Positions 1 through 64,000 of a stretch of DNA of 64,000 bases are shown piece after piece. The position numbers and the translations under genes were made by a program. This stretch comes from an uncultured Litoreibacter sp. (GTDB lineage: Bacteria; Pseudomonadota; Alphaproteobacteria; Rhodobacterales; Rhodobacteraceae). Below the pieces are notes generated by a model. That model searched no databases. It was not told the DNA's origin and saw only the letters and a program-made list of their open reading frames with translations. The first letter of the stretch is position 1, and the number at the start of each line of letters is the position of its first letter. The stretch is taken from positions 496,001 through 560,000 of the forward strand of contig CANLQL010000001.1 of NCBI GenBank assembly GCA_947493265.1, written 5' to 3'.

Positions 1-505
1 TGCCGCGCACCCCCACGAAGCGGGTCCGTTCATCGGTCAAAAGCTGCTTGTAGACCTCTTGCGCCTTGCGTCCGTCGCCAGCGATCTCGGCGGCTTGCGC
101 AGTGATCAGGTTGGTCAGTTCGGGCCGGTTGAGGTATTTTTCCGCTCTGGCGGCTTTGGCCATCGCAGTGCGCCCTTCGCCAGAGGCGAGCGCCATCAGC
201 CCATCGGCAAGCGCTTCAAACCCTTTGCGTTCTCGGTTGCGGTCGAAATAGCGCGATACAGCTGTTTCATCCCCGTTGAGAAACCTGAACACGGCCACCA
301 GAAACCCAAGAAGTTTCAAGGTCAGCCAGAACGCCAGCAGCAACGCGACAAGCGAAGCAACCGCCATCAACGGGCTGAGCGAAAATTCGGTGTTTAACAG
401 CGAAATTCGCACGCCCCCACTTGTCTCAAGAAGTTGGCTGACGCCGAAAGTGGCGGCCACAACCAACGCGACAAAGCAGAGAATTTTAACCAAAGACCAG
501 ATCAT
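1..505 (-). CDS. hemY: HemY N-terminal domain protein (partial)
   Basis: About 168 residues of the amino-terminal part are present; the gene runs off the left edge. The product opens with two closely spaced membrane segments (about residues 3-20 and 35-60) followed by a soluble helical part with TPR-like spacing, the form of the HemY_N family. HemY of this type is an inner-membrane protein linked to late haem biosynthesis; its precise role is not settled, and it is not the Bacillus HemY oxidase. ATG at 505 lies 9 bases after the mitofilin stop, with AGGA in the end of that gene serving as ribosome site, so it is translated as the last gene of hemD-mitofilin-hemY. The order with a haem gene supports the call. 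Confidence 0.8.
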   Translation of the reverse strand, partial: MIWSLVKILCFVALVVAATFGVSQLLETSGGVRISLLNTEFSLSPLMAVASLVALLLAFWLTLKLLGFLVAVFRFLNGDETAVSRYFDRNRERKGFEALADGLMALASGEGRTAMAKAARAEKYLNRPELTNLITAQAAEIAGDGRKAQEVYKQLLTDERTRFVGVRG

Positions 506-514
506 GAAATTATC

Positions 515-1780
515 CTAATTTGCGGCCAGCGTGTCGCTGAGAGTTTGGACGGCAGCGGCCGCAGATTGACGTGTATTCACGCGCGAAGTCCATTCCGACA
601 ACGCAGCTTGTCCGGTTTCTGGCAAGGTTTGTGCCAGAGGTTCGATGGCGTCGAGGTCTCCGGACTTCATTGCAGCCTCGATACGAGACAAGACAGCGTC
701 CGGGCTGTCGCCCTCACGCGGCACCAGAGATCGGGTTCCAAGCTGGTCCTGGAAGAACAGTTTCATGCGATCGATTGCAGTTTCGCCCGCTTGCGCGCGG
801 CGCGATGCAGACAATGCATCCCGAGCGGCGCTTCCAAAAGACGACTGCAAAGTGCTGAGGGTCGGAACACCCGTTTCCGCGACATCCTGAAGGGCCGCGG
901 GAATATCCGTGACATTTGCGATATCGGGTAGCAGTTCTGCAAATGGCGCACCCGTTTCCAGCGCTGCACGGATTATCGAAACAGCGGCGCGAGCTTTCGC
1001 ACGCTGTTCCTGGATGGCAATATTCTCAACCTCGGCGGCAGCGGCGTCCATTTGCGCTTTTGCAGCCGCAGCCATTGCTTGAAGTTCGGAAGACAAGGAT
1101 GCGATCTGATCTTTTTGGGCTGCCAAAGCTGCGGCGACTTCTTCGTTGAGGATCACGCCATCATCGCCGGTTGAAACGACCGGGGTAGGGGGCGGCAGGT
1201 GATCAATCTGATCTTGCAGAGCTTGAAGCGCCTGATCTTTCGCCGCGTTTTCTTCTGCAAGGGATCCGATTTGCGTCACCAGCTCTGCGATTTGGGTTGT
1301 CTGGGTTTGAAGCTCTTGGGTTTGCGCTTCTACTGCCTGTTGCAATGCAATTTCCGTCTCGGACGGGCCGCTGGGTTCGGGGGCGACTTGCGTGGTTTCC
1401 ATGTAGCGCGCTGCGCCAAATCCAATTGCGCCAGCAATCAATCCACCGATCAGCATCGGAACAAACACGCTTGGGCGTTCGACAGGTTGTGGCTGTGGCG
1501 AAGCTGCGCCGTCTGGTTCGGGCGCTGGTTCAGGTTGCAGCTCAACCGATTCTTCGCTGCCTTCCGCCGGGTCTGGGGTTTCGTCCGTATCAGGGGCGAT
1601 GTCATCCACGGGTTTTGGATCAATCTCTTCGGCGTCGATGATTCCTGTGTCACTCACAGAATCTTCAGCCGCAACTGACTTGGTGTCGGACAGTGTTTCA
1701 TCAGAAACGTCAGCAGCTTTAGGCGTGTCGCCTTTGGTAGACCGTTTGGCAGAATTAGTGGTCTTCTTCGATCTGGCCAA
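515..1780 (-). CDS. Mitofilin/Mic60-like inner-membrane protein
   Basis: Alphaproteobacterial mitofilin-family protein, the bacterial relative of the mitochondrial cristae organiser Mic60. Layout: acidic, Pro/Glu-rich disordered cytoplasmic part (about residues 1-103), one transmembrane helix (about 105-126), a long Gln/Ala/Glu-rich coiled coil (about 140-260) and a C-terminal mitofilin domain. I chose a TTG start at 1780 because AGGAAG lies 6 bases upstream and the protein then begins with a Lys/Ser/Thr-rich stretch; the GTG or ATG region further up (1837) has no such site. It sits between hemD and hemY, the typical alphaproteobacterial position. Likely role is envelope or intracytoplasmic membrane organisation, known for the family but inferred here. 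Confidence 0.8.
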   Translation of the reverse strand: MARSKKTTNSAKRSTKGDTPKAADVSDETLSDTKSVAAEDSVSDTGIIDAEEIDPKPVDDIAPDTDETPDPAEGSEESVELQPEPAPEPDGAASPQPQPVERPSVFVPMLIGGLIAGAIGFGAARYMETTQVAPEPSGPSETEIALQQAVEAQTQELQTQTTQIAELVTQIGSLAEENAAKDQALQALQDQIDHLPPPTPVVSTGDDGVILNEEVAAALAAQKDQIASLSSELQAMAAAAKAQMDAAAAEVENIAIQEQRAKARAAVSIIRAALETGAPFAELLPDIANVTDIPAALQDVAETGVPTLSTLQSSFGSAARDALSASRRAQAGETAIDRMKLFFQDQLGTRSLVPREGDSPDAVLSRIEAAMKSGDLDAIEPLAQTLPETGQAALSEWTSRVNTRQSAAAAVQTLSDTLAAN

Positions 1781-1871
1781 GTCTGACTTCCTTTCGCGAC
1801 ACCCAAACGAGTCGTTTTCGACGTCGTTACACTTCAATCTTAAACAGAATGACCGATGGCTCTCAAGCCGA

Positions 1872-2600
1872 TCAATCCGTTACATATTCACCTAAAAGTC
1901 TGATCATTTCCCCTGAAACGGGGCGCGTGCACACGCGGACTTCAGCAAAATTCCAAGTTGCGGTCTTCTCAAGCACCGCTGCGCTAAAACATAGGGCAAT
2001 GAGATCAGATTTCATGGTCTGCGACAGGGTAGAGATAAATATTTGCGCGCTTCGCGGGGAAAATAGCGGAATTAGCACCGATCCGGGGGATTGCAGCAGC
2101 TCAAGTGCGTCTTGCGAAAGCGGTTTGGGGGTCTGGCGGTAGGTAACAAACTCTGTAATTTCTATCGACGAATTGGCGAAGATTTCCTGCAAATTGCGGG
2201 CGGTATAGACCCCGCGCGGGTATAAAAGCCGGCCGGAGCCGCGTTGCGAATGTATCAGCGGCACAAGATCATCAACTGATCCGTCCGCAGAAATCGCATC
2301 AAAGCCATATTCTTTTGCAGTTGCGGCTGTGCGCGCGCCGACGCAGTAAGCAGCAAGATCGCGATCTTTCGTAAGCTGCGCAAATGCTGAAACTGCGTTT
2401 GCCGATGTGAAAATAACGCCGTCGAAATTGCCCTTAGGCAGGTCTGGCTGGAGGAATTCAATCTCAATAACCGGAGATATAACAACCGGAATGTCGTTGC
2501 CCAGTTCAGCTTCAATAAGCTTTGCCCATCTTTGGGATTGCGGCGCGGGCCGGGTCAACAAGATCGTGGGCCGTTCGGAGGGACGTATTGAATGCGCCAT
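1872..2600 (-). CDS. hemD: Uroporphyrinogen-III synthase
   Basis: About 242 residues with the HemD two-domain fold pattern: an N-terminal strand with the motif ILLTRPAPQSQRW and a central TSANAV segment typical of the family. The enzyme cyclises and inverts ring D of hydroxymethylbilane to give uroporphyrinogen III for haem, sirohaem and cobalamin. The frame stays open to 2750, but that would run into the divergent tsaD; the ATG at 2600 (or the GTG just before it at 2603) gives a normal-length protein, leaving a 46-base divergent promoter gap. It heads the minus-strand unit hemD-mitofilin-hemY. HemD is poorly conserved, so the assignment rests on both pattern and context. Confidence 0.82.
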   Translation of the reverse strand: MAHSIRPSERPTILLTRPAPQSQRWAKLIEAELGNDIPVVISPVIEIEFLQPDLPKGNFDGVIFTSANAVSAFAQLTKDRDLAAYCVGARTAATAKEYGFDAISADGSVDDLVPLIHSQRGSGRLLYPRGVYTARNLQEIFANSSIEITEFVTYRQTPKPLSQDALELLQSPGSVLIPLFSPRSAQIFISTLSQTMKSDLIALCFSAAVLEKTATWNFAEVRVCTRPVSGEMIRLLGEYVTD

Positions 2601-2646
2601 CACAGGGTGATACCTGCCAAGAAAGCGCCTTGCAACAGGGGGGGAG

Positions 2647-3744
2647 ATGCCCCAACCACTCACCATTCTTGGGCTGGAAAGCAGTTGTGATGACACGGCC
2701 GCTGCAGTGGTGCGACACGAGCCGGGCATCCCTGCTGAGATTATGTCCAACGAAGTTTATGGTCAGACAGAGCTTCACGTTGATTTCGGTGGCGTCGTGC
2801 CTGAGATTGCCGCCCGCGCACATGCCGAAAAAATCGACCTGGTCGTACAAGCGGCACTGGAAAAAGCGGGGCTGGGCCTTGCGGAAATCGACGCTGTTGC
2901 CGTAACCGCCGGTCCCGGACTGATTGGCGGGGTTCTGTCAGGTCTGATGTGCGCCAAGGGGATCGCTGCAGGTGCAGGATTGCCGTTGATTGGTGTGAAC
3001 CACCTTGCCGGTCATGCTTTGACGCCGCGGCTTACCGATCAATTGGAGTTCCCTTATCTGATGCTGCTGGTTTCTGGCGGACATTGCCAGTTCCTAATCG
3101 CGACGGCGCATGATCAATTCACGCGTCTGGGGGGGACGATCGACGACGCCCCCGGGGAGGCATTCGACAAAGTCGCCAAGCTATTGGGTCTGCCGCAACC
3201 GGGTGGGCCTTCGATTGAACAGGCAGCGGAGTCCGGGGATGAGATGCGGTTCAACCTCCCCCGTCCGCTGCTTGATCGGCCGGATTGCGACATGTCCTTT
3301 TCCGGTTTGAAAACCGCCGTCTTGCGGGCTCGGGATGGTCTGATTGCGGATCAGGGTGGGCTTTTCGCGCAGGATCAAACGGATATCTCCGCAAGTTTTC
3401 AAGCGGCTGTTCGCGACGTCTTGGCGGCGAAATGTGCCCGTGCATTTGACCAATACCTTGAGCTTTCGCCGAAAGCGCCTGCCATTGCGGTTGCAGGGGG
3501 CGTGGCGGCCAACAAAACGCTCCGCGAAGCACTAAAAATGCTTGCAGATCAACATGGTGCAGCGTTCATTGCACCGCCCTTGAAACTTTGCACAGACAAT
3601 GCTGCGATGATCGCTTGGGCCGGGATTGAGCGGTATCGCGCCGGTCAGTTGGACGATATGACCCTCGCTGCCCGCCCGCGCTGGCCGCTTGACCGGGTTG
3701 CTGCGCCGATGCTCGGATCCGGCAAAAAGGGTGCAAAAGCATGA
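2647..3744 (+). CDS. tsaD: tRNA N6-adenosine threonylcarbamoyltransferase TsaD
   Basis: 365 residues, ASKHA-fold ATPase that transfers threonylcarbamoyl from TC-AMP to A37 of ANN-decoding tRNAs (t6A). Visible signatures: the N-terminal [12 protein letters not shown] segment, the metal-binding HxxxH in NHLAGH, the VSGGHCQ phosphate loop, and [10 protein letters not shown] near the C terminus. Start ATG directly follows a GGGGGGAG ribosome site. The gene is divergent from hemD and overlaps gpsA by four bases (ATGA). The partner TsaE is encoded about 11 kb away, fused to AmgK; TsaB and TsaC are not in this window. Confidence 0.97.
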
Positions 3745-4682
3745 GGGCAGTCACGGTCGCAGGTGCAGGCGCTTTTGGAACTGCATTGGCGGTTACACTG
3801 GCGAAAGCTGGCAGGCGGGTCACGTTGGTCGGACGCGATCCGGGCCTTGTGAAAAACCGGACCAGTGCACGTCTGCCGGGTATCATCCTTCCTGATGCAA
3901 TGACCCTATCGACGACACTGGCTGTTTCTGAGGACGACATCTTGCTGCTTGCCGTGCCGATGCAGCAGCTTGGGTCTTATGTTGAAAGCGCGCAGGTCGC
4001 GCCATTCGCTGTTATCGCTTGTTGCAAGGGGATTGATCTGACCACGGGGAAGGGGCCTACCGCGATCCTTGATGATGGTATTGATGCGCCTTCTGCAATC
4101 CTGACAGGCCCTAGTTTTGCGGCGGATATTGCGCAAGGTCTGCCGACCGCGCTGACCTTGGCCACGGCCTCAAGAACCGTGGGTCAGATGCTGCAAGAGA
4201 ACCTATCAACCGAAACGCTGCGGCTTTATCTGTCCGGTGATCCAATCGGGGCCGAGCTTGGGGGGGCCTTAAAGAATGTCATCGCAATAGCTTGCGGTAT
4301 CACGATTGGCGCGGGTTTGGGTGAAAGTGCCCGGGCGGCGTTAATAACCCGTGGATTTGCCGAAATGCAGCGCCTCGCGCTGGCGATGGGGGCCGCGCCT
4401 GAAACGCTGCAAGGTCTGTCCGGCTTTGGCGACCTCAGCCTGACCTGTACGTCCCGGCAATCGCGAAATTTCAGCTTTGGATACGCGATCGGATCGGTCG
4501 ATGCTGTCGATACGTCTGCAACCGTCGAAGGCAAAGCCACGGCGCGGGCCGTCGTAAAGTTGGCTGCGGCGCAGGGTATTGAGATGCCGATTGCGCAGGC
4601 CGTCTGCGAAGTTCTGGACAACCGCGCGGCGCTGCCGCAAGTTTTGGAATATCTTTTGAACCGTCCGTTGCGAAAGGAATAG
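3741..4682 (+). CDS. gpsA: NAD(P)+-dependent glycerol-3-phosphate dehydrogenase
   Basis: 313 residues. Reduces dihydroxyacetone phosphate to sn-glycerol-3-phosphate for phospholipid synthesis, in the cytosol. The N-terminal dinucleotide site reads [10 protein letters not shown] (residues about 7-16), the CCKGID segment follows the Rossmann half, and [12 protein letters not shown] carries the catalytic Lys region; a C-terminal helical domain with GLSGFGDL completes the family pattern. ATG overlaps the tsaD stop in ATGA, so the two are translationally coupled. Downstream YciI begins 2 bases after its stop. Confidence 0.95.
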
Positions 4683-4684
4683 CA

Positions 4685-4951
4685 ATGCGCATCGCCGTGA
4701 TCTGTACCGACAAACCTGGCCATCTTGAGCTGCGCAAAGCGAACCGGGATGCCCATGTCGCCTATTTGAAAGCCTCGCCTGTCGAACAGGCTGGCCCTTT
4801 TCTGGACGCAAATGGTGACATGTACGGTTCCCTGATTATTCTTGAGGCGGAAGATATGGCGGCTGCCAAAGCGTGGGCTGCCGATGATCCTTACGCAAAA
4901 GCAGGGTTGTTTAGCGATGTTCGACTGGAAATTTGGAACAAGGTGATCTGA
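4685..4951 (+). CDS. YciI family protein
   Basis: 88-residue ferredoxin-like-fold protein of the YciI/YCII domain family. Visible traits are a central HLELRKANRDAHVAYL segment with the conserved His and, near the middle, a Gly-Pro-containing strand followed by a D/N-G loop. The cellular substrate of such stand-alone YciI proteins is not known; related domains form dimeric barrels with a His-Asp pair. It is 2 bases after gpsA and 2 bases before the EVE gene, so it is part of the tsaD-gpsA operon. Function beyond the family name is not assignable. Confidence 0.85.
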   Translation: MRIAVICTDKPGHLELRKANRDAHVAYLKASPVEQAGPFLDANGDMYGSLIILEAEDMAAAKAWAADDPYAKAGLFSDVRLEIWNKVI

Positions 4952-4953
4952 TC

Positions 4954-5367
4954 ATGGCCTATTGGTTGTTCAAATCAGAACCGTCAGTCTGGTCTTGGGA
5001 TGATCAGGTTGCCAAAGGGGCCCAAGGTGAAGAATGGGACGGTGTGCGAAATTATCAGGCACGTAATTTCATGCGGGAAATGAAGCTTGGCGATCAGGGT
5101 TTTTTCTACCATTCGCAAAAAGACAAAGAGATCGTGGGCATCGTTGAGGTCTGCGCCTTGGCCCATCCTGACAGCACAACCGATGATGAGCGTTGGGAAT
5201 GCGTCGATATTAAAGCGGTTGAACCACTGGCTCGTGCGATCACACTAGATGAGATCAAGCAAGACGAAGCGTTGGCCGAGATGGTACTGGTGAAGAACTC
5301 GCGCCTATCAGTCCAGCCAGTGCGAGACGCGGAGTGGTCACGGATCGTTTCGCTCTCAAAAAGCTAA
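4954..5367 (+). CDS. EVE domain protein
   Basis: 137 residues beginning MAYWLFKSEPSVWSWDD, the hallmark of EVE (PUA-like) proteins; the segment GVRNYQARNFMREMKLGDQGFFYHS forms the aromatic pocket region that in this family recognises modified bases. ATG at 4954 has AAGGTGAT upstream; an in-frame start at 4933 would overlap the YciI gene and lacks support. EVE proteins are RNA- or modified-DNA-binding; the genomic link with tsaD (tRNA modification) is suggestive of an RNA role but is inference. Last coding gene of the tight part of the operon. Confidence 0.9.
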   Translation: MAYWLFKSEPSVWSWDDQVAKGAQGEEWDGVRNYQARNFMREMKLGDQGFFYHSQKDKEIVGIVEVCALAHPDSTTDDERWECVDIKAVEPLARAITLDEIKQDEALAEMVLVKNSRLSVQPVRDAEWSRIVSLSKS

Positions 5368-5392
5368 ATTTCAATATCTGGGAGGGTTTGAC

Positions 5393-5776
5393 ATGGAATT
5401 TCTGAACGTGGTGGCCGCCGCAGTTGCGGCGTGGATTTTTGGATCGATCTGGTACATGGCGCTGGCCAAACCCTGGATGGAAGATGTCGGTCTGACCGAA
5501 GATACGATCGACCGGAAAAACCCTGTCCCTTACATCGGCAGCTTTTTGTGCGCGTTGATCGTGGCAGGGATGATGCGGCACATCTTTGAAAGCTCCGGCG
5601 TGCACACATCGGGCTATGGGCTGATTTCCGGCCTCGGCCTCGGGCTGTTTATCGCAGCGCCCTGGCTTACGACGAACTACCTCTTCGCAGGGCGGCCCAA
5701 ACGTTTGATCTTGATTGATGGTGGCTATGCGACCGGTGGGTGCACTGTTATGGGACTGGTTCTGACACTGTTCTAG
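5393..5776 (+). CDS. DUF1761 family membrane protein
   Basis: 127 residues with about four hydrophobic helices (roughly residues 3-22, 48-66, 80-98 and 106-126), and the family pattern of W-x-W/G-S-I-W-Y near the first helix and PWLTTNYLFAGRP before the last. DUF1761 proteins are small integral membrane proteins of unknown function. ATG follows GGGAGG by 7 bases; the gene is 25 bases after the EVE gene and probably the end of the plus-strand operon. Confidence 0.85.
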   Translation: MEFLNVVAAAVAAWIFGSIWYMALAKPWMEDVGLTEDTIDRKNPVPYIGSFLCALIVAGMMRHIFESSGVHTSGYGLISGLGLGLFIAAPWLTTNYLFAGRPKRLILIDGGYATGGCTVMGLVLTLF

Positions 5777-5817
5777 GCGTCGATCCTTGTTCGCTAACGA
5801 GTGAAAATCAGCATCCT

Positions 5818-5855
5818 AAAATGAAAAGGAGGGTCCCAACCCCTCGGGACCCTCC
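5818..5855 (-). terminator. Intrinsic terminator, minus strand
   Basis: GGAGGGTCCC (5828-5837) pairs perfectly with GGGACCCTCC (5846-5855) around an 8-base loop. Read on the minus strand the hairpin is followed by TTTTCATTTT; on the plus strand no T-run follows. It is therefore oriented for transcription coming from higher coordinates, although DUF2853 already has its own terminator upstream (6016-6050). This implies a separate minus-strand transcript between the two. Confidence 0.75.
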
Positions 5856-5857
5856 AT

Positions 5858-5947
5858 CTACCCCACGTGCTTGAAATGGTCTCGCACCACACGTGTTTGA
5901 ATTTCGGGTCCGACCTTCTGGTTCAGACGAGAACATAGGTAGAACAT
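5858..5947 (-). CDS. Candidate 29-residue small ORF
   Basis: ATG at 5947 to TAG at 5860-5858 gives 29 residues starting MFYLCSRLNQKVGPEIQTRV and ending HFKHVG. The stop lies two bases before the terminator hairpin at 5828-5855. The frame is open upstream for a further ~40 codons (back to the DUF2853 stop) but without an ATG, GTG or TTG. A TATAGA at 5956-5951 and the SOS box at 5931-5945 sit at its start. No recognised family and only a weak ribosome site, so it may instead be part of a small RNA. Confidence 0.3.
   Translation of the reverse strand: MFYLCSRLNQKVGPEIQTRVVRDHFKHVG
5931..5945. promoter_or_regulatory. Candidate LexA (SOS) box GAAC-N7-GAAC
   Basis: GAAC-ATAGGTA-GAAC, which reads GTTC-N7-GTTC on the minus strand, is the direct-repeat SOS box of alphaproteobacteria. 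It lies in a noncoding gap, not ahead of a conventional gene. On the minus strand TTGAGA (5964-5959) and TATAGA (5956-5951) could supply promoter elements; on the plus strand TATATT at 5953 is also a possible -10. About two chance matches to this pattern per 64 kb are expected, so location is the main argument. Confidence 0.45.
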
Positions 5948-6015
5948 TTCTCTATATTTCTCAAGGACTTGTTCGTTACCTATTGCATGGAATTTTCGAC
6001 AAATTTTATCGATCT

Positions 6016-6050
6016 GAAAAAGAAAAACGCCCGCGCGAATGGCGGGCGTC
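6016..6050 (-). terminator. Intrinsic terminator of the DUF2853 gene
   Basis: ACGCCCGC (6027-6034) pairs with GCGGGCGT (6042-6049) around a 7-base loop; on the minus strand the stem is followed by TTTTTCTTTTT. It lies 24 bases after the DUF2853 stop and is correctly oriented for it. Confidence 0.85.
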
Positions 6051-6073
6051 TTCGCGAAACTCTGGTCGGCTGA

Positions 6074-6415
6074 TCAGCCGTAGACAGACTCTTTGTTGAA
6101 ATGCTTGGTCAGCATGTAATAGATGACCGCGCGATATTTGTTGCGCTCGGATTTGCCATAAGTCTCGATGCAGCTGTTGATTGCATCCATCAGAGCAGGG
6201 CTGTCGCTCAGACCTAACTTCTTGATAAGGAAGTTGTTTTTCACTGTTTCCAGCTCGTCTGGCTGTGAGCCAGCAACGGTAGAAGCGTCTGCATTGTAAA
6301 TTGCAGGGCCGCAGCCGATTGTTACTTTCGTCAACAGGTCCATATCCGGCGTCATGCCGCATTTGTTGCGCAGATCATCCGCATATTGAGCAATCAGCTC
6401 GTCTCTTTTTCCCAT
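6074..6415 (-). CDS. DUF2853 family protein
   Basis: 113 residues, starting MGKRDELIAQYADDLRNKCG, an all-helical small protein of the DUF2853 family (crystal structures exist; function unknown). Two Cys in the first half and one in CIETYGK are visible. The ATG at 6415 has GGGAG 8 bases upstream; the in-frame extension to 6433 is not needed. It is monocistronic, with its own terminator downstream and 132 bases separating it from the extensin-like gene. No membrane segment or signal peptide. Confidence 0.85.
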   Translation of the reverse strand: MGKRDELIAQYADDLRNKCGMTPDMDLLTKVTIGCGPAIYNADASTVAGSQPDELETVKNNFLIKKLGLSDSPALMDAINSCIETYGKSERNKYRAVIYYMLTKHFNKESVYG

Positions 6416-6547
6416 GGTAATATCTCCCACCAATTTGCAGGCCGTAGCCTAATGCCGACCTTCGTCAGGTCTGCTGGCACAATAAGTCCTAAAGCTGCCA
6501 TTCCAAAGGGAAAAATATCGGATTCTCGTCAAGTTGCGGTTCACCGC

Positions 6548-7285
6548 TTAGCGGCACGTCCCCCAACCTTTTGACTGTAAATGGAAATGATCTGCATGGA
6601 GGGAGTTGAAATCCGGTCCGAGCGTGGTTTCGAACCATCGACAGGCCCCATTTCGGACGTCTCGCAGGAAATTTTGTCGGTCTTGGGGGCCGTCCCAGTC
6701 TTGGGTCAATTCGATCCTTGCTCCGTCCGCGAGGGTAAATCCACCAATATCAATTGCCTGCGCTGTGGCGTGGGTGCTCATCCGGTCGGACACGCCGCGG
6801 ATCGTGCGGCAATTATAGCTGCCGATCTGGCGCATCCGTGACACACCTTGTCCGAAATGGTCCAGCGCCGCATTCTGGACGTCATGGCGTTCCCACATCG
6901 CCAATCGCAAGGCGGTTGAACAGCGGGTTTCGACGGGGGCAATCTTCGTTTGTCCCAATTTGGTCAATTCCACGCGGTTGCGAACATGGCATTGCTCGGA
7001 TGCCTCAAGCGGCTCCATTGCCTCAAACATTACGCGGCCCTCGTCCAATGTTGCGAGGCAAAGCGCGTCGTTGCGCAACGCCCGCGCCAGTTTGTAGGGC
7101 GTCACAAATGTCAGCGGGTCATTGATCGAAAACGGAAGCGACGGGTTCCACGCGCGGGGTACAGGCGTGTCATCGTGGGTCGCAAGCAGGACCAAATAGG
7201 CCAGTGCAACCACCCCAAGACAGAACAGCGAAAACACAAAGGCCACCGCGTTTAGAAACGGGTGGCCTCTGCGTCGAGTGTTCAT
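6548..7285 (-). CDS. Extensin-like C-terminal domain protein
   Basis: 245 residues. After a basic N terminus and one membrane anchor (about residues 13-33) there is an extensin-like_C domain: Cys-rich, with GSYNCRTIRG, MSTHATAQAIDIGGF and a terminal HADHFHLQSKGWG. The His/Asp set in these motifs resembles the zinc site of LAS/peptidase-like cell-wall enzymes, suggesting a periplasmic peptidoglycan-related hydrolase, but activity of this bacterial family is not established. Start ATG at 7285 lies 10 bases after the ahcY stop, so it is probably cotranscribed with ahcY. A start at 7342 would be inside ahcY and is rejected. Confidence 0.85.
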   Translation of the reverse strand: MNTRRRGHPFLNAVAFVFSLFCLGVVALAYLVLLATHDDTPVPRAWNPSLPFSINDPLTFVTPYKLARALRNDALCLATLDEGRVMFEAMEPLEASEQCHVRNRVELTKLGQTKIAPVETRCSTALRLAMWERHDVQNAALDHFGQGVSRMRQIGSYNCRTIRGVSDRMSTHATAQAIDIGGFTLADGARIELTQDWDGPQDRQNFLRDVRNGACRWFETTLGPDFNSLHADHFHLQSKGWGTCR

Positions 7286-7295
7286 GGTGTGCCGC

Positions 7296-8684
7296 TTAGT
7301 AGCGGTAATGCTCTGGTTTGAATGGGCCGTCTTGGGCCACACCGATGTAGTCTGCCTGCTCTTTGTCCAGCTTGGTCAGTTTTACACCGATCTTTTTCAA
7401 GTGCAGTGCAGCAACCTTTTCGTCCAACGCTTTTGGAAGGATGTAAACGTCGTTTTTGTAGGCGTCGCCGTTGTTCCACAGTTCCAGCTGGGCAAGAACC
7501 TGGTTGGTGAAAGACGCCGACATCACAAAGGACGGGTGACCTGTGGCATTGCCAAGGTTCAGCAAACGACCCTCGGACAGCAGGATCAAACGATTGCCGG
7601 ATGGCATCGTGATCATGTCGACCTGTTCTTTGATGTTTGTCCACTTGTGGTTTTTCAGGGCAGCGACCTGGATTTCGTTGTCGAAGTGACCAATGTTGCC
7701 AACGATCGCCATATCCTTCATTTCGCGCATGTGCTCGATGCGGATCACGTCCTTGTTGCCGGTTGTTGTGATGAAGATGTCGGCATTTGCCAACTCGTCT
7801 TCCAGAAGCACAACCTCAAAGCCGTCCATTGCCGCCTGCAGCGCGCAGATCGGGTCGACTTCGGTCACTTTGACCCGCGCACCGGCACCGCGCAGGGACG
7901 CGGCAGAGCCTTTGCCCACATCGCCATAGCCCATCACGACAGCAACTTTGCCAGCCATCATCGTATCGGTGGCGCGGCGGATGCCATCCACAAGGCTTTC
8001 TTTACACCCATATTTGTTGTCGAATTTCGACTTGGTGACAGAGTCGTTCACGTTGATCGCAGGGAACGGCAGTTCGCCTTTTTTGACCAGGTCATACAAG
8101 CGGTGAACACCTGTTGTGGTTTCTTCGGAAACGCCTTTGATCTGGTCGCGCATCTTTGTGAACCAGCCGGGGCTTGCTTCCATACGCTTCTTGATCTGCG
8201 CCTTGATCGCAACTTCTTCCTCAGACCCAGGCACCGGGATGACGTCTTCGCCAGCTTCGGCACGCGCACCCAAAAGGATGTAGAGCGTCGCGTCGCCACC
8301 GTCGTCGAGGATCAGGTTCGGGCCGTCTTCAAACATGAAGGAGCGGTCGAGGTAGTCCCAATGCTCTTCCAGGCTTTGACCTTTGATCGCGAAAACAGGT
8401 GTGCCACCTGCGGCAATCGCGGCAGCTGCGTGATCCTGTGTGGAAAAGATGTTGCAGGAGGCCCAACGCACATCTGCACCCAATGCAACGAGCGTTTCGA
8501 TCAGAACAGCTGTCTGAATGGTCATATGCAAGGAGCCCACGATGCGCGCGCCTTTCAACGGGGCTTTGCCCGCATACTCTTCGCGCAACGCCATCAGGCC
8601 CGGCATTTCGGTTTCGGCAATGTCCAGCTCTTTGCGGCCATAATCTGCAAGTGCAATATCTTTAACGATATAGTCGTCAGCCAT
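7296..8684 (-). CDS. ahcY: Adenosylhomocysteinase
   Basis: 462 residues. Reversibly hydrolyses S-adenosylhomocysteine to adenosine and homocysteine, removing the product inhibitor of methyltransferases. Seen: [12 protein letters not shown] with [14 protein letters not shown] (substrate site), the NAD-binding [23 protein letters not shown], and the C-terminal [15 protein letters not shown]...KPEHYRY tail that closes the NAD site of the neighbouring subunit. Full length for the class. ATG at 8684 with AGGAG 10 bases upstream. The leader (8685-8745) is unusually rich in hairpins and may regulate expression. Confidence 0.98.
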
Positions 8685-8685
8685 G

Positions 8686-8745
8686 TCTCAGTTTCTCCTG
8701 AAAAATACGTATTTGGGCGCTCCCTAGCACCCTGAGTTATTCAGA
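8686..8745 (-). promoter_or_regulatory. Structured 5' leader of ahcY
   Basis: Read on the minus strand, three consecutive inverted repeats precede the ATG: CTGA-ATAAC-TCAG (8744-8732), GGGTGCT-AGGG-AGCGCCC (8732-8715, seven pairs, one G.U) and the perfect palindrome AAATACGTATTT (8714-8703), followed at once by the AGGAG ribosome site. In addition ACTCAG of the first element can pair with CTGAG (8692-8688) between the ribosome site and the start codon, a pseudoknot-like arrangement able to mask translation. It does not match the SAH or SAM-II riboswitch consensus as I remember them. Could be fortuitous. Confidence 0.35.
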
Positions 8746-8844
8746 GCAATGAGGCGTATAGCCTTGGACATATTTTCGGCGCGACCGAAAGTCGCTTGCG
8801 TTTTGGCGTCAGCTTTTTCATGTCTTGCTGAAACGAGGTGCAAA

Positions 8845-9438
8845 ATGACGAAATCGCCGCGCGCGTGGCAGCGTATGTTATCGGGTCGCAGGCTGGATCT
8901 GCTGGACCCCACGCCGATGGACGTGGAGATCGAAGACATTGCTCACGGGCTGTGCTTCGTGGCGCGCTGGAATGGTCAGACGATGGGCGAATACCCTTAT
9001 TCCGTCGCCGAGCATTCCTTGCTGGTCGAACGGCTTTATTCGCAGCTTTGCGCGAAACCTTTGGTCAAATGGCAATTGGCCGCGCTTTTGCATGATGCGC
9101 CGGAATACGTGATCGGCGATATGATCAGCCCGGTGAAATCCGCTGTGGGGCCAGGTTATGCGGATCTTGATGACCGTCTGACAGCGGCGATCCACATCCG
9201 GTTTGGTTTGCCAGCAGCTGTGCCATCCACGATCAAGCGGGAAATCAAGAAAGCCGACAAGATCAGCGCGTGGCTTGAGGCAACCCAAATCGTTGGGTTC
9301 GCACGAACTGAGGCGGATAAGTTCTTTGGAAAACCGCCCGCTGGCGTGGACTTGCCGGATGTGCTGATCCCGCGCCCACCAATGGAGGTGAAAGCAGAGT
9401 TCATCGCCCGGTTTGATGTGTTGTCGGAGGCCCTATGA
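8845..9438 (+). CDS. HD domain phosphohydrolase (YfbR-like)
   Basis: 197 residues. Contains the HD-domain metal ligands in order: YSVAEHSLLV (H), LLHDAPEYVIGDM (HD) and a late Asp in the KKADKIS segment. Proteins of this form act as 5'-deoxynucleotidases (YfbR) or related nucleotide phosphohydrolases in the cytosol; the exact substrate is not predictable here. I place the start at ATG 8845 because GAGG lies 6 bases upstream; the in-frame ATG at 8749 would add a non-homologous-looking 32-residue leader and overlap the ahcY promoter. Overlaps the GNAT gene by four bases (ATGA). Confidence 0.88.
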   Translation: MTKSPRAWQRMLSGRRLDLLDPTPMDVEIEDIAHGLCFVARWNGQTMGEYPYSVAEHSLLVERLYSQLCAKPLVKWQLAALLHDAPEYVIGDMISPVKSAVGPGYADLDDRLTAAIHIRFGLPAAVPSTIKREIKKADKISAWLEATQIVGFARTEADKFFGKPPAGVDLPDVLIPRPPMEVKAEFIARFDVLSEAL

Positions 9439-9914
9439 TCGTTCGACCCGCCAAATTGGAAGATACGCAAGCGCTTACACTGATCCTGAATGAGATCATC
9501 GAAATCGGCGGAACGACAGCCTATGAAACGCCGTTGGAACACGAATATTTCGTAGCAATACTCAACGATCCGGACCCCAAGACCTTCATTCATGTTGTTG
9601 AAGAGGCCGGGCAGGTCATCGCGGTTCAGTGGATGGAAGCCTATGCGCCACCCGAGGACCATATTGGGGGTATCGCAACCTTCGCCAAGCCGGGGCTAAC
9701 CCAACGCGGTGTCGGGTCTTTGTTGTTCAAAACAACGCTGCAAGCCAGCCGAGACGCGGGATATGTTTTGCTGAACGCGACGATCCGCGCGGACAATGCC
9801 AGCGGTCTGGCTTACTATTCGAAAGTTGGTTTCCAGGATTTCGACGTGATCCCGGCTGTGGCCTTGAAGGATGGCACGCCAATGGACCGGGTGCGCAAAC
9901 GCTTTACACTCTAG
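9435..9914 (+). CDS. GNAT family N-acetyltransferase
   Basis: 159 residues with a standard GNAT fold: N-terminal IVRPAKLEDTQAL, then the acetyl-CoA pyrophosphate loop TQRGVGSLLF (Q/R-x-x-G-x-G) and the C-terminal NASGLAYYSKVGFQDF segment common in phosphinothricin/amino-acid acetyltransferase relatives. Substrate unknown. Translationally coupled to the HD gene. Its 3' end overlaps the convergent lipoprotein gene by 11 bases. Confidence 0.88.
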   Translation: MIVRPAKLEDTQALTLILNEIIEIGGTTAYETPLEHEYFVAILNDPDPKTFIHVVEEAGQVIAVQWMEAYAPPEDHIGGIATFAKPGLTQRGVGSLLFKTTLQASRDAGYVLLNATIRADNASGLAYYSKVGFQDFDVIPAVALKDGTPMDRVRKRFTL

Positions 9915-10239
9915 GGCAGGTTTTACCGGCTTCCGCGTCACCTTTGCGCCAGCCGCGGAACGCACCAAGATCATAAAACAGCTCGGTCCCGTCCGGCCAG
10001 ACATCGCTGGTCACGGTCCCGCAGAAACGTCGTCCGTTTGGCCCGGTTCCTTGTAACTTCGTCATCGCAGATTTCGTGGAATGGTCCGTGCGTCCGAAAT
10101 CTATGCGCAAGGGGCTTTCAAGAAGACGGACACCGCCTGCATCCAGCGCGAACGGCATAGGGTCAGCGGCAGGCGTACTGGGGACGCAGCCCATCATGAC
10201 AATCGTCATGAAGATGAAGGATGTCTTTACGCCTGGCAT
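9904..10239 (-). CDS. Small putative lipoprotein
   Basis: 111 residues. The N terminus has a Lys followed by a hydrophobic run and MMGC, a plausible though not ideal lipobox, giving a mature lipoprotein of about 93 residues. Start ATG 10239 is preceded by GGGAGAG. The mature part is charged with two Cys (FCGTV and KTCPRV), which could form a periplasmic disulphide. I recognise no family. It lies between a GNAT gene (convergent) and regA (27 bases upstream, same strand), so it may be cotranscribed with regA. Confidence 0.6.
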   Translation of the reverse strand: MPGVKTSFIFMTIVMMGCVPSTPAADPMPFALDAGGVRLLESPLRIDFGRTDHSTKSAMTKLQGTGPNGRRFCGTVTSDVWPDGTELFYDLGAFRGWRKGDAEAGKTCPRV

Positions 10240-10266
10240 CACACTCTCCCGACTCCAGCTTTGGTT

Positions 10267-10821
10267 TTAGCGCGGTGATCTCTTTGCGAGAATACGCTGC
10301 AATGTCCGCCGATGCATGCTCAGCCGTCGCGCAGTTTCAGAAACATTGCGGTCACAAAGTTCATAGACTCGCTGAATATGTTCCCACCGAACCCGGTCAG
10401 CAGACATCGGGTTTTCAGGTGGCGGCGGCAGTTCACTGCCATCTGCCAGCAATGCGGCGGTAACGTCATTGGCATCCGCTGGCTTTGACAGATAGTCGGT
10501 TGCACCGATCTTGACAGCGGCAACCGCGGTGGCGATCGCGCCATAGCCTGTCAGAACCACAACGCGGGCTTCTGGCCGTTTTTCGCGGATCACTTCGACC
10601 ACGTCCAATCCATTGCCGTCACCAAGCCGCAAGTCGATCACGGCATATGCTGGGGGACGCGCAGTCGCAAAGGCTTTCCCCGCTGCGACGGTTTCAGCAA
10701 CTTCCGGTTCAAAGCCACGCTTTTCCATTGCGCGCGCAAGGCGGCGCAGAAAGGGTTCATCATCATCGACAATCAGCAGCGATTTGTCCTCACCGATGTC
10801 GTTCATTAGGCGATCTGTCAT
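10267..10821 (-). CDS. regA: Redox response regulator RegA/PrrA/ActR
   Basis: 184 residues, the standard RegA length. Receiver domain (about residues 13-125): acidic pair DDDE, phospho-acceptor Asp in AVIDLRLGDG, conserved Thr in VVLTGYG and Lys in LSKPAD. A proline-rich linker (PPPPENP) precedes a Fis-type helix-turn-helix, NVSETARRLSMHRRTLQRIL, nearly invariant across RegA/PrrA/ActR. It is phosphorylated by RegB under reducing or low-oxygen conditions and controls respiration, carbon and nitrogen metabolism genes. ATG 10821 has GGAGATG upstream. Divergent from regB; no senC/prrC gene lies in between or next to it, unlike Rhodobacter. Confidence 0.95.
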   Translation of the reverse strand: MTDRLMNDIGEDKSLLIVDDDEPFLRRLARAMEKRGFEPEVAETVAAGKAFATARPPAYAVIDLRLGDGNGLDVVEVIREKRPEARVVVLTGYGAIATAVAAVKIGATDYLSKPADANDVTAALLADGSELPPPPENPMSADRVRWEHIQRVYELCDRNVSETARRLSMHRRTLQRILAKRSPR

Positions 10822-11069
10822 TAAATCATCTCCGTAATACCCCTAAGTCTAGCGGGGACGCGGGTCTCGTCAATATTGGGCTATCCTTCAAAGGCAGGGC
10901 GCGCAATGGCTGCGCGCTGGCAGATCTTGGTAAAATCGTCGCGCTTAGGGCCGAGGCGGATGTGAAGTGGCAGAGGTTGTCGCAACCATGCCGCACCATG
11001 CTCAGTTGATCCCGGCAGAACAAAACCCTATCAATTTCGCATCATGACGCGTCGCGAGCACATCCCAGA
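10822..11069. promoter_or_regulatory. Divergent regA-regB promoter region
   Basis: 248 noncoding bases between the divergent pair. It contains several GNCGC elements, including GTCGC-N6-GCCGC at 10979-10994 and single GTCGC at 10938 and 11050, which resemble half-sites of the loose RegA/PrrA recognition sequence and would fit autoregulation. The motif is degenerate and common in GC-rich DNA. A hairpin GCGCGCAATGGCTGCGCGC lies near 10897. No small gene is supported. Confidence 0.35.
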
Positions 11070-12464
11070 ATGAACGATCTGGACGAAGCCCAGATATTAG
11101 GCGGCGCTGGCAGCAGCACGGTCCGCCTGCACACGCTGATTATCCTGCGCTGGCTGGCGATTGTGGGGCAGTCGATCACTGTCATCGTTGCGGCGTTTGT
11201 TTTTGATTTACAGATTAGCCTTGGCTTGTGTGGGCTGGCCATCGGCGTTTCCGTGATTTCGAACCTTGTCGCCAGTATCGTTTACCCGCAAAGCACGCGC
11301 CTACCGGAACGCGACATCATTTGGGCGCTGCTGTTTGACCTTCTGCAGTTGGCATTTCTTCTCTACCTGACAGGCGGTTTGAACAATCCGTTTTCCTTGC
11401 TGATGCTTGCACCGGTTACGGTATCTGCAATGACCCTTCGGCCGGGGGCGACACTTCTTTTGTGCGGGCTTGCGGTTGTTTTGGTGTCCATCCTGGCCTT
11501 TTTCTACGTACCGTTACGCACAGGCGCGGGTGAATTCATGCGCATGCCGCAGCTTTTCATCTACGGATTCTGGATTGCGTTGATGATCGGGATTGGCTTT
11601 TTGGCGATGTATGCAGGACGCGTGACGCGCGAAACCCGGTCCATGAGCCAAGCGTTGCTTGCCACGCAAATGGCGTTGGCGCGGGAGCAAAAGCTTACCG
11701 ATCTTGGTGGTGTCGTTGCCGCTGCAGCCCACGAATTGGGCACACCGCTGGCCACGATCAAACTGACAAGTGCTGAGCTTATGGATGAGCTGCGGGACAA
11801 ACCCGAGCTTTTGGAAGATGCGGAACTTATTCGCACGCAGGCGGACCGGTGCCGCGACATTCTTCGATCTATGGGCCGGGCGGGCAAAGAAGATCTGCAC
11901 CTGCGTACTGCGCCATTGGAGGCGGTTGTTCAGGACGCCGCCGATCCACATCTTGATCGTGGCAAGCATGTGCAATTTGGCTTCAAGCCCTACGAGAACG
12001 GTTTGGATCAAATGCCAAATGTCCTCAGAAAACCTGAAATATTGCATGGGCTTCGAAATCTGATCCAAAATGCTGTCGATTTTGCGGATACAAATGTCTG
12101 GATCGATGCGCGTTGGGATGACGACAAGATCCTCGTGCGGGTTGTGGATGATGGTCCGGGATATCCGATTGATCTATTGGGCCGAATTGGGGATCCGTTT
12201 TTGCGACGTCGGCGGGAACCGCATAAACGCAAACGAGCGGGATATGAAGGGATGGGGCTTGGGCTATTCATTGCCAAGACACTTCTGGAGCGATCCGGTG
12301 CCGAAATGAGCTTTGCCAACGGATCGGGCCAAACACCCAGTGCCGACACGCCGGTCCAACGGCGGGGTGCCATCGCCGAAGTGATCTGGCCGGCCAGTCG
12401 GATTATTGCACCAGCAACCGGTCAATCGACAGCGCTGGGCGAGAACAAACCGATAGAAATTTAG
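11070..12464 (+). CDS. regB: Redox sensor histidine kinase RegB/PrrB/ActS
   Basis: 464 residues. Six transmembrane helices (about residues 20-175) hold the quinone-sensing motif GGxxNPF (GGLNNPF). The dimerisation H-box AAAAHELGTPLATIKL has the phosphorylated His at residue 221, and Cys261 in RCRDIL corresponds to the redox-active Cys265 of Rhodobacter RegB. The ATPase part shows LRNLIQNAVDFA (N box), DDGPG (G1) and GMGLGLFIAKTLLE (G2). It signals quinone-pool and redox state to RegA encoded divergently. The sequence is complete with all known sensory residues. Confidence 0.96.
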   Translation: MNDLDEAQILGGAGSSTVRLHTLIILRWLAIVGQSITVIVAAFVFDLQISLGLCGLAIGVSVISNLVASIVYPQSTRLPERDIIWALLFDLLQLAFLLYLTGGLNNPFSLLMLAPVTVSAMTLRPGATLLLCGLAVVLVSILAFFYVPLRTGAGEFMRMPQLFIYGFWIALMIGIGFLAMYAGRVTRETRSMSQALLATQMALAREQKLTDLGGVVAAAAHELGTPLATIKLTSAELMDELRDKPELLEDAELIRTQADRCRDILRSMGRAGKEDLHLRTAPLEAVVQDAADPHLDRGKHVQFGFKPYENGLDQMPNVLRKPEILHGLRNLIQNAVDFADTNVWIDARWDDDKILVRVVDDGPGYPIDLLGRIGDPFLRRRREPHKRKRAGYEGMGLGLFIAKTLLERSGAEMSFANGSGQTPSADTPVQRRGAIAEVIWPASRIIAPATGQSTALGENKPIEI

Positions 12465-12469
12465 ACAAT

Positions 12470-12484
12470 TTAAACTGACGTTAA
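12470..12484. promoter_or_regulatory. CtrA box TTAA-N7-TTAA
   Basis: TTAA-ACTGACG-TTAA, followed by C, is an exact match to the full CtrA consensus. It lies just after regB and 49 bases before the ATG of the multi-PAS gene, a usual promoter distance. CtrA in Rhodobacterales controls motility, gene-transfer-agent and signalling genes. One chance match per 64 kb would be expected at equal base use, fewer in this GC-rich DNA. Confidence 0.55.
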
Positions 12485-12532
12485 CTTGTTGCGCGCCAGA
12501 TAGCTTGAACCTTTCTTGCTGCAGAGTGCTCT

Positions 12533-14116
12533 ATGATCTGGTCTCTTTCCGAACTTGCCGTTCTGTTCGGGCTTGGCGTGTCGGCCGCGATTGCCACGGT
12601 TTTTGTTCTTGCCCATTTGTCAAAACGCCAAGCGCCTGCGGGGGTCTCCTACCCAGCAGATGCGCATGTCTTTTCCTTCGAAAGCCGGGAATTGGTATCC
12701 GCATCTGGACCGGCGCAAGCTGCGTTAAATCTGGAAGATCTGGATGAAGATATATTCTACCAACTTCTTGATCGGCTTTCCGCGATTTTCCCATCCTTAC
12801 GGCGTGACTATGAGGAGGCGGAGCAAACAAAGACACCGTTTTCATTAACCGAAGTGACGCGGGAAGGCCCGGCGACTTTGAATGTAAGGTTTAGCGGTGC
12901 AAAGACAGATGTGGTGGTGCACGGGATTGCTGCCCCTTTGTCGCGCAAAGTCGTCTTCGATGAAGATTTTGCCATCGCTACAGATGCAGAATTGCGGGTG
13001 CTGAGAACAACGGTAGAAGCGTCACCGATCCCGACATGGCGCGAAGATGCGGGCGGCAATATTGATTGGGCCAATCACGCATATCTCGACCTTCTCGAAC
13101 GATCAGCAGGTCCGGATGCAGCGCAGAACTGGCCGCCAAAACGGCTGTTTGACAGCAGTGCGGTGGTCAAGGTTGGGGAGCCGCCGAAGCTCAAAAGGTC
13201 ATCGGTTCTGTTGCCCGATGACGTGACCAAATGGTTCGACATTTCAAGCTACGGCTTAGGTGAGCACAGTTTGCATTTTGCCGCGGATGCCAATGGGATC
13301 GTCCGGGCAGAAAGCTCACTTCGGAGCTTCCTGCAGACCCTGACGCAGACATTTGCATATCTTCCCATTGGGTTGGCGATTTTTGATCGAAACCGCCAGC
13401 TTGTGCTGTTCAACCCGGCATTGACCAATCTGACGTCGCTTGAGCCGGAGTGGTTGACAGCGAAGCCCACCTTGTATGACTTCCTGAACTGTCTGCGCGA
13501 AAAGCGGATGTTGCCGGAGCAGAAGAACTTCAACGACTGGCGGCAGAAAATCACGCAACTGGAACAGCTTGCGGCAAATGGCACTTATAGCGAAACGTGG
13601 TCGCTTCCCAGTTCTCAGACCTATCGCATCACTGGTCGGCCGCACCCGGAAGGGGCAATCGCGTTCGTGTTTGAAGATATCACTGCCGAGATTTCGTTGA
13701 CCCGGAAATTCCGTCAGGAACTGGAGCTTAGCCAGTCACTATTCGACAGTTTCCCGGAAGCGATAGCAGTTTTCGGGGCCGACGGGATCATCAACATGTC
13801 CAACCTCGCCTATGCTGATTTGTGGGGGGTCGACCCAAACGATGCGCTTGGGCAGATCAGCATTCTTGATGCAACGCGCCTATGGCAAAGTCAGTCGAAA
13901 CCGACACCGCTTTGGGGTGACGCACGAGATTTCATCGCCCAGAAAGGCGAGCGAAGCGAATGGCACGGCCAGGTTCGAATGCAATCCGGCAAGGGGCTTG
14001 CATGCCGCTTTATGCCGCTTGCCGGTGGGGCAACGCTCGCGGGCTTCACAGCGGAGCCGGTCTTGAACAGCCGTACCCAGAAAGCTGCCGCAAAAGACGC
14101 GGTGATCATGGGATGA
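12533..14116 (+). CDS. Multi-PAS membrane protein, candidate DivL
   Basis: 527 residues. One N-terminal membrane helix (about 7-27), a poorly defined region, then three PAS-like modules: about 155-260 (ASPIPTWRED...NIDWANHAY), 270-390 (YLPIGLAIFDRNRQLVLFNPA) and 395-510 (FDSFPEAIAVFGADGIINMSN). No DHp, ATPase, GGDEF or other output domain follows; the protein ends soon after the last PAS. From memory, a PAS-only protein called DivL regulates CtrA in Rhodobacter capsulatus; the architecture, the neighbouring regB and the CtrA box upstream make this a candidate orthologue, which is inference. Alternatively an orphan PAS sensor. Confidence 0.7.
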   Translation: MIWSLSELAVLFGLGVSAAIATVFVLAHLSKRQAPAGVSYPADAHVFSFESRELVSASGPAQAALNLEDLDEDIFYQLLDRLSAIFPSLRRDYEEAEQTKTPFSLTEVTREGPATLNVRFSGAKTDVVVHGIAAPLSRKVVFDEDFAIATDAELRVLRTTVEASPIPTWREDAGGNIDWANHAYLDLLERSAGPDAAQNWPPKRLFDSSAVVKVGEPPKLKRSSVLLPDDVTKWFDISSYGLGEHSLHFAADANGIVRAESSLRSFLQTLTQTFAYLPIGLAIFDRNRQLVLFNPALTNLTSLEPEWLTAKPTLYDFLNCLREKRMLPEQKNFNDWRQKITQLEQLAANGTYSETWSLPSSQTYRITGRPHPEGAIAFVFEDITAEISLTRKFRQELELSQSLFDSFPEAIAVFGADGIINMSNLAYADLWGVDPNDALGQISILDATRLWQSQSKPTPLWGDARDFIAQKGERSEWHGQVRMQSGKGLACRFMPLAGGATLAGFTAEPVLNSRTQKAAAKDAVIMG

Positions 14117-14155
14117 TGACTTGCGGCTAAGCGGGGAAAACGCCATGTTTTGCCC

Positions 14156-15640
14156 ATGCAATCGCGAAGTGTCACGTTTACCCTCTCAAGCCATACAAAT
14201 ACGCACAATCTTGCGGCGCTGATCGCGGATCACGCGGCACCGGGTTTGTGTATCTTGCTTGAAGGGGACATCGGTGCTGGCAAGACCTATCTGGCGCGAT
14301 CCATCATCCAGACCCTGCTTGCCAAAGACGGCCAGCAGGAGGATGTACCGTCACCGACATTTACGCTTGTTCAGGTCTACGAGACGGGCTCGTTTGAGAC
14401 ATGGCATGCGGATCTCTATCGGTTGAGCACATCTGATGAGGTTGTTGAACTCGGGCTGGAAGATGCGTTTTCGCATGCGTTTTGCCTGATCGAATGGCCA
14501 GACCGGATGGGCGATCTGGCACCGCCAGATGCTGTCCGTTTGACGCTTGCGATGACCGATCAGCCCGAGCATCGCAATTGCACCGTTTCTGCGCCGTCAG
14601 GACCACTGGCCGAGGCATTGGCACGATTTTCGGAACCGCTGAACCTGGTGGATCGTTCTGACCAGCGCCAGGCGTTCCTTGCGGAAACAAAATGGGCCGA
14701 CGCTGATATCAGCCCTGTCGCCGGAGACGCGTCGAACCGCCGCTATGACCGCTTAACGACCAGCGCCGGCGCGCGTGCGATCTTGATGGATGCGCCAATA
14801 AGACATGGTGAAGACGTCACACCGTTTCTGAAAATTGCGGCTTACCTAACTCAGAACGGCTTGAGTGCTCCGGCGATAATTCAGCATGATACGCGTTCCG
14901 GGTTCGTGTTGATGGAAGACCTCGGGGATAATCTGATCGCGCGCATGGTTGCGCGGGATCTGTCGCTTGAAATCCCACTTTATAAGCCGATTGTTGACTG
15001 TCTAGTTGCTTTACAAGCGCTTGCCGTTCCCCCGGATTTGCCCGCCTTCGATGCCGCGGCAATGCAAGAGGCGGCGTTACTTCCGCTGGATTGGTACTTG
15101 GGGCGAACCGTGCCTGTCCCAGCGGCCGTGCGTGCGAAATACGAAAGCCTTCTGGAAAAGATGCTGGGGCAGCTATCCCTAGCAAAACCGGTTTTGATCC
15201 ATCGCGACTTCCACGCAGAAAACCTTCTTTGGCTACCGGAGCGTGATGGTGTTCGTCGCATCGGCATTCTGGATTTCCAGGACGCGATGCTCGGCCACCC
15301 GGCCTATGATCTGGCGTCGCTTTTGTCGGATGCCCGCCGGGACGTATCTGCCGACGCCCGAAAAGACGTCAGGAGCTATTTTGCAACGCAAACAGGTTTT
15401 GATCCCGCCCAGCTAGAACGCGATCTGGCAATTCTAGGTGCGCAACGAAATTTGCGTATCTTAGGAGTATTTGCGCGGCTGTGTCAGCGGGATGGGAAAT
15501 CCCACTACGCGTCGTTAGCGCCGCGGGTTTGGAACAATCTGCACCAAGATCTAGGCCATCCTGATCTCGCGGAAATGTCTGTATTTGCGCAGGAACATTT
15601 CCCACGGCCAGCGTCTACAGAAGGCCTGCAAGATGCATAG
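14156..15640 (+). CDS. tsaE-amgK: TsaE-AmgK fusion: t6A ATPase plus MurNAc/GlcNAc kinase
   Basis: About 494 residues in two parts. Residues 1-150 are TsaE: P-loop LLEGDIGAGKTYLARS and SPTFTLVQVY, with WHADLYRL; TsaE is the ATPase partner of TsaB/TsaD in t6A formation. Residues about 165-490 are an aminoglycoside-phosphotransferase-fold kinase with the catalytic loop VLIHRDFHAENLLW and the metal Asp in ILDFQDAMLGHPAYD, as in AmgK, the anomeric MurNAc/GlcNAc kinase of peptidoglycan recycling. The following murU overlaps it by 8 bases, which supports AmgK. ATG 14156 chosen; TTG 14150 is an alternative with a better-placed GGGGA. Confidence 0.9.
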   Translation: MQSRSVTFTLSSHTNTHNLAALIADHAAPGLCILLEGDIGAGKTYLARSIIQTLLAKDGQQEDVPSPTFTLVQVYETGSFETWHADLYRLSTSDEVVELGLEDAFSHAFCLIEWPDRMGDLAPPDAVRLTLAMTDQPEHRNCTVSAPSGPLAEALARFSEPLNLVDRSDQRQAFLAETKWADADISPVAGDASNRRYDRLTTSAGARAILMDAPIRHGEDVTPFLKIAAYLTQNGLSAPAIIQHDTRSGFVLMEDLGDNLIARMVARDLSLEIPLYKPIVDCLVALQALAVPPDLPAFDAAAMQEAALLPLDWYLGRTVPVPAAVRAKYESLLEKMLGQLSLAKPVLIHRDFHAENLLWLPERDGVRRIGILDFQDAMLGHPAYDLASLLSDARRDVSADARKDVRSYFATQTGFDPAQLERDLAILGAQRNLRILGVFARLCQRDGKSHYASLAPRVWNNLHQDLGHPDLAEMSVFAQEHFPRPASTEGLQDA

Positions 15641-16325
15641 CGGGCCGCAACATGTGATGATCTTCGCGGCTGGATTTGGAACCCGGATGCGGCCGCTGAC
15701 ACAGGATAAACCGAAACCTTTAATCCCTGTCGCAGGAATGTGTCTGCTTGATCGTGCAATTTCACTTGCGCAGGACGCCGACAAAAAGGTGACCGTCAAC
15801 GGGCACTATCTGGCCGATCAGATTGCTCAGCATCTGCCAGAAGATATCTCGTTTATTGAAGAGCTTGGCGAGCCTCTGGAAACGGGAGGCGGATTGAAAA
15901 ACGCGCTGCCTAAATTGGGGGATGGCCCTGTCTTTACGTTAAACCCGGACGCTGTCTGGAAAGGGCCCAACCCGCTGCGACTTCTGGAGGCTGCTTGGGA
16001 GCCAGCGCGCATGGATGCTTTGCTGATGATGATCCCGCAAAGCTCTGCGCGCGGCCATAACGGCGGTGGGGATTTCGCGTTAGATTTAGATGGGCGGCTT
16101 TTGCGGGACAAAACAGGTCTGATTTATTCCGGTGCTCAGATTCTCAAAACCGACCTGCTGCGCAGCCATCCGAAAGATATCTTTTCGCTGAACGAGATTT
16201 GGCAGCAGATGGCCGCCCGAAACAGACTTTGCGGCGTGGTCTACCCCGGCAAATGGGTCGATGTCGGAACGCCCGCAGGGATAGGGTTGGCAGAAGATCT
16301 GCTGGCGGAGTCTGAGGATGTTTGA
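15633..16325 (+). CDS. murU: MurNAc-1-phosphate uridylyltransferase-like nucleotidyltransferase
   Basis: 230 residues. Nucleotidyltransferase with the N-terminal signature FAAGFGTRMRPLT and KPLIPVAG, the sugar-pocket EPLETGGGLKNAL and a catalytic Asp in TLNPDAVW. With AmgK it would convert MurNAc to UDP-MurNAc, bypassing de novo synthesis and its fosfomycin-sensitive MurA step. ATG 15633 begins inside the last codons of tsaE-amgK (ATGCATAG). It overlaps addB by 8 bases. Family alone does not exclude another hexose-1-phosphate substrate; the amgK neighbour is the argument. Confidence 0.88.
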   Translation: MHSGPQHVMIFAAGFGTRMRPLTQDKPKPLIPVAGMCLLDRAISLAQDADKKVTVNGHYLADQIAQHLPEDISFIEELGEPLETGGGLKNALPKLGDGPVFTLNPDAVWKGPNPLRLLEAAWEPARMDALLMMIPQSSARGHNGGGDFALDLDGRLLRDKTGLIYSGAQILKTDLLRSHPKDIFSLNEIWQQMAARNRLCGVVYPGKWVDVGTPAGIGLAEDLLAESEDV

Positions 16326-19239
16326 ACCATCAGACACCCCGCGTCTTTTTGGATTGCCGCTTGGGGTCGATTTTCCGGAGCAACTGATCGCGGGCCTAAC
16401 TGGCCGCTTGAAAGGGCAGCCCCCCGACGCCATAGCGCGGGTTGATCTGATCGTGTCCACCCGCCGGATGGAGCGACGATTGATGGCACTTTTTCAGGCC
16501 CATGGTACGCAGCTTTTACCGCGCTTCCATCTTTTGTCTGATCTGTCGACATTGCGACGCTTTCCAACGATCGGCGCGATTGCCAATCCGCTTGGTCGCC
16601 GTCTGAACCTTGCGCGGTTGGTCAAGAAATTGCTTGAAGCACAGCCTGACTTGGCCCCCGAAGATGCCGCTTTCGATCTGGCGGGTAGTCTGTCGTCGCT
16701 GATGGAAGAAATGCGCGGTGAAGGTGTTGATCCATCCGCCATAACGGAGTTGGAGCTTAGCGGGAACCACTCCGAATATTGGGCGCGGAGCAAGAAGTTC
16801 CTTAGCCTTGTGCAGCGTTACTTTGACGACCCAGACCATGTCGATGCGCAAACGCATGCCCGGCGCACAGTGGAAATGCTTGCAGCACTTTGGGAGGTTG
16901 CTCCGGCTGAAAACCCGGTGATTATCGCGGGCTCTACAGGGTCAAGGGGAACGACGCGGGCGTTGATGAAAGCGGTTGCGCGCCTGCCGCAAGGTGCAGT
17001 CGTGCTGCCTGGATATGACTTTGATATGGGGGCTGAAAGCTGGGACGCGCTGGGGACAGAGCCTGTTTCGGAAGATCATCCGCAGTACCGGTTTTTTGCA
17101 CTCAAAAAGGCCCTTGATATCCCGCAGGGTGGGGTGATCCGCTGGACAGATGCGCGTCCGATCAACGTGGCCCGCAACCGTTTAGTATCGCTTGCGTTGC
17201 GGCCCGCGCCGGTGACGGACGCGTGGCTGACCGAAGGTCCGAAATTGACGGATATCGGCCCGGCGACTGAGGGTTTGAGTTATCTTGAGGCACCAAATCC
17301 GCGCGCGGAGGCTTTGGCGATTGCGTTGCGATTGCGAAAGTCCGCTGAAGACGGTGTTCCTGCCGCCTTGGTGACGCCCGACAGGGTTTTGACCCGGCAG
17401 GTGAGCGCGGCTTTGCAGCGTTGGAATATCGTAGCCGATGATAGTGCCGGGGTGCCGCTTTCACTCAGCGCGCCGGGCCGTTTATTGCGCCAAACCGCAC
17501 GTTTGATCGGACAACCCGTAAGCCCCGCGACATTGCTTGCGCTTCTCAAGCACCCGCTTGTGGCAAAGGGTCACCGCCTTTTGGCCAACGATCTTGAGTT
17601 GCAGTATCTGCGCCGCGACACGCCATTCCCTGACCGGGAAGGGTGTTTGCGCTGGGCACAGAAACACCCAAACCCGGCTGCGGAGGAGTGGACCACTTGG
17701 CTGTGGGACTGTCTTGAGCCGCTGAGCAATCTGAGTCCAAGCAAGATGCCGGAATTGCTGGCCCGTCATGTCGCAGTTACTGAAAAGCTTGCCGCTGGGC
17801 CCGGGGCTGACGGCAGTGGCGAATTATGGGAAAAAGACGCGGGCGAAAAAGCGCGCGAGGTCGTCTCCAAAATCAGTGATGTGGCAGATGCGGGTGGGCA
17901 ACTAACGCCCGCTGAATACACACGTATCGTCGATGCCGTCCTCAGTGCGGAGGAGGTGCGCAGCCCTGTTGCAGCCCATCCTTTGGTGATGATTTGGGGT
18001 ACTTTGGAGGCGCGTGTTCAAGGGGCGGATCTTGTTATCCTGGCCGGGTTGAATGACGGAACCTGGCCAGAATTGCCAAGCCCTGATCCTTGGCTCAACC
18101 GGGAAATGCGCCGGGATGCAGGACTGCTTCTGCCAGAGCGTAATATCGGGCTGTCGGCCCATGACTTTCAGCAGGCTATCGCCTCAAAAGAGGTGCTGTT
18201 AACCCGGTCTGTGCGAAATGCGGATGCGGAAACCGTGCCGTCAAGATGGCTCAACCGGTTGACCAACCTGATCAATGGCCTGCCTGAAGGGGAGCAAGCG
18301 CTGAAGCAAATGCACGACCGTGGGCAAAGCTGGCTGGAAATGGCGCAGGGTCTGGAGCAGCCAAAGATTGCAACCGCGCGCGCCCTGCGCCCAGCACCCG
18401 CACCGCCTGTGGCAATAAGGCCCAAGCGATTGTCGATCACGCGCATCGAAAAACTGATCCGCGATCCGTACTGGATTTACGCCAAATACGTGCTTGGTCT
18501 GGACACGCTTGATCCGTTCACATTGTCGCCGGATGCGCCTTTGCGCGGCCGCTTGGTGCACAAAATTCTGGAGGACTTTACCAGACAGACGCAAGATGGT
18601 TTGCCTGAGAACGCGCGCGACTTTTTTATGGACATTGCGGCAGAGGTTTTTGACGCAAACGTCCCGTGGCCCGCGACACGGGCGCTGTGGACTGCACGCA
18701 TGGACCGCGTTGTTGATTGGTTCATCGAAAATGAGGGTCAGCGCCGTAAGACGGCCAGCCCAGTTCAAGTGGAGAAAGAGGGGCGGACGATCCTCGATAC
18801 GACCCCGTTTGAGCTTATTGGCCGTGTTGACCGGATCGACCTGACAGAAGACGGGTCTGCCCTGATCTATGACTATAAGACCGGGGATGCGCCGTCCAAA
18901 AAACAGCAAACCTATTACGACAAACAACTGCCACTGACCGCCGGGATGGTCACGCGCGGAGCGTTTCCCGAACTGGGTCGCCAAACTGTACTTCGAACAA
19001 CCTATATCGGTTTTGGTTCGACGCCCCGTGAAGTGTCGCTTGAATATGCGGACGGGGATGTCGATGCGATCTGGGCAGATTTCGAACGGCTTATCAAATC
19101 TTACCAAGACCCGACCAAAGGGTATCCGTCGCGCCGGGCACTGGACAAAGTGGGTTACGGGATGGATTACGACACGCTGGCGCGGTTTGGCGAATGGGAC
19201 GACACCGACGATCCTGTGGTGATCGAGGTTGGGCGATGA
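16318..19239 (+). CDS. addB: Double-strand break repair protein AddB (alphaproteobacterial type)
   Basis: 973 residues. Subunit of the AddAB helicase-nuclease that resects double-strand ends and loads RecA, the RecBCD replacement of alphaproteobacteria. The C-terminal PD-(D/E)XK nuclease is visible: RGRLVHKILEDF, then LIGRVDRID and LIYDYKTGDAPS with the catalytic Asp and Lys. The N-terminal helicase-like part is inactive-looking, lacking a clear GKT P-loop, as in family members (STRRMERRLM and a GSTGSRGTTRALM segment instead). Overlaps addA by four bases (ATGA). Confidence 0.93.
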   Translation: MFEPSDTPRLFGLPLGVDFPEQLIAGLTGRLKGQPPDAIARVDLIVSTRRMERRLMALFQAHGTQLLPRFHLLSDLSTLRRFPTIGAIANPLGRRLNLARLVKKLLEAQPDLAPEDAAFDLAGSLSSLMEEMRGEGVDPSAITELELSGNHSEYWARSKKFLSLVQRYFDDPDHVDAQTHARRTVEMLAALWEVAPAENPVIIAGSTGSRGTTRALMKAVARLPQGAVVLPGYDFDMGAESWDALGTEPVSEDHPQYRFFALKKALDIPQGGVIRWTDARPINVARNRLVSLALRPAPVTDAWLTEGPKLTDIGPATEGLSYLEAPNPRAEALAIALRLRKSAEDGVPAALVTPDRVLTRQVSAALQRWNIVADDSAGVPLSLSAPGRLLRQTARLIGQPVSPATLLALLKHPLVAKGHRLLANDLELQYLRRDTPFPDREGCLRWAQKHPNPAAEEWTTWLWDCLEPLSNLSPSKMPELLARHVAVTEKLAAGPGADGSGELWEKDAGEKAREVVSKISDVADAGGQLTPAEYTRIVDAVLSAEEVRSPVAAHPLVMIWGTLEARVQGADLVILAGLNDGTWPELPSPDPWLNREMRRDAGLLLPERNIGLSAHDFQQAIASKEVLLTRSVRNADAETVPSRWLNRLTNLINGLPEGEQALKQMHDRGQSWLEMAQGLEQPKIATARALRPAPAPPVAIRPKRLSITRIEKLIRDPYWIYAKYVLGLDTLDPFTLSPDAPLRGRLVHKILEDFTRQTQDGLPENARDFFMDIAAEVFDANVPWPATRALWTARMDRVVDWFIENEGQRRKTASPVQVEKEGRTILDTTPFELIGRVDRIDLTEDGSALIYDYKTGDAPSKKQQTYYDKQLPLTAGMVTRGAFPELGRQTVLRTTYIGFGSTPREVSLEYADGDVDAIWADFERLIKSYQDPTKGYPSRRALDKVGYGMDYDTLARFGEWDDTDDPVVIEVGR

Positions 19240-22200
19240 AGTTTGACGACGCCACAAGCCGTCAGGTAGATGCGGCCAATCCGGATGTGTCTACGTGGCT
19301 TTCAGCCAATGCGGGATCGGGTAAAACCCGCGTTCTGACTGACCGTGTGGCGCGGCTTTTATTGGCTGGTGTGCGGCCCCAGAACATCCTGTGTCTGACC
19401 TATACCAAGGCCGCTGCCAGCGAGATGCAAAACCGGTTGTTCAAGCGCCTTGGTGCCTGGGCAATGATGGAAGAACGGGAGCTGCGTCAAAGCCTGTCGG
19501 AGCTTGGCGTCGACAGCAATTCGCTGCCCAAGGAGACGCTGCGAAAGGCGCGGACGCTGTTTGCCTTGGCGATTGAGACACCGGGTGGCTTGAAAATCCA
19601 GACCATCCATTCGTTTTGTGCGTCGATCCTGCGCAGGTTTCCCTTGGAAGCAGGTGTTTCCCCCAACTTTACGGAGATGGATGATCGCACGGCAAAGCTG
19701 ATGCGTGCGGAGGTTCTTGAACAAGTTGCGCAAACCCACCCAGACGCGATGGCCGGGTTTGCACGCCATTTCACCGGCGCGGAGATCGACGATATCCTGC
19801 GCGAATTGGTGCAGCGAAAGCAACTATTCAAAGCAGAATGTAGCGATGAGACGCTTGCCAAACAGATGGGTTTTCCGCTCGAAGATTTGTCAGAGTCAGC
19901 GATCTTGTCGCGGGTGTTCGATGGATCAGAGGGTGCCATCTTTGATCGCGTGATCCCAGCTTTGTTGCAGGGTAAAGCGTCCGATCTCGGGTTGGCGCAG
20001 GCCCTGATGCACCGCCCATTCGCGCCATACAAGATCGCTGATCTGACCTTTTTTGAAGATCGGTTCCTGAGCGGGTCGAAAACCAAAAACCCCTTTATGC
20101 CAAAGGGTTACCCACCGACGAAGGATGCCCGCAGTTTGGCGTCAGATGCCTTCGACGCTTTTGATGAAATTCGAAATCGCGTGGCCGAGGCGCGGCCGGT
20201 TAGGCTTGCCGAAGCGGCGTTTCAGAAAACCCGTGCTCTGCGCCAGTTTGCGGATCGCTACCTGCCCGCGATTGAACAGATCAAGCTGGCCAGAGGCTGG
20301 CTTGATTTTGACGACTTGATCTATTTGACACGCGATTTGTTGCAAGACGCGAATATGGCGGCTTGGGTTCTGTTCCGATTGGATGGTGGGATTGACCATA
20401 TTCTGGTTGATGAGGCGCAAGACACCTCGCCGCCACAATGGGATGTGGTCCGGTGTCTCGCGGATGAATTTACGTCCGGGGACTCCGCCCGGTCTGATGT
20501 TGCGCGGACATTGTTCGTTGTCGGGGATCAAAAACAGTCGATCTATTCGTTTCAAGGGGCTGACCCTGCAGGGTTTGAGACGATGCGCGCCGATTTCGAG
20601 GCGAAGCATGCGGCGGCTGAAAAGCCATTCTCTCGTGGTGAATTGTTGCACTCCTTCCGATCTGCGCCGGAAATTCTGCAATTGGTGGATGCGACGTTCA
20701 CAGCAGATCTACAGCAGGGGATGGGAGGGGGCGTTTCTCATCTGGCGTTCAAGCAGATGTTGCCAGGGCGGGTTGATCTGTGGCCTTGGATTGACACCGG
20801 CGAGTCTGAAGAAATGCCGGATTGGCACAGTCCGGTGGATACGGTTTCGAAAGATCACCATACGGTGCAGCTGGCCGAAAAAATCGCGAACTTTATCAAA
20901 GCCCAGATTGCCCATGGCCAACTGACTGTCGTGGAGCGGAAAGATGGTGTTGATCAACTGATAACCCGCCGGGTGACGGCTGGTGACTTCCTTGTTCTGG
21001 TCCAGAAACGATCTGGCGTGTTCCATCCGATCATTCAGGAATGCAAACGCCGCAATATCCCGCTGGCCGGAGCGGACAGGTTGAAAATGGGCGGGGAGCT
21101 TGGGGTCAAAGATCTCGCTGCTCTCTTGTCTTTTCTGGCCACGCAGGAAGATGATCTGTCCTTGGCCACGGTTTTGCGGTCCCCACTTGGCGGGGTTTCC
21201 GAAGAACAGCTTTATACTTTGGCGCAAGGTCGCGGCAACCAAACCCTTTGGCGACGTTTGGAAGATAATGCGGCGCAGTTTCCGGATGTACACGCAATGC
21301 TGCGTGATTTGCGCGATCAGGTAGGTTTTCTTCGGCCATTTGAGTTGCTTGAACGGGCATTAACCCGTCACCATGGTCGCGAAAAGCTGATCGCGCGGCT
21401 TGGCAATGAGGCGGAGGAAGGCATCGAAGCCCTGCTTACACAGGCACTTGGATACGAACAGCTGGAAGTCCCATCCTTGACCGGGTTTCTGACGTGGTTG
21501 GAAACGGATGACGTTGATATCAAGCGTCAGATCGATAGCAATTCTGACCTGGTTCGGGTGATGACGGTGCACGGGGCCAAGGGGTTGGAGTCACCGATTG
21601 TTATCCTGCCGGAAACTGGCCCGCCGCTAAACACAGTTCGGCAAGGAATTTTTGATGCGGATGGATCGCCACAATGGGCGATGCGCAGTGATGATCTGCC
21701 GCAGGTTCAGGCTGATCTTAAGGCCGAGATTGAGGCGCGTCAGATCGAAGAACGCCGCCGTCTGCTTTATGTTGCGATGACGCGGGCCGAAAACCGGTTG
21801 ATCGTCTGCGGATCTGGTGACCTTCGGGAAGACAAGGCAGAATCCTGGTACCGGTCAGTCAAGAAAGGCATGGGGCATGCAGGTGCCGTGTCAGATGCAG
21901 AAACTGGTGGGATGCGGCTTGGTCTTGACTGGCCGAGTGACCTTCCTGAGGCCGCCGCGTCTAAGGCACCGCAAGTTCATACGCTGCCGGATTGGACGTC
22001 CACGCGACCGCCCGAACCTTTGATCGCGCCTGAACCGCTTAACCCATCCAATTTGGGGGGTGAAAAGGTGATTGCCGGCGATATTGCCGAGGCTGACCGA
22101 TCTGACGACGCGAAAGCGCGCGGAACGGCTTTGCATCTGCTGTTGGAAGTCTTGCCGTCGCATCCCCGGGCTGACTGGGAAGCTTTGGCCGCAGTTCTTG

Positions 22201-22619
22201 CACCAGACGCCGGTGAAATGATCGCGGAGGTAGCGCGGGTTTTGGACGCGCCTGAGCTTTCTCATGTTTTTGCAGTGGATACGTTGGCCGAAGTTGGTTT
22301 TACTGCTGAGCTGCCGGAACTGAACGGTGCGGTCGTGACAGGATCCATCGACCGACTTGTGACTTCCGAAGAACGGGTTTTGGCAGTTGATTTCAAATCA
22401 AATCAGATCATTCCGAACCGGCCAGAAGACATTCCTGAGGGGATTTTGCGGCAGATGGGGGCGTATCAAGCCGCACTCGCACAGCTCTACCCGAACCACC
22501 AGATTGAGACCGCTATTCTCTGGACAAAAGACGCCTCGTTAATGACCATCCCACACGACATCGTGAGGAACGCGCTGTTACGGACCATACATCTTGACGC
22601 TGAGCCGGTGACTACATAA
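19236..22619 (+). CDS. addA: Double-strand break repair helicase AddA
   Basis: 1127 residues, UvrD-like SF1 helicase plus nuclease. Seen: Walker [16 protein letters not shown] (about 22-36), [12 protein letters not shown] (motif Ia), [18 protein letters not shown] (motif II), [15 protein letters not shown] (motif III), [15 protein letters not shown] (motif V), [15 protein letters not shown] (motif VI), and the C-terminal nuclease with [19 protein letters not shown] and [10 protein letters not shown]. Start ATG overlaps the addB stop. The upstream in-frame ATG at 19194 lies inside addB and is rejected. trxA follows 43 bases later. Confidence 0.95.
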
Positions 22620-22662
22620 GTTCCGACTCCAGTTCACCCACAACCCGCCTGGAGGGCACATC

Positions 22663-22986
22663 ATGGCAACAGTAGCCGTCACTGACGACACCTTTGACGC
22701 CGAGGTCCGCAATTCGGATGTCCCGGTTATCGTAGATTTTTGGGCAGAATGGTGCGGCCCGTGCAAACAGATCGGCCCAGCACTTGAGGAGCTTTCGGCC
22801 GAGTACGAAGGCAAGGTCAAAATCGTCAAAGTGAACGTTGATGAAAACCCGAACTCTCCGGCGCAAATGGGCGTGCGGGGCATTCCGGCCTTGTTCATGT
22901 TCAAAGACGGTGAGGTTGTATCCAACAAGGTTGGTGCGGCACCTAAAGCGTCCCTGCAAAGCTGGATCGACGAAACCGTCGCCTAA
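22663..22986 (+). CDS. trxA: Thioredoxin 1
   Basis: 107 residues, single thioredoxin domain. Active site WCGPC at residues 30-34, preceded by VIVDFWAE, buried Asp25, and the cis-Pro in [12 protein letters not shown]. General protein-disulphide reductant in the cytosol, reduced by TrxB, and a donor for peroxiredoxins such as the two encoded at 31.6-32.6 kb. Ribosome site GGAGGG about 9 bases upstream. It ends the tsaE-amgK-murU-addB-addA array and is followed by a strong terminator. Confidence 0.98.
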
Positions 22987-23007
22987 GAAATCTACCAGTT
23001 CTACTGC

Positions 23008-23039
23008 AAAGAGCGCTCGGTTGAGCGCTCTTTTCTTTT
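23008..23039 (+). terminator. Intrinsic terminator after trxA
   Basis: AAAGAGCGCTC pairs with GAGCGCTCTTT around a GGTT loop, followed by TTTTCTTTT on the plus strand, 22 bases after the trxA stop. Confidence 0.92.
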
Positions 23040-23049
23040 GGGCAGAAGC

Positions 23050-23091
23050 TTTGTTTGAAAAAGCCCGGACCAAGGGGTGCTTGGTCCGGGC
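23050..23091 (-). terminator. Intrinsic terminator after amtB
   Basis: GCCCGGACCAAG (23063-23074) pairs perfectly with CTTGGTCCGGGC (23080-23091) around a 5-base loop; on the minus strand it is followed by TTTTTCAAAC. It faces the trxA terminator and closes the glnK-amtB unit. Confidence 0.9.
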
Positions 23092-23120
23092 CAGTTGGTC
23101 GACTGATGAGGAAGGGAAAA

Positions 23121-24431
23121 TCAGCCTTTTGAGAACTCCGGATACGCTTCCATACCCAGCTCTGATGTATCGAGACCGTTGATCTCGTCCTCTTCGCTGA
23201 CCCGGATACCAATAGTCGCTTTGAGGATGAACCAGACAATTGCGGAAGCGACGAATGTGAACACACCGTAAGCAAGGATACCTGTGATCTGCGCACCGAG
23301 TGTCGCATCGGAGTTGTAGAAGATCACGGCGATTGTCCCCCAGATACCTGCAAACAGGTGAACCGGGATCGCACCAACGACGTCATCGATTTTCAGCTTG
23401 TCCAGCATCGGGATGGTCAGGACAACGATGACACCGCCGATTGCACCGATCCAGAGCGCACCAAAGAGCGTCGGCGCAAGTGGTTCAGCCGTGATGGAGA
23501 CAAGGCCTGCCAATGCGCCGTTCAGCACCATTGTAAGGTCTGGTTTCTTGTACATGACCTGGCTGAGGATCAGGGCAGTCACAGCACCTGCGGCAGCGGC
23601 CATATTGGTGTTGGCAAAGATGCGCGAGACGTCTGAGACATCACCGACTGTTCCCATCGCAAGTTGGGAGCCGCCATTGAAGCCGAACCAGCCGAGCCAC
23701 AGGATGAATGTGCCCAGTGTTGCCAGAGCAAGGTTAGAGCCAGGCATCGGGTTCACTTTGCCGTCTTTGAATTTGCCGATACGTGGTCCGAGGATGATGA
23801 CACCAGCAAGTGCTGCCCAGCCACCTACGGAGTGTACGACAGTAGACCCTGCGAAGTCTTGGAAGCCAGCAGCGTCCAACCAGCCACCGCCCCATTTCCA
23901 GGAACCGGAGATCGGGTACATGATACCTGTCAGAACGATGACGAAGATCAGGAAGGGCCACAGTTTGATCCGCTCAGCCACAGCACCCGAAACGATGGAG
24001 GCTGTCGCCGCCACAAACACGAGCTGGAAGAAGAAGTCAGACCCGACAGAGGCATAGTCAAGCGCCGCATCCGCCGCCGACACGCCCACAGCGTCAAGGA
24101 CTGTCTGGCCGCCAATGGCAAAATAGCCGTTGAAGTCACCCGGGTACATCGTGTTGAACCCAACCAGCCAATACATAATGGCTGCGATGGAGAACAGCGC
24201 GATGTTCTTGGTCATCTGCATGGTGACGTTCTTGGAACGCACCAAGCCGCCTTCCAGCATGGCAAAACCTGCTGCCATGAAGAATACGAGAAAGCCTGCC
24301 ATACAGAAAAGCAAAGTTGTCATGATATAGGGGCCGATTTCATCGAACCCCGGTGCCGCGTCCTGCGCGACCGCCAGACCCGGCAGAACGGCTGCCATCG
24401 TCAAAGCTGATAGGAAGGTTTTGGTTTGCAT
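23121..24431 (-). CDS. amtB: Ammonium transporter
   Basis: 436 residues. N-terminal signal sequence (about 1-22, ending in AVAQ) then eleven membrane helices. Family landmarks: FMAAGFAMLEGGLVRSKNV, the periplasmic and pore His region STVVHSVGGWAAL, LWLGWFGFNGGS and, late, VHLFAGIWGTIAV with the second pore His. It channels ammonium into the cell and is blocked by GlnK when nitrogen is plentiful. ATG 24431 with AAGGGGA upstream. Cotranscribed with glnK, 38 bases upstream. The C-terminal tail (RVSEEDEINGLDTSELG) matches the GlnK-binding tail pattern. Confidence 0.96.
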   Translation of the reverse strand: MQTKTFLSALTMAAVLPGLAVAQDAAPGFDEIGPYIMTTLLFCMAGFLVFFMAAGFAMLEGGLVRSKNVTMQMTKNIALFSIAAIMYWLVGFNTMYPGDFNGYFAIGGQTVLDAVGVSAADAALDYASVGSDFFFQLVFVAATASIVSGAVAERIKLWPFLIFVIVLTGIMYPISGSWKWGGGWLDAAGFQDFAGSTVVHSVGGWAALAGVIILGPRIGKFKDGKVNPMPGSNLALATLGTFILWLGWFGFNGGSQLAMGTVGDVSDVSRIFANTNMAAAAGAVTALILSQVMYKKPDLTMVLNGALAGLVSITAEPLAPTLFGALWIGAIGGVIVVLTIPMLDKLKIDDVVGAIPVHLFAGIWGTIAVIFYNSDATLGAQITGILAYGVFTFVASAIVWFILKATIGIRVSEEDEINGLDTSELGMEAYPEFSKG

Positions 24432-24469
24432 GTTACTTAGTCCCCTTGGAATTTCGTGGAATTCGCCGC

Positions 24470-24808
24470 TCACAGCGCGTCATCATTTGTCTCGCCGGTC
24501 CGCACGCGCACGGCTTGCGCCACGTCCAAAACGAAGATTTTGCCGTCACCAATCTTGTCGGTTTTGGCGGTTGTTGTGATTGTTTCGACCACTTGGTCAG
24601 CCATTGCCGAAGCAACGACGATCTCAAGTTTGACCTTCGGTACGAAGTTCACGGCGTATTCAGCGCCACGATAAATTTCGGTGTGGCCGGACTGTGATCC
24701 AAAGCCTTTGATCTCGGTCACCATCATCCCGCGTACGCCGATGGAGGTCAGCGCCTCGCGGACTTCCTCCAGTTTGAACGGTTTGATTGCAGCAATTATG
24801 AGTTTCAC
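24470..24808 (-). CDS. glnK: P-II nitrogen regulatory protein
   Basis: 112 residues, exactly P-II length when the GTG at 24808 is taken as start (KLIIAAIKPFKLEEVREAL follows; GGGGA lies upstream). The T-loop carries Tyr51 in YRGAEY, the uridylylation site, and the C-terminal signature GDGKIFVLDVAQAVRVRTGE binds ATP and 2-oxoglutarate. It signals nitrogen and carbon status and controls AmtB. Named glnK rather than glnB because amtB follows directly. The open frame continues far upstream but that part is noncoding leader. Confidence 0.95.
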   Translation of the reverse strand: MKLIIAAIKPFKLEEVREALTSIGVRGMMVTEIKGFGSQSGHTEIYRGAEYAVNFVPKVKLEIVVASAMADQVVETITTTAKTDKIGDGKIFVLDVAQAVRVRTGETNDDAL

Positions 24809-24931
24809 GAATGTCCCCTTCTGACTGAGCCCCAACCGGGGGCGTCTCGCAGGTAAGAGAGGCGGGGAGCGTGGGTGCATCAACGTTTTCGCGGGTCGTC
24901 GCCGCAAATATTGGGTCAAATTCACACAATA

Positions 24932-24970
24932 TTTGCACAAAAAATAACCATTGCTCAAAAATTGTGCAAA
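24932..24970. promoter_or_regulatory. Inverted repeat upstream of glnK (candidate NtrC sites)
   Basis: TTTGCACAA (24932-24940) and TTGTGCAAA (24962-24970) are perfect 9-base inverted arms, centres 30 bases apart (about three helical turns). Each contains TGCAC/GTGCA, the NtrC half-site core, although the standard NtrC dyad has closer arms. They lie about 125-160 bases upstream of the glnK start, a usual enhancer distance. A degenerate sigma-54-like element (TTTGC at -12, poor -24) is at 24903-24918 on the minus strand. Confidence 0.4.
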
Positions 24971-25064
24971 GTGCGTAGGGGAATATTCTGTTGGGCTCTC
25001 TACATTCGACTCACGAAACCCTATACAGAAGGTTAATAAAGTCAGAGCAGGACGCAGGTCAAAA

Positions 25065-27230
25065 ATGGCCAATAACGGCAGCAAAAAACCACTCGTCGCA
25101 GAGCGGCGTTATCCGCAAAAAGCGGCAGAGACCCCAAAGCCAAAACCGAAGAAACGTAAGAAACCTGTGCGAAAGCAGAAGAAAACGTTCTTGGGCCGGC
25201 TGATGGCACCTTTTGTGTTTTTGTTCCGCTTTGTGATGAAGTTGATTTTCCGGCTGACAGCTTTGGCGGTCCTGGCCTTGGCGATGGCTGTGGGCTATTT
25301 CTACATGCAGCTTCCGCCAGTGGAAGAGCTTGTAGACGGGCGCACACGCGGATCGGTGACGCTGCTGGATCGCGAGGGCGTGGTGTTTTCCTGGCGTGGG
25401 GATCAGTTTGGTGGGCCTATTCGGGCCACTCAGGTCTCCCCGCATCTGAAAAACGCTGTCGTGGCGACAGAAGATAAGCGTTTCTATCGCCATTTGGGAA
25501 TTTCCCCGCGCGGAATCGCCTCGGCGATGCGGATCAACTTGCGCGAAGGGCGGGGGGCTTTGCAGGGCAATGGCGGTTCCACCATTACGCAGCAAACCGC
25601 GAAACTTCTGTGCCTCGGCGTTCCGTTTGATCCCAAAACCTGGGAAACAGAAGCCGCCTATGAGGCCGATTGCCGTCGCACGACCAAAACCCGCAAAGCC
25701 AAAGAGGCGATTTATGCCCTGGCGATGGAGGCCAAATATACCAAAGATGAAATTCTAACCGTGTATCTGAACCGTGCCTATCTGGGCGCGGGCGCACGCG
25801 GGTTCGAAGCCGCGAGCCAGCTTTACTTTGGCGTTTCTTCGCGCGAATCCAACGTGCCGCAGGCCGCGATGATGGCCGGGCTTTTAAAAGCCCCGTCGAC
25901 TTATGCGCCGACCAATAACCTTAAGCGGGCGCAGGACCGCGCCAGTGTCGTGATCAATCTGATGCAGGACCAGGGGTATATTTCTGCCACGGAAGCCGCG
26001 GCAGCCAAAGCAGCCCCGGCGACACTATCTGCCGCAGCCAAAGCGCAGGCAGGCGGCTATTTCACAGATTGGGTGATGGACACTGTCCCTGCATTTCTGT
26101 CTGGGGACACAACGGAAGATGTGGTGATCAAGTCGACCTTCGATTCCCGTCTTCAGAAGGCCGCCGAAGATGCAATGGACTACATCTTTACAAACAAAGT
26201 GCGGGAAGGATCAGAAGCGCAGGCCGCTATTGTCGTGATGTCGGCGGACGGTGCCGTGCGGGCAGTGGTCGGTGGTCGTGAGACGAAGGTCTCAGGCGCA
26301 TTCAACCGGGCGACACAAGCCAAGCGGCAAACAGGGTCGGCGTTCAAGCCGTTCGTCTATGCAGCTGCAATGGATCTTGGGTTCCAATTCGATTCCATTG
26401 TGGACGACGCGCCGGTGACGTTGAACATTCCCGGCTCTGGACCATGGACACCACAGAATTATGACCGAAAGTATCGTGGCCCGATGACCCTGACCGATGC
26501 CCTGCGCGCGTCGATCAATACGGTCGCTGTCAAAGTGTCCGAAGAGGTTGGGCGCGACAATGTCAAAGCGGTCGCAGAAGCCTTCGGGATCGACAACAAA
26601 CTGGCGGACGGTCCGGCGCTGGCGCTTGGCGCGTCTGAAAGTACGCTGCTGGAGATGACAGGTGCCTATGCGGGTATTCTGAATGGCGGACGCGCTGTGG
26701 TGCCATATGGCCTGAGCGAGCTGCGCTTGAAAAACGATGCGAACCCAATCCTTGTGCAAGAAGGCGGGATGGGCGACCGGGTGATTTCGCCCGAAGCGGC
26801 GGCGCAGCTGACCTACATGATGCACCGGGTGGTGACAGACGGAACGGGGCGGCGCGCCTTTATCGATGGCCGTGAGGCAGCTGCCAAAACCGGGACGACG
26901 CAGGCGTCGCGCGATGCGTGGTTTATAGGCTTTACCGCGCAATATGTCGTTGGTGTCTGGATGGGATATGACGACAACACCCCCCTGACCGGCGTAACCG
27001 GGGGCGGGTTGCCAGCGGAAATCTGGAAAGAAACGATGGTTCGTGTCAGTGAAGGTCTTCCTGCCGAGCCGCTTCCGATGATCCGCCCGGCGCGTCCGCC
27101 CAGTGTCGAAGGGTTTGCGCAGCGACCGCAGCCTGGACAAGGGCAGGGCCAGCGCCAAGGACGCCCGCGTCAAAACAACAATGTCGAGGAAGTGATCCTC
27201 GACATTCTTGGACGTTTGTTGGGTCGGTAA
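25065..27230 (+). CDS. mrcA: Class A penicillin-binding protein (PBP1A type)
   Basis: 721 residues. A very basic cytoplasmic N terminus (Lys/Arg/Pro-rich, residues 1-45), one membrane helix (about 62-85), a GT51 glycosyltransferase (AVVATEDKRFYRHLGISPRG with the catalytic Glu; GGSTITQQTAKLL) and a transpeptidase with the S-x-x-K box TGSAFKPF, S-x-N box SINT and K-T-G box AAKTGTTQASRDAW. A Gln/Gly/Arg-rich tail closes the protein. It polymerises and crosslinks peptidoglycan. ATG 25065 (GCAGG upstream) is preferred to the in-frame 24951, which would read through the glnK regulatory region. mrcA/pbpC-type naming is by architecture only. Confidence 0.92.
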   Translation: MANNGSKKPLVAERRYPQKAAETPKPKPKKRKKPVRKQKKTFLGRLMAPFVFLFRFVMKLIFRLTALAVLALAMAVGYFYMQLPPVEELVDGRTRGSVTLLDREGVVFSWRGDQFGGPIRATQVSPHLKNAVVATEDKRFYRHLGISPRGIASAMRINLREGRGALQGNGGSTITQQTAKLLCLGVPFDPKTWETEAAYEADCRRTTKTRKAKEAIYALAMEAKYTKDEILTVYLNRAYLGAGARGFEAASQLYFGVSSRESNVPQAAMMAGLLKAPSTYAPTNNLKRAQDRASVVINLMQDQGYISATEAAAAKAAPATLSAAAKAQAGGYFTDWVMDTVPAFLSGDTTEDVVIKSTFDSRLQKAAEDAMDYIFTNKVREGSEAQAAIVVMSADGAVRAVVGGRETKVSGAFNRATQAKRQTGSAFKPFVYAAAMDLGFQFDSIVDDAPVTLNIPGSGPWTPQNYDRKYRGPMTLTDALRASINTVAVKVSEEVGRDNVKAVAEAFGIDNKLADGPALALGASESTLLEMTGAYAGILNGGRAVVPYGLSELRLKNDANPILVQEGGMGDRVISPEAAAQLTYMMHRVVTDGTGRRAFIDGREAAAKTGTTQASRDAWFIGFTAQYVVGVWMGYDDNTPLTGVTGGGLPAEIWKETMVRVSEGLPAEPLPMIRPARPPSVEGFAQRPQPGQGQGQRQGRPRQNNNVEEVILDILGRLLGR

Positions 27231-27233
27231 GGT

Positions 27234-27839
27234 CTAGCCTGCTTTCGCCAGATCTTTGGTCAGGCGGTTCAAATCGCCGCCACGCTTGTCCAGCATGGCA
27301 CCAATTTCAGCGCGTTCCGAGGTCAGCGTGTTCACACCTTCAATGATGATATTGAAGATTTTTGGGCTGCCGCTCTTGTCCGAGACAAGCCAGGTTACAT
27401 TGAACGGGGCAGATCCTTGCAGTTTTGCGGTGGACTTGACCTCAACCGCGCCACGTGCGGACCGCGATCCGTTCACTTGAATCTCGCCGCCGACAAATTC
27501 CCGGAATCTGCGGCCGTATTTGCGAGTGAAATACGCTTTGAAGGCGTTGGTATAGGCAGCAACTTGCGACAGAGACGCTGACCGGCGTGCTGGCCCCAAA
27601 GTGGTCAACGCAATGATATTTACATCCGCATACCGGCTAAACACCCGTTCAAAATCCCGCAACATGGCGGATTCGGATTTGCCAGAGGCGATGATCTTGT
27701 TGATATCCGCCACTGCGCTTTGGACCAGTTTTTCAGCTTGTGCGCCTGAAACAGCCCAAGCTGGTGCGGCCGCAAGGCCGACCAGAGCACTCAGTCCAGC
27801 GACAACGCTTCGACGATTCAATTTATCAGTTTCCACCAT
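27234..27839 (-). CDS. mlaC: MlaC-family phospholipid-transport protein
   Basis: 201 residues. N-terminal export signal, with RR in LNRRSVVAGLSALVGLAAA and cleavage near AWAV (Tat-like), followed by an MlaC/Ttg2D domain: LRDFERVFSRYADVNIIAL, YTNAFKAYFTRKYGRRF and the late WLVSDKSGSPKIFNIIIEGVN. MlaC shuttles phospholipids across the periplasm between MlaA and the inner-membrane MlaFEDB transporter. ATG 27839 lies 14 bases inside mlaA's 3' end (coupling). The transporter genes mlaFED are not in this window. Confidence 0.88.
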   Translation of the reverse strand: MVETDKLNRRSVVAGLSALVGLAAAPAWAVSGAQAEKLVQSAVADINKIIASGKSESAMLRDFERVFSRYADVNIIALTTLGPARRSASLSQVAAYTNAFKAYFTRKYGRRFREFVGGEIQVNGSRSARGAVEVKSTAKLQGSAPFNVTWLVSDKSGSPKIFNIIIEGVNTLTSERAEIGAMLDKRGGDLNRLTKDLAKAG

Positions 27840-28581
27840 AGATATCCTCATAGGGGTCAAAGAATTCCTGCTCAGCACCGTCGCGCAACTGGAAGCGCCG
27901 GTTTTGAAGATACAGCAAGCGCGCCTGCGCATAGCCATCTTCACTTTCATATAGGATCGAATCCACCAAATCAGAATAGCGGTAGCGATCACCAAAGCGT
28001 GCGGCGACACCGGTCGCGGTCAGAATCGTGCGGTCCATGCCGCCGAAAACTAGGTTAAGCGGGTTAACCACCGTGTCGACGACGCGCCCGAATGCGTGAC
28101 GCTCCGTCGAGGGGCCGACCAAGGGCAGTTCAAGGTAGTTGCCTTCGCGCACGCCCCAGACATGCAGCGTTTCGCCAAAATCTGTTGCACGGGCAGGCAA
28201 GCCCGCCTCGGTAGCGACATCAACGATGCCCGCGAAGCCCAAAGTCGTGTTCAACAGGAAACGGAAGGTATTTGCGGCGGCGTCGTCAAAACGCGCCTGC
28301 ATCAGATTGTTAAACACCATTCCCGGCAAATTCAGGTTTGACGCGGCATTGCCAATCGCGTTGCGAACGGGTTCCGGGATAACGGTTCCGTAAGCATTGG
28401 CCGTGGGCCGCACAATTGCCCGGTCAACATCGATATTGACCGCGTGGGTATCCCGGTTCCCCGCTTCGTTCGGGTCATTGATCTCGTTGGGGATCGGTGC
28501 CGGAGTGCAGGCAGAAAGACCTGCAACAAGTGTAATGGCCAGCAGTCCCTGAAAAATGTTCTTTGAAATACGCTTACTCAA
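27826..28581 (-). CDS. mlaA: MlaA (VacJ) outer-membrane lipoprotein
   Basis: 251 residues. Lipoprotein signal with lipobox LSAC at about residues 22-25, then the VacJ/MlaA domain: NDPNEAGNRDTHAVN, FRFLLNTTLGFAGIVDVA, GETLHVWGVREGNYLELPLVGPST and YSDLVDSILYESEDGYAQARLLYLQNR. Forms the outer-membrane component removing misplaced phospholipid from the outer leaflet. Start is TTG at 28581, the only start before an in-frame TGA that keeps the positively charged signal region; the ribosome site is weak. Operon mlaA-mlaC. Confidence 0.92.
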   Translation of the reverse strand: MSKRISKNIFQGLLAITLVAGLSACTPAPIPNEINDPNEAGNRDTHAVNIDVDRAIVRPTANAYGTVIPEPVRNAIGNAASNLNLPGMVFNNLMQARFDDAAANTFRFLLNTTLGFAGIVDVATEAGLPARATDFGETLHVWGVREGNYLELPLVGPSTERHAFGRVVDTVVNPLNLVFGGMDRTILTATGVAARFGDRYRYSDLVDSILYESEDGYAQARLLYLQNRRFQLRDGAEQEFFDPYEDIYGGN

Positions 28582-28896
28582 AAGGATAACTCACATAGCT
28601 CGTTTCTAATGGCCGGTCTAAAACCACATCCCCGCGCGAGTGTCACGAGGTGGCGCTTCGAATTTCTGTATTACTTTTAGATAATAGTGGCATATTTGCG
28701 AATTCTAAAGGGCTGCCGGGTGGCAATCGGCCTTTTCCCGCCTCAAATCCTAATACGCCTGAAAATATTGCAGGAAAGTAAGATCATTGGCTTTGGGATT
28801 GACCGAAAATCGAAATTCGGTTTGCCCGTCCCTGTCAGTCAGTTTAGGACAGTGCCAAACAAATTTTAGGCAACGTGCAGGAGCAAGCCATTGGCA
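28582..28896. other. Noncoding gap between mlaA and ridA-like gene
   Basis: 315 bases between divergent genes, more AT-rich than the surroundings. It must hold both promoters. A 60-codon frame from GTG 28687 exists on the plus strand but has no ribosome site or family likeness, so I do not call it. An AGGAG at 28879-28883 belongs to the RidA-family gene. I see no repeat or terminator. Confidence 0.6.
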
Positions 28897-29358
28897 ATGA
28901 CATTTGAAACCCGTCTCAAGGAAATGGGCGTTGTTCTGGGGAACCCGGCTGCACCGGCGGCAAATTACGTCCCCTTCGTCCAACAAGGCGACACGCTTTT
29001 CGTGTCCGGGCAGATTTCTGCGGATGAAAACGGCTTTGTCATTGGCAAACTTGGCGACAATACCAGCATTGAAGAAGGTGCCGCAGCGGCGCGCCTTTGC
29101 GCGATTTCGCTGCTGACACAGGTGAAACTGGCCTGTGGGGGCGATCTTGATCAATTGATCCGCGTCGTAAAATTGACCGGTTTTGTCAATTCCACTGCGG
29201 ATTTCGTAGATCAGCCTAAGGTGATCAACGGAGCCTCAGATTTCCTTGTCGAAGCATTGGGTGATGCCGGACGTCATTCGCGGTCCGCAGTCAGTGCGGC
29301 CTCGCTGCCTTTTGGCGTCGCTGTCGAAATTGAAGGCATTTTCCAGATCAAATCATGA
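28897..29358 (+). CDS. RidA/YjgF family protein
   Basis: 153 residues from ATG 28897; a TTG at 28891 is closer to ideal spacing from AGGAG (7 bases) and would add two residues. The Rid domain shows TLFVSGQISADENG, the central LTQVKLACGGDLDQLIRVVKLTGFVNST and the end ASLPFGVAVEIEGIFQI, with an Arg in HSRSAV. Length and the LKEMGVVL opening fit the longer RidA-like subgroup rather than canonical 130-residue RidA. Rid proteins hydrolyse reactive enamine/imine intermediates released by PLP enzymes. It overlaps the GDPD gene by four bases (ATGA). Confidence 0.88.
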   Translation: MTFETRLKEMGVVLGNPAAPAANYVPFVQQGDTLFVSGQISADENGFVIGKLGDNTSIEEGAAAARLCAISLLTQVKLACGGDLDQLIRVVKLTGFVNSTADFVDQPKVINGASDFLVEALGDAGRHSRSAVSAASLPFGVAVEIEGIFQIKS

Positions 29359-30107
29359 GCCTTCCGCCCGAGTTTTTGATCCGCCCGATTGCGCACCGGG
29401 GTCTGCATGACCGCGAAAACGGTATCGCCGAGAATTCTCGCGCGGCGTTTCAGGCGGCGATTGATCGTGGCTATGGGATCGAATTGGACGTGCAGATGTC
29501 CGCTGATGGCGAAGCGCTGGTGTTCCACGACTACGATTTGCGCCGTTTGACGGGGCAAAGTGGGGCCGTGCGGTTGCGTCTGGGTGAGGAATTGCGGGCA
29601 ATTCAGTTGTCCGACAGCAAGGACCGGATCGACAGTTTTTCAGACATTCTGCAATTCATTGACGGCGCGGTACCTATCCTGATCGAAATTAAGGATCAGG
29701 ATGGTGGGATGGGGCCGAAAGTCGGCACGCTGGAAAACGTGGTCTCCGATGCGTTGCATGCCTATTCCGGGCAAGCGGCCGTGATGTCGTTCAATCCCCA
29801 CACTGTCGGTGTCATGGCGCAGCTTTGCCCTGACAGACCGCGTGGGATCGTGACCAGTTCCTACCGCAAAGGCGAATGGCCACTCAGTGACATGACCCGC
29901 GACCATCTGCGCGGCATTCCCGATTTTGACGATGTTGGCGCAAGCTTCATTTCCCATGAACATGACGATTTGGGCCGGGACCGCGTGGCGGAATTGAAGT
30001 CTCGCGGGGCGTCGATCTTGTGCTGGACCGTGCGCAATCAAGCAGAACAGACCAAAGCGCTTGAGATCGCAGACAATATCACCTTCGAAGACTACCTGCC
30101 GTCTTGA
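29355..30107 (+). CDS. Glycerophosphodiester phosphodiesterase family protein
   Basis: 250 residues, a single GDPD TIM-barrel domain. Active-site features: IAHRGLHD (catalytic His and Arg), the GIELDVQMSADGEALVFHDYDLRRLTG segment with metal-binding Glu/Asp and second His, and PILIEIKDQDG. It lacks a signal peptide, so it acts in the cytosol, hydrolysing deacylated phospholipids to glycerol-3-phosphate and an alcohol. Coupled to the RidA-family gene and followed 34 bases later by the COG3146 acetyltransferase. Confidence 0.9.
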   Translation: MSLPPEFLIRPIAHRGLHDRENGIAENSRAAFQAAIDRGYGIELDVQMSADGEALVFHDYDLRRLTGQSGAVRLRLGEELRAIQLSDSKDRIDSFSDILQFIDGAVPILIEIKDQDGGMGPKVGTLENVVSDALHAYSGQAAVMSFNPHTVGVMAQLCPDRPRGIVTSSYRKGEWPLSDMTRDHLRGIPDFDDVGASFISHEHDDLGRDRVAELKSRGASILCWTVRNQAEQTKALEIADNITFEDYLPS

Positions 30108-30141
30108 CCCACGCGCCATCCGGCGCATCTAGTAGGGTGAA

Positions 30142-31320
30142 ATGACCGAGACCGAAGTCGAGATTTCTATTGTCGAGCATATCCACCAGATCGGTCAGGC
30201 CGATTGGGATGCATGTGCGTGTCCGGACAGCGATATCGCGCGTCCTGAAGATCCTTTTACCACTTATCGGTTCCTGCACGCGTTAGAGACCTCAGGCTCG
30301 GTCGGGGCGGGGACGGGCTGGCATCCGCAATATCTGGTTGCGCGCGGCGACGGGCAGGTCATTGCGGTGGCGCCTATGTTTGCCAAGAACCATAGTCAGG
30401 GCGAATATATCTTCGATTTCAACTGGGCACATGCCTATGAAAATGCGGGTGGGCGCTACTATCCCAAATTGCAGATCGCAGCCCCGTTCACCCCAGCAAC
30501 TGGCAGGCGGTTCCTGACCAGACCAGGTTGGGAGCACACAGGCCGGTCTGCCCTGATCCAAGGCGCGATTGAGCTTGCTGCAAACAACCAGATTTCTTCG
30601 ATCCATGTGACGTATTGCACGGAAGAAGAGGCTGAGTTTGGTGAGAAACTGGGGCTGTTGCGGCGGTCAAGCCAACAGTTTCACTGGTATAATCAAGGCT
30701 ATCACAGTTTTGACGATTTTCTGGCGGCGCTGTCCGCCCGCAAGCGCAAGAACATTCGCAAAGAACGAAACACTGCGCAGAATTTCGGCGGCAGTATCCT
30801 TGCGCTGACAGGGGATGAAATCACGGCGGAGCATTGGGATGCATTTTGGGTCTTCTATCAAGATACCGGCGCGCGCAAATGGGGCACCCCCTATCTGACG
30901 CGCGCATTCTTTGATGCAGCCCAAGATCTGATGCGCGACGATATGTTGCTGGTTCTGGCCGAGCTGGACGGACAATTTGTGGCCGGAGCGTTGAACTTTA
31001 TCGGCAGGGACACGCTCTTTGGTCGCTACTGGGGCGCGATCGCTGATATTCCCTGCCTGCATTTTGAACTGTGCTACTATCAGGCGATTGAGTTTGCGAT
31101 TTCACAAGGTCTGTCAAAGGTGGAAGCGGGTGCACAGGGTAGTCACAAATTAGCCCGTGGATATCTGCCCGCTGAAACGCATTCGCTTCATTGGATTGGC
31201 GATACCGGGTTTCGCAATGCAGTTGCGCAGTATCTGGACGCGGAACGCGATGCCATCGGAGAAGAGATCACGGTGCTGACCGATTATGGCCCGTTCAAAA
31301 AACAGGAGAGTTTGAAATGA
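30142..31320 (+). CDS. COG3146-type GNAT/FemAB-like acyltransferase
   Basis: 392 residues of the family called COG3146 (peptidoglycan-like predicted N-acyltransferase). Recognised by the YNQGYHSFDDFLAALSARKRKNIRKER segment, the DTGARKWGTPYLTRAFFD region and a late GNAT-like half ending in VEAGAQGSHKLARGYLP. Members are widespread in proteobacteria with no proven substrate. No membrane segment. Its ribosome site AGGGTGA precedes ATG by a few bases, and its stop overlaps the pterin dehydratase start (ATGA). Confidence 0.85.
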   Translation: MTETEVEISIVEHIHQIGQADWDACACPDSDIARPEDPFTTYRFLHALETSGSVGAGTGWHPQYLVARGDGQVIAVAPMFAKNHSQGEYIFDFNWAHAYENAGGRYYPKLQIAAPFTPATGRRFLTRPGWEHTGRSALIQGAIELAANNQISSIHVTYCTEEEAEFGEKLGLLRRSSQQFHWYNQGYHSFDDFLAALSARKRKNIRKERNTAQNFGGSILALTGDEITAEHWDAFWVFYQDTGARKWGTPYLTRAFFDAAQDLMRDDMLLVLAELDGQFVAGALNFIGRDTLFGRYWGAIADIPCLHFELCYYQAIEFAISQGLSKVEAGAQGSHKLARGYLPAETHSLHWIGDTGFRNAVAQYLDAERDAIGEEITVLTDYGPFKKQESLK

Positions 31321-31613
31321 CCGACAAACTGACACCGGACCGGCGTGCGGAGGTTTTGCAAGAGCTGTCCGAAACCGGTTGGGCGGCGCAATCTGACCGT
31401 GACGCCATCCACAAGCAGTTTAAGTTCAAAAACTTTGTTGAGGCGATGGGGTTCATGACCCGTGCCGGGATACATGCTGAGAAGCTGAACCACCATCCGG
31501 AATGGTCAAATGTCTATTCCCGGGTTGAGGTCACTTTAACCACCCATGATGGGGATGGGCTTTCTGAATTGGACGTGAAGCTGGCAAAGATCATGGATGG
31601 TTTGGCGGGCTAG
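31317..31613 (+). CDS. Pterin-4a-carbinolamine dehydratase
   Basis: 98 residues with the PCD signature: NFVEAMGFMTRAGIHAEKLNHHPEWSNVYSRVEVTLTTHD. The HAEKLNHHPEW run holds the three active-site His and the Trp. It dehydrates 4a-hydroxytetrahydrobiopterin made by aromatic amino-acid hydroxylases; no phhA-type hydroxylase is in this window, so the physiological partner is open (PCDs also occur without one). Overlaps the upstream acyltransferase gene by four bases and shares its stop bases with the convergent peroxiredoxin gene. Confidence 0.93.
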   Translation: MTDKLTPDRRAEVLQELSETGWAAQSDRDAIHKQFKFKNFVEAMGFMTRAGIHAEKLNHHPEWSNVYSRVEVTLTTHDGDGLSELDVKLAKIMDGLAG

Positions 31614-32101
31614 CCAAGCGCGTCCAACATTGCTTCACCTGCAGTTAACACGCAGGTGCTGGGAACATCATCAATGTGCAGCACCGTTACGACGCCGTCT
31701 TCTGCAACCAAAGCGAACCTTTTGCAACGGTCGATCAGACCTGCCTCCGGTTTGCTGAATTCCATTCCGATGGCTTTGGTGAAGCTGGCGTCCCCGTCTG
31801 CAAGCAGGGTAATACCTGCGTCAGTCGCGCCGGACACTTCGCCCCAAAGCGCCATGACGTGAATATCGTTGACCGACACGCAGATGATTTCATCGACCCC
31901 TTTGCCCGCAAACGCGTCCTTCGTGCGAATGAAACTTGGCAAATGGGCAGAGTCGCAGGTGGGTGTGAACGCACCGGGCAATCCGAAAAGCACAACTTTG
32001 CGACCTTTCAACAGGTCATCAAGTTGCACATCTTGCGGGCCGTCACTGGTTTTTCGGCGCAGTGTTGCGGTAGGGATGCGTGATCCGACGGTCAGTGACA
32101 T
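31610..32101 (-). CDS. Prx5-type peroxiredoxin (copy A)
   Basis: 163 residues. Atypical 2-Cys/Prx5-family peroxiredoxin: LPGAFTPTC with peroxidatic Cys49, the conserved Thr46 before it, an ICVSVND loop and a late Cys in VPSTCVLTAG that could act as resolving residue. Reduces H2O2 and alkyl hydroperoxides using glutathione/glutaredoxin or thioredoxin. It is the downstream member of a tandem pair, 35 bases after copy B, from which it is clearly diverged. Its stop overlaps that of the pterin dehydratase gene. Confidence 0.92.
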   Translation of the reverse strand: MSLTVGSRIPTATLRRKTSDGPQDVQLDDLLKGRKVVLFGLPGAFTPTCDSAHLPSFIRTKDAFAGKGVDEIICVSVNDIHVMALWGEVSGATDAGITLLADGDASFTKAIGMEFSKPEAGLIDRCKRFALVAEDGVVTVLHIDDVPSTCVLTAGEAMLDALG

Positions 32102-32136
32102 GGCTCTGTCCTTTGCTCAAATTGTCGGCGTGGGGC

Positions 32137-32622
32137 TCAAAGAGCTTCTACAAACCGCTCTCCGGTGGAGATATCGCAGGCACCAGGCTCGTCGATATTG
32201 AGGACTTTGACGACCCCGTCTTCTACCAATGCTGCATAGCGGTTCGAACGATCATAAAGCCCGATCTCAGGAACAGAGAAGTCCGCGCCAATTTCTTTTG
32301 TGAACGATCCATCCGCGTCGCCAAGCATCTTGATACCTGCCTCTGTCGCGCCGGTGTCTTTGCCCCAAGCATCCAGGGCAAACGGATCATTCACCGAGAT
32401 GCAATAGACGTCTTCGATGCCTTTTGCCTTCAGTTGGTCCATGACCCGCATGAAACTGGGAACGTGCGACGTGGAACATGTGCCGGTAAATGCCCCGGGA
32501 AGGGCGAAAACAACAGTTTTGCGGCCTTGCAGTGCACCGCTGAGACTTACGCGGGTCGGGCCATCGGCACCCATCACCGACATTTGCGCATCAGGAAGCG
32601 TATCGCCAACTTTCAGTTTCAT
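32137..32622 (-). CDS. Prx5-type peroxiredoxin (copy B)
   Basis: 161 residues. Same fold as copy A: LPGAFTGTC with peroxidatic Cys49, SHVPSFM, YCISVNDPF and a C-terminal EPGACDISTG Cys. The sequence VEDGVVKVLNIDEPGACDISTGE is the usual end of the glutathione-dependent peroxiredoxins of alphaproteobacteria. Presumably first gene of the pair, transcribed from the 83-base gap shared with the divergent ferredoxin reductase. Confidence 0.94.
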   Translation of the reverse strand: MKLKVGDTLPDAQMSVMGADGPTRVSLSGALQGRKTVVFALPGAFTGTCSTSHVPSFMRVMDQLKAKGIEDVYCISVNDPFALDAWGKDTGATEAGIKMLGDADGSFTKEIGADFSVPEIGLYDRSNRYAALVEDGVVKVLNIDEPGACDISTGERFVEAL

Positions 32623-32705
32623 TTCGTCTCGCTTTCATGTTCAGTGCGGTTCGATACAGGATATAGAGCGCCCCCTATCGGGTGACCAGTCGTAAGAGGA
32701 TTGAT

Positions 32706-33917
32706 ATGCCCCATTTTGTTGTGATCGGCGCGGGTCAGGCTGGTGCATCACTGGTTGGGAAATTGCGAAAACTGGGGTTTGACGGCGAGATCACACTGAT
32801 CGGGGAGGAGCCTGAACCACCCTATCAACGCCCCCCTTTGTCGAAAGCGTATCTGACCGGGGAGATGGCCAAAGAACGGCTCTTTCTGCATCCGGAGCAA
32901 TATTATGACGACCAGAACATCACGCTTAGGCTTGAGACGAAGGTTGACCGTATCGACCCTGACCGCAAAGAGGTTCACTTGGCAGATGAAGTGATCGGCT
33001 ATGATCAACTTGCGCTGACGACAGGGTCCTCTGCGATCACGCTGCCGGATCAAATCGGTGGCGGTTTGGAAAACGTGTACACGGTTCGCAGCTTGCAAGA
33101 CGTCGACCAGATGTCGGAAAACTTCGCACCCGGAAAGAAGGTTCTGGTTGTTGGTGGTGGGTATATCGGGCTTGAGGCTGCTGCGGTCGCCACGAAACTT
33201 GGCCTGGAAGTCACGCTGGTTGAAATGGCCGAGCGGATTTTGAAACGTGTCGCGTCACCCGAGACATCTGATTATTTCCGTTCTTTGCACACGGGCAAAG
33301 GGGTCAATATCCGCGAAGGTGTCGGGCTGACGCGATTGATCGGGGACGGCAAGGTTGCGGGGGCAGAACTTTCGGACGGTGAGGCACTCAGCATTGATTT
33401 TGTGATTGTTGGGGTCGGTATCAGACCCTGCACACAGCTGGCAGAAGAAGCCGGGCTGGAGATTGACAACGGCATCAAGACCGACACGCATGGTCGCAGT
33501 TCTGACCCTTCGATTTGGGCGGCCGGCGATTGCGCATCCTTTCCCTGGCGGGGGGCGCGTATTCGGTTGGAAAGCGTGCCCAATGCCATTGATCAGGCCG
33601 AAATGGTTGCCGAAAACATGCTGGGCGGGACAGGTGACTATGATCCGCACCCTTGGTTTTGGTCGGATCAATATGACACGAAATTGCAGATTGCCGGGTT
33701 GAACACTGGATATGACCGTGTCGTCACCCGCATAGGCGAGCGTGAAGGCGCGCTGTCTTTTTGGTACTATTCCGGCAGCCGGTTGGTCGCGGTGGATGCG
33801 GTCAATGATCCGCGAAGCTATATGGTTGGCAAACGATTGATCGAGGCGGGGAAAAGCCCTGATGCAAGCCTGATCGAAGCCCCGGAGACGGATTTGAAAG
33901 CGCTGTTGAAGCTGTGA
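32706..33917 (+). CDS. FAD-dependent ferredoxin reductase-type oxidoreductase
   Basis: 403 residues. FAD site VVIGAGQAGASLVGKLRKLG (about 4-23), EPEPPYQRPPLSKAYL, then the NAD-binding VVGGGYIGLEAAAVATKLG (about 147-165), the second FAD motif IWAAGDCASF and a C-terminal reductase domain. This is the layout of rubredoxin/ferredoxin-NAD reductases supplying electrons to oxygenases or P450s. ATG 32706 has AGAGG 7 bases upstream. No ferredoxin or oxygenase gene is adjacent, so the redox partner is unknown. rsmD follows 10 bases later. Confidence 0.9.
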   Translation: MPHFVVIGAGQAGASLVGKLRKLGFDGEITLIGEEPEPPYQRPPLSKAYLTGEMAKERLFLHPEQYYDDQNITLRLETKVDRIDPDRKEVHLADEVIGYDQLALTTGSSAITLPDQIGGGLENVYTVRSLQDVDQMSENFAPGKKVLVVGGGYIGLEAAAVATKLGLEVTLVEMAERILKRVASPETSDYFRSLHTGKGVNIREGVGLTRLIGDGKVAGAELSDGEALSIDFVIVGVGIRPCTQLAEEAGLEIDNGIKTDTHGRSSDPSIWAAGDCASFPWRGARIRLESVPNAIDQAEMVAENMLGGTGDYDPHPWFWSDQYDTKLQIAGLNTGYDRVVTRIGEREGALSFWYYSGSRLVAVDAVNDPRSYMVGKRLIEAGKSPDASLIEAPETDLKALLKL

Positions 33918-33927
33918 TGCCTCGTCC

Positions 33928-34500
33928 ATGAGAATTGTTGGCGGAAAATTTCGCGGCACCGCGTTGACCCCGGTTGGCAAAGGCGATGCAGGCGCGCATT
34001 TGCGCCCGACAACCGACCGGGTGCGCGAAAACATCTTCAACATTTTGGCGGGCGGACGGTTTGGTGATCCGATCACAGACGCACATTGCCTCGACCTTTT
34101 TGCAGGCACGGGCGCGTTGGGTCTGGAAGCCTTGTCGCGTGGGGCCGCGCATGTGACTTTTGTCGATCAAGGCCGAAAGGCGGCGCAATTGATCGCGGCC
34201 AATATCCGGCTTCTCAATGCCTCTGCCCAGACGAGCTTCTTGAAAGCAGATGCTGCGCGCGTGACAGCGGCCAAGCCGTTTGATTTGATTTTCCTCGACC
34301 CGCCTTATGGGAAGTCGCTGGGCCAAGGTGCTGTTTCGGCATTGATGCTGACAGGCCTCGTTTCACCGGGGGCGGTGATTGTTTGGGAAGACAGCACACC
34401 GCAAGCTCCGCTTGCCGGGTTGAGCCTGCTGGACCAGCGGAAATATGGCGACACGCAGGTGACCTTTCTGCAAGCCGATTTGGAGAATGGCGCGCCTTAG
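33928..34500 (+). CDS. rsmD: 16S rRNA (guanine966-N2)-methyltransferase
   Basis: 190 residues. SAM-binding Rossmann fold: MRIVGGKFRGTAL opening, RPTTDRVRENIFNIL, LDLFAGTGALGLEALSRGA (motif I), and the catalytic DLIFLDPPYGKSLG (D/N-PPY). Methylates G966 of 16S rRNA in the 30S subunit. Directly downstream of the ferredoxin reductase in one probable operon. Confidence 0.95.
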   Translation: MRIVGGKFRGTALTPVGKGDAGAHLRPTTDRVRENIFNILAGGRFGDPITDAHCLDLFAGTGALGLEALSRGAAHVTFVDQGRKAAQLIAANIRLLNASAQTSFLKADAARVTAAKPFDLIFLDPPYGKSLGQGAVSALMLTGLVSPGAVIVWEDSTPQAPLAGLSLLDQRKYGDTQVTFLQADLENGAP

Positions 34501-34515
34501 GCTAGGTTCGAACCT

Positions 34516-34701
34516 ATGTTCCTGACCCGCACCTTCTTTGATCTTTCGTTCCTGTTCAGCGACGACACGGCGCGGCCTGATTTTCCGCCAAAAACCAGCT
34601 GGCCATTGATGGGCGATATCAACACTCACCGGGCGGGCATCCCCGAGCATCTGATCCAATGGCGACGGGCCAAAGGGGAAGATGATCTGCCGGGCGCGTA
34701 A
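34516..34701 (+). CDS. Small hypothetical protein
   Basis: 61 codons from ATG 34516, rich in aromatic residues at the start (TRTFFDLSFLF) and Pro in the middle; no membrane helix or family recognised. It lies between rsmD and recQ. The start codon is the last position of a 14-base palindrome (TAGGTTCGAACCTA, 34503-34516) and there is no clear purine-rich ribosome site, so coding status is uncertain; codon use is nevertheless normal for the window. Confidence 0.4.
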   Translation: MFLTRTFFDLSFLFSDDTARPDFPPKTSWPLMGDINTHRAGIPEHLIQWRRAKGEDDLPGA

Positions 34702-34723
34702 GAATTAACCACATCTTGTGGCT

Positions 34724-34739
34724 GTGAACGGTTGTTCAC
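34724..34739. promoter_or_regulatory. Palindrome GTGAAC-N4-GTTCAC upstream of recQ
   Basis: A perfect 16-base palindrome with a GGTT centre, 64 bases ahead of the recQ ATG. A TAATAT at 34747-34752 is a fair -10 element, which would place the palindrome over the -35 and spacer, an operator position. The core GAAC-N4-GTTC is the Gram-positive-type LexA box form, not the alphaproteobacterial GTTC-N7-GTTC. Confidence 0.35.
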
Positions 34740-34802
34740 CCATTCGTAATATGGGACAACTTAAAAAAACGAGCACACAAGACGCCCAACAGGCCCGCAT
34801 TC

Positions 34803-36842
34803 ATGTTTGATCAAGACCGATTGCTATCGACGGTTTTTGGCTTCGATTCCTTCCGCCCCGGACAGGCGGAGATCGTGGAAGCCGTGATCCGTGGCGAAAA
34901 CACCTTGGCAATTTTGCCGACGGGCGCTGGCAAATCCCTTTGTTTCCAACTGCCCGCATTGGCGCGCGATGGTCTGACGGTCGTTATCTCACCGCTGATT
35001 GCGCTGATGCGCGATCAGGTTCGGGCATTGAAAGCTGCAGGCGTGTCCGCAGGGGCGTTGACCTCTGGCAATACCGAGGAAGAAACCGACGAGGTTTTTG
35101 CAGCCTTGCACGCGGGTGATCTGAAGATCCTTTACATCGCACCGGAGCGGCTGGCCTCTCACGCAGCGCGTGACATGCTCAAGCGCGCGGGCACGTCGCT
35201 GATCGCCGTGGATGAGGCGCATTGTGTTTCCCAATGGGGTCATGACTTCAGACCAGATTATCTGCGGATCGGAGAATTGCGTCGCGCCTTGGGTGTGCCG
35301 CTTGCTGCCTTTACAGCCACCGCCGATGCCGAAACCCGCGAAGAGATCATCAATAGGCTGTTTGATGGTGACGCGCCGACGACGTTTCTGCACGGGTTTG
35401 ATCGGCCAAATATTCACCTGTCGTTGCAGGCCAAGAATTCCCCCCGCAAGCAAATTCTGGAGTTTGCGGACAAGCGGCGGGGGCAATCTGGCATTGTCTA
35501 TTGCGGCACGCGCGCCAAGACCGAAACCTTGTCCCGTGCATTGAACGACGACCGTCACACCGCGTGTTTCTACCACGGCGGGATGGAGGCTGAAGATCGA
35601 CGTATCGTCGAAGGCAGGTTTCAACGCGAAGACGGTTTGATCGTGGTGGCAACCGTGGCGTTCGGGATGGGTATCGATAAGCCAGATATTCGGTGGGTCG
35701 CCCATGCCGATCTGCCGAAATCCATTGAGGCTTACTATCAAGAAATTGGCCGTGCGGGCCGTGACGGGGCACCTGCCGAAGCGTTCAGCCTGTTCGGGTC
35801 TGATGATGTGAAATTCCGCCGCCAGCAAATCGACGAAGGCGTTGCGCCAGATGATCGCAAAATGGCAGACCACGCACGTTTGAATGCGCTGTTGGGTCTG
35901 GCAGAGGCTTTGGAATGCCGTCGCAAAAACCTTCTCGGCTATTTTGGCGAGACGGAGGTGACATGTGGCAATTGCGACTTGTGTGATACCCCGCCCGAAA
36001 CCTTCGACGGGACCGAAGCGGTCCGCAAGGCTTTGTCTGCCATTCTGCGAACCGGCGAATACTTTGGGGCAGGCCATATCATCGACATCCTGACCGGCAC
36101 ACTTACGGACAAAGTTCGCCAGCGGGGCCATGACAATCTGCCGACATATGGGCTTGGCAAAGACATCGACAAACGCACCTGGCAGGCGATTTTTCGGCAG
36201 ATGATGGCGCATGATTTGATCCGGCCCGATCCAGCGCGCCACGGGGCGTTTCGAATGACGCAAGCGGCCCGTCCGATTTTGCGGGATGAAGAAAAGATCA
36301 CCCTGCGAAAGGACACGATCAAATCGGGTGAACGCCGCGTTGCGGTAAAAACGCTGGTCAGCGAAGAGGATGCGCCGCTGTTGTCTGCATTGAAGGCCAA
36401 GCGGCGGGCATTGGCGGAAGCGGCCCGCGTGCCTGCCTATATCATTTTCAACGACCGGACACTGATCGAAATGGCAGAACAGCGCCCAGACGATCTGGAC
36501 GCTTTTGCGCGGATATCCGGGGTTGGGGCCAAGAAGCTGGAGAACTTTGGCGCGGCGTTCCTTGAAGTGATCAACGGCGATGCCCCCGAAGAGCAGCATC
36601 CAATGCGCCGCAAATTGGCTGGTCGGGCGACCGGGTCGCTATATGACAGGCTTTTGGAGGTTCAGGTGCAATTGGCGCGGGGCGAATGCGGCGGGTTGAA
36701 ACCGCTGAGCTGTTCGGCCTCGCTTTTGGCGAAAGTTGCGGAATTACGCCCTGCGTCACAGGACATGCTGACACGTATTTTGGGCGATAAACGGGCGGAA
36801 CGTTTTGGTCCCGCCTTCATGGATATTTTGCAAGACGGATAG
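34803..36842 (+). CDS. recQ: ATP-dependent DNA helicase RecQ
   Basis: 679 residues, full bacterial RecQ layout. Helicase core: FRPGQAEIV (motif 0), LPTGAGKSLCFQLPAL (I), AVDEAHCVSQWGHDFRPDY (II with aromatic-rich loop), ATVAFGMGIDKPDIRWV (V), QEIGRAGRDG (VI). Then the RQC zinc site with Cys in ECRRKN, VTCGNCDLC, a winged helix, and a C-terminal HRDC domain (about 520-600). 3'-5' helicase in recombination and replication repair. ATG 34803 with AACAGG 9 bases upstream. yaaA follows 56 bases later. Confidence 0.97.
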   Translation: MFDQDRLLSTVFGFDSFRPGQAEIVEAVIRGENTLAILPTGAGKSLCFQLPALARDGLTVVISPLIALMRDQVRALKAAGVSAGALTSGNTEEETDEVFAALHAGDLKILYIAPERLASHAARDMLKRAGTSLIAVDEAHCVSQWGHDFRPDYLRIGELRRALGVPLAAFTATADAETREEIINRLFDGDAPTTFLHGFDRPNIHLSLQAKNSPRKQILEFADKRRGQSGIVYCGTRAKTETLSRALNDDRHTACFYHGGMEAEDRRIVEGRFQREDGLIVVATVAFGMGIDKPDIRWVAHADLPKSIEAYYQEIGRAGRDGAPAEAFSLFGSDDVKFRRQQIDEGVAPDDRKMADHARLNALLGLAEALECRRKNLLGYFGETEVTCGNCDLCDTPPETFDGTEAVRKALSAILRTGEYFGAGHIIDILTGTLTDKVRQRGHDNLPTYGLGKDIDKRTWQAIFRQMMAHDLIRPDPARHGAFRMTQAARPILRDEEKITLRKDTIKSGERRVAVKTLVSEEDAPLLSALKAKRRALAEAARVPAYIIFNDRTLIEMAEQRPDDLDAFARISGVGAKKLENFGAAFLEVINGDAPEEQHPMRRKLAGRATGSLYDRLLEVQVQLARGECGGLKPLSCSASLLAKVAELRPASQDMLTRILGDKRAERFGPAFMDILQDG

Positions 36843-36898
36843 CGTTGGACTTCCCGGTGTGACCCGCTACATTTTGCCTTGAACAAAAGGACCCGCCA

Positions 36899-37696
36899 AT
36901 GCTGACCGTGATCTCACCTGCCAAAAAGCTCGATATGACCCCTCAGACGCAATTCGCGGAGACCCAGCCGCAATTCCTGAAGGAAGCCTTTTCGCTGGCG
37001 CGGACTTGTCGCAACCTGTCGTTGAAAGACCTGCGCGGTTTGATGGATATCTCGGATGATCTGGCGCGTCTAAACGCGGATCGTTTCAAAGCCTTTGCGG
37101 CTGATCCTGAGGCGGACCAAACCAAAGCTGCGGCTTTGATCTTTGCTGGAGACACCTATACCGGGCTTGAAGCCGGAAGCCTCGACCGGGAAGAGATGTC
37201 TTACGCACAAGATCATTTGCGGATTTTGTCAGGGCTCTATGGGTTGCTGCGCCCACTCGATGCGATCCAAGCCTATCGTTTGGAGATGGGCAGCCGGCTG
37301 AAAACCCGTCGCGGCAAATCGCTTTATGACTATTGGGGAAAAGATATCTCAAAAGCGTTGAACGCGCAGGCGGACGCTGCTGGAACGGATATTTTGCTAA
37401 ATTGCGCCAGCCAAGAATACTTCGGTGCGGTCGAGCCCAAGGCGCTAAAACTGCAAGTCGTGACGCCGACGTTTCTGGAAGACAAAGCAGGTGGACCGAA
37501 GATTGTCAGCTTCTTCGCCAAGCAGGCCCGCGGGGCGATGGCACGCTTCGTGATGCAAAACCGCGTGCGGGACGTGGATGGCCTGAAGGATTTTTCACTT
37601 GGTGGCTACGCCTATGACGAAGGCCGTTCAGAAGCGGGTAAACCCGTATTCATTCGCGCAGATGTGACAGCGCAGAATTTGCAGAAAGCGTCTTAA
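36899..37696 (+). CDS. yaaA: Peroxide stress protein YaaA
   Basis: 265 residues of the UPF0246/YaaA family: starts MLTVISPAKKLDM, with GDTYTGLEAG, LRILSGLYGLLRPLD, RLEMGSRL and NCASQEYF. YaaA lowers intracellular free iron under peroxide stress and binds DNA with unusual structures; the molecular activity is unresolved. ATG is preceded by AAAGGA. Placed after recQ on the same strand, possibly cotranscribed. Confidence 0.94.
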   Translation: MLTVISPAKKLDMTPQTQFAETQPQFLKEAFSLARTCRNLSLKDLRGLMDISDDLARLNADRFKAFAADPEADQTKAAALIFAGDTYTGLEAGSLDREEMSYAQDHLRILSGLYGLLRPLDAIQAYRLEMGSRLKTRRGKSLYDYWGKDISKALNAQADAAGTDILLNCASQEYFGAVEPKALKLQVVTPTFLEDKAGGPKIVSFFAKQARGAMARFVMQNRVRDVDGLKDFSLGGYAYDEGRSEAGKPVFIRADVTAQNLQKAS

Positions 37697-37772
37697 CTGA
37701 GGTGCGGACGTAGCGTGGATTGGGGTCATTGAGCCTAAACCTCCCGAATGCTGCGTCGCGCAAGATTTTCAG

Positions 37773-39059
37773 CTATTCGGCTTCTACGGCAAGTCGTCTG
37801 ACCAGCACTAAGATCAGTATGACCGCAATGAACAGAAAACCTGCGCCGACAATCCATGCGACAGGTGTCGAATAAACTTCAGCGACCGTACCGGCCAACA
37901 CCAGACCCAATGCGGCCCCCAGCTGTTGTATCAACGATCTCAGCGACAGCATGGTCGACCGCTGACGGTCTTCTACACAGCGATGCAGAATGCTGCTGGC
38001 GGGCGTTTCGCTGACACCTAGGATCACCGAATACAGGACGAATACGATCACAAAACCGATGATATTTCCTTGCATCGCCAATGCGATCTGAACAGCTGCC
38101 AAGCAAGCAAAGGTTGCCGCCAGCGTCATGGCGTGCCGCCGCTTGAAGACTCGGCTGACATGTGGCGACAGAAATGCGCCGAAAGCGATAGAGAAGAAAT
38201 AGGTCGCAGTGACAACACCGATGACAGTGTTGGCAAAGCGTTCATCCAACATGGGTTTTGCGTGGGTCGGCCAGATCACCTCAACTGGGTTGGTTGCCAT
38301 CAGAAAGAACGCCAACGCTGCCAGTAAGATTGAAAGCGTGGGATGTTTCAGGGCGAGAAGGCCTGAATCTTTGATCACAGATGGAACGTTTGCAAACCCC
38401 TGTCTGAGTGCACCGAAATTCATCGGTCGCGGGGTTTCGACAATGGCCAACATCGTGAACATAAACACGCCCAACATCACGCTGAAGCTCGCCGCGTAGG
38501 ACACATCATAGATGCTGAACCCATGGCTTTTCGCGACCTCGCCCAGAATATCGGGCAGAAAGCCCCCTAGAACGGCACCAGCGGCCAAGCCTATTGCATT
38601 GGCCCATTGCGCTTTGGCCAATGCGGGCTGGACATCAACATTGGGTGCTGTCGCCTTGAACGTTTCGACAAACCACGCATCAAGCGTGCCCGACCGAAGC
38701 GCACGCCCAAAACCGATGAATGCAAATGAAAGCGCCAGAACGTAAAAGTCGCTCGTCGAGAGGAAAAGTGCGAGCGAGATTAGGCTGGCGACGACCGCCG
38801 TCAAAAAGACCGGCTTGCGGCCTATGCTGTCAGCGAGGCCACCAAACGGCAGCTCCATCGTCATCGTCGTGAGCGAATAGACCCCGAAGAGAAGCGAGAT
38901 CTGAAAGAGGTCCATGCCCCGGTCCGTCAATGCCAGTGCAACAACGGCGACCGTCAGTCCCATCGCAAAGCGGTCAAGGAATTGATGTAATTGAAAAACA
39001 CGAATGTGTTTCCGCGCAGACTCATTCAATGTTGAGAAAGAGAACTCAATTTCTGTGGC
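37773..39059 (-). CDS. Major facilitator superfamily transporter
   Basis: About 428 residues with twelve predicted membrane helices. The loop 2-3 signature is present as GGLADSIGRKPVFL, and the N-terminal helix pair is HIRVFQLHQFLDRFAMGLTVAVVALAL. The closest general class is drug/metabolite MFS; substrate unknown. ATG 39059 is chosen, but a GTG at 39095 is equally possible since neither has a strong ribosome site. It lies 159 bases downstream of typA on the same strand and faces yaaA convergently. Confidence 0.82.
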   Translation of the reverse strand, partial: ATEIEFSFSTLNESARKHIRVFQLHQFLDRFAMGLTVAVVALALTDRGMDLFQISLLFGVYSLTTMTMELPFGGLADSIGRKPVFLTAVVASLISLALFLSTSDFYVLALSFAFIGFGRALRSGTLDAWFVETFKATAPNVDVQPALAKAQWANAIGLAAGAVLGGFLPDILGEVAKSHGFSIYDVSYAASFSVMLGVFMFTMLAIVETPRPMNFGALRQGFANVPSVIKDSGLLALKHPTLSILLAALAFFLMATNPVEVIWPTHAKPMLDERFANTVIGVVTATYFFSIAFGAFLSPHVSRVFKRRHAMTLAATFACLAAVQIALAMQGNIIGFVIVFVLYSVILGVSETPASSILHRCVEDRQRSTMLSLRSLIQQLGAALGLVLAGTVAEVYSTPVAWIVGAGFLFIAVILILVLVRRLAVEAE

Positions 39060-39218
39060 CATCTTTGCAGCATCGCCGCTGATGTCGGCATGCACAATAC
39101 ACTAGGTGCCACAGAACCTATGCCACGCATAAACATGGTTGTTCGAAAAGGCATATCGGACGATTGTAGGGTCTGCTAATTCGCCGTCCAAGCCCAATGC
39201 CCGAACGGCTCACTAATC

Positions 39219-41042
39219 TTATCCTGCCGATCTTGATTGGCGTTTGCGCTCGTGGGGGTCGAGGAAGCGTTTGCGCAGGCGGATGGCATTTGGGGTGACT
39301 TCCACCAATTCATCGTTGTCGATATAGGCAATCGCTTCTTCCAGCGACATCCGAACAGGTGTTGTCAGGCGGACCGCTTCATCTGTACCCGATGCCCGCA
39401 CGTTGGTCAGTTTCTTACCTTTGAGCGGGTTCACTTCCAGATCGTTTTCGCGGGAATGTTCACCGATGATCATACCTTGGTAAACCGCTTCCTGTGCGCC
39501 GATGAAAAACTTACCGCGGTCTTCTAGATTGAAGATCGCGTAAGCCACGGAAACACCATTTTCCATGGAGATCAGAACGCCGGCGCGTCGGCCTGGAATA
39601 TCCCCTTTATGGGGGGCCCATTCGTGGAATACACGGTTCAAAACACCTGTGCCGCGCGTATCGGTCAAAAACTCGCCGTGATAGCCGATCAAACCGCGTG
39701 AAGGGACATTTGCGATGATGCGGGTTTTACCTACACCTGCGGATTTCATTTCGGTCAGCTCGCCTTTGCGCGCGCCGGTCAGTTTTTCGATGACTGCACC
39801 GGAGTAGTCGTCATCCACATCAATGGTGACTTCCTCAATAGGCTCCAGACGTTCGCCATTCTCGCCTTCTTGGAACAGAACTTGCGGACGGGAAATGCTC
39901 AGCTCAAACCCTTCGCGACGCATGTTTTCGATCAGAACACCCATCTGCAATTCGCCGCGACCGGCCACTTCGAACGCGTCCCCACCCGGCGTGTCGGTCA
40001 CTTTGATCGCTACGTTGGATTCCGCCTCTTTCAAAAGACGCTCCCGAATAACACGGGATTGGACTTTTTTGCCGTCACGGCCCGCAAGCGGGGAGTCGTT
40101 GATGCCAAAAGTTACCGTAATGGTCGGCGGGTCGATTGGTTGGGCCGGGATCGGGTTCACCACATCGACAGCACATAGCGTATCGGCCACCGTCGCTTTC
40201 GACATGCCCGCCAGCGAGACGATATCGCCCGCTTCGGCCACTTCAATGGCAACTTGCGTCAATCCGCGGAAGGCCAGAATTTTCGTGACACGGAACTGTT
40301 CAACCCGTTCGCCGTCGCGGGACAGGGCTTTGATGGTTTCACCGGCTTTCATGGCCCCGGACTCGACCCGTCCTGTAAGCAGGCGCCCGATAAACGGGTC
40401 CGATCCAAGCGTAGTGGCAAGCATGCGAAACGGCTCATTCCGGCGCTCGATTTGCTTCGGGGCTTCGACATGCTCCACGATCAGATCCAGAAGTGCAGAC
40501 AGGTCTTCACGGGGGCCGTCCAGTTCCATGTCGGCCCAGCCAGAACGTCCAGAGGCATACATGTGCGGGAAATCCAACTGTTCGTCTGTGGCGTCCAGAT
40601 TGGCAAACAGATCAAAACACTCATCCAGGGCCCGGTCGGGTTCTGCGTCAGGCTTATCGACTTTGTTCAGCACAACGATTGGGCGCAGGCCCAGCGCCAG
40701 CGCTTTGGACGTTACAAATTTGGTTTGCGGCATAGGGCCTTCGGCGGCATCCACCAGCAAAACCACACCGTCGACCATGGACAGGATGCGTTCCACCTCG
40801 CCGCCGAAATCGGCGTGACCGGGCGTGTCGACGATATTGATCCGTTTTTCTTTCCATTCCAGCGACGTGGCTTTGGCAAGAATGGTGATCCCGCGCTCGC
40901 GTTCCAGATCGTTGCTGTCCATGGCGCGTTCCGCCACGGCCTGATTTTCCCGGAAAGAGCCGGATTGTTTCAGCAGCTCATCCACCAGCGTTGTCTTGCC
41001 GTGGTCCACGTGTGCGATAATCGCGATATTGCGAAGGTCCAT
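39219..41042 (-). CDS. typA: Ribosome-associated GTPase TypA/BipA
   Basis: 607 residues. Translation-factor GTPase: [15 protein letters not shown] (G1), [11 protein letters not shown] (G2), [14 protein letters not shown] (G3), [10 protein letters not shown] (G4), then elongation-factor II, III, V-like domains and the BipA-specific C-terminal domain ([12 protein letters not shown]... [16 protein letters not shown]). Acts in late 50S assembly and stress adaptation. Full length. Divergent from the glutathionyl-hydroquinone reductase gene, with a 162-base shared promoter gap. Confidence 0.97.
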
Positions 41043-41204
41043 AATCTTAGCCTTGAAAGGAGTGTTGCGCGCGGCCTAGCTGATCCCGACCGCAAAGGCC
41101 AGCCTTTATACCGCACCGCAGCAATGACGCAGCGCGCTGGGCAGAATTGCTGGTGCTTGGGCAGGGGTTTTGTATCATCGTGAAACACCCGAAGGAGGCA
41201 AACC

Positions 41205-42236
41205 ATGTCCGCAGGCAATGACAGGTCCATTCAGGAAGCGCAGGACGACGCGGTCAAGCGCCGTGCGCAGGGCGAATTCGTGCGCGGGGTCAGCGGATTT
41301 CGCCATGTTCTTGGGGAGGACAGGGATTTTCCCGCGGAACCGGGGCGCTATCACCTGTTCGTCGCGTTGAACTGCCCTTGGTGTCATCGGGTCACTTTGG
41401 CGCGCAATATCCTGGGGCTGCAGGAAGCGATCACTATGGATATAGCCTTCCCAAATCGCACGGATGAAAGCGATCCTGTGGCGGCAAATCTGTGGGAGTT
41501 CAATCCGACCCGTGTCGCGAGCCTGACGGGCAAACCCCTTCCGGAATGCACAGCGGAGACTGCGACCGGGCAGCGTGTTCGGCTTGTCCGGGAAATCTAT
41601 CAGGCAGAAGGATCGGATGAAGCGTCCGTGCCCATTCTATATGACAAGAAATCCAAACGGATTGTGACGAATGAAAGTGCTGAAATTATCCGGATGCTCA
41701 ACGCGCAGGCGGGGGCTTTGGGCAGTTCGTTCTCTGACCCTGATCGTCTGGATCTTTATCCGGATGACCCTGCAATGCGGGCGGACATAGATGCATTGAA
41801 CGAAGCTATCTATGTCAACATAAACAACGGGGCCTACAAGGCTGGGTTTTCGTCTGATCAAGATGTCTATCAGCGTGCATTTGCCGCCTATTTCAACATG
41901 TTGGACCAGTTGGAAACGCGCTTGGCCGATGGCCGAGCTTTCCTTACGGGCGAACATTTCACGGAGGCCGATTTGCGCCTTTTCCCAACGCTATTTCGTC
42001 ACGACCCAGTGTATTATGTGCGGATGAAACTGAACGGCGCGCGTATCTTGGACTACCCCAATCTTTGGCGTTGGCTTTGCCGGGTCTACGGGATGCCCGG
42101 CGTTGCCGAAAGCAACTCTCTGGTGCATTGCAGGCAGGGCTATTTTGGACGGTCCTGGAACAAAGTCGTCCCGTCCGGTCCTTTGAAGCCAATGCCCTAC
42201 CCAGACGCGTATCAACATCCTGAATTGGCGGGTTAG
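41205..42236 (+). CDS. Glutathionyl-hydroquinone reductase (Xi-class GST)
   Basis: 343 residues. Catalytic motif NCPWCHR with Cys57 (Cys60 second), typical of GS-hydroquinone reductases (YqjG/PcpF), and the C-terminal all-helical domain with [21 protein letters not shown] and [18 protein letters not shown]. Reduces glutathionyl-hydroquinones to free hydroquinones plus GSSG. ATG with GGAGG about 8 bases upstream. Its stop overlaps the convergent ureG stop by 4 bases. Confidence 0.92.
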
Positions 42237-42862
42237 GGCGCACCTGGGGCAGAGAACCCACCCATTTCGCCCAGAAGTGAGGCGATATCATCTGCGCCAT
42301 TCCCGCCGCGCAAAGAGGTGAATACAAACGGCTTGCCGTTGCGCATTTTGGTGGCGTCCCGTTCCATCACTTCCAGTGAAGCGCCGACATGTGGGGCAAG
42401 ATCGGTTTTGTTAATCACCAGAATGTCCGACTTGGTGATCGCGGGGCCGCCTTTTCGGGGGATTTCTTCGCCCGCAGCGACATCGATGACATAGATTGTC
42501 AGGTCGGCAAGCTCGGGGCTGAAGGTGGCCGACAAGTTGTCGCCGCCGCTTTCGATCAGCACAATCTCAAGGTCGTGATGGCGTTCCCGCATCTCTGCGA
42601 CAGCGGCCAGGTTGATCGAGGCATCTTCGCGGATCGCAGTATGCGGACAGCCGCCTGTTTCCACACCGATAACCCGGTCCTGAGGCAGAATTTGCATCCG
42701 CATCAGTGCCTCGGCATCTTCTTGCGTGTAGATGTCATTGGTGATGACGCCGATAGACAGTTTCGGATGAAAAATTCGCGCCAAGGCTGCGGTCAGCGTG
42801 GTTTTACCAGCGCCCACCGGTCCGCCGATACCGATCCGCAAGGGTCCGTGTTGTGAGGTCAT
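42233..42862 (-). CDS. ureG: Urease accessory GTPase UreG
   Basis: 209 residues, SIMIBI GTPase delivering nickel to urease. Seen: P-loop [30 protein letters not shown], the metal-binding CPH in [26 protein letters not shown], and [11 protein letters not shown]. Start ATG 42862 with AAAGG upstream; the longer frame to 42970 lies within ureF. Last gene of ureDABCEFG. Confidence 0.97.
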
Positions 42863-42875
42863 TGGTGCGCCTTTC

Positions 42876-43520
42876 TTAGGTTCGGAAAATCCGGGAATAC
42901 AGGGTTTCGTGACGCATGGACGCGATGTCCGACATCCACGCATGTCCATGAAGATCATCGAGCGTTGCATCGGTCACATCTTGAGCGATCTCAAGGCAAA
43001 GAGGCCGCAATGCGTTTTGCACTTTCTGACCCTCGACTTGGCCCAAAGGCACCAGCCTCATGGCGGCAGCGGTCAAGTTTCCGACAAATGCTTGCAGGTA
43101 TAAGGCCGTGGTCATCTGAACGCCCAGATCCAGGAGTTGTGCTGCCCGTCCAACGGCCACGGGATATGTGAGGCTTCCCAGATCGATCTTCCAGACGGCA
43201 GCCAATGCTTCACAGAAGGCGCGACCTTGAAGATTGGTTTCCATGCGGCGTTCCGCTGAAGCGCAGAACGCCCGCGCGCTGGCGTCAATCTGCGCAACAT
43301 CGCCCTGGTCTGCGGCGAACGCGACGTTCAGCAAGACGGCATCGCTGCGTCCGCCCCCGCATCGAAGTAGGTCATCCAGCCAGTTTTCCAGCGAAATTGC
43401 GTCTGTAACTAGGCCTTCTTGAACGGCGGCCTCTAGCCCGTGCGAATAGGCGAATGCGCCGACAGGGAAGGTGGGCGACAGAAGCTGCGTCAGCGTCAGG
43501 ATGTTTGGGTCAGTGCTCAT
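42876..43520 (-). CDS. ureF: Urease accessory protein UreF
   Basis: 214 residues, all-helical. The family opening [24 protein letters not shown] is clear, and the C terminus ends [15 protein letters not shown], the usual UreF tail. With UreD and UreG it builds the complex that activates apo-urease, UreF gating UreG GTPase. ATG 43520 overlaps the end of ureE by 11 bases; the in-frame start at 43574 is inside ureE and rejected. Confidence 0.95.
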
Positions 43521-43977
43521 GGGCGGTATGGCCGTGCTCATGCGCGTGGGTGCGTCCATGACCGTAAGCGCCACCTTCGGGGCGGAACGGCTCGGACACG
43601 TCGCGCAGGGTTGCGCCCAGATGTTGCAGCATATGGCCGATCACCTTATCGCGCTGGATCAGAAGTCTGTTCGTTTCGATTTGGCACGGCGTGTGGCGGT
43701 TGCCGATATGCCAGGCCATTGTCACCAAATCGCCGGTCACTTCCAACAACGGCTCTTCTGCCGCGACGACTTCGATCAGACGTTTGTCCGCCAACTCCAA
43801 CGCGTCCCCATGTTCGAGGGAGGTCGTTTGGGCCAGATCCACCAACACGCTTTCACCGGCTTCCGTTTTGATCATTTTGCGCCGCAGGAAGCGGTCATCA
43901 TAGCTCAGTACGACACGGTCAAAAGCGTCGTCCCAAGTGCCCGCCTTGCGGACGAATTCTGCGGAAAGGCGTGTCAT
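43510..43977 (-). CDS. ureE: Urease accessory nickel chaperone UreE
   Basis: 155 residues. N-terminal UreE domain and the C-terminal metal-binding domain with AWHIGNRHTPCQIE (conserved His) and a short His-rich tail [17 protein letters not shown]. UreE passes nickel to UreG. ATG overlaps the ureC stop as TGATG, so it is translated by coupling. Confidence 0.95.
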   Translation of the reverse strand: MTRLSAEFVRKAGTWDDAFDRVVLSYDDRFLRRKMIKTEAGESVLVDLAQTTSLEHGDALELADKRLIEVVAAEEPLLEVTGDLVTMAWHIGNRHTPCQIETNRLLIQRDKVIGHMLQHLGATLRDVSEPFRPEGGAYGHGRTHAHEHGHTAHEH

Positions 43978-45737
43978 CAGAAAAGGAAATACCGTTGCGC
44001 CATCGGCAGTTCGGATGCGGGTTCGCAGGTTAGCAATTCCCCATCCGCGCGGACCTCGTAAGTTTCCGGGTCAACCTCCATTTCGGGTGTTGCGCTGTTC
44101 AAGATCAAATCGGACTTGCCGATATCACGGGTCTTTTCGACAGCGACAGTTTGCTTGGCCAGTCCCAACTGTTCGGCGATGCCATCAGCTTGGGCAGCCT
44201 GAGATACGAAAGTCACGGCGGAGTTTTCAACCGAGCGCCCGAACGCCCCGAACATTGGCCGCGAATAGACCGGTTGCGGTGTCGGGATAGACGCGTTCGG
44301 ATCGCCCATTTGCGCACAAACGATTGTCCCCGCCATCAAAACCATCTCTGGCTTCACACCGAAAAATGCTGGGTTCCACAGAACCAGATCAGCGCGTTTG
44401 CCTTCAGAGATTGAGCCGATCTCGTGGCTAATCCCATGCGCAATCGCTGGGTTGATCGTGTATTTCGCAATGTAGCGCCGAACCCGGAAATTATCGTTCT
44501 CGCCGGTTTCATCCGGTAAGCGGCCACGTTGCTTTTTCATCTTGTCGGCGGTCTGCCAAGTGCGGATCAGAACCTCGCCGACGCGCCCCATCGCCTGACT
44601 GTCTGATGCGATGATCGAAAACGCGCCCATATCATGCAGGATGTCTTCTGCGGCGATGGTTTCGCGCCGAATACGCGACTCCGCAAACGCCACGTCCTCT
44701 GGGATCGATTTATCGAGATGATGGCAGACCATCAACATATCCAGATGTTCTTCCAGAGTATTGATCGTGTAGGGCCGCGTCGGGTTGGTGGAGGACGGCA
44801 GAACATGTTCTTCACCACAGATCTTGATGATATCTGGGGCGTGTCCACCGCCTGCGCCTTCGGTATGAAATGCATGGATCGTGCGGTTCTTCATGGCCGC
44901 AACAGTGGTTTCAACAAAGCCGCTTTCGTTCAACGTGTCGGTATGGATCATCACCTGCACGTCCATGTCATCGGCAACAGACAAGCAACAATCGATTGCG
45001 CCAGGCGTCGTGCCCCAGTCCTCGTGCAATTTAAGCGCGCATGCCCCACCGTTAACCATTTCAACAAGTGCGTCCGGTTGGCTGGCATTGCCCTTGCCAG
45101 CAAATGCCAAGTTCATCGGAAACGCATCTGCGGCCTGAAGCATCCGACCGATATGCCATGGGCCGGGTGTGCAAGTTGTGGCCAATGTGCCATGTGCCGG
45201 ACCGGTGCCACCGCCCAGCATTGTGGTCAGTCCTGAGTGTAGTGCGTCCTCGATCTGTTGAGGGCATATGAAATGGATGTGGCTGTCAAATCCCCCGGCG
45301 GTCAGAATGCGACCCTCACCCGCGATCGCTTCGGTGCCCGGCCCCACGATGATATCGACGCCGGGTTGTGTGTCAGGATTGCCCGCCTTGCCAATCTTGT
45401 GGATGCGTCCGTCTTTCAGGCCAACATCTGCTTTATAGATGCCCGAATGATCAACGATCAGCGCGTTGGTGATCACCGTATCAACTGCGCCGCCTGCGCG
45501 GGTCACTTGGCTTTGTCCCATCCCGTCGCGGATGACTTTTCCTCCGCCAAACTTGACCTCTTCCCCATAAAGCAGGGCATTTTCACCAGTGCCGTCGGAT
45601 GTCGCCGCGCCTGCGCGTTCGGCGATCAGATCACGCTCCACTTCGATGATTAGATCGGTGTCGGCGAGACGTAGTTTATCGCCGGTGGTTGGACCAAACA
45701 TGGCCGCATATTCAGCCCGTGAGATGGACGAAGGCAT
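43977..45737 (-). CDS. ureC: Urease alpha subunit
   Basis: 586 residues, catalytic subunit. The carbamylated nickel-bridging Lys is Lys236 in [11 protein letters not shown]; nickel and substrate His lie in [21 protein letters not shown] and [14 protein letters not shown], and the active-site flap His is in MVCHHLD. Start ATG 45737 overlaps the ureB stop (TGATG), with GGGAG upstream. Compared with standard UreC (about 567-571 residues) there is an insertion of about 17 residues after IEVERDL and before [10 protein letters not shown]. Hydrolyses urea to ammonia and carbamate. Confidence 0.97.
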
Positions 45738-46042
45738 CACAGTTCTCCCATGATTTCTTGATTGAACCCGATGACCCTGCGCGCCCCGGACATGGGGATC
45801 AGTTGGACTTCTCTTCTTTGGCCGGGTTCGAACCGCACAGCGGTTCCTGCCGCGATATCAAGGCGCATGCCCCGCGCAAGGTCACGGTCAAATTCCAAAG
45901 CTGCGTTGGTTTCCCCGAAATGATAGTGACTGCCCACCTGCACGGGCCTGTCGCCTGTGTTGGCCACTATCAAGGTCACTGCCTCGCGATCGGCGTTGAG
46001 ATTCAGCGTTCCATCCGCTGGGAAGAGTTCTCCGGGGATCAT
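45737..46042 (-). CDS. ureB: Urease beta subunit
   Basis: 101 residues: [16 protein letters not shown] opening, [18 protein letters not shown] with the conserved GSHYHF motif, and [17 protein letters not shown]. Structural subunit that packs against UreC. Separate from ureA by 15 bases, overlapping ureC by one base. Confidence 0.97.
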
Positions 46043-46057
46043 CAGGGTGCTCCTTGT

Positions 46058-46360
46058 CTAGCGAATGGGGTTGTGGACGGTGACAAGCTTCGTGCCGTCA
46101 GGGAACGTCGCTTCGACCTGCACGTCGTGGATCATTTCCGGAACGCCTTCCATGCACTGATCCCGGCTGATGATTTGCGCACCGGCTTCCATCATGTCAG
46201 CGACCGAACGACCATCGCGAGCGCCTTCAACAACGGCATCTGTGATCAATGCAATCGCTTCGGGGTGGTTCAGTTTGACCCCGCGTTCCAGTCGCTTTCT
46301 GGCGACCTCAGCGGCCATCGCCACCAGCAGTTTATCTTTCTCGCGCGGGGTGAGTTGCAT
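46058..46360 (-). CDS. ureA: Urease gamma subunit
   Basis: 100 residues: [20 protein letters not shown] and [14 protein letters not shown], plus the [20 protein letters not shown] end, all highly conserved in UreA. Structural subunit of the (ABC)3 enzyme. Begins 2 bases after the ureD stop. Confidence 0.97.
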
Positions 46361-46362
46361 GG

Positions 46363-47193
46363 CTAAAGCCTCCAGGATTTGGGGAGTTTTTGGTGGGTCA
46401 GATACTGCAAGATCGGAACAAGCGATTTGCGAAGAATGTAGCTGTCTTGCGCAAGAAAGCGGGCCACCAGCAGATTTTCGTCCAATAGGCTCGCACCTGC
46501 GCTGTCGGGCAAAAGCGGACGAACTTTCTCCAGCATTTGCGCGGCCTCAGGCGCATAGAACACCAAATTTGCCATCGCTTTTGCGCCATTTCCGATCGCT
46601 GTGCGCGCCAGCTGCCCGTTCATGTTTACGGTGAGGCTGATCCCATCCAGATAGATTGGCGTTTCGTCACAGGTAATTGTGATGCGGTCGTTGAACTGGA
46701 TTGTATTGATTTGCTCTCCGGATGCCTGACGCCCGAAAACCAAAGGCTCAACCATCAAGAAGTGGGCAGTCTCTGCGACGCGAACATTCAGCCTGCGGCG
46801 CAACGCTGTGCGATCAAACAAGATCGTTTCCTGTGGCAGCCAGAAAAGCGTCGCGTTTGCCCTGACTGTCAGGTCTGTCCGTTGGGTGGCAACCTCTGTA
46901 GATCCGGGGTGCTTTGTGCGCCCATAGACACGCTCCGCCGCTTGCGTCGTGAGTGTCAGGATCGCGCCATCTTCTGCCTTGGCAGTGATCGCGAATGTGT
47001 CCCCCGCGGCGATGCCGCCTGCGGTATTCAACAAGACCGCTTCAAGCGATCCGTCTGGCCTTGCCGGGAACAGATACCTGTAAGCCCCTTCTTGCCGTAG
47101 TCGTCCCAGACGCGACGGGGCATGCGCAGATACAAAAACACGGCCCTTTGCCCGTTGCGCAGGTGGCAGAAGAATTTCTTTGGATAGGTTCAC
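46363..47193 (-). CDS. ureD: Urease accessory protein UreD
   Basis: 276 residues; family marks include [57 protein letters not shown] and EPLVFGR. Scaffold for apo-urease nickel loading together with UreF-UreG. Start is GTG 47193, with GGGGGAG ending 4 bases upstream; no in-frame ATG nearby. First gene of the operon, so the promoter lies in 47194-47487. Confidence 0.95.
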
Positions 47194-47487
47194 GATCTCC
47201 CCCGCCCATGGAGTGTCGGGCGCGTCACTGTGCGTTCCGGGCGATGGTTTGGCAGCAAGCGGGATCCTATATTCAGGAGCGGCTTAAGTAGTCTGCTGAT
47301 TTATTAACCGAACTTAGGTGAAATGCTTCTTTTTTGCGCGGTTTGTGAATGGTGATTGGGCTGACTCAGAACCGCGCGCTTTTGAAATTCTTTAAGAATA
47401 TGGGCACGCTAAGGGTTTCCTCATGAATTCGCCGGACACTGCACGTGATCTCGAATCACGGCACAGCAGTTTTCCAAGGTTTGCGCG
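47194..47487. promoter_or_regulatory. Divergent ureD / chemoreceptor promoter region
   Basis: 294 noncoding bases. Near the chemoreceptor start is an inverted repeat CGTGAT-CTCGA-ATCACG (47444-47460), 27 bases before the ATG, a possible operator or leader hairpin. TTATTAACC at 47301 looks like a CtrA half-site with a poor second half. I find no clear NtrC dyad or sigma-54 element for the urease operon. Confidence 0.4.
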
Positions 47488-50202
47488 ATGAAGAAACTAA
47501 AGGCGATTTTTGGCAGCATAATCGTGAAAACCTCTTTTATCCTGGTCGTCATGTCCGGGTTGATCGCAGCCGCGATCGCATTGTCGAGTGCGGTTTTCGA
47601 AGAAACGGTCACCAGCCTTGAACGGCTCACGAAGGAACGCCTGACGGAATTGGAAACAGCATCCGAAGTTCTTGAACATACGGATCAATTGAAATCCACG
47701 TTGCTCAAGATTGTGGCATCGACAAATGCGGAAATGTTGGAAAGCAATACCGCAGATGCAGACCGCTATATGTCAGTTCTTTCCGCCAGGGTGGATATGC
47801 AGCCCGGGCCTGACAGAACCTTGCTGAAATCGTTACTGAGCCGGGCAAAAGAAAATATTGCGCAGCTGCAAATAGCCAAGCTGAAAGAGTTTGAAAGCGA
47901 TGCCGCGTTTCATAGCAGTGCAGCAGGTGTCCGCACGTTGATTGGAACCGTTCAGGATATGCTTGGCAATCAACGGGAATCGAAATTCCAATATCTTGCG
48001 CTGAGCAAACGCAAGACTGTTGATGATGTCGATAACACTTTGAAGTTTCTTATAAATGATGTGGTTCGTGCACTGGTCCTACGCTTCGAAACTGCCAGTG
48101 ACATGAACCTGGCCGCAGGCATCGCGCTGACACTGACGCAGACAACGGACGAGGCTTTGATTGCGTCGCTCAGGTCAGCGCTAGACCGGTATATCGGGTA
48201 TCTGGGGGAACGTATCATAGCGTTGGAAAATGCGAGCTACGGCTCCTTTGATACAGCAATCCTGCGTCGGGCGATCGAGCTTTTTGAGCTTGTTGGAGAC
48301 AGCAACGCATTTATCGCAAATCTGCACCGGGAAGACATCGTGAAAATCCGCGCGGAAACGACTGACTTGCTCGATATGCAGATCAACGAATTCACTGCGC
48401 TGTTGGGTTCGGAAAGTGAAGCGGCTGGCGAAAAGAACATTCAGTCGATACAGGCCCTTGTGGACGGCCCGATTGCCGATATCCGGCGGTATAGCAAGCT
48501 GGAATCCTCCGCCTGGTCTTTCATGAATATCGTTTTTGAAATCACCCTCGCACCAGACCTGCAAAGCCTTTCAGATTTGCTGCCGAAACTGGAAGAACAC
48601 GTCGCCTCTCTATCGAAAGAAGCCCGGATTGGCAGTGTCGTCTTGCAACAGATGGTCGGCGAGATATTGGCGATTGGGGATACGGAAAGCGGGATCGTCA
48701 ACGACAAAAACCAGCTGCTACAGGCCCGGTTCAACGCCAATGTTGCAAAAGATCGGGCGGTTTCCAGCGTTCTTGCCATCGGAAATACGGTGTCCCGTAT
48801 GGGGACGCGAACACGGGCCAGCATCTATGAGGAAAGCCAAGTGGTGCTTGAAAATGCCTACGTCGCGATGGAACGTTTGACCCAGCTTAGCTGGGTGGCT
48901 GCGGCCGCAGTTCTGACCGCCCTTGGGCTGACGTTCCTTTGGATCCTGTCGCCACTTCGCAGGCTTACACGTGCAACCGAAAGTCTGGCAAATGGAAACC
49001 TTAGCGAAGACGTGATGTTCACCCGAAAAGAGAGTGAGATCGGGCGCATGGCGCGCGCGCTGCAAGTTTTCCGCGATGGATTGGTGGAGAAAGAGCGTCT
49101 GCAAACCCTCGAAACAGATGAACGTCAGCGCCGATTGGCCGAGCAAACCTTGATCGTGAACTCTCTGGCAGAGTCTCTGAACCGGTTGGCGGACGGCGAC
49201 GTGGATGCCCAGATCGAAACGGAGTTCCCCGGCGAATATGACCGCTTGCGGACGGACTTTAATACCGCAACTCGAAACTTGAGTGAGATCGGACAGAAAA
49301 TTGTCCGCAGCGGCACATCGGTCAACGACTCAAGTAGCGAAATTTCGAAAGCCTCTGATCAACTTGCACGCCGGACGGAAAATTCAGCGGCAACTTTGGC
49401 GCAGACCGCGGTGGCTCTTTCCCAAATTACGGACGCGGTTCAATCGGCTGCGACGCGGGCTGAAAAAGCCTTAGACGTCGTTGGAATTGCCAGCAAAAGC
49501 GCTGGCGAGGGCAAGGAAATAGTCGGCTCCACGGTGGCTGCAATGCGCCGGATCGAGGACTCTTCCGGCAAAGTTCTCAAGATTATCGGGGTCATTGACG
49601 ATATCTCTTTTCAGACCAATCTGCTTGCGCTGAATGCAGGCGTTGAAGCCGCGCGGGCCGGTGAAGCTGGTCGCGGGTTTGCCGTGGTCGCATCCGAGGT
49701 TCGGGGATTGGCGCAGCGTTCATCTGAGGCGGCGAAAGAAATAAACCTGCTGATTTCCGACAGTTCGGCGCAGGTGGAAGAAGGTGTCGAGTTGGTTGAA
49801 AAAACAGAGACGGCATTGGACAGAATTACGAAAGCCATCACAGAGGTGTCGCAACAAGCTCGCGAGATCGCGGAATCCGCGCAACAGCAGGCGATCGGTG
49901 TGGCGGAAGTGAACACTGCGATCGATGAATTGGATCGCGATACGCAAAAAAACGCGGCGATGTTTGAACAGACCAGTGCGGCCAGTGTGAATTTGCATTG
50001 GGAGGCCGAGAACCTCGCAAACGCAATTTCGGGGCTCACATTCCGCCGTTCAGAAACGTCGGACGACCCCGAAGACGCCGGTTCTGAGGATGACGAATGG
50101 GTGCCAGATGTAGATCGCTCCGCTGACGAGATGGCAAACGCTGCCCTATCCGACAAAGACCAGGACGAAGAGGCGCGCGACGCCGAACGGGACGTTGCGT
50201 GA
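47488..50202 (+). CDS. Methyl-accepting chemotaxis protein
   Basis: 904 residues. Two transmembrane helices (about 15-37 and 466-488) enclose a large periplasmic sensory region of about 425 residues, mostly helical, that matches no ligand domain I can name. A HAMP domain (about 488-540) is followed by a second HAMP-like stretch (about 555-605) and the MA signalling domain with the tip [29 protein letters not shown] very acidic tail (about 875-904) ends without a CheR-binding pentapeptide. It faces the urease operon; linkage to urea or amine sensing is speculation. No che genes are nearby. Confidence 0.92.
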
Positions 50203-50204
50203 GC

Positions 50205-50948
50205 CTATTTTCGGACCAAGGCACAGTCCAATTGTTCGGTGGAAATTTTTTGGCCAGCCAGTTCATGCATGTGCCAAAACAGGACCAAATTTGACGACAG
50301 CACCGGCATGTCTAGCTCACGTTCCAGCTGCGGGATGATGTCGAGCGTTCTCAAATTCGTGCAAGATAGGAAAATTGCATCCGCGCCTTGATCGTCTTTC
50401 GCCAAAGCATGGGCTGCGGCGACAATGGACGTGCCAGATATCCTGGAAACGGCAGCTTCCCGCGATTCCGAGAATGTGCCGAATGTCGGAGTTTCTATAC
50501 CAGCGTTTCGCAAAACCTGTCGCAAGTGGTTGGAGACGTCTTCGATGTAGGGCGAAAGAAAAATTAGCTTGCGAAGCCCAAGTGCGCGGCAGGCGGCAAT
50601 CAACGCTGAGACCGGTTCGGTGACAGACTTTGTCTCAACCCCCGCTTGTACCAGGACTTTGATCCGATCTGCACCGATCACGGATGTGCCGGACGTGCAT
50701 CCATATCCAACCACGTCAAATAGTGTCCCGCGAGGAAGCAAACTAGCCGATGTGGTCAAGTGACCCGCCATCGCCTCAAGGGTTTCTTTCGTCACTTCCG
50801 TGCCGCTGGGTACGCGGCTGACCAAAAGCTCAACCGGAGGTGCGCAAAGGCTTCGGCCATCCGTTTCAATCGTTTCATCGGCTTGCAGCGTGACTAGCCC
50901 AAATGAAATTCGCGGGTCCGTTCTGGTGTCATAGGAAAAGACAGTCAT
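50205..50948 (-). CDS. Asp/Glu racemase-fold protein (EutA/maleate isomerase-like)
   Basis: 247 residues. Both catalytic Cys of the racemase/isomerase fold are present, in VVGYGCTSGTSVIG and AIFLSCTNLRTLDII, so it is more like a racemase, maleate isomerase or EutA than a single-Cys arylmalonate decarboxylase. N-terminal RISFGLVTLQADETIETD fits EutA-type proteins. Last gene of a three-gene minus-strand operon, with ATGA overlap to the M24 gene upstream. Substrate unknown. Convergent to the chemoreceptor, 2 bases apart. Confidence 0.8.
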   Translation of the reverse strand: MTVFSYDTRTDPRISFGLVTLQADETIETDGRSLCAPPVELLVSRVPSGTEVTKETLEAMAGHLTTSASLLPRGTLFDVVGYGCTSGTSVIGADRIKVLVQAGVETKSVTEPVSALIAACRALGLRKLIFLSPYIEDVSNHLRQVLRNAGIETPTFGTFSESREAAVSRISGTSIVAAAHALAKDDQGADAIFLSCTNLRTLDIIPQLERELDMPVLSSNLVLFWHMHELAGQKISTEQLDCALVRK

Positions 50949-52108
50949 TGCGGTGCTTCGATCTGCAAAATGTCAGGCGCGGACGGGTCGGACAAAAACC
51001 TGCATCCTGTCTCAGACAGAACAACGTTTTCCTCGTGGACCATAATCTTCCCGTCCTCAAGCAGCACGACAGGCTCCAGGGTCAACACCATACCCGCTTC
51101 AAGAACTGTGTGGTCTCCGGCCATCAGGGATGGCCATTCGGTCAATTGCAGTCCCAAGCCGTGACCGTAACGCCCGGCATCCAGGCTATTCGCGCCACCG
51201 GTGAGAACTTTGTCCATGACATGAAACAGCTCTGCTGCGGTTTGCCCGGGACGAAGAGATTGCGCGGCTGCATGAGTCGCCTCGATCAGACGCTTATGGC
51301 CGTCAGACACTTTAGGGCTAGGTGCGCCGATTGAAAAGTTTCGATCAAAATCGCAAAAATACCCGTCCCAAACTGCACCAGTATCCAGCATCAAAACATC
51401 TCCGCTTTCCAAAGGTGCAGCCGTTGCCGGGGAGATGACATCGCTATAGCCATTTTGGTCACCAGCGCCAGCGAGATAGGGCACCCAATCCGCGCCTTCT
51501 TCCAGACAAAGCCGCTGGAAATCGCGAAATACCTGATCAAGTGGAATGCCAGCCTGTGCAATTTCGCTGACGCGGTTGAACGCTCTGTTGGCGATCTGGC
51601 AAATACGTTCAATCTTTTGGACTTCCGCGTTTGATTTGATCATCCGCAACCGTCTGATGATGCCGGCATCGTCCCCAAACTGTTGCGGTCTGAGCCGCGC
51701 TTGCAGGTTTTGAAAATCTGACTGTGGCATCCGGAGATGGGTTTCAGGTCCCATCGGCAGACCGATCAGACCGTCGGTTCCGGAAATTTCGCGCAGGGTT
51801 TCTGCCAGCAAACTGATCCCATCGTCTTCCAGATCCGGGGAAGGCCAGGTGCGAATATCGTTGATCCAAGTCTTGCCCATAAGCGCTGCGCCGATGGCAG
51901 GGATAACCGCGATCGGATCGCCACTTGCCGGAACGATCAGATACCAGGGTCGGGTCGGGCTTTCCCAAAACCGCGTCAGAAACCCCGAAAAGTACCGGAA
52001 TTCAGGTTCGGTTGTCAGCAAAATGGCGGAAAGACCAGCCTTTGCCATATGTGCCTGGCAGCGCGCGACGCGGGCCTGAAACTCCGCGGTTTCAAACCCG
52101 CGTGTCAT
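50945..52108 (-). CDS. M24 family (Xaa-Pro aminopeptidase-like) hydrolase
   Basis: 387 residues, creatinase/prolidase two-domain fold. The five dinuclear metal ligands are all visible: Asp in LMLDTGAVWDGYFCDFDRNF (two Asp), His in GHGLGLQLTEWP, Glu in LTLEPVVLL and Glu in MVHEENVVL. M24 proteins include true aminopeptidases, creatinase, and the ectoine hydrolase DoeA/EutD; it does not look like a canonical DoeA N terminus, so the substrate is open. ATGA overlaps on both sides couple it to the lyase and the racemase-like gene. Confidence 0.85.
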   Translation of the reverse strand: MTRGFETAEFQARVARCQAHMAKAGLSAILLTTEPEFRYFSGFLTRFWESPTRPWYLIVPASGDPIAVIPAIGAALMGKTWINDIRTWPSPDLEDDGISLLAETLREISGTDGLIGLPMGPETHLRMPQSDFQNLQARLRPQQFGDDAGIIRRLRMIKSNAEVQKIERICQIANRAFNRVSEIAQAGIPLDQVFRDFQRLCLEEGADWVPYLAGAGDQNGYSDVISPATAAPLESGDVLMLDTGAVWDGYFCDFDRNFSIGAPSPKVSDGHKRLIEATHAAAQSLRPGQTAAELFHVMDKVLTGGANSLDAGRYGHGLGLQLTEWPSLMAGDHTVLEAGMVLTLEPVVLLEDGKIMVHEENVVLSETGCRFLSDPSAPDILQIEAPQ

Positions 52109-53175
52109 GCGGGACCTTCGCTGAGAATTGTGAGAACAGAACTTTCAGGCATCAAACAGAGCATCTCCCGATGCGCGGATGCACAAATAAGCCCAGCCAG
52201 GCCAGCGCCACCGGATGGGGAGGTTTCCAACCCCTCATCAGCAAAATCGGCCATCAAATCCAAAACTTCGTTTTCAGACAGTGTCGCGAAGAAATCGGCA
52301 TCCCGGTGCAGACCTTTCAGGGCGATCAGTGAGGCCTCTTTGCAATCCAGCCGCCCCATGGTTGAAACCGGGCCGGACGTGACCACGAATTTACTGGCGG
52401 CGATGGATGCCTGCAGGGCAGGTGCGGCTTCGGGTTCAACGACGACAATTATCGGGTCCTGCCCCCAAGCTGCGCGTGCACCTGATGCAAGAGCTGCGGC
52501 CATCCCACCAACACCTGCCTGCAAGAAGATATGGCTGGGCGGATTTGGTATCTCAGCCACAGTTTCACGGAGCAATGCGAGATATCCTTCCATCAACTTA
52601 TGAGGCGGGTCGAAATATCCGGGCCAGGAACTGTCTGACAGAAGCTGCCATCGATTTTCTTCGGCAGCTTTGCATGCAGCGGCCATACTGGCTTCGTAGT
52701 CATCCCCTTCGCGCATGACTGTCGCGCCTTTGTCGCGCAACCGATCAGCAAAAGACTCGGGCACGGTTTGGGCAATGTAGATGACCGCGTTCGCTCCAAA
52801 AACCCGCGCGCCAGCAGCTACAGATAAGCCGTGGTTTCCGGCAGATGCGGTGATGTATGTCTGACCCGCCAGTGCCGTCGACAAATCCTCGGCGCCGGTT
52901 TTGATCGCGTCGGATGCGATGACATAGGCGGCCCCCAGCGATTTAAAGCTGCCAAGGCCCATCCGGGGGCGTTCATCCTTGATCCAGACCGATCCGACTT
53001 GCACGTGCTTGGCAAGGGCATCGTTTTTGGTCAGAGGGGTCGGTGCCGCAGACGGGCACCGTTCCAGCAATTTCCAAGCCGCATCAAGATCGCTGCTTGG
53101 AAAAGGAATGTCATCTGGCAGCTCGTGAAGAGTGGCGTCTTTTTGCCCACGCGCCTTGTTTTCTAGAATGTGCAA
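52105..53175 (-). CDS. PLP-dependent diaminopropionate ammonia-lyase-like enzyme
   Basis: 356 residues, fold-type II PLP enzyme of the DpaL/threonine-dehydratase group. The Schiff-base Lys is in RMGLGSFKSLGAAYV, the cofactor phosphate Gly loop is in AGVGGMAAAL, and SAGNHGLSVAAGARVFGA and LSDSSWPGYFDPPHKLMEGY match DpaL-type proteins. Catalyses alpha,beta-elimination of ammonia from a (di)amino acid. Start TTG 53175, with GGGGA 5 bases upstream; no earlier in-frame ATG exists. First gene of the three-gene operon. Confidence 0.85.
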   Translation of the reverse strand: MHILENKARGQKDATLHELPDDIPFPSSDLDAAWKLLERCPSAAPTPLTKNDALAKHVQVGSVWIKDERPRMGLGSFKSLGAAYVIASDAIKTGAEDLSTALAGQTYITASAGNHGLSVAAGARVFGANAVIYIAQTVPESFADRLRDKGATVMREGDDYEASMAAACKAAEENRWQLLSDSSWPGYFDPPHKLMEGYLALLRETVAEIPNPPSHIFLQAGVGGMAAALASGARAAWGQDPIIVVVEPEAAPALQASIAASKFVVTSGPVSTMGRLDCKEASLIALKGLHRDADFFATLSENEVLDLMADFADEGLETSPSGGAGLAGLICASAHREMLCLMPESSVLTILSEGPA

Positions 53176-53350
53176 TTTTATCCCCAGTTTTCGTGTCGCT
53201 GGAGCCTAACTATCCATCGCCAACTATGCGATGATTTTTTCAGCTTGATGCATGGTTTTTGTGATCACGGAAACTTATGTGGAACCCGGCTTGGCGCGAC
53301 CCATACTTAAGCAGGTGGGTTTGCAGGCTTGTATCTGGTGAGGTGACGTT

Positions 53351-55150
53351 ATTTTCGGGCGAAAAATTGCAACGCTAGTCGCGGCCAGTTTGGCAATTTC
53401 GTGGTCAGTGATGGCACACGCTGCAGAATTGCGCCTGACCGCGCCGCGTTTGACGGAAGATCAACAAGCACAGATCAGATCAGCTTCGACCTTGTTTGCC
53501 ATTGAAGATTTGCAGACCGCAAAGACCCAGGACTTGGTTGCTGCGGGATTGGCAGATTACGAACGCCTGCTTTCAGTGCTGTATGAGAACGGTTTCTTTG
53601 GCAGCGAAATTTCCATTCGCGCAGATGGGCGGGAGCTGGCCTCAATCTCCGCGCTCACACCGCCGCGCCGGATCGACAATGTGACAATTTCGATCAAACC
53701 TGGGACACAATTTCGGTTTGGCAAATCTGACATTGCGCCATTGGCTTTCGCAACAGAGCTGCCTGAGACCTTCGCAACCGGGGCCCCGGCATCAATCAGC
53801 GCACTGCGCGACGCAAGTGATGCCGCAATTCTCAGGTGGCGCAATCTTGGGCACGCGAAAGCGGCTATCACAGGCCAGGAGATTGTCGCAGATCACCCTA
53901 AAAAACGGCTGAATGTTGATGTCAGCCTTGATCCCGGCCCGCGATTGCGGTTCGGGAAATTGACAGTCTCGGGCAACGAAGATGTTCGGACACGGCGTGT
54001 GTTGCAGATCACGGGCCTACCAGAGGGCAGGGTCTTCTCCCCGATCGAATTGGAACGGGCGCAAACACGGCTCCGGCGAACCGGGACGTTCAAATCAACT
54101 GTCTTGACCGAACAGGACGAGATTGGGCCAGGCAATACGCTGGGCATTGACCTGCAGGTTGTGGAAAACCTTCCGCGACGATTTGGCTTTGGGGGCGAGA
54201 TTTCCACGCAAGAGGGCCTGACCGTGTCGGGCTATTGGCTGCATCGCAACCTCTTTGGCGGCGCAGAGCGGTTGCGCTTTGACGGGGAGGTTTCAGGGAT
54301 CGGAGGGAACACAGGCGGCGAAGACCTGACGCTTTCGGTGCGATTTGATCGCCCGGCTACGTTCAACGAAGATACCGATTTTTATGCGCTGGCCGAGGCG
54401 GAACGCCGCGACGAGATCAGTTTTCTGACTCGAAAGTTTGCAACTGAGATTGGGATCAGACGGTATGCCACGTCGAAACGCGAATATACGTTCGGCTTGC
54501 GGTTGGAAACGGCGGAAACCGAGGATGCGTTTGGTCCAAGGTCCTACACATTGCTTGCAGTGCCCGTCGGTGCGCAATTTGACTATCGAAACAACCGTCT
54601 GGACGCCACCAGCGGTTATTTTGCAAATCTTCGAATTGCGCCGTTTTATGGCCTGAGCGGTGTGCCAAGTGGCGTTCGAAGTACTGCTGACTTGCGGGCG
54701 TATTACACGCCGGGCGGGGACGGAAATCTGACCTTTGCAGCACGCGCGCAGGTCGGATCGGTGGCGGGGCCCAGCTTGTCGGAAACACCTTCGGACTATC
54801 TGTTTTATTCCGGTGGTGGTGGAACAGTGCGCGGTCAAGGGTATCAATCGCTGGGGGTAGATATCGGTGGCGGAAACACGGTCGGCGGTCGCGCTTTCTT
54901 GGGTTTATCCGGTGAAGTACGGGTAAAAACAGGTGAAAACCTAAGCCTCGTTGGTTTCGCGGATGCTGGCTATATCGGTCAAGAAGCCTTTCCGGATGGT
55001 AGCAGTGGGCGATGGCATAGTGGTGCCGGGGTCGGGTTGCGATATGCGACGGGCATTGGGCCGATCCGGCTTGATGTCGCAGTGCCGGTCTCCAGCCCAG
55101 ACAACGCATCCGGTTTCGAAATATACCTTGGGATCGGACAGGCGTTTTGA
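53351..55150 (+). CDS. tamA: Outer-membrane assembly factor TamA (AUU start)
   Basis: 599 residues if started at ATT 53351. N-terminal signal peptide (FGRKIATLVAASLAISW..., cleavage near AHA-AEL), POTRA-type domains (about 25-230, with FGKLTVSGNEDVRTRRVLQ), then a C-terminal 16-strand barrel ending in YLGIGQAF with terminal Phe. TamA is an Omp85 protein inserting outer-membrane proteins with TamB. No ATG/GTG/TTG precedes the signal peptide: upstream frame runs to TGA at 53339; the first standard start (TTG 53390) would delete the charged part of the signal. AGGTGA lies 7 bases before ATT. tamB overlaps by four bases (TTGA). Confidence 0.9.
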   Translation: MFGRKIATLVAASLAISWSVMAHAAELRLTAPRLTEDQQAQIRSASTLFAIEDLQTAKTQDLVAAGLADYERLLSVLYENGFFGSEISIRADGRELASISALTPPRRIDNVTISIKPGTQFRFGKSDIAPLAFATELPETFATGAPASISALRDASDAAILRWRNLGHAKAAITGQEIVADHPKKRLNVDVSLDPGPRLRFGKLTVSGNEDVRTRRVLQITGLPEGRVFSPIELERAQTRLRRTGTFKSTVLTEQDEIGPGNTLGIDLQVVENLPRRFGFGGEISTQEGLTVSGYWLHRNLFGGAERLRFDGEVSGIGGNTGGEDLTLSVRFDRPATFNEDTDFYALAEAERRDEISFLTRKFATEIGIRRYATSKREYTFGLRLETAETEDAFGPRSYTLLAVPVGAQFDYRNNRLDATSGYFANLRIAPFYGLSGVPSGVRSTADLRAYYTPGGDGNLTFAARAQVGSVAGPSLSETPSDYLFYSGGGGTVRGQGYQSLGVDIGGGNTVGGRAFLGLSGEVRVKTGENLSLVGFADAGYIGQEAFPDGSSGRWHSGAGVGLRYATGIGPIRLDVAVPVSSPDNASGFEIYLGIGQAF

Positions 55151-58100
55151 GACAGTTTTTCGCAATCCTTCTGATGGTCTTCTGTGCGACCGCTGCTGTT
55201 GGGCAAGATGGGCGCGGGTATCTTGTCGAACTGCTCGAAGAAAACCTGAGCGGTGCGGGTCGCGAAATTCGGATCGAAGGGTTTGAAGGGGCGCTAAGTT
55301 CAACCGCGCGCCTGTCGAAAATGACCATCGCGGATGACCAAGGCATTTGGCTCACACTCGAAAACGCGGAGCTGAATTGGAGCCGCGCTGCACTGTTAAG
55401 CGGTCGTTTGGAGGTCAATGAGCTGTCGGCGACGCGTCTGGAAATTGCGCGTGCGCCCGTATCTGAAGACGACGCCATGCCCGAGGCGGAAGCGTCCGGG
55501 TTTTCACTTCCAGACCTGCCCGTTTCCATCAATATCGACCTGTTCAAAGTAGACGAAATTGCGCTTGGCGCACCGCTTCTGGGAAAACCGATCACAATCT
55601 CAGCGGAGGCATCCGCCAATCTTGCTGGAGGGTCTGGCGAGGTCAATCTGCTGGCAAAACGCGTTGACGGTGGTGCCGGCGAATTCAAAGTGATTGGCGA
55701 ATATGAAAACGCAACGCAAGCGCTGGTCCTTGATCTTGATCTGACGGAAGGGGCTGACGGAATTGCCGCAACGCTGCTGGGCTTGCCAGGGGAGCCCAGC
55801 CTTGCCTTGACGGTGAAGGGCGAGGGGACGCTGGCTGATTTTTCCAGCGACATTCAACTCGCCAGTGACGGGGAGGAACGTCTTGCAGGCAAGGTCACCC
55901 TGCGGGCAGACCCGCTTGCGGAAGGCCAGATCACGCCGGATCGCAGTTTTTCTGTTGATCTTGGTGGCGATGTTACCGCTTTGTTTTTGCCGCAATACAG
56001 ATCGTTTTTTGGCAATAACCTCAGCTTGAAAGCTGACGGTAACCGCGCGGCTGATGGGGCTTTGAACCTTGAAAGCTTTGCATTGGTCGCGCAGTCGCTG
56101 AAATTGGCGGGTGCCGTATCTTTGGATTCCGATGGATGGCCGGACGTCATCGACATCACCGGATCGGTCGCACCGCAAGACGGCGGACAGGTTTTGTTGC
56201 CCGTCGCTGGGGGCGAAACAGAGGTCGCGCAAGCGGACTTAGTGGTTACATATAACCAATCCGAAGGGGATCTGTGGCGTGCAGAGGTCACCGTAGAAGA
56301 GCTTAAAACCGCGCAGGTCGCGATCCAGTCGCTCGGCTTGAGCGGCACTGGTGATCTGACGGCAGAACTTGGTCAGGTCGGCCGCGTTGCTGGCCGGATC
56401 AATCTGTCTTCAATCGGGATGGCGTTTTCCGACAAAGCGTTGGGACAAGCGGTTGGTGACCAGATTTCGGGGTCGTTTGATCTTGCTTATGTTGAAGGGC
56501 AGCCGTTTGAATTCAAAGACATGTCAATCCGAGGTGCCGATTATGGCCTGTCAGGTGTGGCGAAGATTGATGCACTGAGCGACGCGTTCGCGACAGACTT
56601 TGATGTCGACCTGGCAGCGGAAAACCTTAGCCGCTTTTCGTCCCTGGCTGGCCGGGCGCTGGCAGGCAGCGCAAACCTAAACGCGTCCGGAACTGCTGCG
56701 CCGTTGGCCGGAAGTTTTGATATCAAAGCTACCGGAGAGGTCACCGATCTGGACGTGTCACAAGAGATCGCCAACCTACTTCTGGGCGGGGTGACCACGT
56801 TGGAGGTGTCCGCGCGACGTGATGAAACCGGCACATTGCTGCGGGTGCTTGAGGTCGAAAACCCGGAAGTGAAATTGTCGGCAACTGCGCGTCTGGCAAC
56901 CGATGATAGCGAAGTGCAATTTGCGGCGAACCTGCGGGAGTCTCGGAATATCGCGGATGCGCTCTCTGGTCCACTGAAGGTTGAGGGCACGGCTACTCAA
57001 GACAAACGCGGATGGTCGGTTGAAACGAATGCAGGTGGGCCGTTTGGCGCAACTGCAGAGATTTCCGGTCTGGCGACGGGGCCTGATGCCGCGCTGGATT
57101 TCGCTGCAAACCTGCCGAATGTCGGTGTGTTCGTGCCGCAATTGCCCGGGCCATTGCGGGCTACGGGGCGCGTTGAAAAAACCGGTGAGAATTGGAACCT
57201 AAATGCGGACGCCTCTGCGCCAGGTAATACCCAGCTTGCGACCAATGGTTTGATCAACACGGATGGAACGGTGGATTTGGCGATTGATGGCGCAAGTGAT
57301 CTGAACCTTGCGGGGCCGTTTTTGAAACCACGCAGTGTGTCGGGTCGCGCTGCTTTTGATTTGCGTCTGCGCGGTGCGCCGGGGCTTGATGCGCTTTCTG
57401 GCCGTATCACGACGCAAGGTGCGCGGTTCGTTGATCCCGGACTTGGCTTCGCATTGGAAGGTCTAAACCTGACCGCGGATTTGAACAACGGCCGCGCGCA
57501 GCTCAATACAACTGCGCAGCTGTCGACGGGGGGGGAAATCGCTGTGTCCGGCCCGGTGACACTCAGTGGGAGCTTCCCGGCGGACTTAAAAGTTCAGCTA
57601 CGGCGTGCGGTTCTGGTAGACCCAAAGCTATACCGCACGGTCCTAGACAGCGACCTGACAGTAAGCGGGCCGCTTGCGGGTGGAGCCAGCATTCGGGGGC
57701 GTGTTGACGTCGGTCTGACAGAAATCAGGGTGCCGACATCCGGTGGGTCAGCGGCAGGCAATATTCCAGTGATCAAACATGTCGGTGCCAGTGGTCCAGT
57801 GCGTCAAACATTAGCGCGGGCGGGGCAATTGGATCGTGGCGATGGATCCGTTGGGTCCGGGCCGGCCTACGGGTTGGATGTGCTGATCAGTGCGCCCACC
57901 CAGATTTTTGTGCGCGGACGCGGCATTGACGCAGAGCTTGGTGGTGCCTTGCGAATATCAGGGACCACCCGCGACGTGATTTCGACAGGCCAATTGAACC
58001 TGATCCGAGGTCGGTTGGACATTCTGACCAAACGGTTCCGGTTGGATGAAGGTCTGGTCCAGATGCAGGGCAGCCTGACACCGTATCTGCGTTTTGTAGC

Positions 58101-58560
58101 GCAAACCCAAACCGATCAAGGCACGGCCAGCGTTGTGATTGCAGGACCTGCGTCCCAGCCTGTGGTGAGTTTTGAGTCCGTGCCAGAGCTGCCGGAAGAT
58201 GAAATCTTGGCGCTGATCTTCTTTGGTCGTGATCTGTCACAAATCAGTGCATTTCAGGCTCTGCAACTGGCCAATGCAGTTGCCGTCTTGGCGGGCAATG
58301 GCGGTGAAGGCGTTGTGTCGAAACTGCGCAAGGGATTTGGCTTGGACGATTTCGATGTGACAACGGATCAAGATGGCAATTCGGCCGTGCGTGCGGGCAA
58401 ATACATCTCTGACAATGTGTATACGGACGTCACAGTCGGCGGGGCCACGGGCGGGAAAGTATCGTTGAATATCGACCTCAGCAAGTCACTGACAGCGCGC
58501 GGAAGTTTGTCGGCTGACGGCAATACGTCCTTGGGTGTGTTTTTTGAGCGCGACTATTGA
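55147..58560 (+). CDS. tamB: Translocation and assembly module protein TamB
   Basis: 1137 residues. N-terminal membrane/signal helix (about 2-20), a long repetitive beta-rich region (AsmA-like beta-taco) and the DUF490 C-terminal domain (about 760-1137) with GSLTPYLRF, EDEILALIFFGRDLSQIS and a final SADGNTSLGVFFERDY. Spans the periplasm as a lipid-conducting or OMP-assisting partner of TamA. TTG start at 55147 overlaps the tamA stop as TTGA, with AGG 5 bases before. Confidence 0.93.
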   Translation: MRQFFAILLMVFCATAAVGQDGRGYLVELLEENLSGAGREIRIEGFEGALSSTARLSKMTIADDQGIWLTLENAELNWSRAALLSGRLEVNELSATRLEIARAPVSEDDAMPEAEASGFSLPDLPVSINIDLFKVDEIALGAPLLGKPITISAEASANLAGGSGEVNLLAKRVDGGAGEFKVIGEYENATQALVLDLDLTEGADGIAATLLGLPGEPSLALTVKGEGTLADFSSDIQLASDGEERLAGKVTLRADPLAEGQITPDRSFSVDLGGDVTALFLPQYRSFFGNNLSLKADGNRAADGALNLESFALVAQSLKLAGAVSLDSDGWPDVIDITGSVAPQDGGQVLLPVAGGETEVAQADLVVTYNQSEGDLWRAEVTVEELKTAQVAIQSLGLSGTGDLTAELGQVGRVAGRINLSSIGMAFSDKALGQAVGDQISGSFDLAYVEGQPFEFKDMSIRGADYGLSGVAKIDALSDAFATDFDVDLAAENLSRFSSLAGRALAGSANLNASGTAAPLAGSFDIKATGEVTDLDVSQEIANLLLGGVTTLEVSARRDETGTLLRVLEVENPEVKLSATARLATDDSEVQFAANLRESRNIADALSGPLKVEGTATQDKRGWSVETNAGGPFGATAEISGLATGPDAALDFAANLPNVGVFVPQLPGPLRATGRVEKTGENWNLNADASAPGNTQLATNGLINTDGTVDLAIDGASDLNLAGPFLKPRSVSGRAAFDLRLRGAPGLDALSGRITTQGARFVDPGLGFALEGLNLTADLNNGRAQLNTTAQLSTGGEIAVSGPVTLSGSFPADLKVQLRRAVLVDPKLYRTVLDSDLTVSGPLAGGASIRGRVDVGLTEIRVPTSGGSAAGNIPVIKHVGASGPVRQTLARAGQLDRGDGSVGSGPAYGLDVLISAPTQIFVRGRGIDAELGGALRISGTTRDVISTGQLNLIRGRLDILTKRFRLDEGLVQMQGSLTPYLRFVAQTQTDQGTASVVIAGPASQPVVSFESVPELPEDEILALIFFGRDLSQISAFQALQLANAVAVLAGNGGEGVVSKLRKGFGLDDFDVTTDQDGNSAVRAGKYISDNVYTDVTVGGATGGKVSLNIDLSKSLTARGSLSADGNTSLGVFFERDY

Positions 58561-58629
58561 GAGGGTTGCATCACTCTTCCCCAAGGGCCAAAAAGCCACA
58601 ACGCAGATGCGAATTTGAGGAGTGAACTC

Positions 58630-59844
58630 ATGCCGGACGGACAATCAATGGGGCACGGACCCTCGCTTGCACGGTTTGACTGGAAAGACCCGTTTCATCT
58701 TGCAAGCCAGCTAAGCGATGACGAACGCATGGTGGCCGATAGTGCGGCTGCTTATGGCGCAGATAAACTATTGCCGCGCGTGACGGATATGTATCTGAAC
58801 GAAACCGCCGCGCCCGAGATTTTTGCCGAAATGGGCGAAATGGGACTTCTGGGTGTGACCACACCGGAAGAATACGGTGGTCTTGGGGCAGGCTATGTGA
58901 CCTACGGTCTGGTCGCCCGCGAAGTTGAGCGGATCGACAGCGGTTACCGCTCCATGATGTCGGTGCAGACATCCTTGGTGATTTACCCGATTTTCGCCTA
59001 CGGCTCCGAAGAGCAGCGTCAGAAATACCTTCCGGGTCTGTGTGCGGGAACATCCATTGGCTGTTTTGGCCTGACAGAACCTGAAGCGGGCTCCGACCCT
59101 GCTGGGATGAAGACCGTCGCCAAGAAAGTGGATGGTGGCTACGTATTGAACGGCGCGAAGATGTGGATTTCCAACAGTCCGTTGGCCGATGTTTTCGTGA
59201 TCTGGGCCAAATCTGAAGCGCATGGCGGCAAGATCCGTGGATTTGTCCTTGAGAAGGGTATGGCCGGGCTTTCGGCTCCGAAAATTGGCGGCAAGCTGAG
59301 CCTTCGTGCCTCGATTACCGGTGAGATCGTCATGAAAGACGTTGCGGTTGGTGAGGATGCGTTGCTGCCTGGCGTTGAAGGTCTGAAGGGCCCGTTTGGG
59401 TGCTTGAACCGCGCACGTTACGGAATCAGCTGGGGCGTTATGGGCGCTGCGGAAGATTGCTGGCACCGCGCGTTGGATTACGGAATGAACCGCAAGCAGT
59501 TTGGCAAGCCTCTGGCGCAGACACAGCTGTTCCAGAAGAAGCTGGCCGATATGCAGACAGAGATCACACTGGGCCTGCAAGCCAGCTTACGGGTCGGGCG
59601 GATGCTTGACGAGGGAACGGCTGCGCCTGAGGCAATCAGCCTGATCAAACGCAACAATTGCGGCAAAGCGCTGGAAATCGCGCGCCACGCCCGCGACATG
59701 CATGGCGGCAACGGGATCATGGCGGAATATCAGGTGATGCGACACGCAGCCAATCTGGAAACCGTGAACACTTATGAAGGCACACATGATGTCCACGCGC
59801 TGATCCTTGGTCGCGCACAAACCGGATTGCAGGCCTTTTTCTGA
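58630..59844 (+). CDS. gcdH: Glutaryl-CoA dehydrogenase
   Basis: 404 residues, acyl-CoA dehydrogenase fold. [16 protein letters not shown] binds FAD/substrate, and the catalytic Glu is in [17 protein letters not shown], the form specific to glutaryl-CoA dehydrogenases. Oxidises and decarboxylates glutaryl-CoA to crotonyl-CoA in lysine, tryptophan and glutarate breakdown. ATG 58630 with GAGGAG 8 bases upstream is preferred to TTG 58615. Its TGA overlaps the next gene's ATG by one base. Confidence 0.95.
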
Positions 59845-60983
59845 TGCAGCCTTTGAAAGGCGTCAAAGTTCTTGAAATGGCGCGTATTCTGGCCGGTCCG
59901 TGGATCGGGCAGGTTTTGTCGGATCTTGGCGCAACCGTGATCAAGGTCGAAAGTGCCACAGGTGATGATACGCGTGGTTGGGGTCCCCCTTTTATTGAGC
60001 GGGGGGAGACCCCGTCGGCGGCTTATTTCTACACTTGCAACCGGGGCAAGAAGTCCATCGCGGTCGATATATCGACAGCCGAGGGTCAGGCAGAGGTCAA
60101 AGCGCTCGTGGCTGAGGCGGATGTTTTCATCGAAAACTTCAAAGTTGGTGGACTGGAAAAATACGGGCTGGATTTCGCGTCCCTTCATAAACTGAACAAG
60201 GGTCTGGTCTATTGCTCTGTCACAGGGTTTGGGCAAGACGGCCCTTACGCATCGCGGGCGGGCTACGATTATCTGGTGCAGGGTATGGCCGGGGTAATGT
60301 CGGTCACCGGGCCTCAGGACGGGTCGAGCTACAAGGTTGGGGTTGCCGTGACAGACATCGTTTCAGGGCTCTATGGTGTGATCGGCATCCAAGCAGCACT
60401 CAGGCAGCGGGATGAAACCGGCTTGGGTCAGCAGATTGATATCTCACTGTTTGATTCCGCGACCGCGATGATGGCCAATCAGGCGATGAATTTTCTGGCG
60501 ACCGGAAAAGCGCCGAAGCGTTTGGGCAACGAGCATCCCAATATCGTGCCCTATCAGGTTTTCGACGTCTCAGACGGTCAGGTGATTGTAGCAGCAGGCA
60601 ATGACGGGCAATTCTCCCGGTTTTGCAAAGTGCTGGGCCAGCCTGAGCTTTCCGAAAATCCTGACTATGCAAAGAACCGCGACCGGGTTCTGAACAGGGA
60701 TGTGCTGGTGCCGATGTTGGCTGAACTTTGTGCACCTTGGAGGCAAAGCGATCTGATCGCCGCGTTGGAAGATGCTGTGGTGCCCGCAGCACCTATCAAC
60801 ACAATGGATCAGGTATTTGCCGACCCTCAGATCCAAGCGCGCGGGATGGAAATTGCCCCGGAAGGCGTGCCGGGATTCCGGACGCCACTGAAGATGTCTG
60901 GCAGCGCGCTATCACTTGAAAAAACGGCCCCGCATCTGGATGAACACGGGGCCGAAATTCGAAAGAATGGCTGGGACGCCTAA
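59844..60983 (+). CDS. Class III (CaiB/BaiF) CoA-transferase
   Basis: 379 residues. Family III CoA-transferase: LKGVKVLEMARILAGPWIGQVLSDLGA, VIKVESATGDDTRGWG, the catalytic Asp in AGYDYLVQG, and QQIDISLFDSATAMM. Coupling with glutaryl-CoA dehydrogenase by one-base overlap suggests it activates glutarate with succinyl-CoA (SUGCT-type), feeding the dehydrogenase; the substrate is inferred from context. Confidence 0.9.
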   Translation: MQPLKGVKVLEMARILAGPWIGQVLSDLGATVIKVESATGDDTRGWGPPFIERGETPSAAYFYTCNRGKKSIAVDISTAEGQAEVKALVAEADVFIENFKVGGLEKYGLDFASLHKLNKGLVYCSVTGFGQDGPYASRAGYDYLVQGMAGVMSVTGPQDGSSYKVGVAVTDIVSGLYGVIGIQAALRQRDETGLGQQIDISLFDSATAMMANQAMNFLATGKAPKRLGNEHPNIVPYQVFDVSDGQVIVAAGNDGQFSRFCKVLGQPELSENPDYAKNRDRVLNRDVLVPMLAELCAPWRQSDLIAALEDAVVPAAPINTMDQVFADPQIQARGMEIAPEGVPGFRTPLKMSGSALSLEKTAPHLDEHGAEIRKNGWDA

Positions 60984-60988
60984 TCGCG

Positions 60989-61936
60989 TCAGAGCATCAT
61001 TTGGTAGGATGCCGGCACGTAGTGGAACCCGCCTTCACCGCGTGTGTCGACATAGCCCATTCCCGGGAACGGCATGTGGTAGCCGATGAACGGGATTTTG
61101 TCGGCAGCGAGCTGGCCAAAAACCTGTTTGCGCGCAGCAGCGGCGGCTGCCTTATCCATGTCAAAGCGCACTTCCCATTCCGGATAGGCCAGTGACCAGA
61201 CATAGTGATTGGCCGTGTCCGCAGTGATCATCAGCTGCTTGCCGCCACTGTCGAGCATATAGACCATGTGCCCTGGTGTGTGGCCGACGGCCGCCATCCC
61301 GGTTATGCCGGACGCAACGGACCCGCCATCGCCAATGAAGGTCATTTTTTCAGCCAGTGGGCGAACTTTCTTTTCAAAGTTCTCGTTTTCCGCTTTGGCC
61401 CAATGATCAAATTCGATCTGCCCGGTGACATAGCGCGCGTTGGCGAATGTTGCAGAGCCGTCTTCCCCGGTCAGGCCACCGATGTGGTCACCATGCATGT
61501 GGGTCAGAACCACGACGTCGATGTCTTCGGGCGCGTATCCTGCAGCGGCCAGCGGGCCGGTGATCCCTTTGGCGTTTAGACCCGTGTCGAACAGGATCGT
61601 TTCGCTGCCATTGTTGATAACGGTCGGGGTGAAGAAGAATTGCACCTTATCTGCGGGCAGGAAGTTTTCTTCGCTGACTTCTGCAAATTCTTCTGCGCTG
61701 ACATTCATGCCGAAGATAGTTTGCGGCTCGTCCCGGCTGGCAGACCCTGCGAGCAGTGTTGCGACGTCCATATCCCCCAGTTTGAAGCTGTTCTTTTTCG
61801 CGTTGGGCTGCGCGCTTGCGTGGCCATCCGCCATGGCTTGTGTTCCGACAAGCGTCGCGGCAGCTGCGGCGACTGGGGTTGCGGCAGCTGCGTTCAGCAA
61901 TCCGCGACGGGTGAGACCTTTGGATGTAGACGTCAT
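60989..61936 (-). CDS. Tat-exported metallo-beta-lactamase-fold hydrolase
   Basis: 315 residues. Twin-arginine-type leader (LTRRGLLNAAAATPVAAAAA, cleavage near AMADG), then an MBL domain: zinc motif THMHGDHIGG, VGHTPGHMVYML, ITADTANHYVW, and a late HMPFPGMGYV. Periplasmic hydrolase (lactonase, quorum-quenching-type or other); substrate unknown. ATG 61936 with AGGAG upstream. Convergent with the CoA-transferase gene (6 bases apart) and downstream of the aminotransferase, 93 bases away. Confidence 0.9.
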   Translation of the reverse strand: MTSTSKGLTRRGLLNAAAATPVAAAAATLVGTQAMADGHASAQPNAKKNSFKLGDMDVATLLAGSASRDEPQTIFGMNVSAEEFAEVSEENFLPADKVQFFFTPTVINNGSETILFDTGLNAKGITGPLAAAGYAPEDIDVVVLTHMHGDHIGGLTGEDGSATFANARYVTGQIEFDHWAKAENENFEKKVRPLAEKMTFIGDGGSVASGITGMAAVGHTPGHMVYMLDSGGKQLMITADTANHYVWSLAYPEWEVRFDMDKAAAAAARKQVFGQLAADKIPFIGYHMPFPGMGYVDTRGEGGFHYVPASYQMML

Positions 61937-62029
61937 TATTCTTCTCCTGTCTGGCGGTGGTATGATTATCAAAAGTATCTAGCGCTGAGGACCGGCAAAG
62001 CAACTCACGTTGGTGTGAAAAAATATGGC

Positions 62030-63385
62030 CTAGGATACCGATCCTATGCCTGCCTCCAACGCATCTAGCAGCCTTTGAATCTCGGCCTCCGTGATGACGA
62101 GCGGTGGTGACATGAAGATGTTGTTGCCGCCAACCCGCACCATTGCGCCGTTTGCATATGTGGTCTCAAACACCCGTGAGATCGTTGCGGGATCCAGCGG
62201 TGTCTTCGCCTCCCGGTCGGAGACAAATTCAACGGCGGCCATCAATCCATGGCCCCCGCGAACGTCGCCGATAACCTCGTATTTCTTCGCAAGCGCCTGC
62301 AATCCTGCAAACAGCTGGTCCCCTCTTGGCGTCGCGTTTTCATTGATTTTCAAACGCTGACTTTCGCGGACGCATGCCAGGGCTGCGGCAGAACCTACGG
62401 GATGGGCCGAATACGTGTAGCCGTGGAAAATGCTGGCCACGTCTGGGCCACCGGTTTCAAACACATCTGCGAAAGCTTCGCTGACCATGCAGGCGCCGAA
62501 CGGGAAATAGCCTGAGGTGATGCCCTTGGCCATGGTCATCATGTCAGGCTGAACACCCCAATGGCGCGACCCTGACCAATCGCCTGTCCGGCCGAAACCT
62601 GTGATCACTTCGTCTGCAATCATCAAGATGCCATAGCGGGTACAAACCTCGCGCATTTTCGGCATGTAGGTTTCTGGCGGGACGATCACGCCGCCTGCGC
62701 CTTGAATGGGTTCCATGATGAAAGCGGCGATTGTCTCCGCGCCCTGGAATTCGATTTCATCAACCGCCGCAGCAACACAAAGGTCCGCGAGTTTTGCCGG
62801 ATCGGTTTCCCCAAATGGGTTGCGGTAGGCATAGGGCGTCGTCAGGTGGAAACACCCGGGCATCAGCGGTTCATAGTTGATCCGGAAGCGGTTATTTCCA
62901 TTGACCGAGGCACCACCAAAATGGGTGCCGTGGTACCCTTTCTTGAGGCTCAGGAACTTCGTCCGGCCGGGATTGCCTCTGACTTTGTGGTACTGCCGCG
63001 CAAGACGCAGGGCGGTTTCAACGGAATCGGAGCCACCTGAGGTGAAAAAGGCCCGTGCCATACCGTCCGGCGCGTACATTTCGCGCAATTCGTAGCTTAG
63101 CTCAATCGCAGGTTCGTTCGTTGTGCCAGCAAATCCGGAGTAATATGGAAGCGTCTGAACCTGATCCGCAATTGCTTTCTTAATCGGGTCACAGGAATAG
63201 CCAACATTCACGCACCAAAGCCCGCCGACGCCGTCGATAACCTGATTGCCTTCGCTGTCTGTGATGGTGGAGCCTTCCGCAGTTGTGATAATCCGCGGTG
63301 GGTTTTGTTGAACAGCCCCGGGATGCCCCATCGGATGCCATATGTGGCGCGCATTGTTTTCCTGCAAAAAGTTTGAGTCTTTCAC
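62030..63385 (-). CDS. Class III omega-aminotransferase
   Basis: 451 residues, fold-type I PLP enzyme. PLP pocket: FFTSGGSDSVETALRLARQYH, LMIADEVITGFGRTGDW, and the Schiff-base Lys in MTMAKGITSGYFPFGA. The RNPFG and HPVGSAAALA segments are normal for omega-amino acid:pyruvate aminotransferases. It transfers the terminal amino group of an amine or omega-amino acid; specific substrate not predictable. GTG start at 63385, with GGGAGG 5 bases upstream. A metallo-beta-lactamase gene follows on the same strand. Confidence 0.92.
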   Translation of the reverse strand: MKDSNFLQENNARHIWHPMGHPGAVQQNPPRIITTAEGSTITDSEGNQVIDGVGGLWCVNVGYSCDPIKKAIADQVQTLPYYSGFAGTTNEPAIELSYELREMYAPDGMARAFFTSGGSDSVETALRLARQYHKVRGNPGRTKFLSLKKGYHGTHFGGASVNGNNRFRINYEPLMPGCFHLTTPYAYRNPFGETDPAKLADLCVAAAVDEIEFQGAETIAAFIMEPIQGAGGVIVPPETYMPKMREVCTRYGILMIADEVITGFGRTGDWSGSRHWGVQPDMMTMAKGITSGYFPFGACMVSEAFADVFETGGPDVASIFHGYTYSAHPVGSAAALACVRESQRLKINENATPRGDQLFAGLQALAKKYEVIGDVRGGHGLMAAVEFVSDREAKTPLDPATISRVFETTYANGAMVRVGGNNIFMSPPLVITEAEIQRLLDALEAGIGSVS

Positions 63386-63526
63386 GGCAACCTCCCGAAT
63401 TCATTTGATCCAAGCGTCGGGCAGGAACGGAAATAGCGCAAGCGAAATTGCGACAGATTTGCATGGTTTCGGGACCATTTCGCCCAGACCCTTGTTTGGA
63501 TGGGGTGCGGCCTCTACATCACGTCC

Positions 63527-64000
63527 ATGAAAAGATGGATCCCTTTTGTTAAAAGCCCGCCCCATGTTGCCGTTGTGCGGATGTCTGGTGTGATTGCCGC
63601 AGGCGGTCGCGGTGCGTTGAACGACGCAGGTCTTGCAGATCAATTGGCCAAGGCGTTTCGCAAAGGCAAACCAAAAGCGGTCGCGCTGTTGATCAATTCC
63701 CCAGGCGGATCGCCGGTGCAAAGTTCCCTTATTGGGGCGCGTATCCGGCGTTTGGCGCAAGAGCATGAGGTCAAGGTGTACGCTTTTGTCGAAGACGTTG
63801 CGGCGTCCGGTGGCTATTGGCTTGCAGCCGCTGCGGATGAGATTTGGGTCGATGACAGCTCCATCGTTGGATCCATCGGCGTTATTTCCGCGAGTTTCGG
63901 GTTCCACGAGTTGATGGCCAAGAACGGCATTGAACGACGTGTGCATACGGCCGGCAAAGATAAATCGATGTTGGATCCGTTCCGGCCCGAGCGTCCCGCG
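63527..64000 (+). CDS. S49 family signal-peptide-peptidase-like protease (partial)
   Basis: The first 158 codons are present; the gene is cut by the right edge. ATG 63527 begins MKRWIPFVKSPPHVAVV. S49 landmarks are ALLINSPGGSPVQSS, the catalytic Ser in DVAASGGYWLAAAADEIW, and IVGSIGVI. No N-terminal membrane anchor is visible, so it resembles the short SohB/SppA-like proteins rather than the E. coli 67-kDa SppA. Divergent from the aminotransferase gene, with a 141-base gap. Confidence 0.9.
   Translation, partial: MKRWIPFVKSPPHVAVVRMSGVIAAGGRGALNDAGLADQLAKAFRKGKPKAVALLINSPGGSPVQSSLIGARIRRLAQEHEVKVYAFVEDVAASGGYWLAAAADEIWVDDSSIVGSIGVISASFGFHELMAKNGIERRVHTAGKDKSMLDPFRPERPA

Follow-up and report, generated by a model that had tools for sequence, protein, structure and literature searches.

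An apparent AUU start codon in a tamA-like gene of an uncultured Litoreibacter and weak tamA start codons across Rhodobacteraceae

The tamA-like locus and its neighbours

The window analysed here is a stretch of 64,000 nucleotides from an uncultured marine Litoreibacter sp., and the features described below lie on its forward strand (+) unless stated otherwise. A tamA-like gene (53351 to 55150), which encodes a POTRA region and an Omp85 barrel, is followed by tamB (55147 to 58560), whose TTG start at 55147 overlaps the tamA stop codon within a TTGA motif. PF07244 (POTRA, one stretch), PF01103 (Omp85 barrel) and, for tamB, PF04357 were all matched above their gathering scores, and the arrangement of a POTRA and Omp85 barrel protein beside tamB is that of the TamA of the TAM. 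The NCBIfam TamA equivalog NF047950 gave 106 bits versus a cut-off of 625, and the BamA model TIGR03303 gave 129.5 bits versus a cut-off of 297. Judged from its domains and its neighbour, and not from the NCBIfam equivalog model, the protein is TamA-like. A sequence-only reading of this DNA had tamB coupled to tamA by the TTGA; the TTG 55147 start is indeed seen inside the TTGA over the tamA stop, and the coupling itself is probable. A tamB TTG at position -1 was counted in 28 of 79 loci, which is an overcount, as the first candidate was taken and some loci have an ATG one codon later.

The divergent neighbour, on the reverse strand (-) at 52105 to 53175, encodes a PLP enzyme that resembles diaminopropionate ammonia-lyase, with a score of 243.6 bits where the cut-off is 276. 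Between the divergent genes, at 53215 to 53233, a stem with a T run behind it resembles a terminator, by consensus match only. A promoter scan found none.

We searched for relatives of this TamA in 21 genomes of the same genus, 394 genomes of the family and 37 named loci. The best relative is just 58-59% identical, where 59% is the best-segment identity value, and the signal peptides of TamA relatives do not align codon by codon. Because the nearest TamA is less than 60% identical, the codon at 53351 discussed below is not comparable with that of a close relative. Within the set, the tamA frames of the same-genus loci L003, L007 and L010 are identical to L031, L045 and L062 (Litoreibacter roseus, L. 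albidus and an uncultured Litoreibacter), which makes Litoreibacter the most likely genus.

The start of the tamA frame

The tamA frame opens after an in-frame TGA (53339 to 53341) and closes at the stop codon at 55148 to 55150. After the TGA it reads GGT GAC GTT ATT (53351 to 53353) TTC GGG CGA AAA ATT GCA ACG CTA GTC GCG GCC AGT TTG (53390 to 53392). The 16 codons between TGA 53339 and TTG 53390 contain no ATG, GTG or TTG, as had been claimed for a frame open from this TGA, and their sole ATN or CTG codons are ATT 53351, the proposed start, and ATT 53366. The first canonical start of the frame, TTG 53390, was rejected as the main start. It falls within the hydrophobic core of the signal peptide and leaves no positive n-region, in agreement with the sequence-only reading, and its Shine-Dalgarno (SD) duplex energy is just -1.7 kcal/mol; thus, no ATG, GTG or TTG of this frame can serve. 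ATT 53366 was also rejected, with an SD of -4.5 kcal/mol and the loss of the positive charge.

With translation from ATT 53351, the protein regains a normal signal peptide, (M)FGRKIATLVAASLAISWSVMAHA-AEL, or (I/M)FGRKIATLVAASLAISWSVMAHA when the first codon is read either way (53351 to 53422). The hydrophobic core of this peptide is preceded by 5 residues, an R and a K among them; the median of the relatives is 8. The full signal sequence that had been proposed from this codon is thus borne out by the translation, its cleavage site before AE being placed by eye.

The ATT is preceded by a strong, well-spaced SD, GAGGTGA (53340 to 53346), which pairs with the genome's own anti-SD at -12.1 kcal/mol; the anti-SD was confirmed on the 3' end of the genome's own 16S, GGATCACCTCCTTTCT. 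An AGGTGA had been placed exactly 7 bases upstream. The motif is present, but the stretch that pairs extends over one more base, and the 7-base gap holds when counted from 53343, where the GAGG core ends; AGGTGA itself (53341 to 53346) ends four bases before the ATT. The other codons of this region gave -4.8 (GTG 53343), -4.1 (ATG 53277) and -8.9 kcal/mol (TTG 53321). Across the window, on both strands, an SD of -12.1 kcal/mol or better precedes 5 of 1686 ATT triplets, and one as strong as that of the tamA ATT precedes 32 of 7966 ATT, ATC, ATA and CTG codons. An SD as strong as that of TTG 53321 is ten times commoner (100 of the 2820 TTG in the window). Folding of the RNA round the tamA start is weak (z +1.76), equalled or exceeded by 197 of 200 shuffles. 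SD strength by itself misleads: with near-cognates admitted as candidates, the best SD fell on one of them in 18 of the 77 relatives for which canonical candidates exist. Because no other start exists, and together with the strong SD, AUU 53351 is well supported as the tamA start in the sequence as given. This confirms the apparent AUU start of the sequence-only reading on the grounds of SD, signal peptide and absence of any other start.

In frame with tamA, immediately upstream, lies a mini-ORF, TTG CAG GCT TGT ATC TGG TGA (53321 to 53341), whose stop overlaps the tamA SD. With the SD of -8.9 kcal/mol at its TTG, it could encode a leader peptide feeding reinitiation, or be there by chance.

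Start codons of tamA across Rhodobacteraceae

Start codons were surveyed in 140 tamA loci (135 distinct, L001-L206), 81 bamA loci (one without match, 79 distinct) and 50 tolB loci. For each gene the hydrophobic core was found, every ATG, GTG or TTG located 1-32 codons upstream of the core was listed, provided that at least one K or R was encoded in the interval, and the candidate with the best SD was picked. Candidates were present in 132 tamA, with picks of ATG in 59, GTG in 45 and TTG in 28, as compared with ATG picks in 72 of 78 bamA and 48 of 49 tolB. The Fisher p values for tamA versus bamA (4e-13) and versus tolB (2e-12) are descriptive, since genes from related genomes are non-independent. 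An ATG candidate is missing from 53 of 132 tamA, 1 of 78 bamA and 0 of 49 tolB. A second count, independent of both SD and search range, asked whether an ATG occurs anywhere from the in-frame stop to the core. It is absent from 40 of 134 tamA, a set that counts the window's gene, from 0 of 79 bamA and from 0 of 50 tolB. In the 21 genomes with both genes, the present one included, the tamA picks are ATG in 9, GTG in 7, TTG in 4 and none in 1, and the bamA picks are ATG in 20 and TTG in 1. The G+C content of the tamA set, 0.637 versus 0.601 (bamA) and 0.621 (tolB), may add to the GTG count.

An earlier, smaller control (search range -22 to -2; 77 tamA versus 30 bamA) was non-significant (p = 0.13 and 0.10) and had dropped 10 of 40 bamA that lacked a candidate. 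Because bamA n-regions are long, the search was then extended to -32, and further genes, tolB among them, were added. Narrowing the range to -16 removes the contrast with bamA (22 of 43 ATG, p = 0.48), because most bamA starts then fall outside it. The contrast of tolB with tamA holds at all three ranges.

The rule gave no candidate in 3 of 135 tamA, namely the window's gene, L044 and L158. In L044 a GTG sits at the core's edge, and in L158 (G196) there is an ATG 37 codons upstream; a bamA that had come up in the same way, L121 (G123), has an ATG further upstream. The window's tamA is thus the only one of 135 family start regions in which a canonical start is wholly missing, and a near-cognate start is required in 0 of the 134 others, all of them more distant (<60% identity). 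Four Mesorhizobium loci (L064-L067), excluded from the family counts, show a strong-SD CTG (-14 to -15 kcal/mol) seven codons before the signal core, within glycine codons after an ATG. As the G-rich stretch codes for these glycines and the ATG is available, CTG was rejected as their start.

The median SD of the tamA picks is -7.6 kcal/mol for ATG, -8.6 for GTG and -9.4 for TTG (ATG versus the rest, p = 0.007). Weaker tamA codons pair with stronger SDs, and the AUU with its -12.1 kcal/mol continues this line, a trend that is suggestive only since the picks were themselves made by SD. Annotation gives a similar picture in two Aliiroseovarius plasmid stretches, where tamA is annotated with TTG and GTG, against a baseline of ATG 53, GTG 3 and TTG 3 among 59 complete genes (63 genes listed, 4 cut ones excluded; PLSDB tables incomplete). 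N-terminal proteomics of Ruegeria pomeroyi, which covers detected proteins only, gave ATG 94%, GTG 5% and TTG 1%, according to passages of PMC3305630. From these counts, tamA start codons appear to be unusually often GTG or TTG across Rhodobacteraceae, and the AUU looks like the extreme of the trend. No account of weak or AUU tamA starts came up in our literature searches, and no ATT or AUU passage was found in PMC11445065. As far as these searches show, the weakness of tamA starts across the family had previously gone unnoticed.

Other explanations for the ATT codon

A single-base assembly error at 53353 would make the gene ordinary, with ATG, or another canonical start one change away, as its true codon. 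The SD and the signal peptide fit a start at this position whatever the third base, the AUU is known from one genome, and all 134 other tamA regions have a canonical start. We nevertheless hold such an error to be unlikely. By a rough reckoning from general rates and from the two AUU genes that passages of PMC9410913 give for Escherichia coli, a consensus error at one given base occurs less often than near-cognate starts do in nature. The assembly, in 5 contigs with completeness 99.95 and contamination 0, appears sound, and a crude ORF map of the window has no gaps beyond about 310 bases and no obvious split genes.

A little less probable again is a recent mutation by which an ancestral ATG, GTG or TTG drifted to ATT, so that tamA is poorly made and its start serves no regulatory purpose. 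tamA is not known to be essential in well-studied bacteria, the rest of the gene would stay intact at first, and the ATT is seen in one genome, all of which would suit such a drift. The SD, however, is among the strongest of the family's tamA genes (7 of the 132 picks of relatives match its -12.1 kcal/mol), as if compensating, and the frame, the POTRA and Omp85 domains and tamB are all intact.

If TGA 53339 were an error or were read through, the start could be TTG 53321, with an N-terminus of MQACIWxGDVIFGRKIATLV.... TTG is common in the tamA of the family (28 of 132 picks), this one lies in frame with only the TGA between, and its SD of -8.9 kcal/mol is near the median of tamA TTG picks. Yet an SD of this strength is the commoner kind in the window, whereas the well-spaced GAGGTGA before the ATT, a 32-in-7966 occurrence among near-cognates, would become a coincidence, and the n-region would contain an acidic residue and a Trp. 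We therefore consider this start very improbable. The least probable explanation is a one-base indel error within 53343 to 53376 (runs T4, G3 and A5), which would join to tamA the overlapping frame at 53277 to 53378, open from ATG 53277 (also GTG 53343) to TAG 53376; GTG is common for tamA (45 of 132 picks), but both starts have weak SDs, the strong SD would again be a coincidence, and the shortness of the base runs and the apparent soundness of the assembly also speak against it.

Non-canonical starts in other bacteria

To our knowledge, few bacterial genes besides infC start outside ATG, GTG and TTG. A natural AUU start of tamA, read here from sequence alone, is credible and would join this small class. 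E. coli infC (AUU) and the infC of other bacteria share with tamA a near-cognate AUN start. They differ in that infC is autoregulated by its own product, IF3, whereas TamA is no translation factor and tamA could at most respond passively to IF3. As autoregulation through IF3 is described for infC only, tamA would be at most IF3-sensitive and not autoregulated. In E. coli pcnB, the AUU reportedly limits translation, as stated in a 2002 title by Binns and Masters. The sequence-only reading had attributed IF3-dependent autoregulation to both infC and pcnB, which holds for infC but not for pcnB, where passages of PMC9410913 describe the AUU as limiting translation. pcnB thus offers a likeness to tamA, an AUU that limits the output of a non-ribosomal gene, with the difference that the pcnB start was established by experiment.

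Streptomyces sigR (GTC, RBS AGGAGGTG) also leads a coupled gene pair and likewise combines an extensive SD with a non-canonical start. Extracts of PMC5472188 report that it is repressed by IF3 and that its start can set the level of a regulator. It differs from tamA in its codon, GTC and not AUU, in the retention of this start in 32 of 34 Streptomyces and in the effect shown on its regulon. In Staphylococcus aureus, cvfC1 (AUU) as well as ccpN and citZ (AUA) combine a near-cognate start with a long SD, as does tamA. According to the portions of PMC13009471 consulted, these cases were shown by ribosome profiling, AUU and AUA reporters reach ~10% of AUG in poor medium, and the cvfC1 and ccpN starts are conserved; that of citZ, unlike several others, is limited to one lineage. 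The GTG and TTG starts of other Rhodobacteraceae tamA belong to the same gene and family and are also weak, but they are canonical alternatives that standard gene finders read.

A model for tamA initiation

We think it probable that tamA is translated from AUU 53351 by means of its strong SD, at a low rate, as the extreme of a family-wide habit of weak starts. The GAGGTGA lies 7 nt upstream, where the RNA is weakly folded, and would dock the 30S subunit with the AUU in the P site. Pairing would be poor, with the initiator tRNA matching the AUU at two of three bases, and IF3 would be expected to discard many of these complexes, which would lower tamA output. The pre-protein would thus be complete and carry a normal signal peptide, but would be made slowly. 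Given the likely coupling of tamB through the TTGA overlap, the weak start may limit the whole pair. Use of the AUU in the cell, the lowered output, discrimination by IF3 and tamA-tamB coupling are what we infer from this arrangement.

The infC gene of the same genome carries ATA at the conserved start, ATA GCC CGC AGA CCT CAC AAC. The same codon is found at this position in all 20 infC found in the 21 genomes of the genus, the present one included (L096, L097-L115). In two of them, L098 and L114, the frame is closed by a stop a few codons further up, and no canonical start falls between that stop and the ATA. Judged from the conserved N-terminus, infC appears to start at AUA.

Meaning for the family

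Standard gene finders would be blind to a start such as that of the window's tamA; they would call the frame from TTG 53390, and the signal peptide would be lost. A wider question is why tamA starts are weak across the family while bamA and tolB almost always use ATG. One tentative answer, which we judge somewhat less probable than its opposite, is that the weak tamA start is a conserved regulatory trait that holds TAM low, with stronger SDs compensating. In the present organism the AUU would then tie TAM to the level of IF3 and the fidelity of initiation, infC being autoregulated through its AUA. The tendency of the family towards weak tamA starts suggests that its cells keep TamA scarce.
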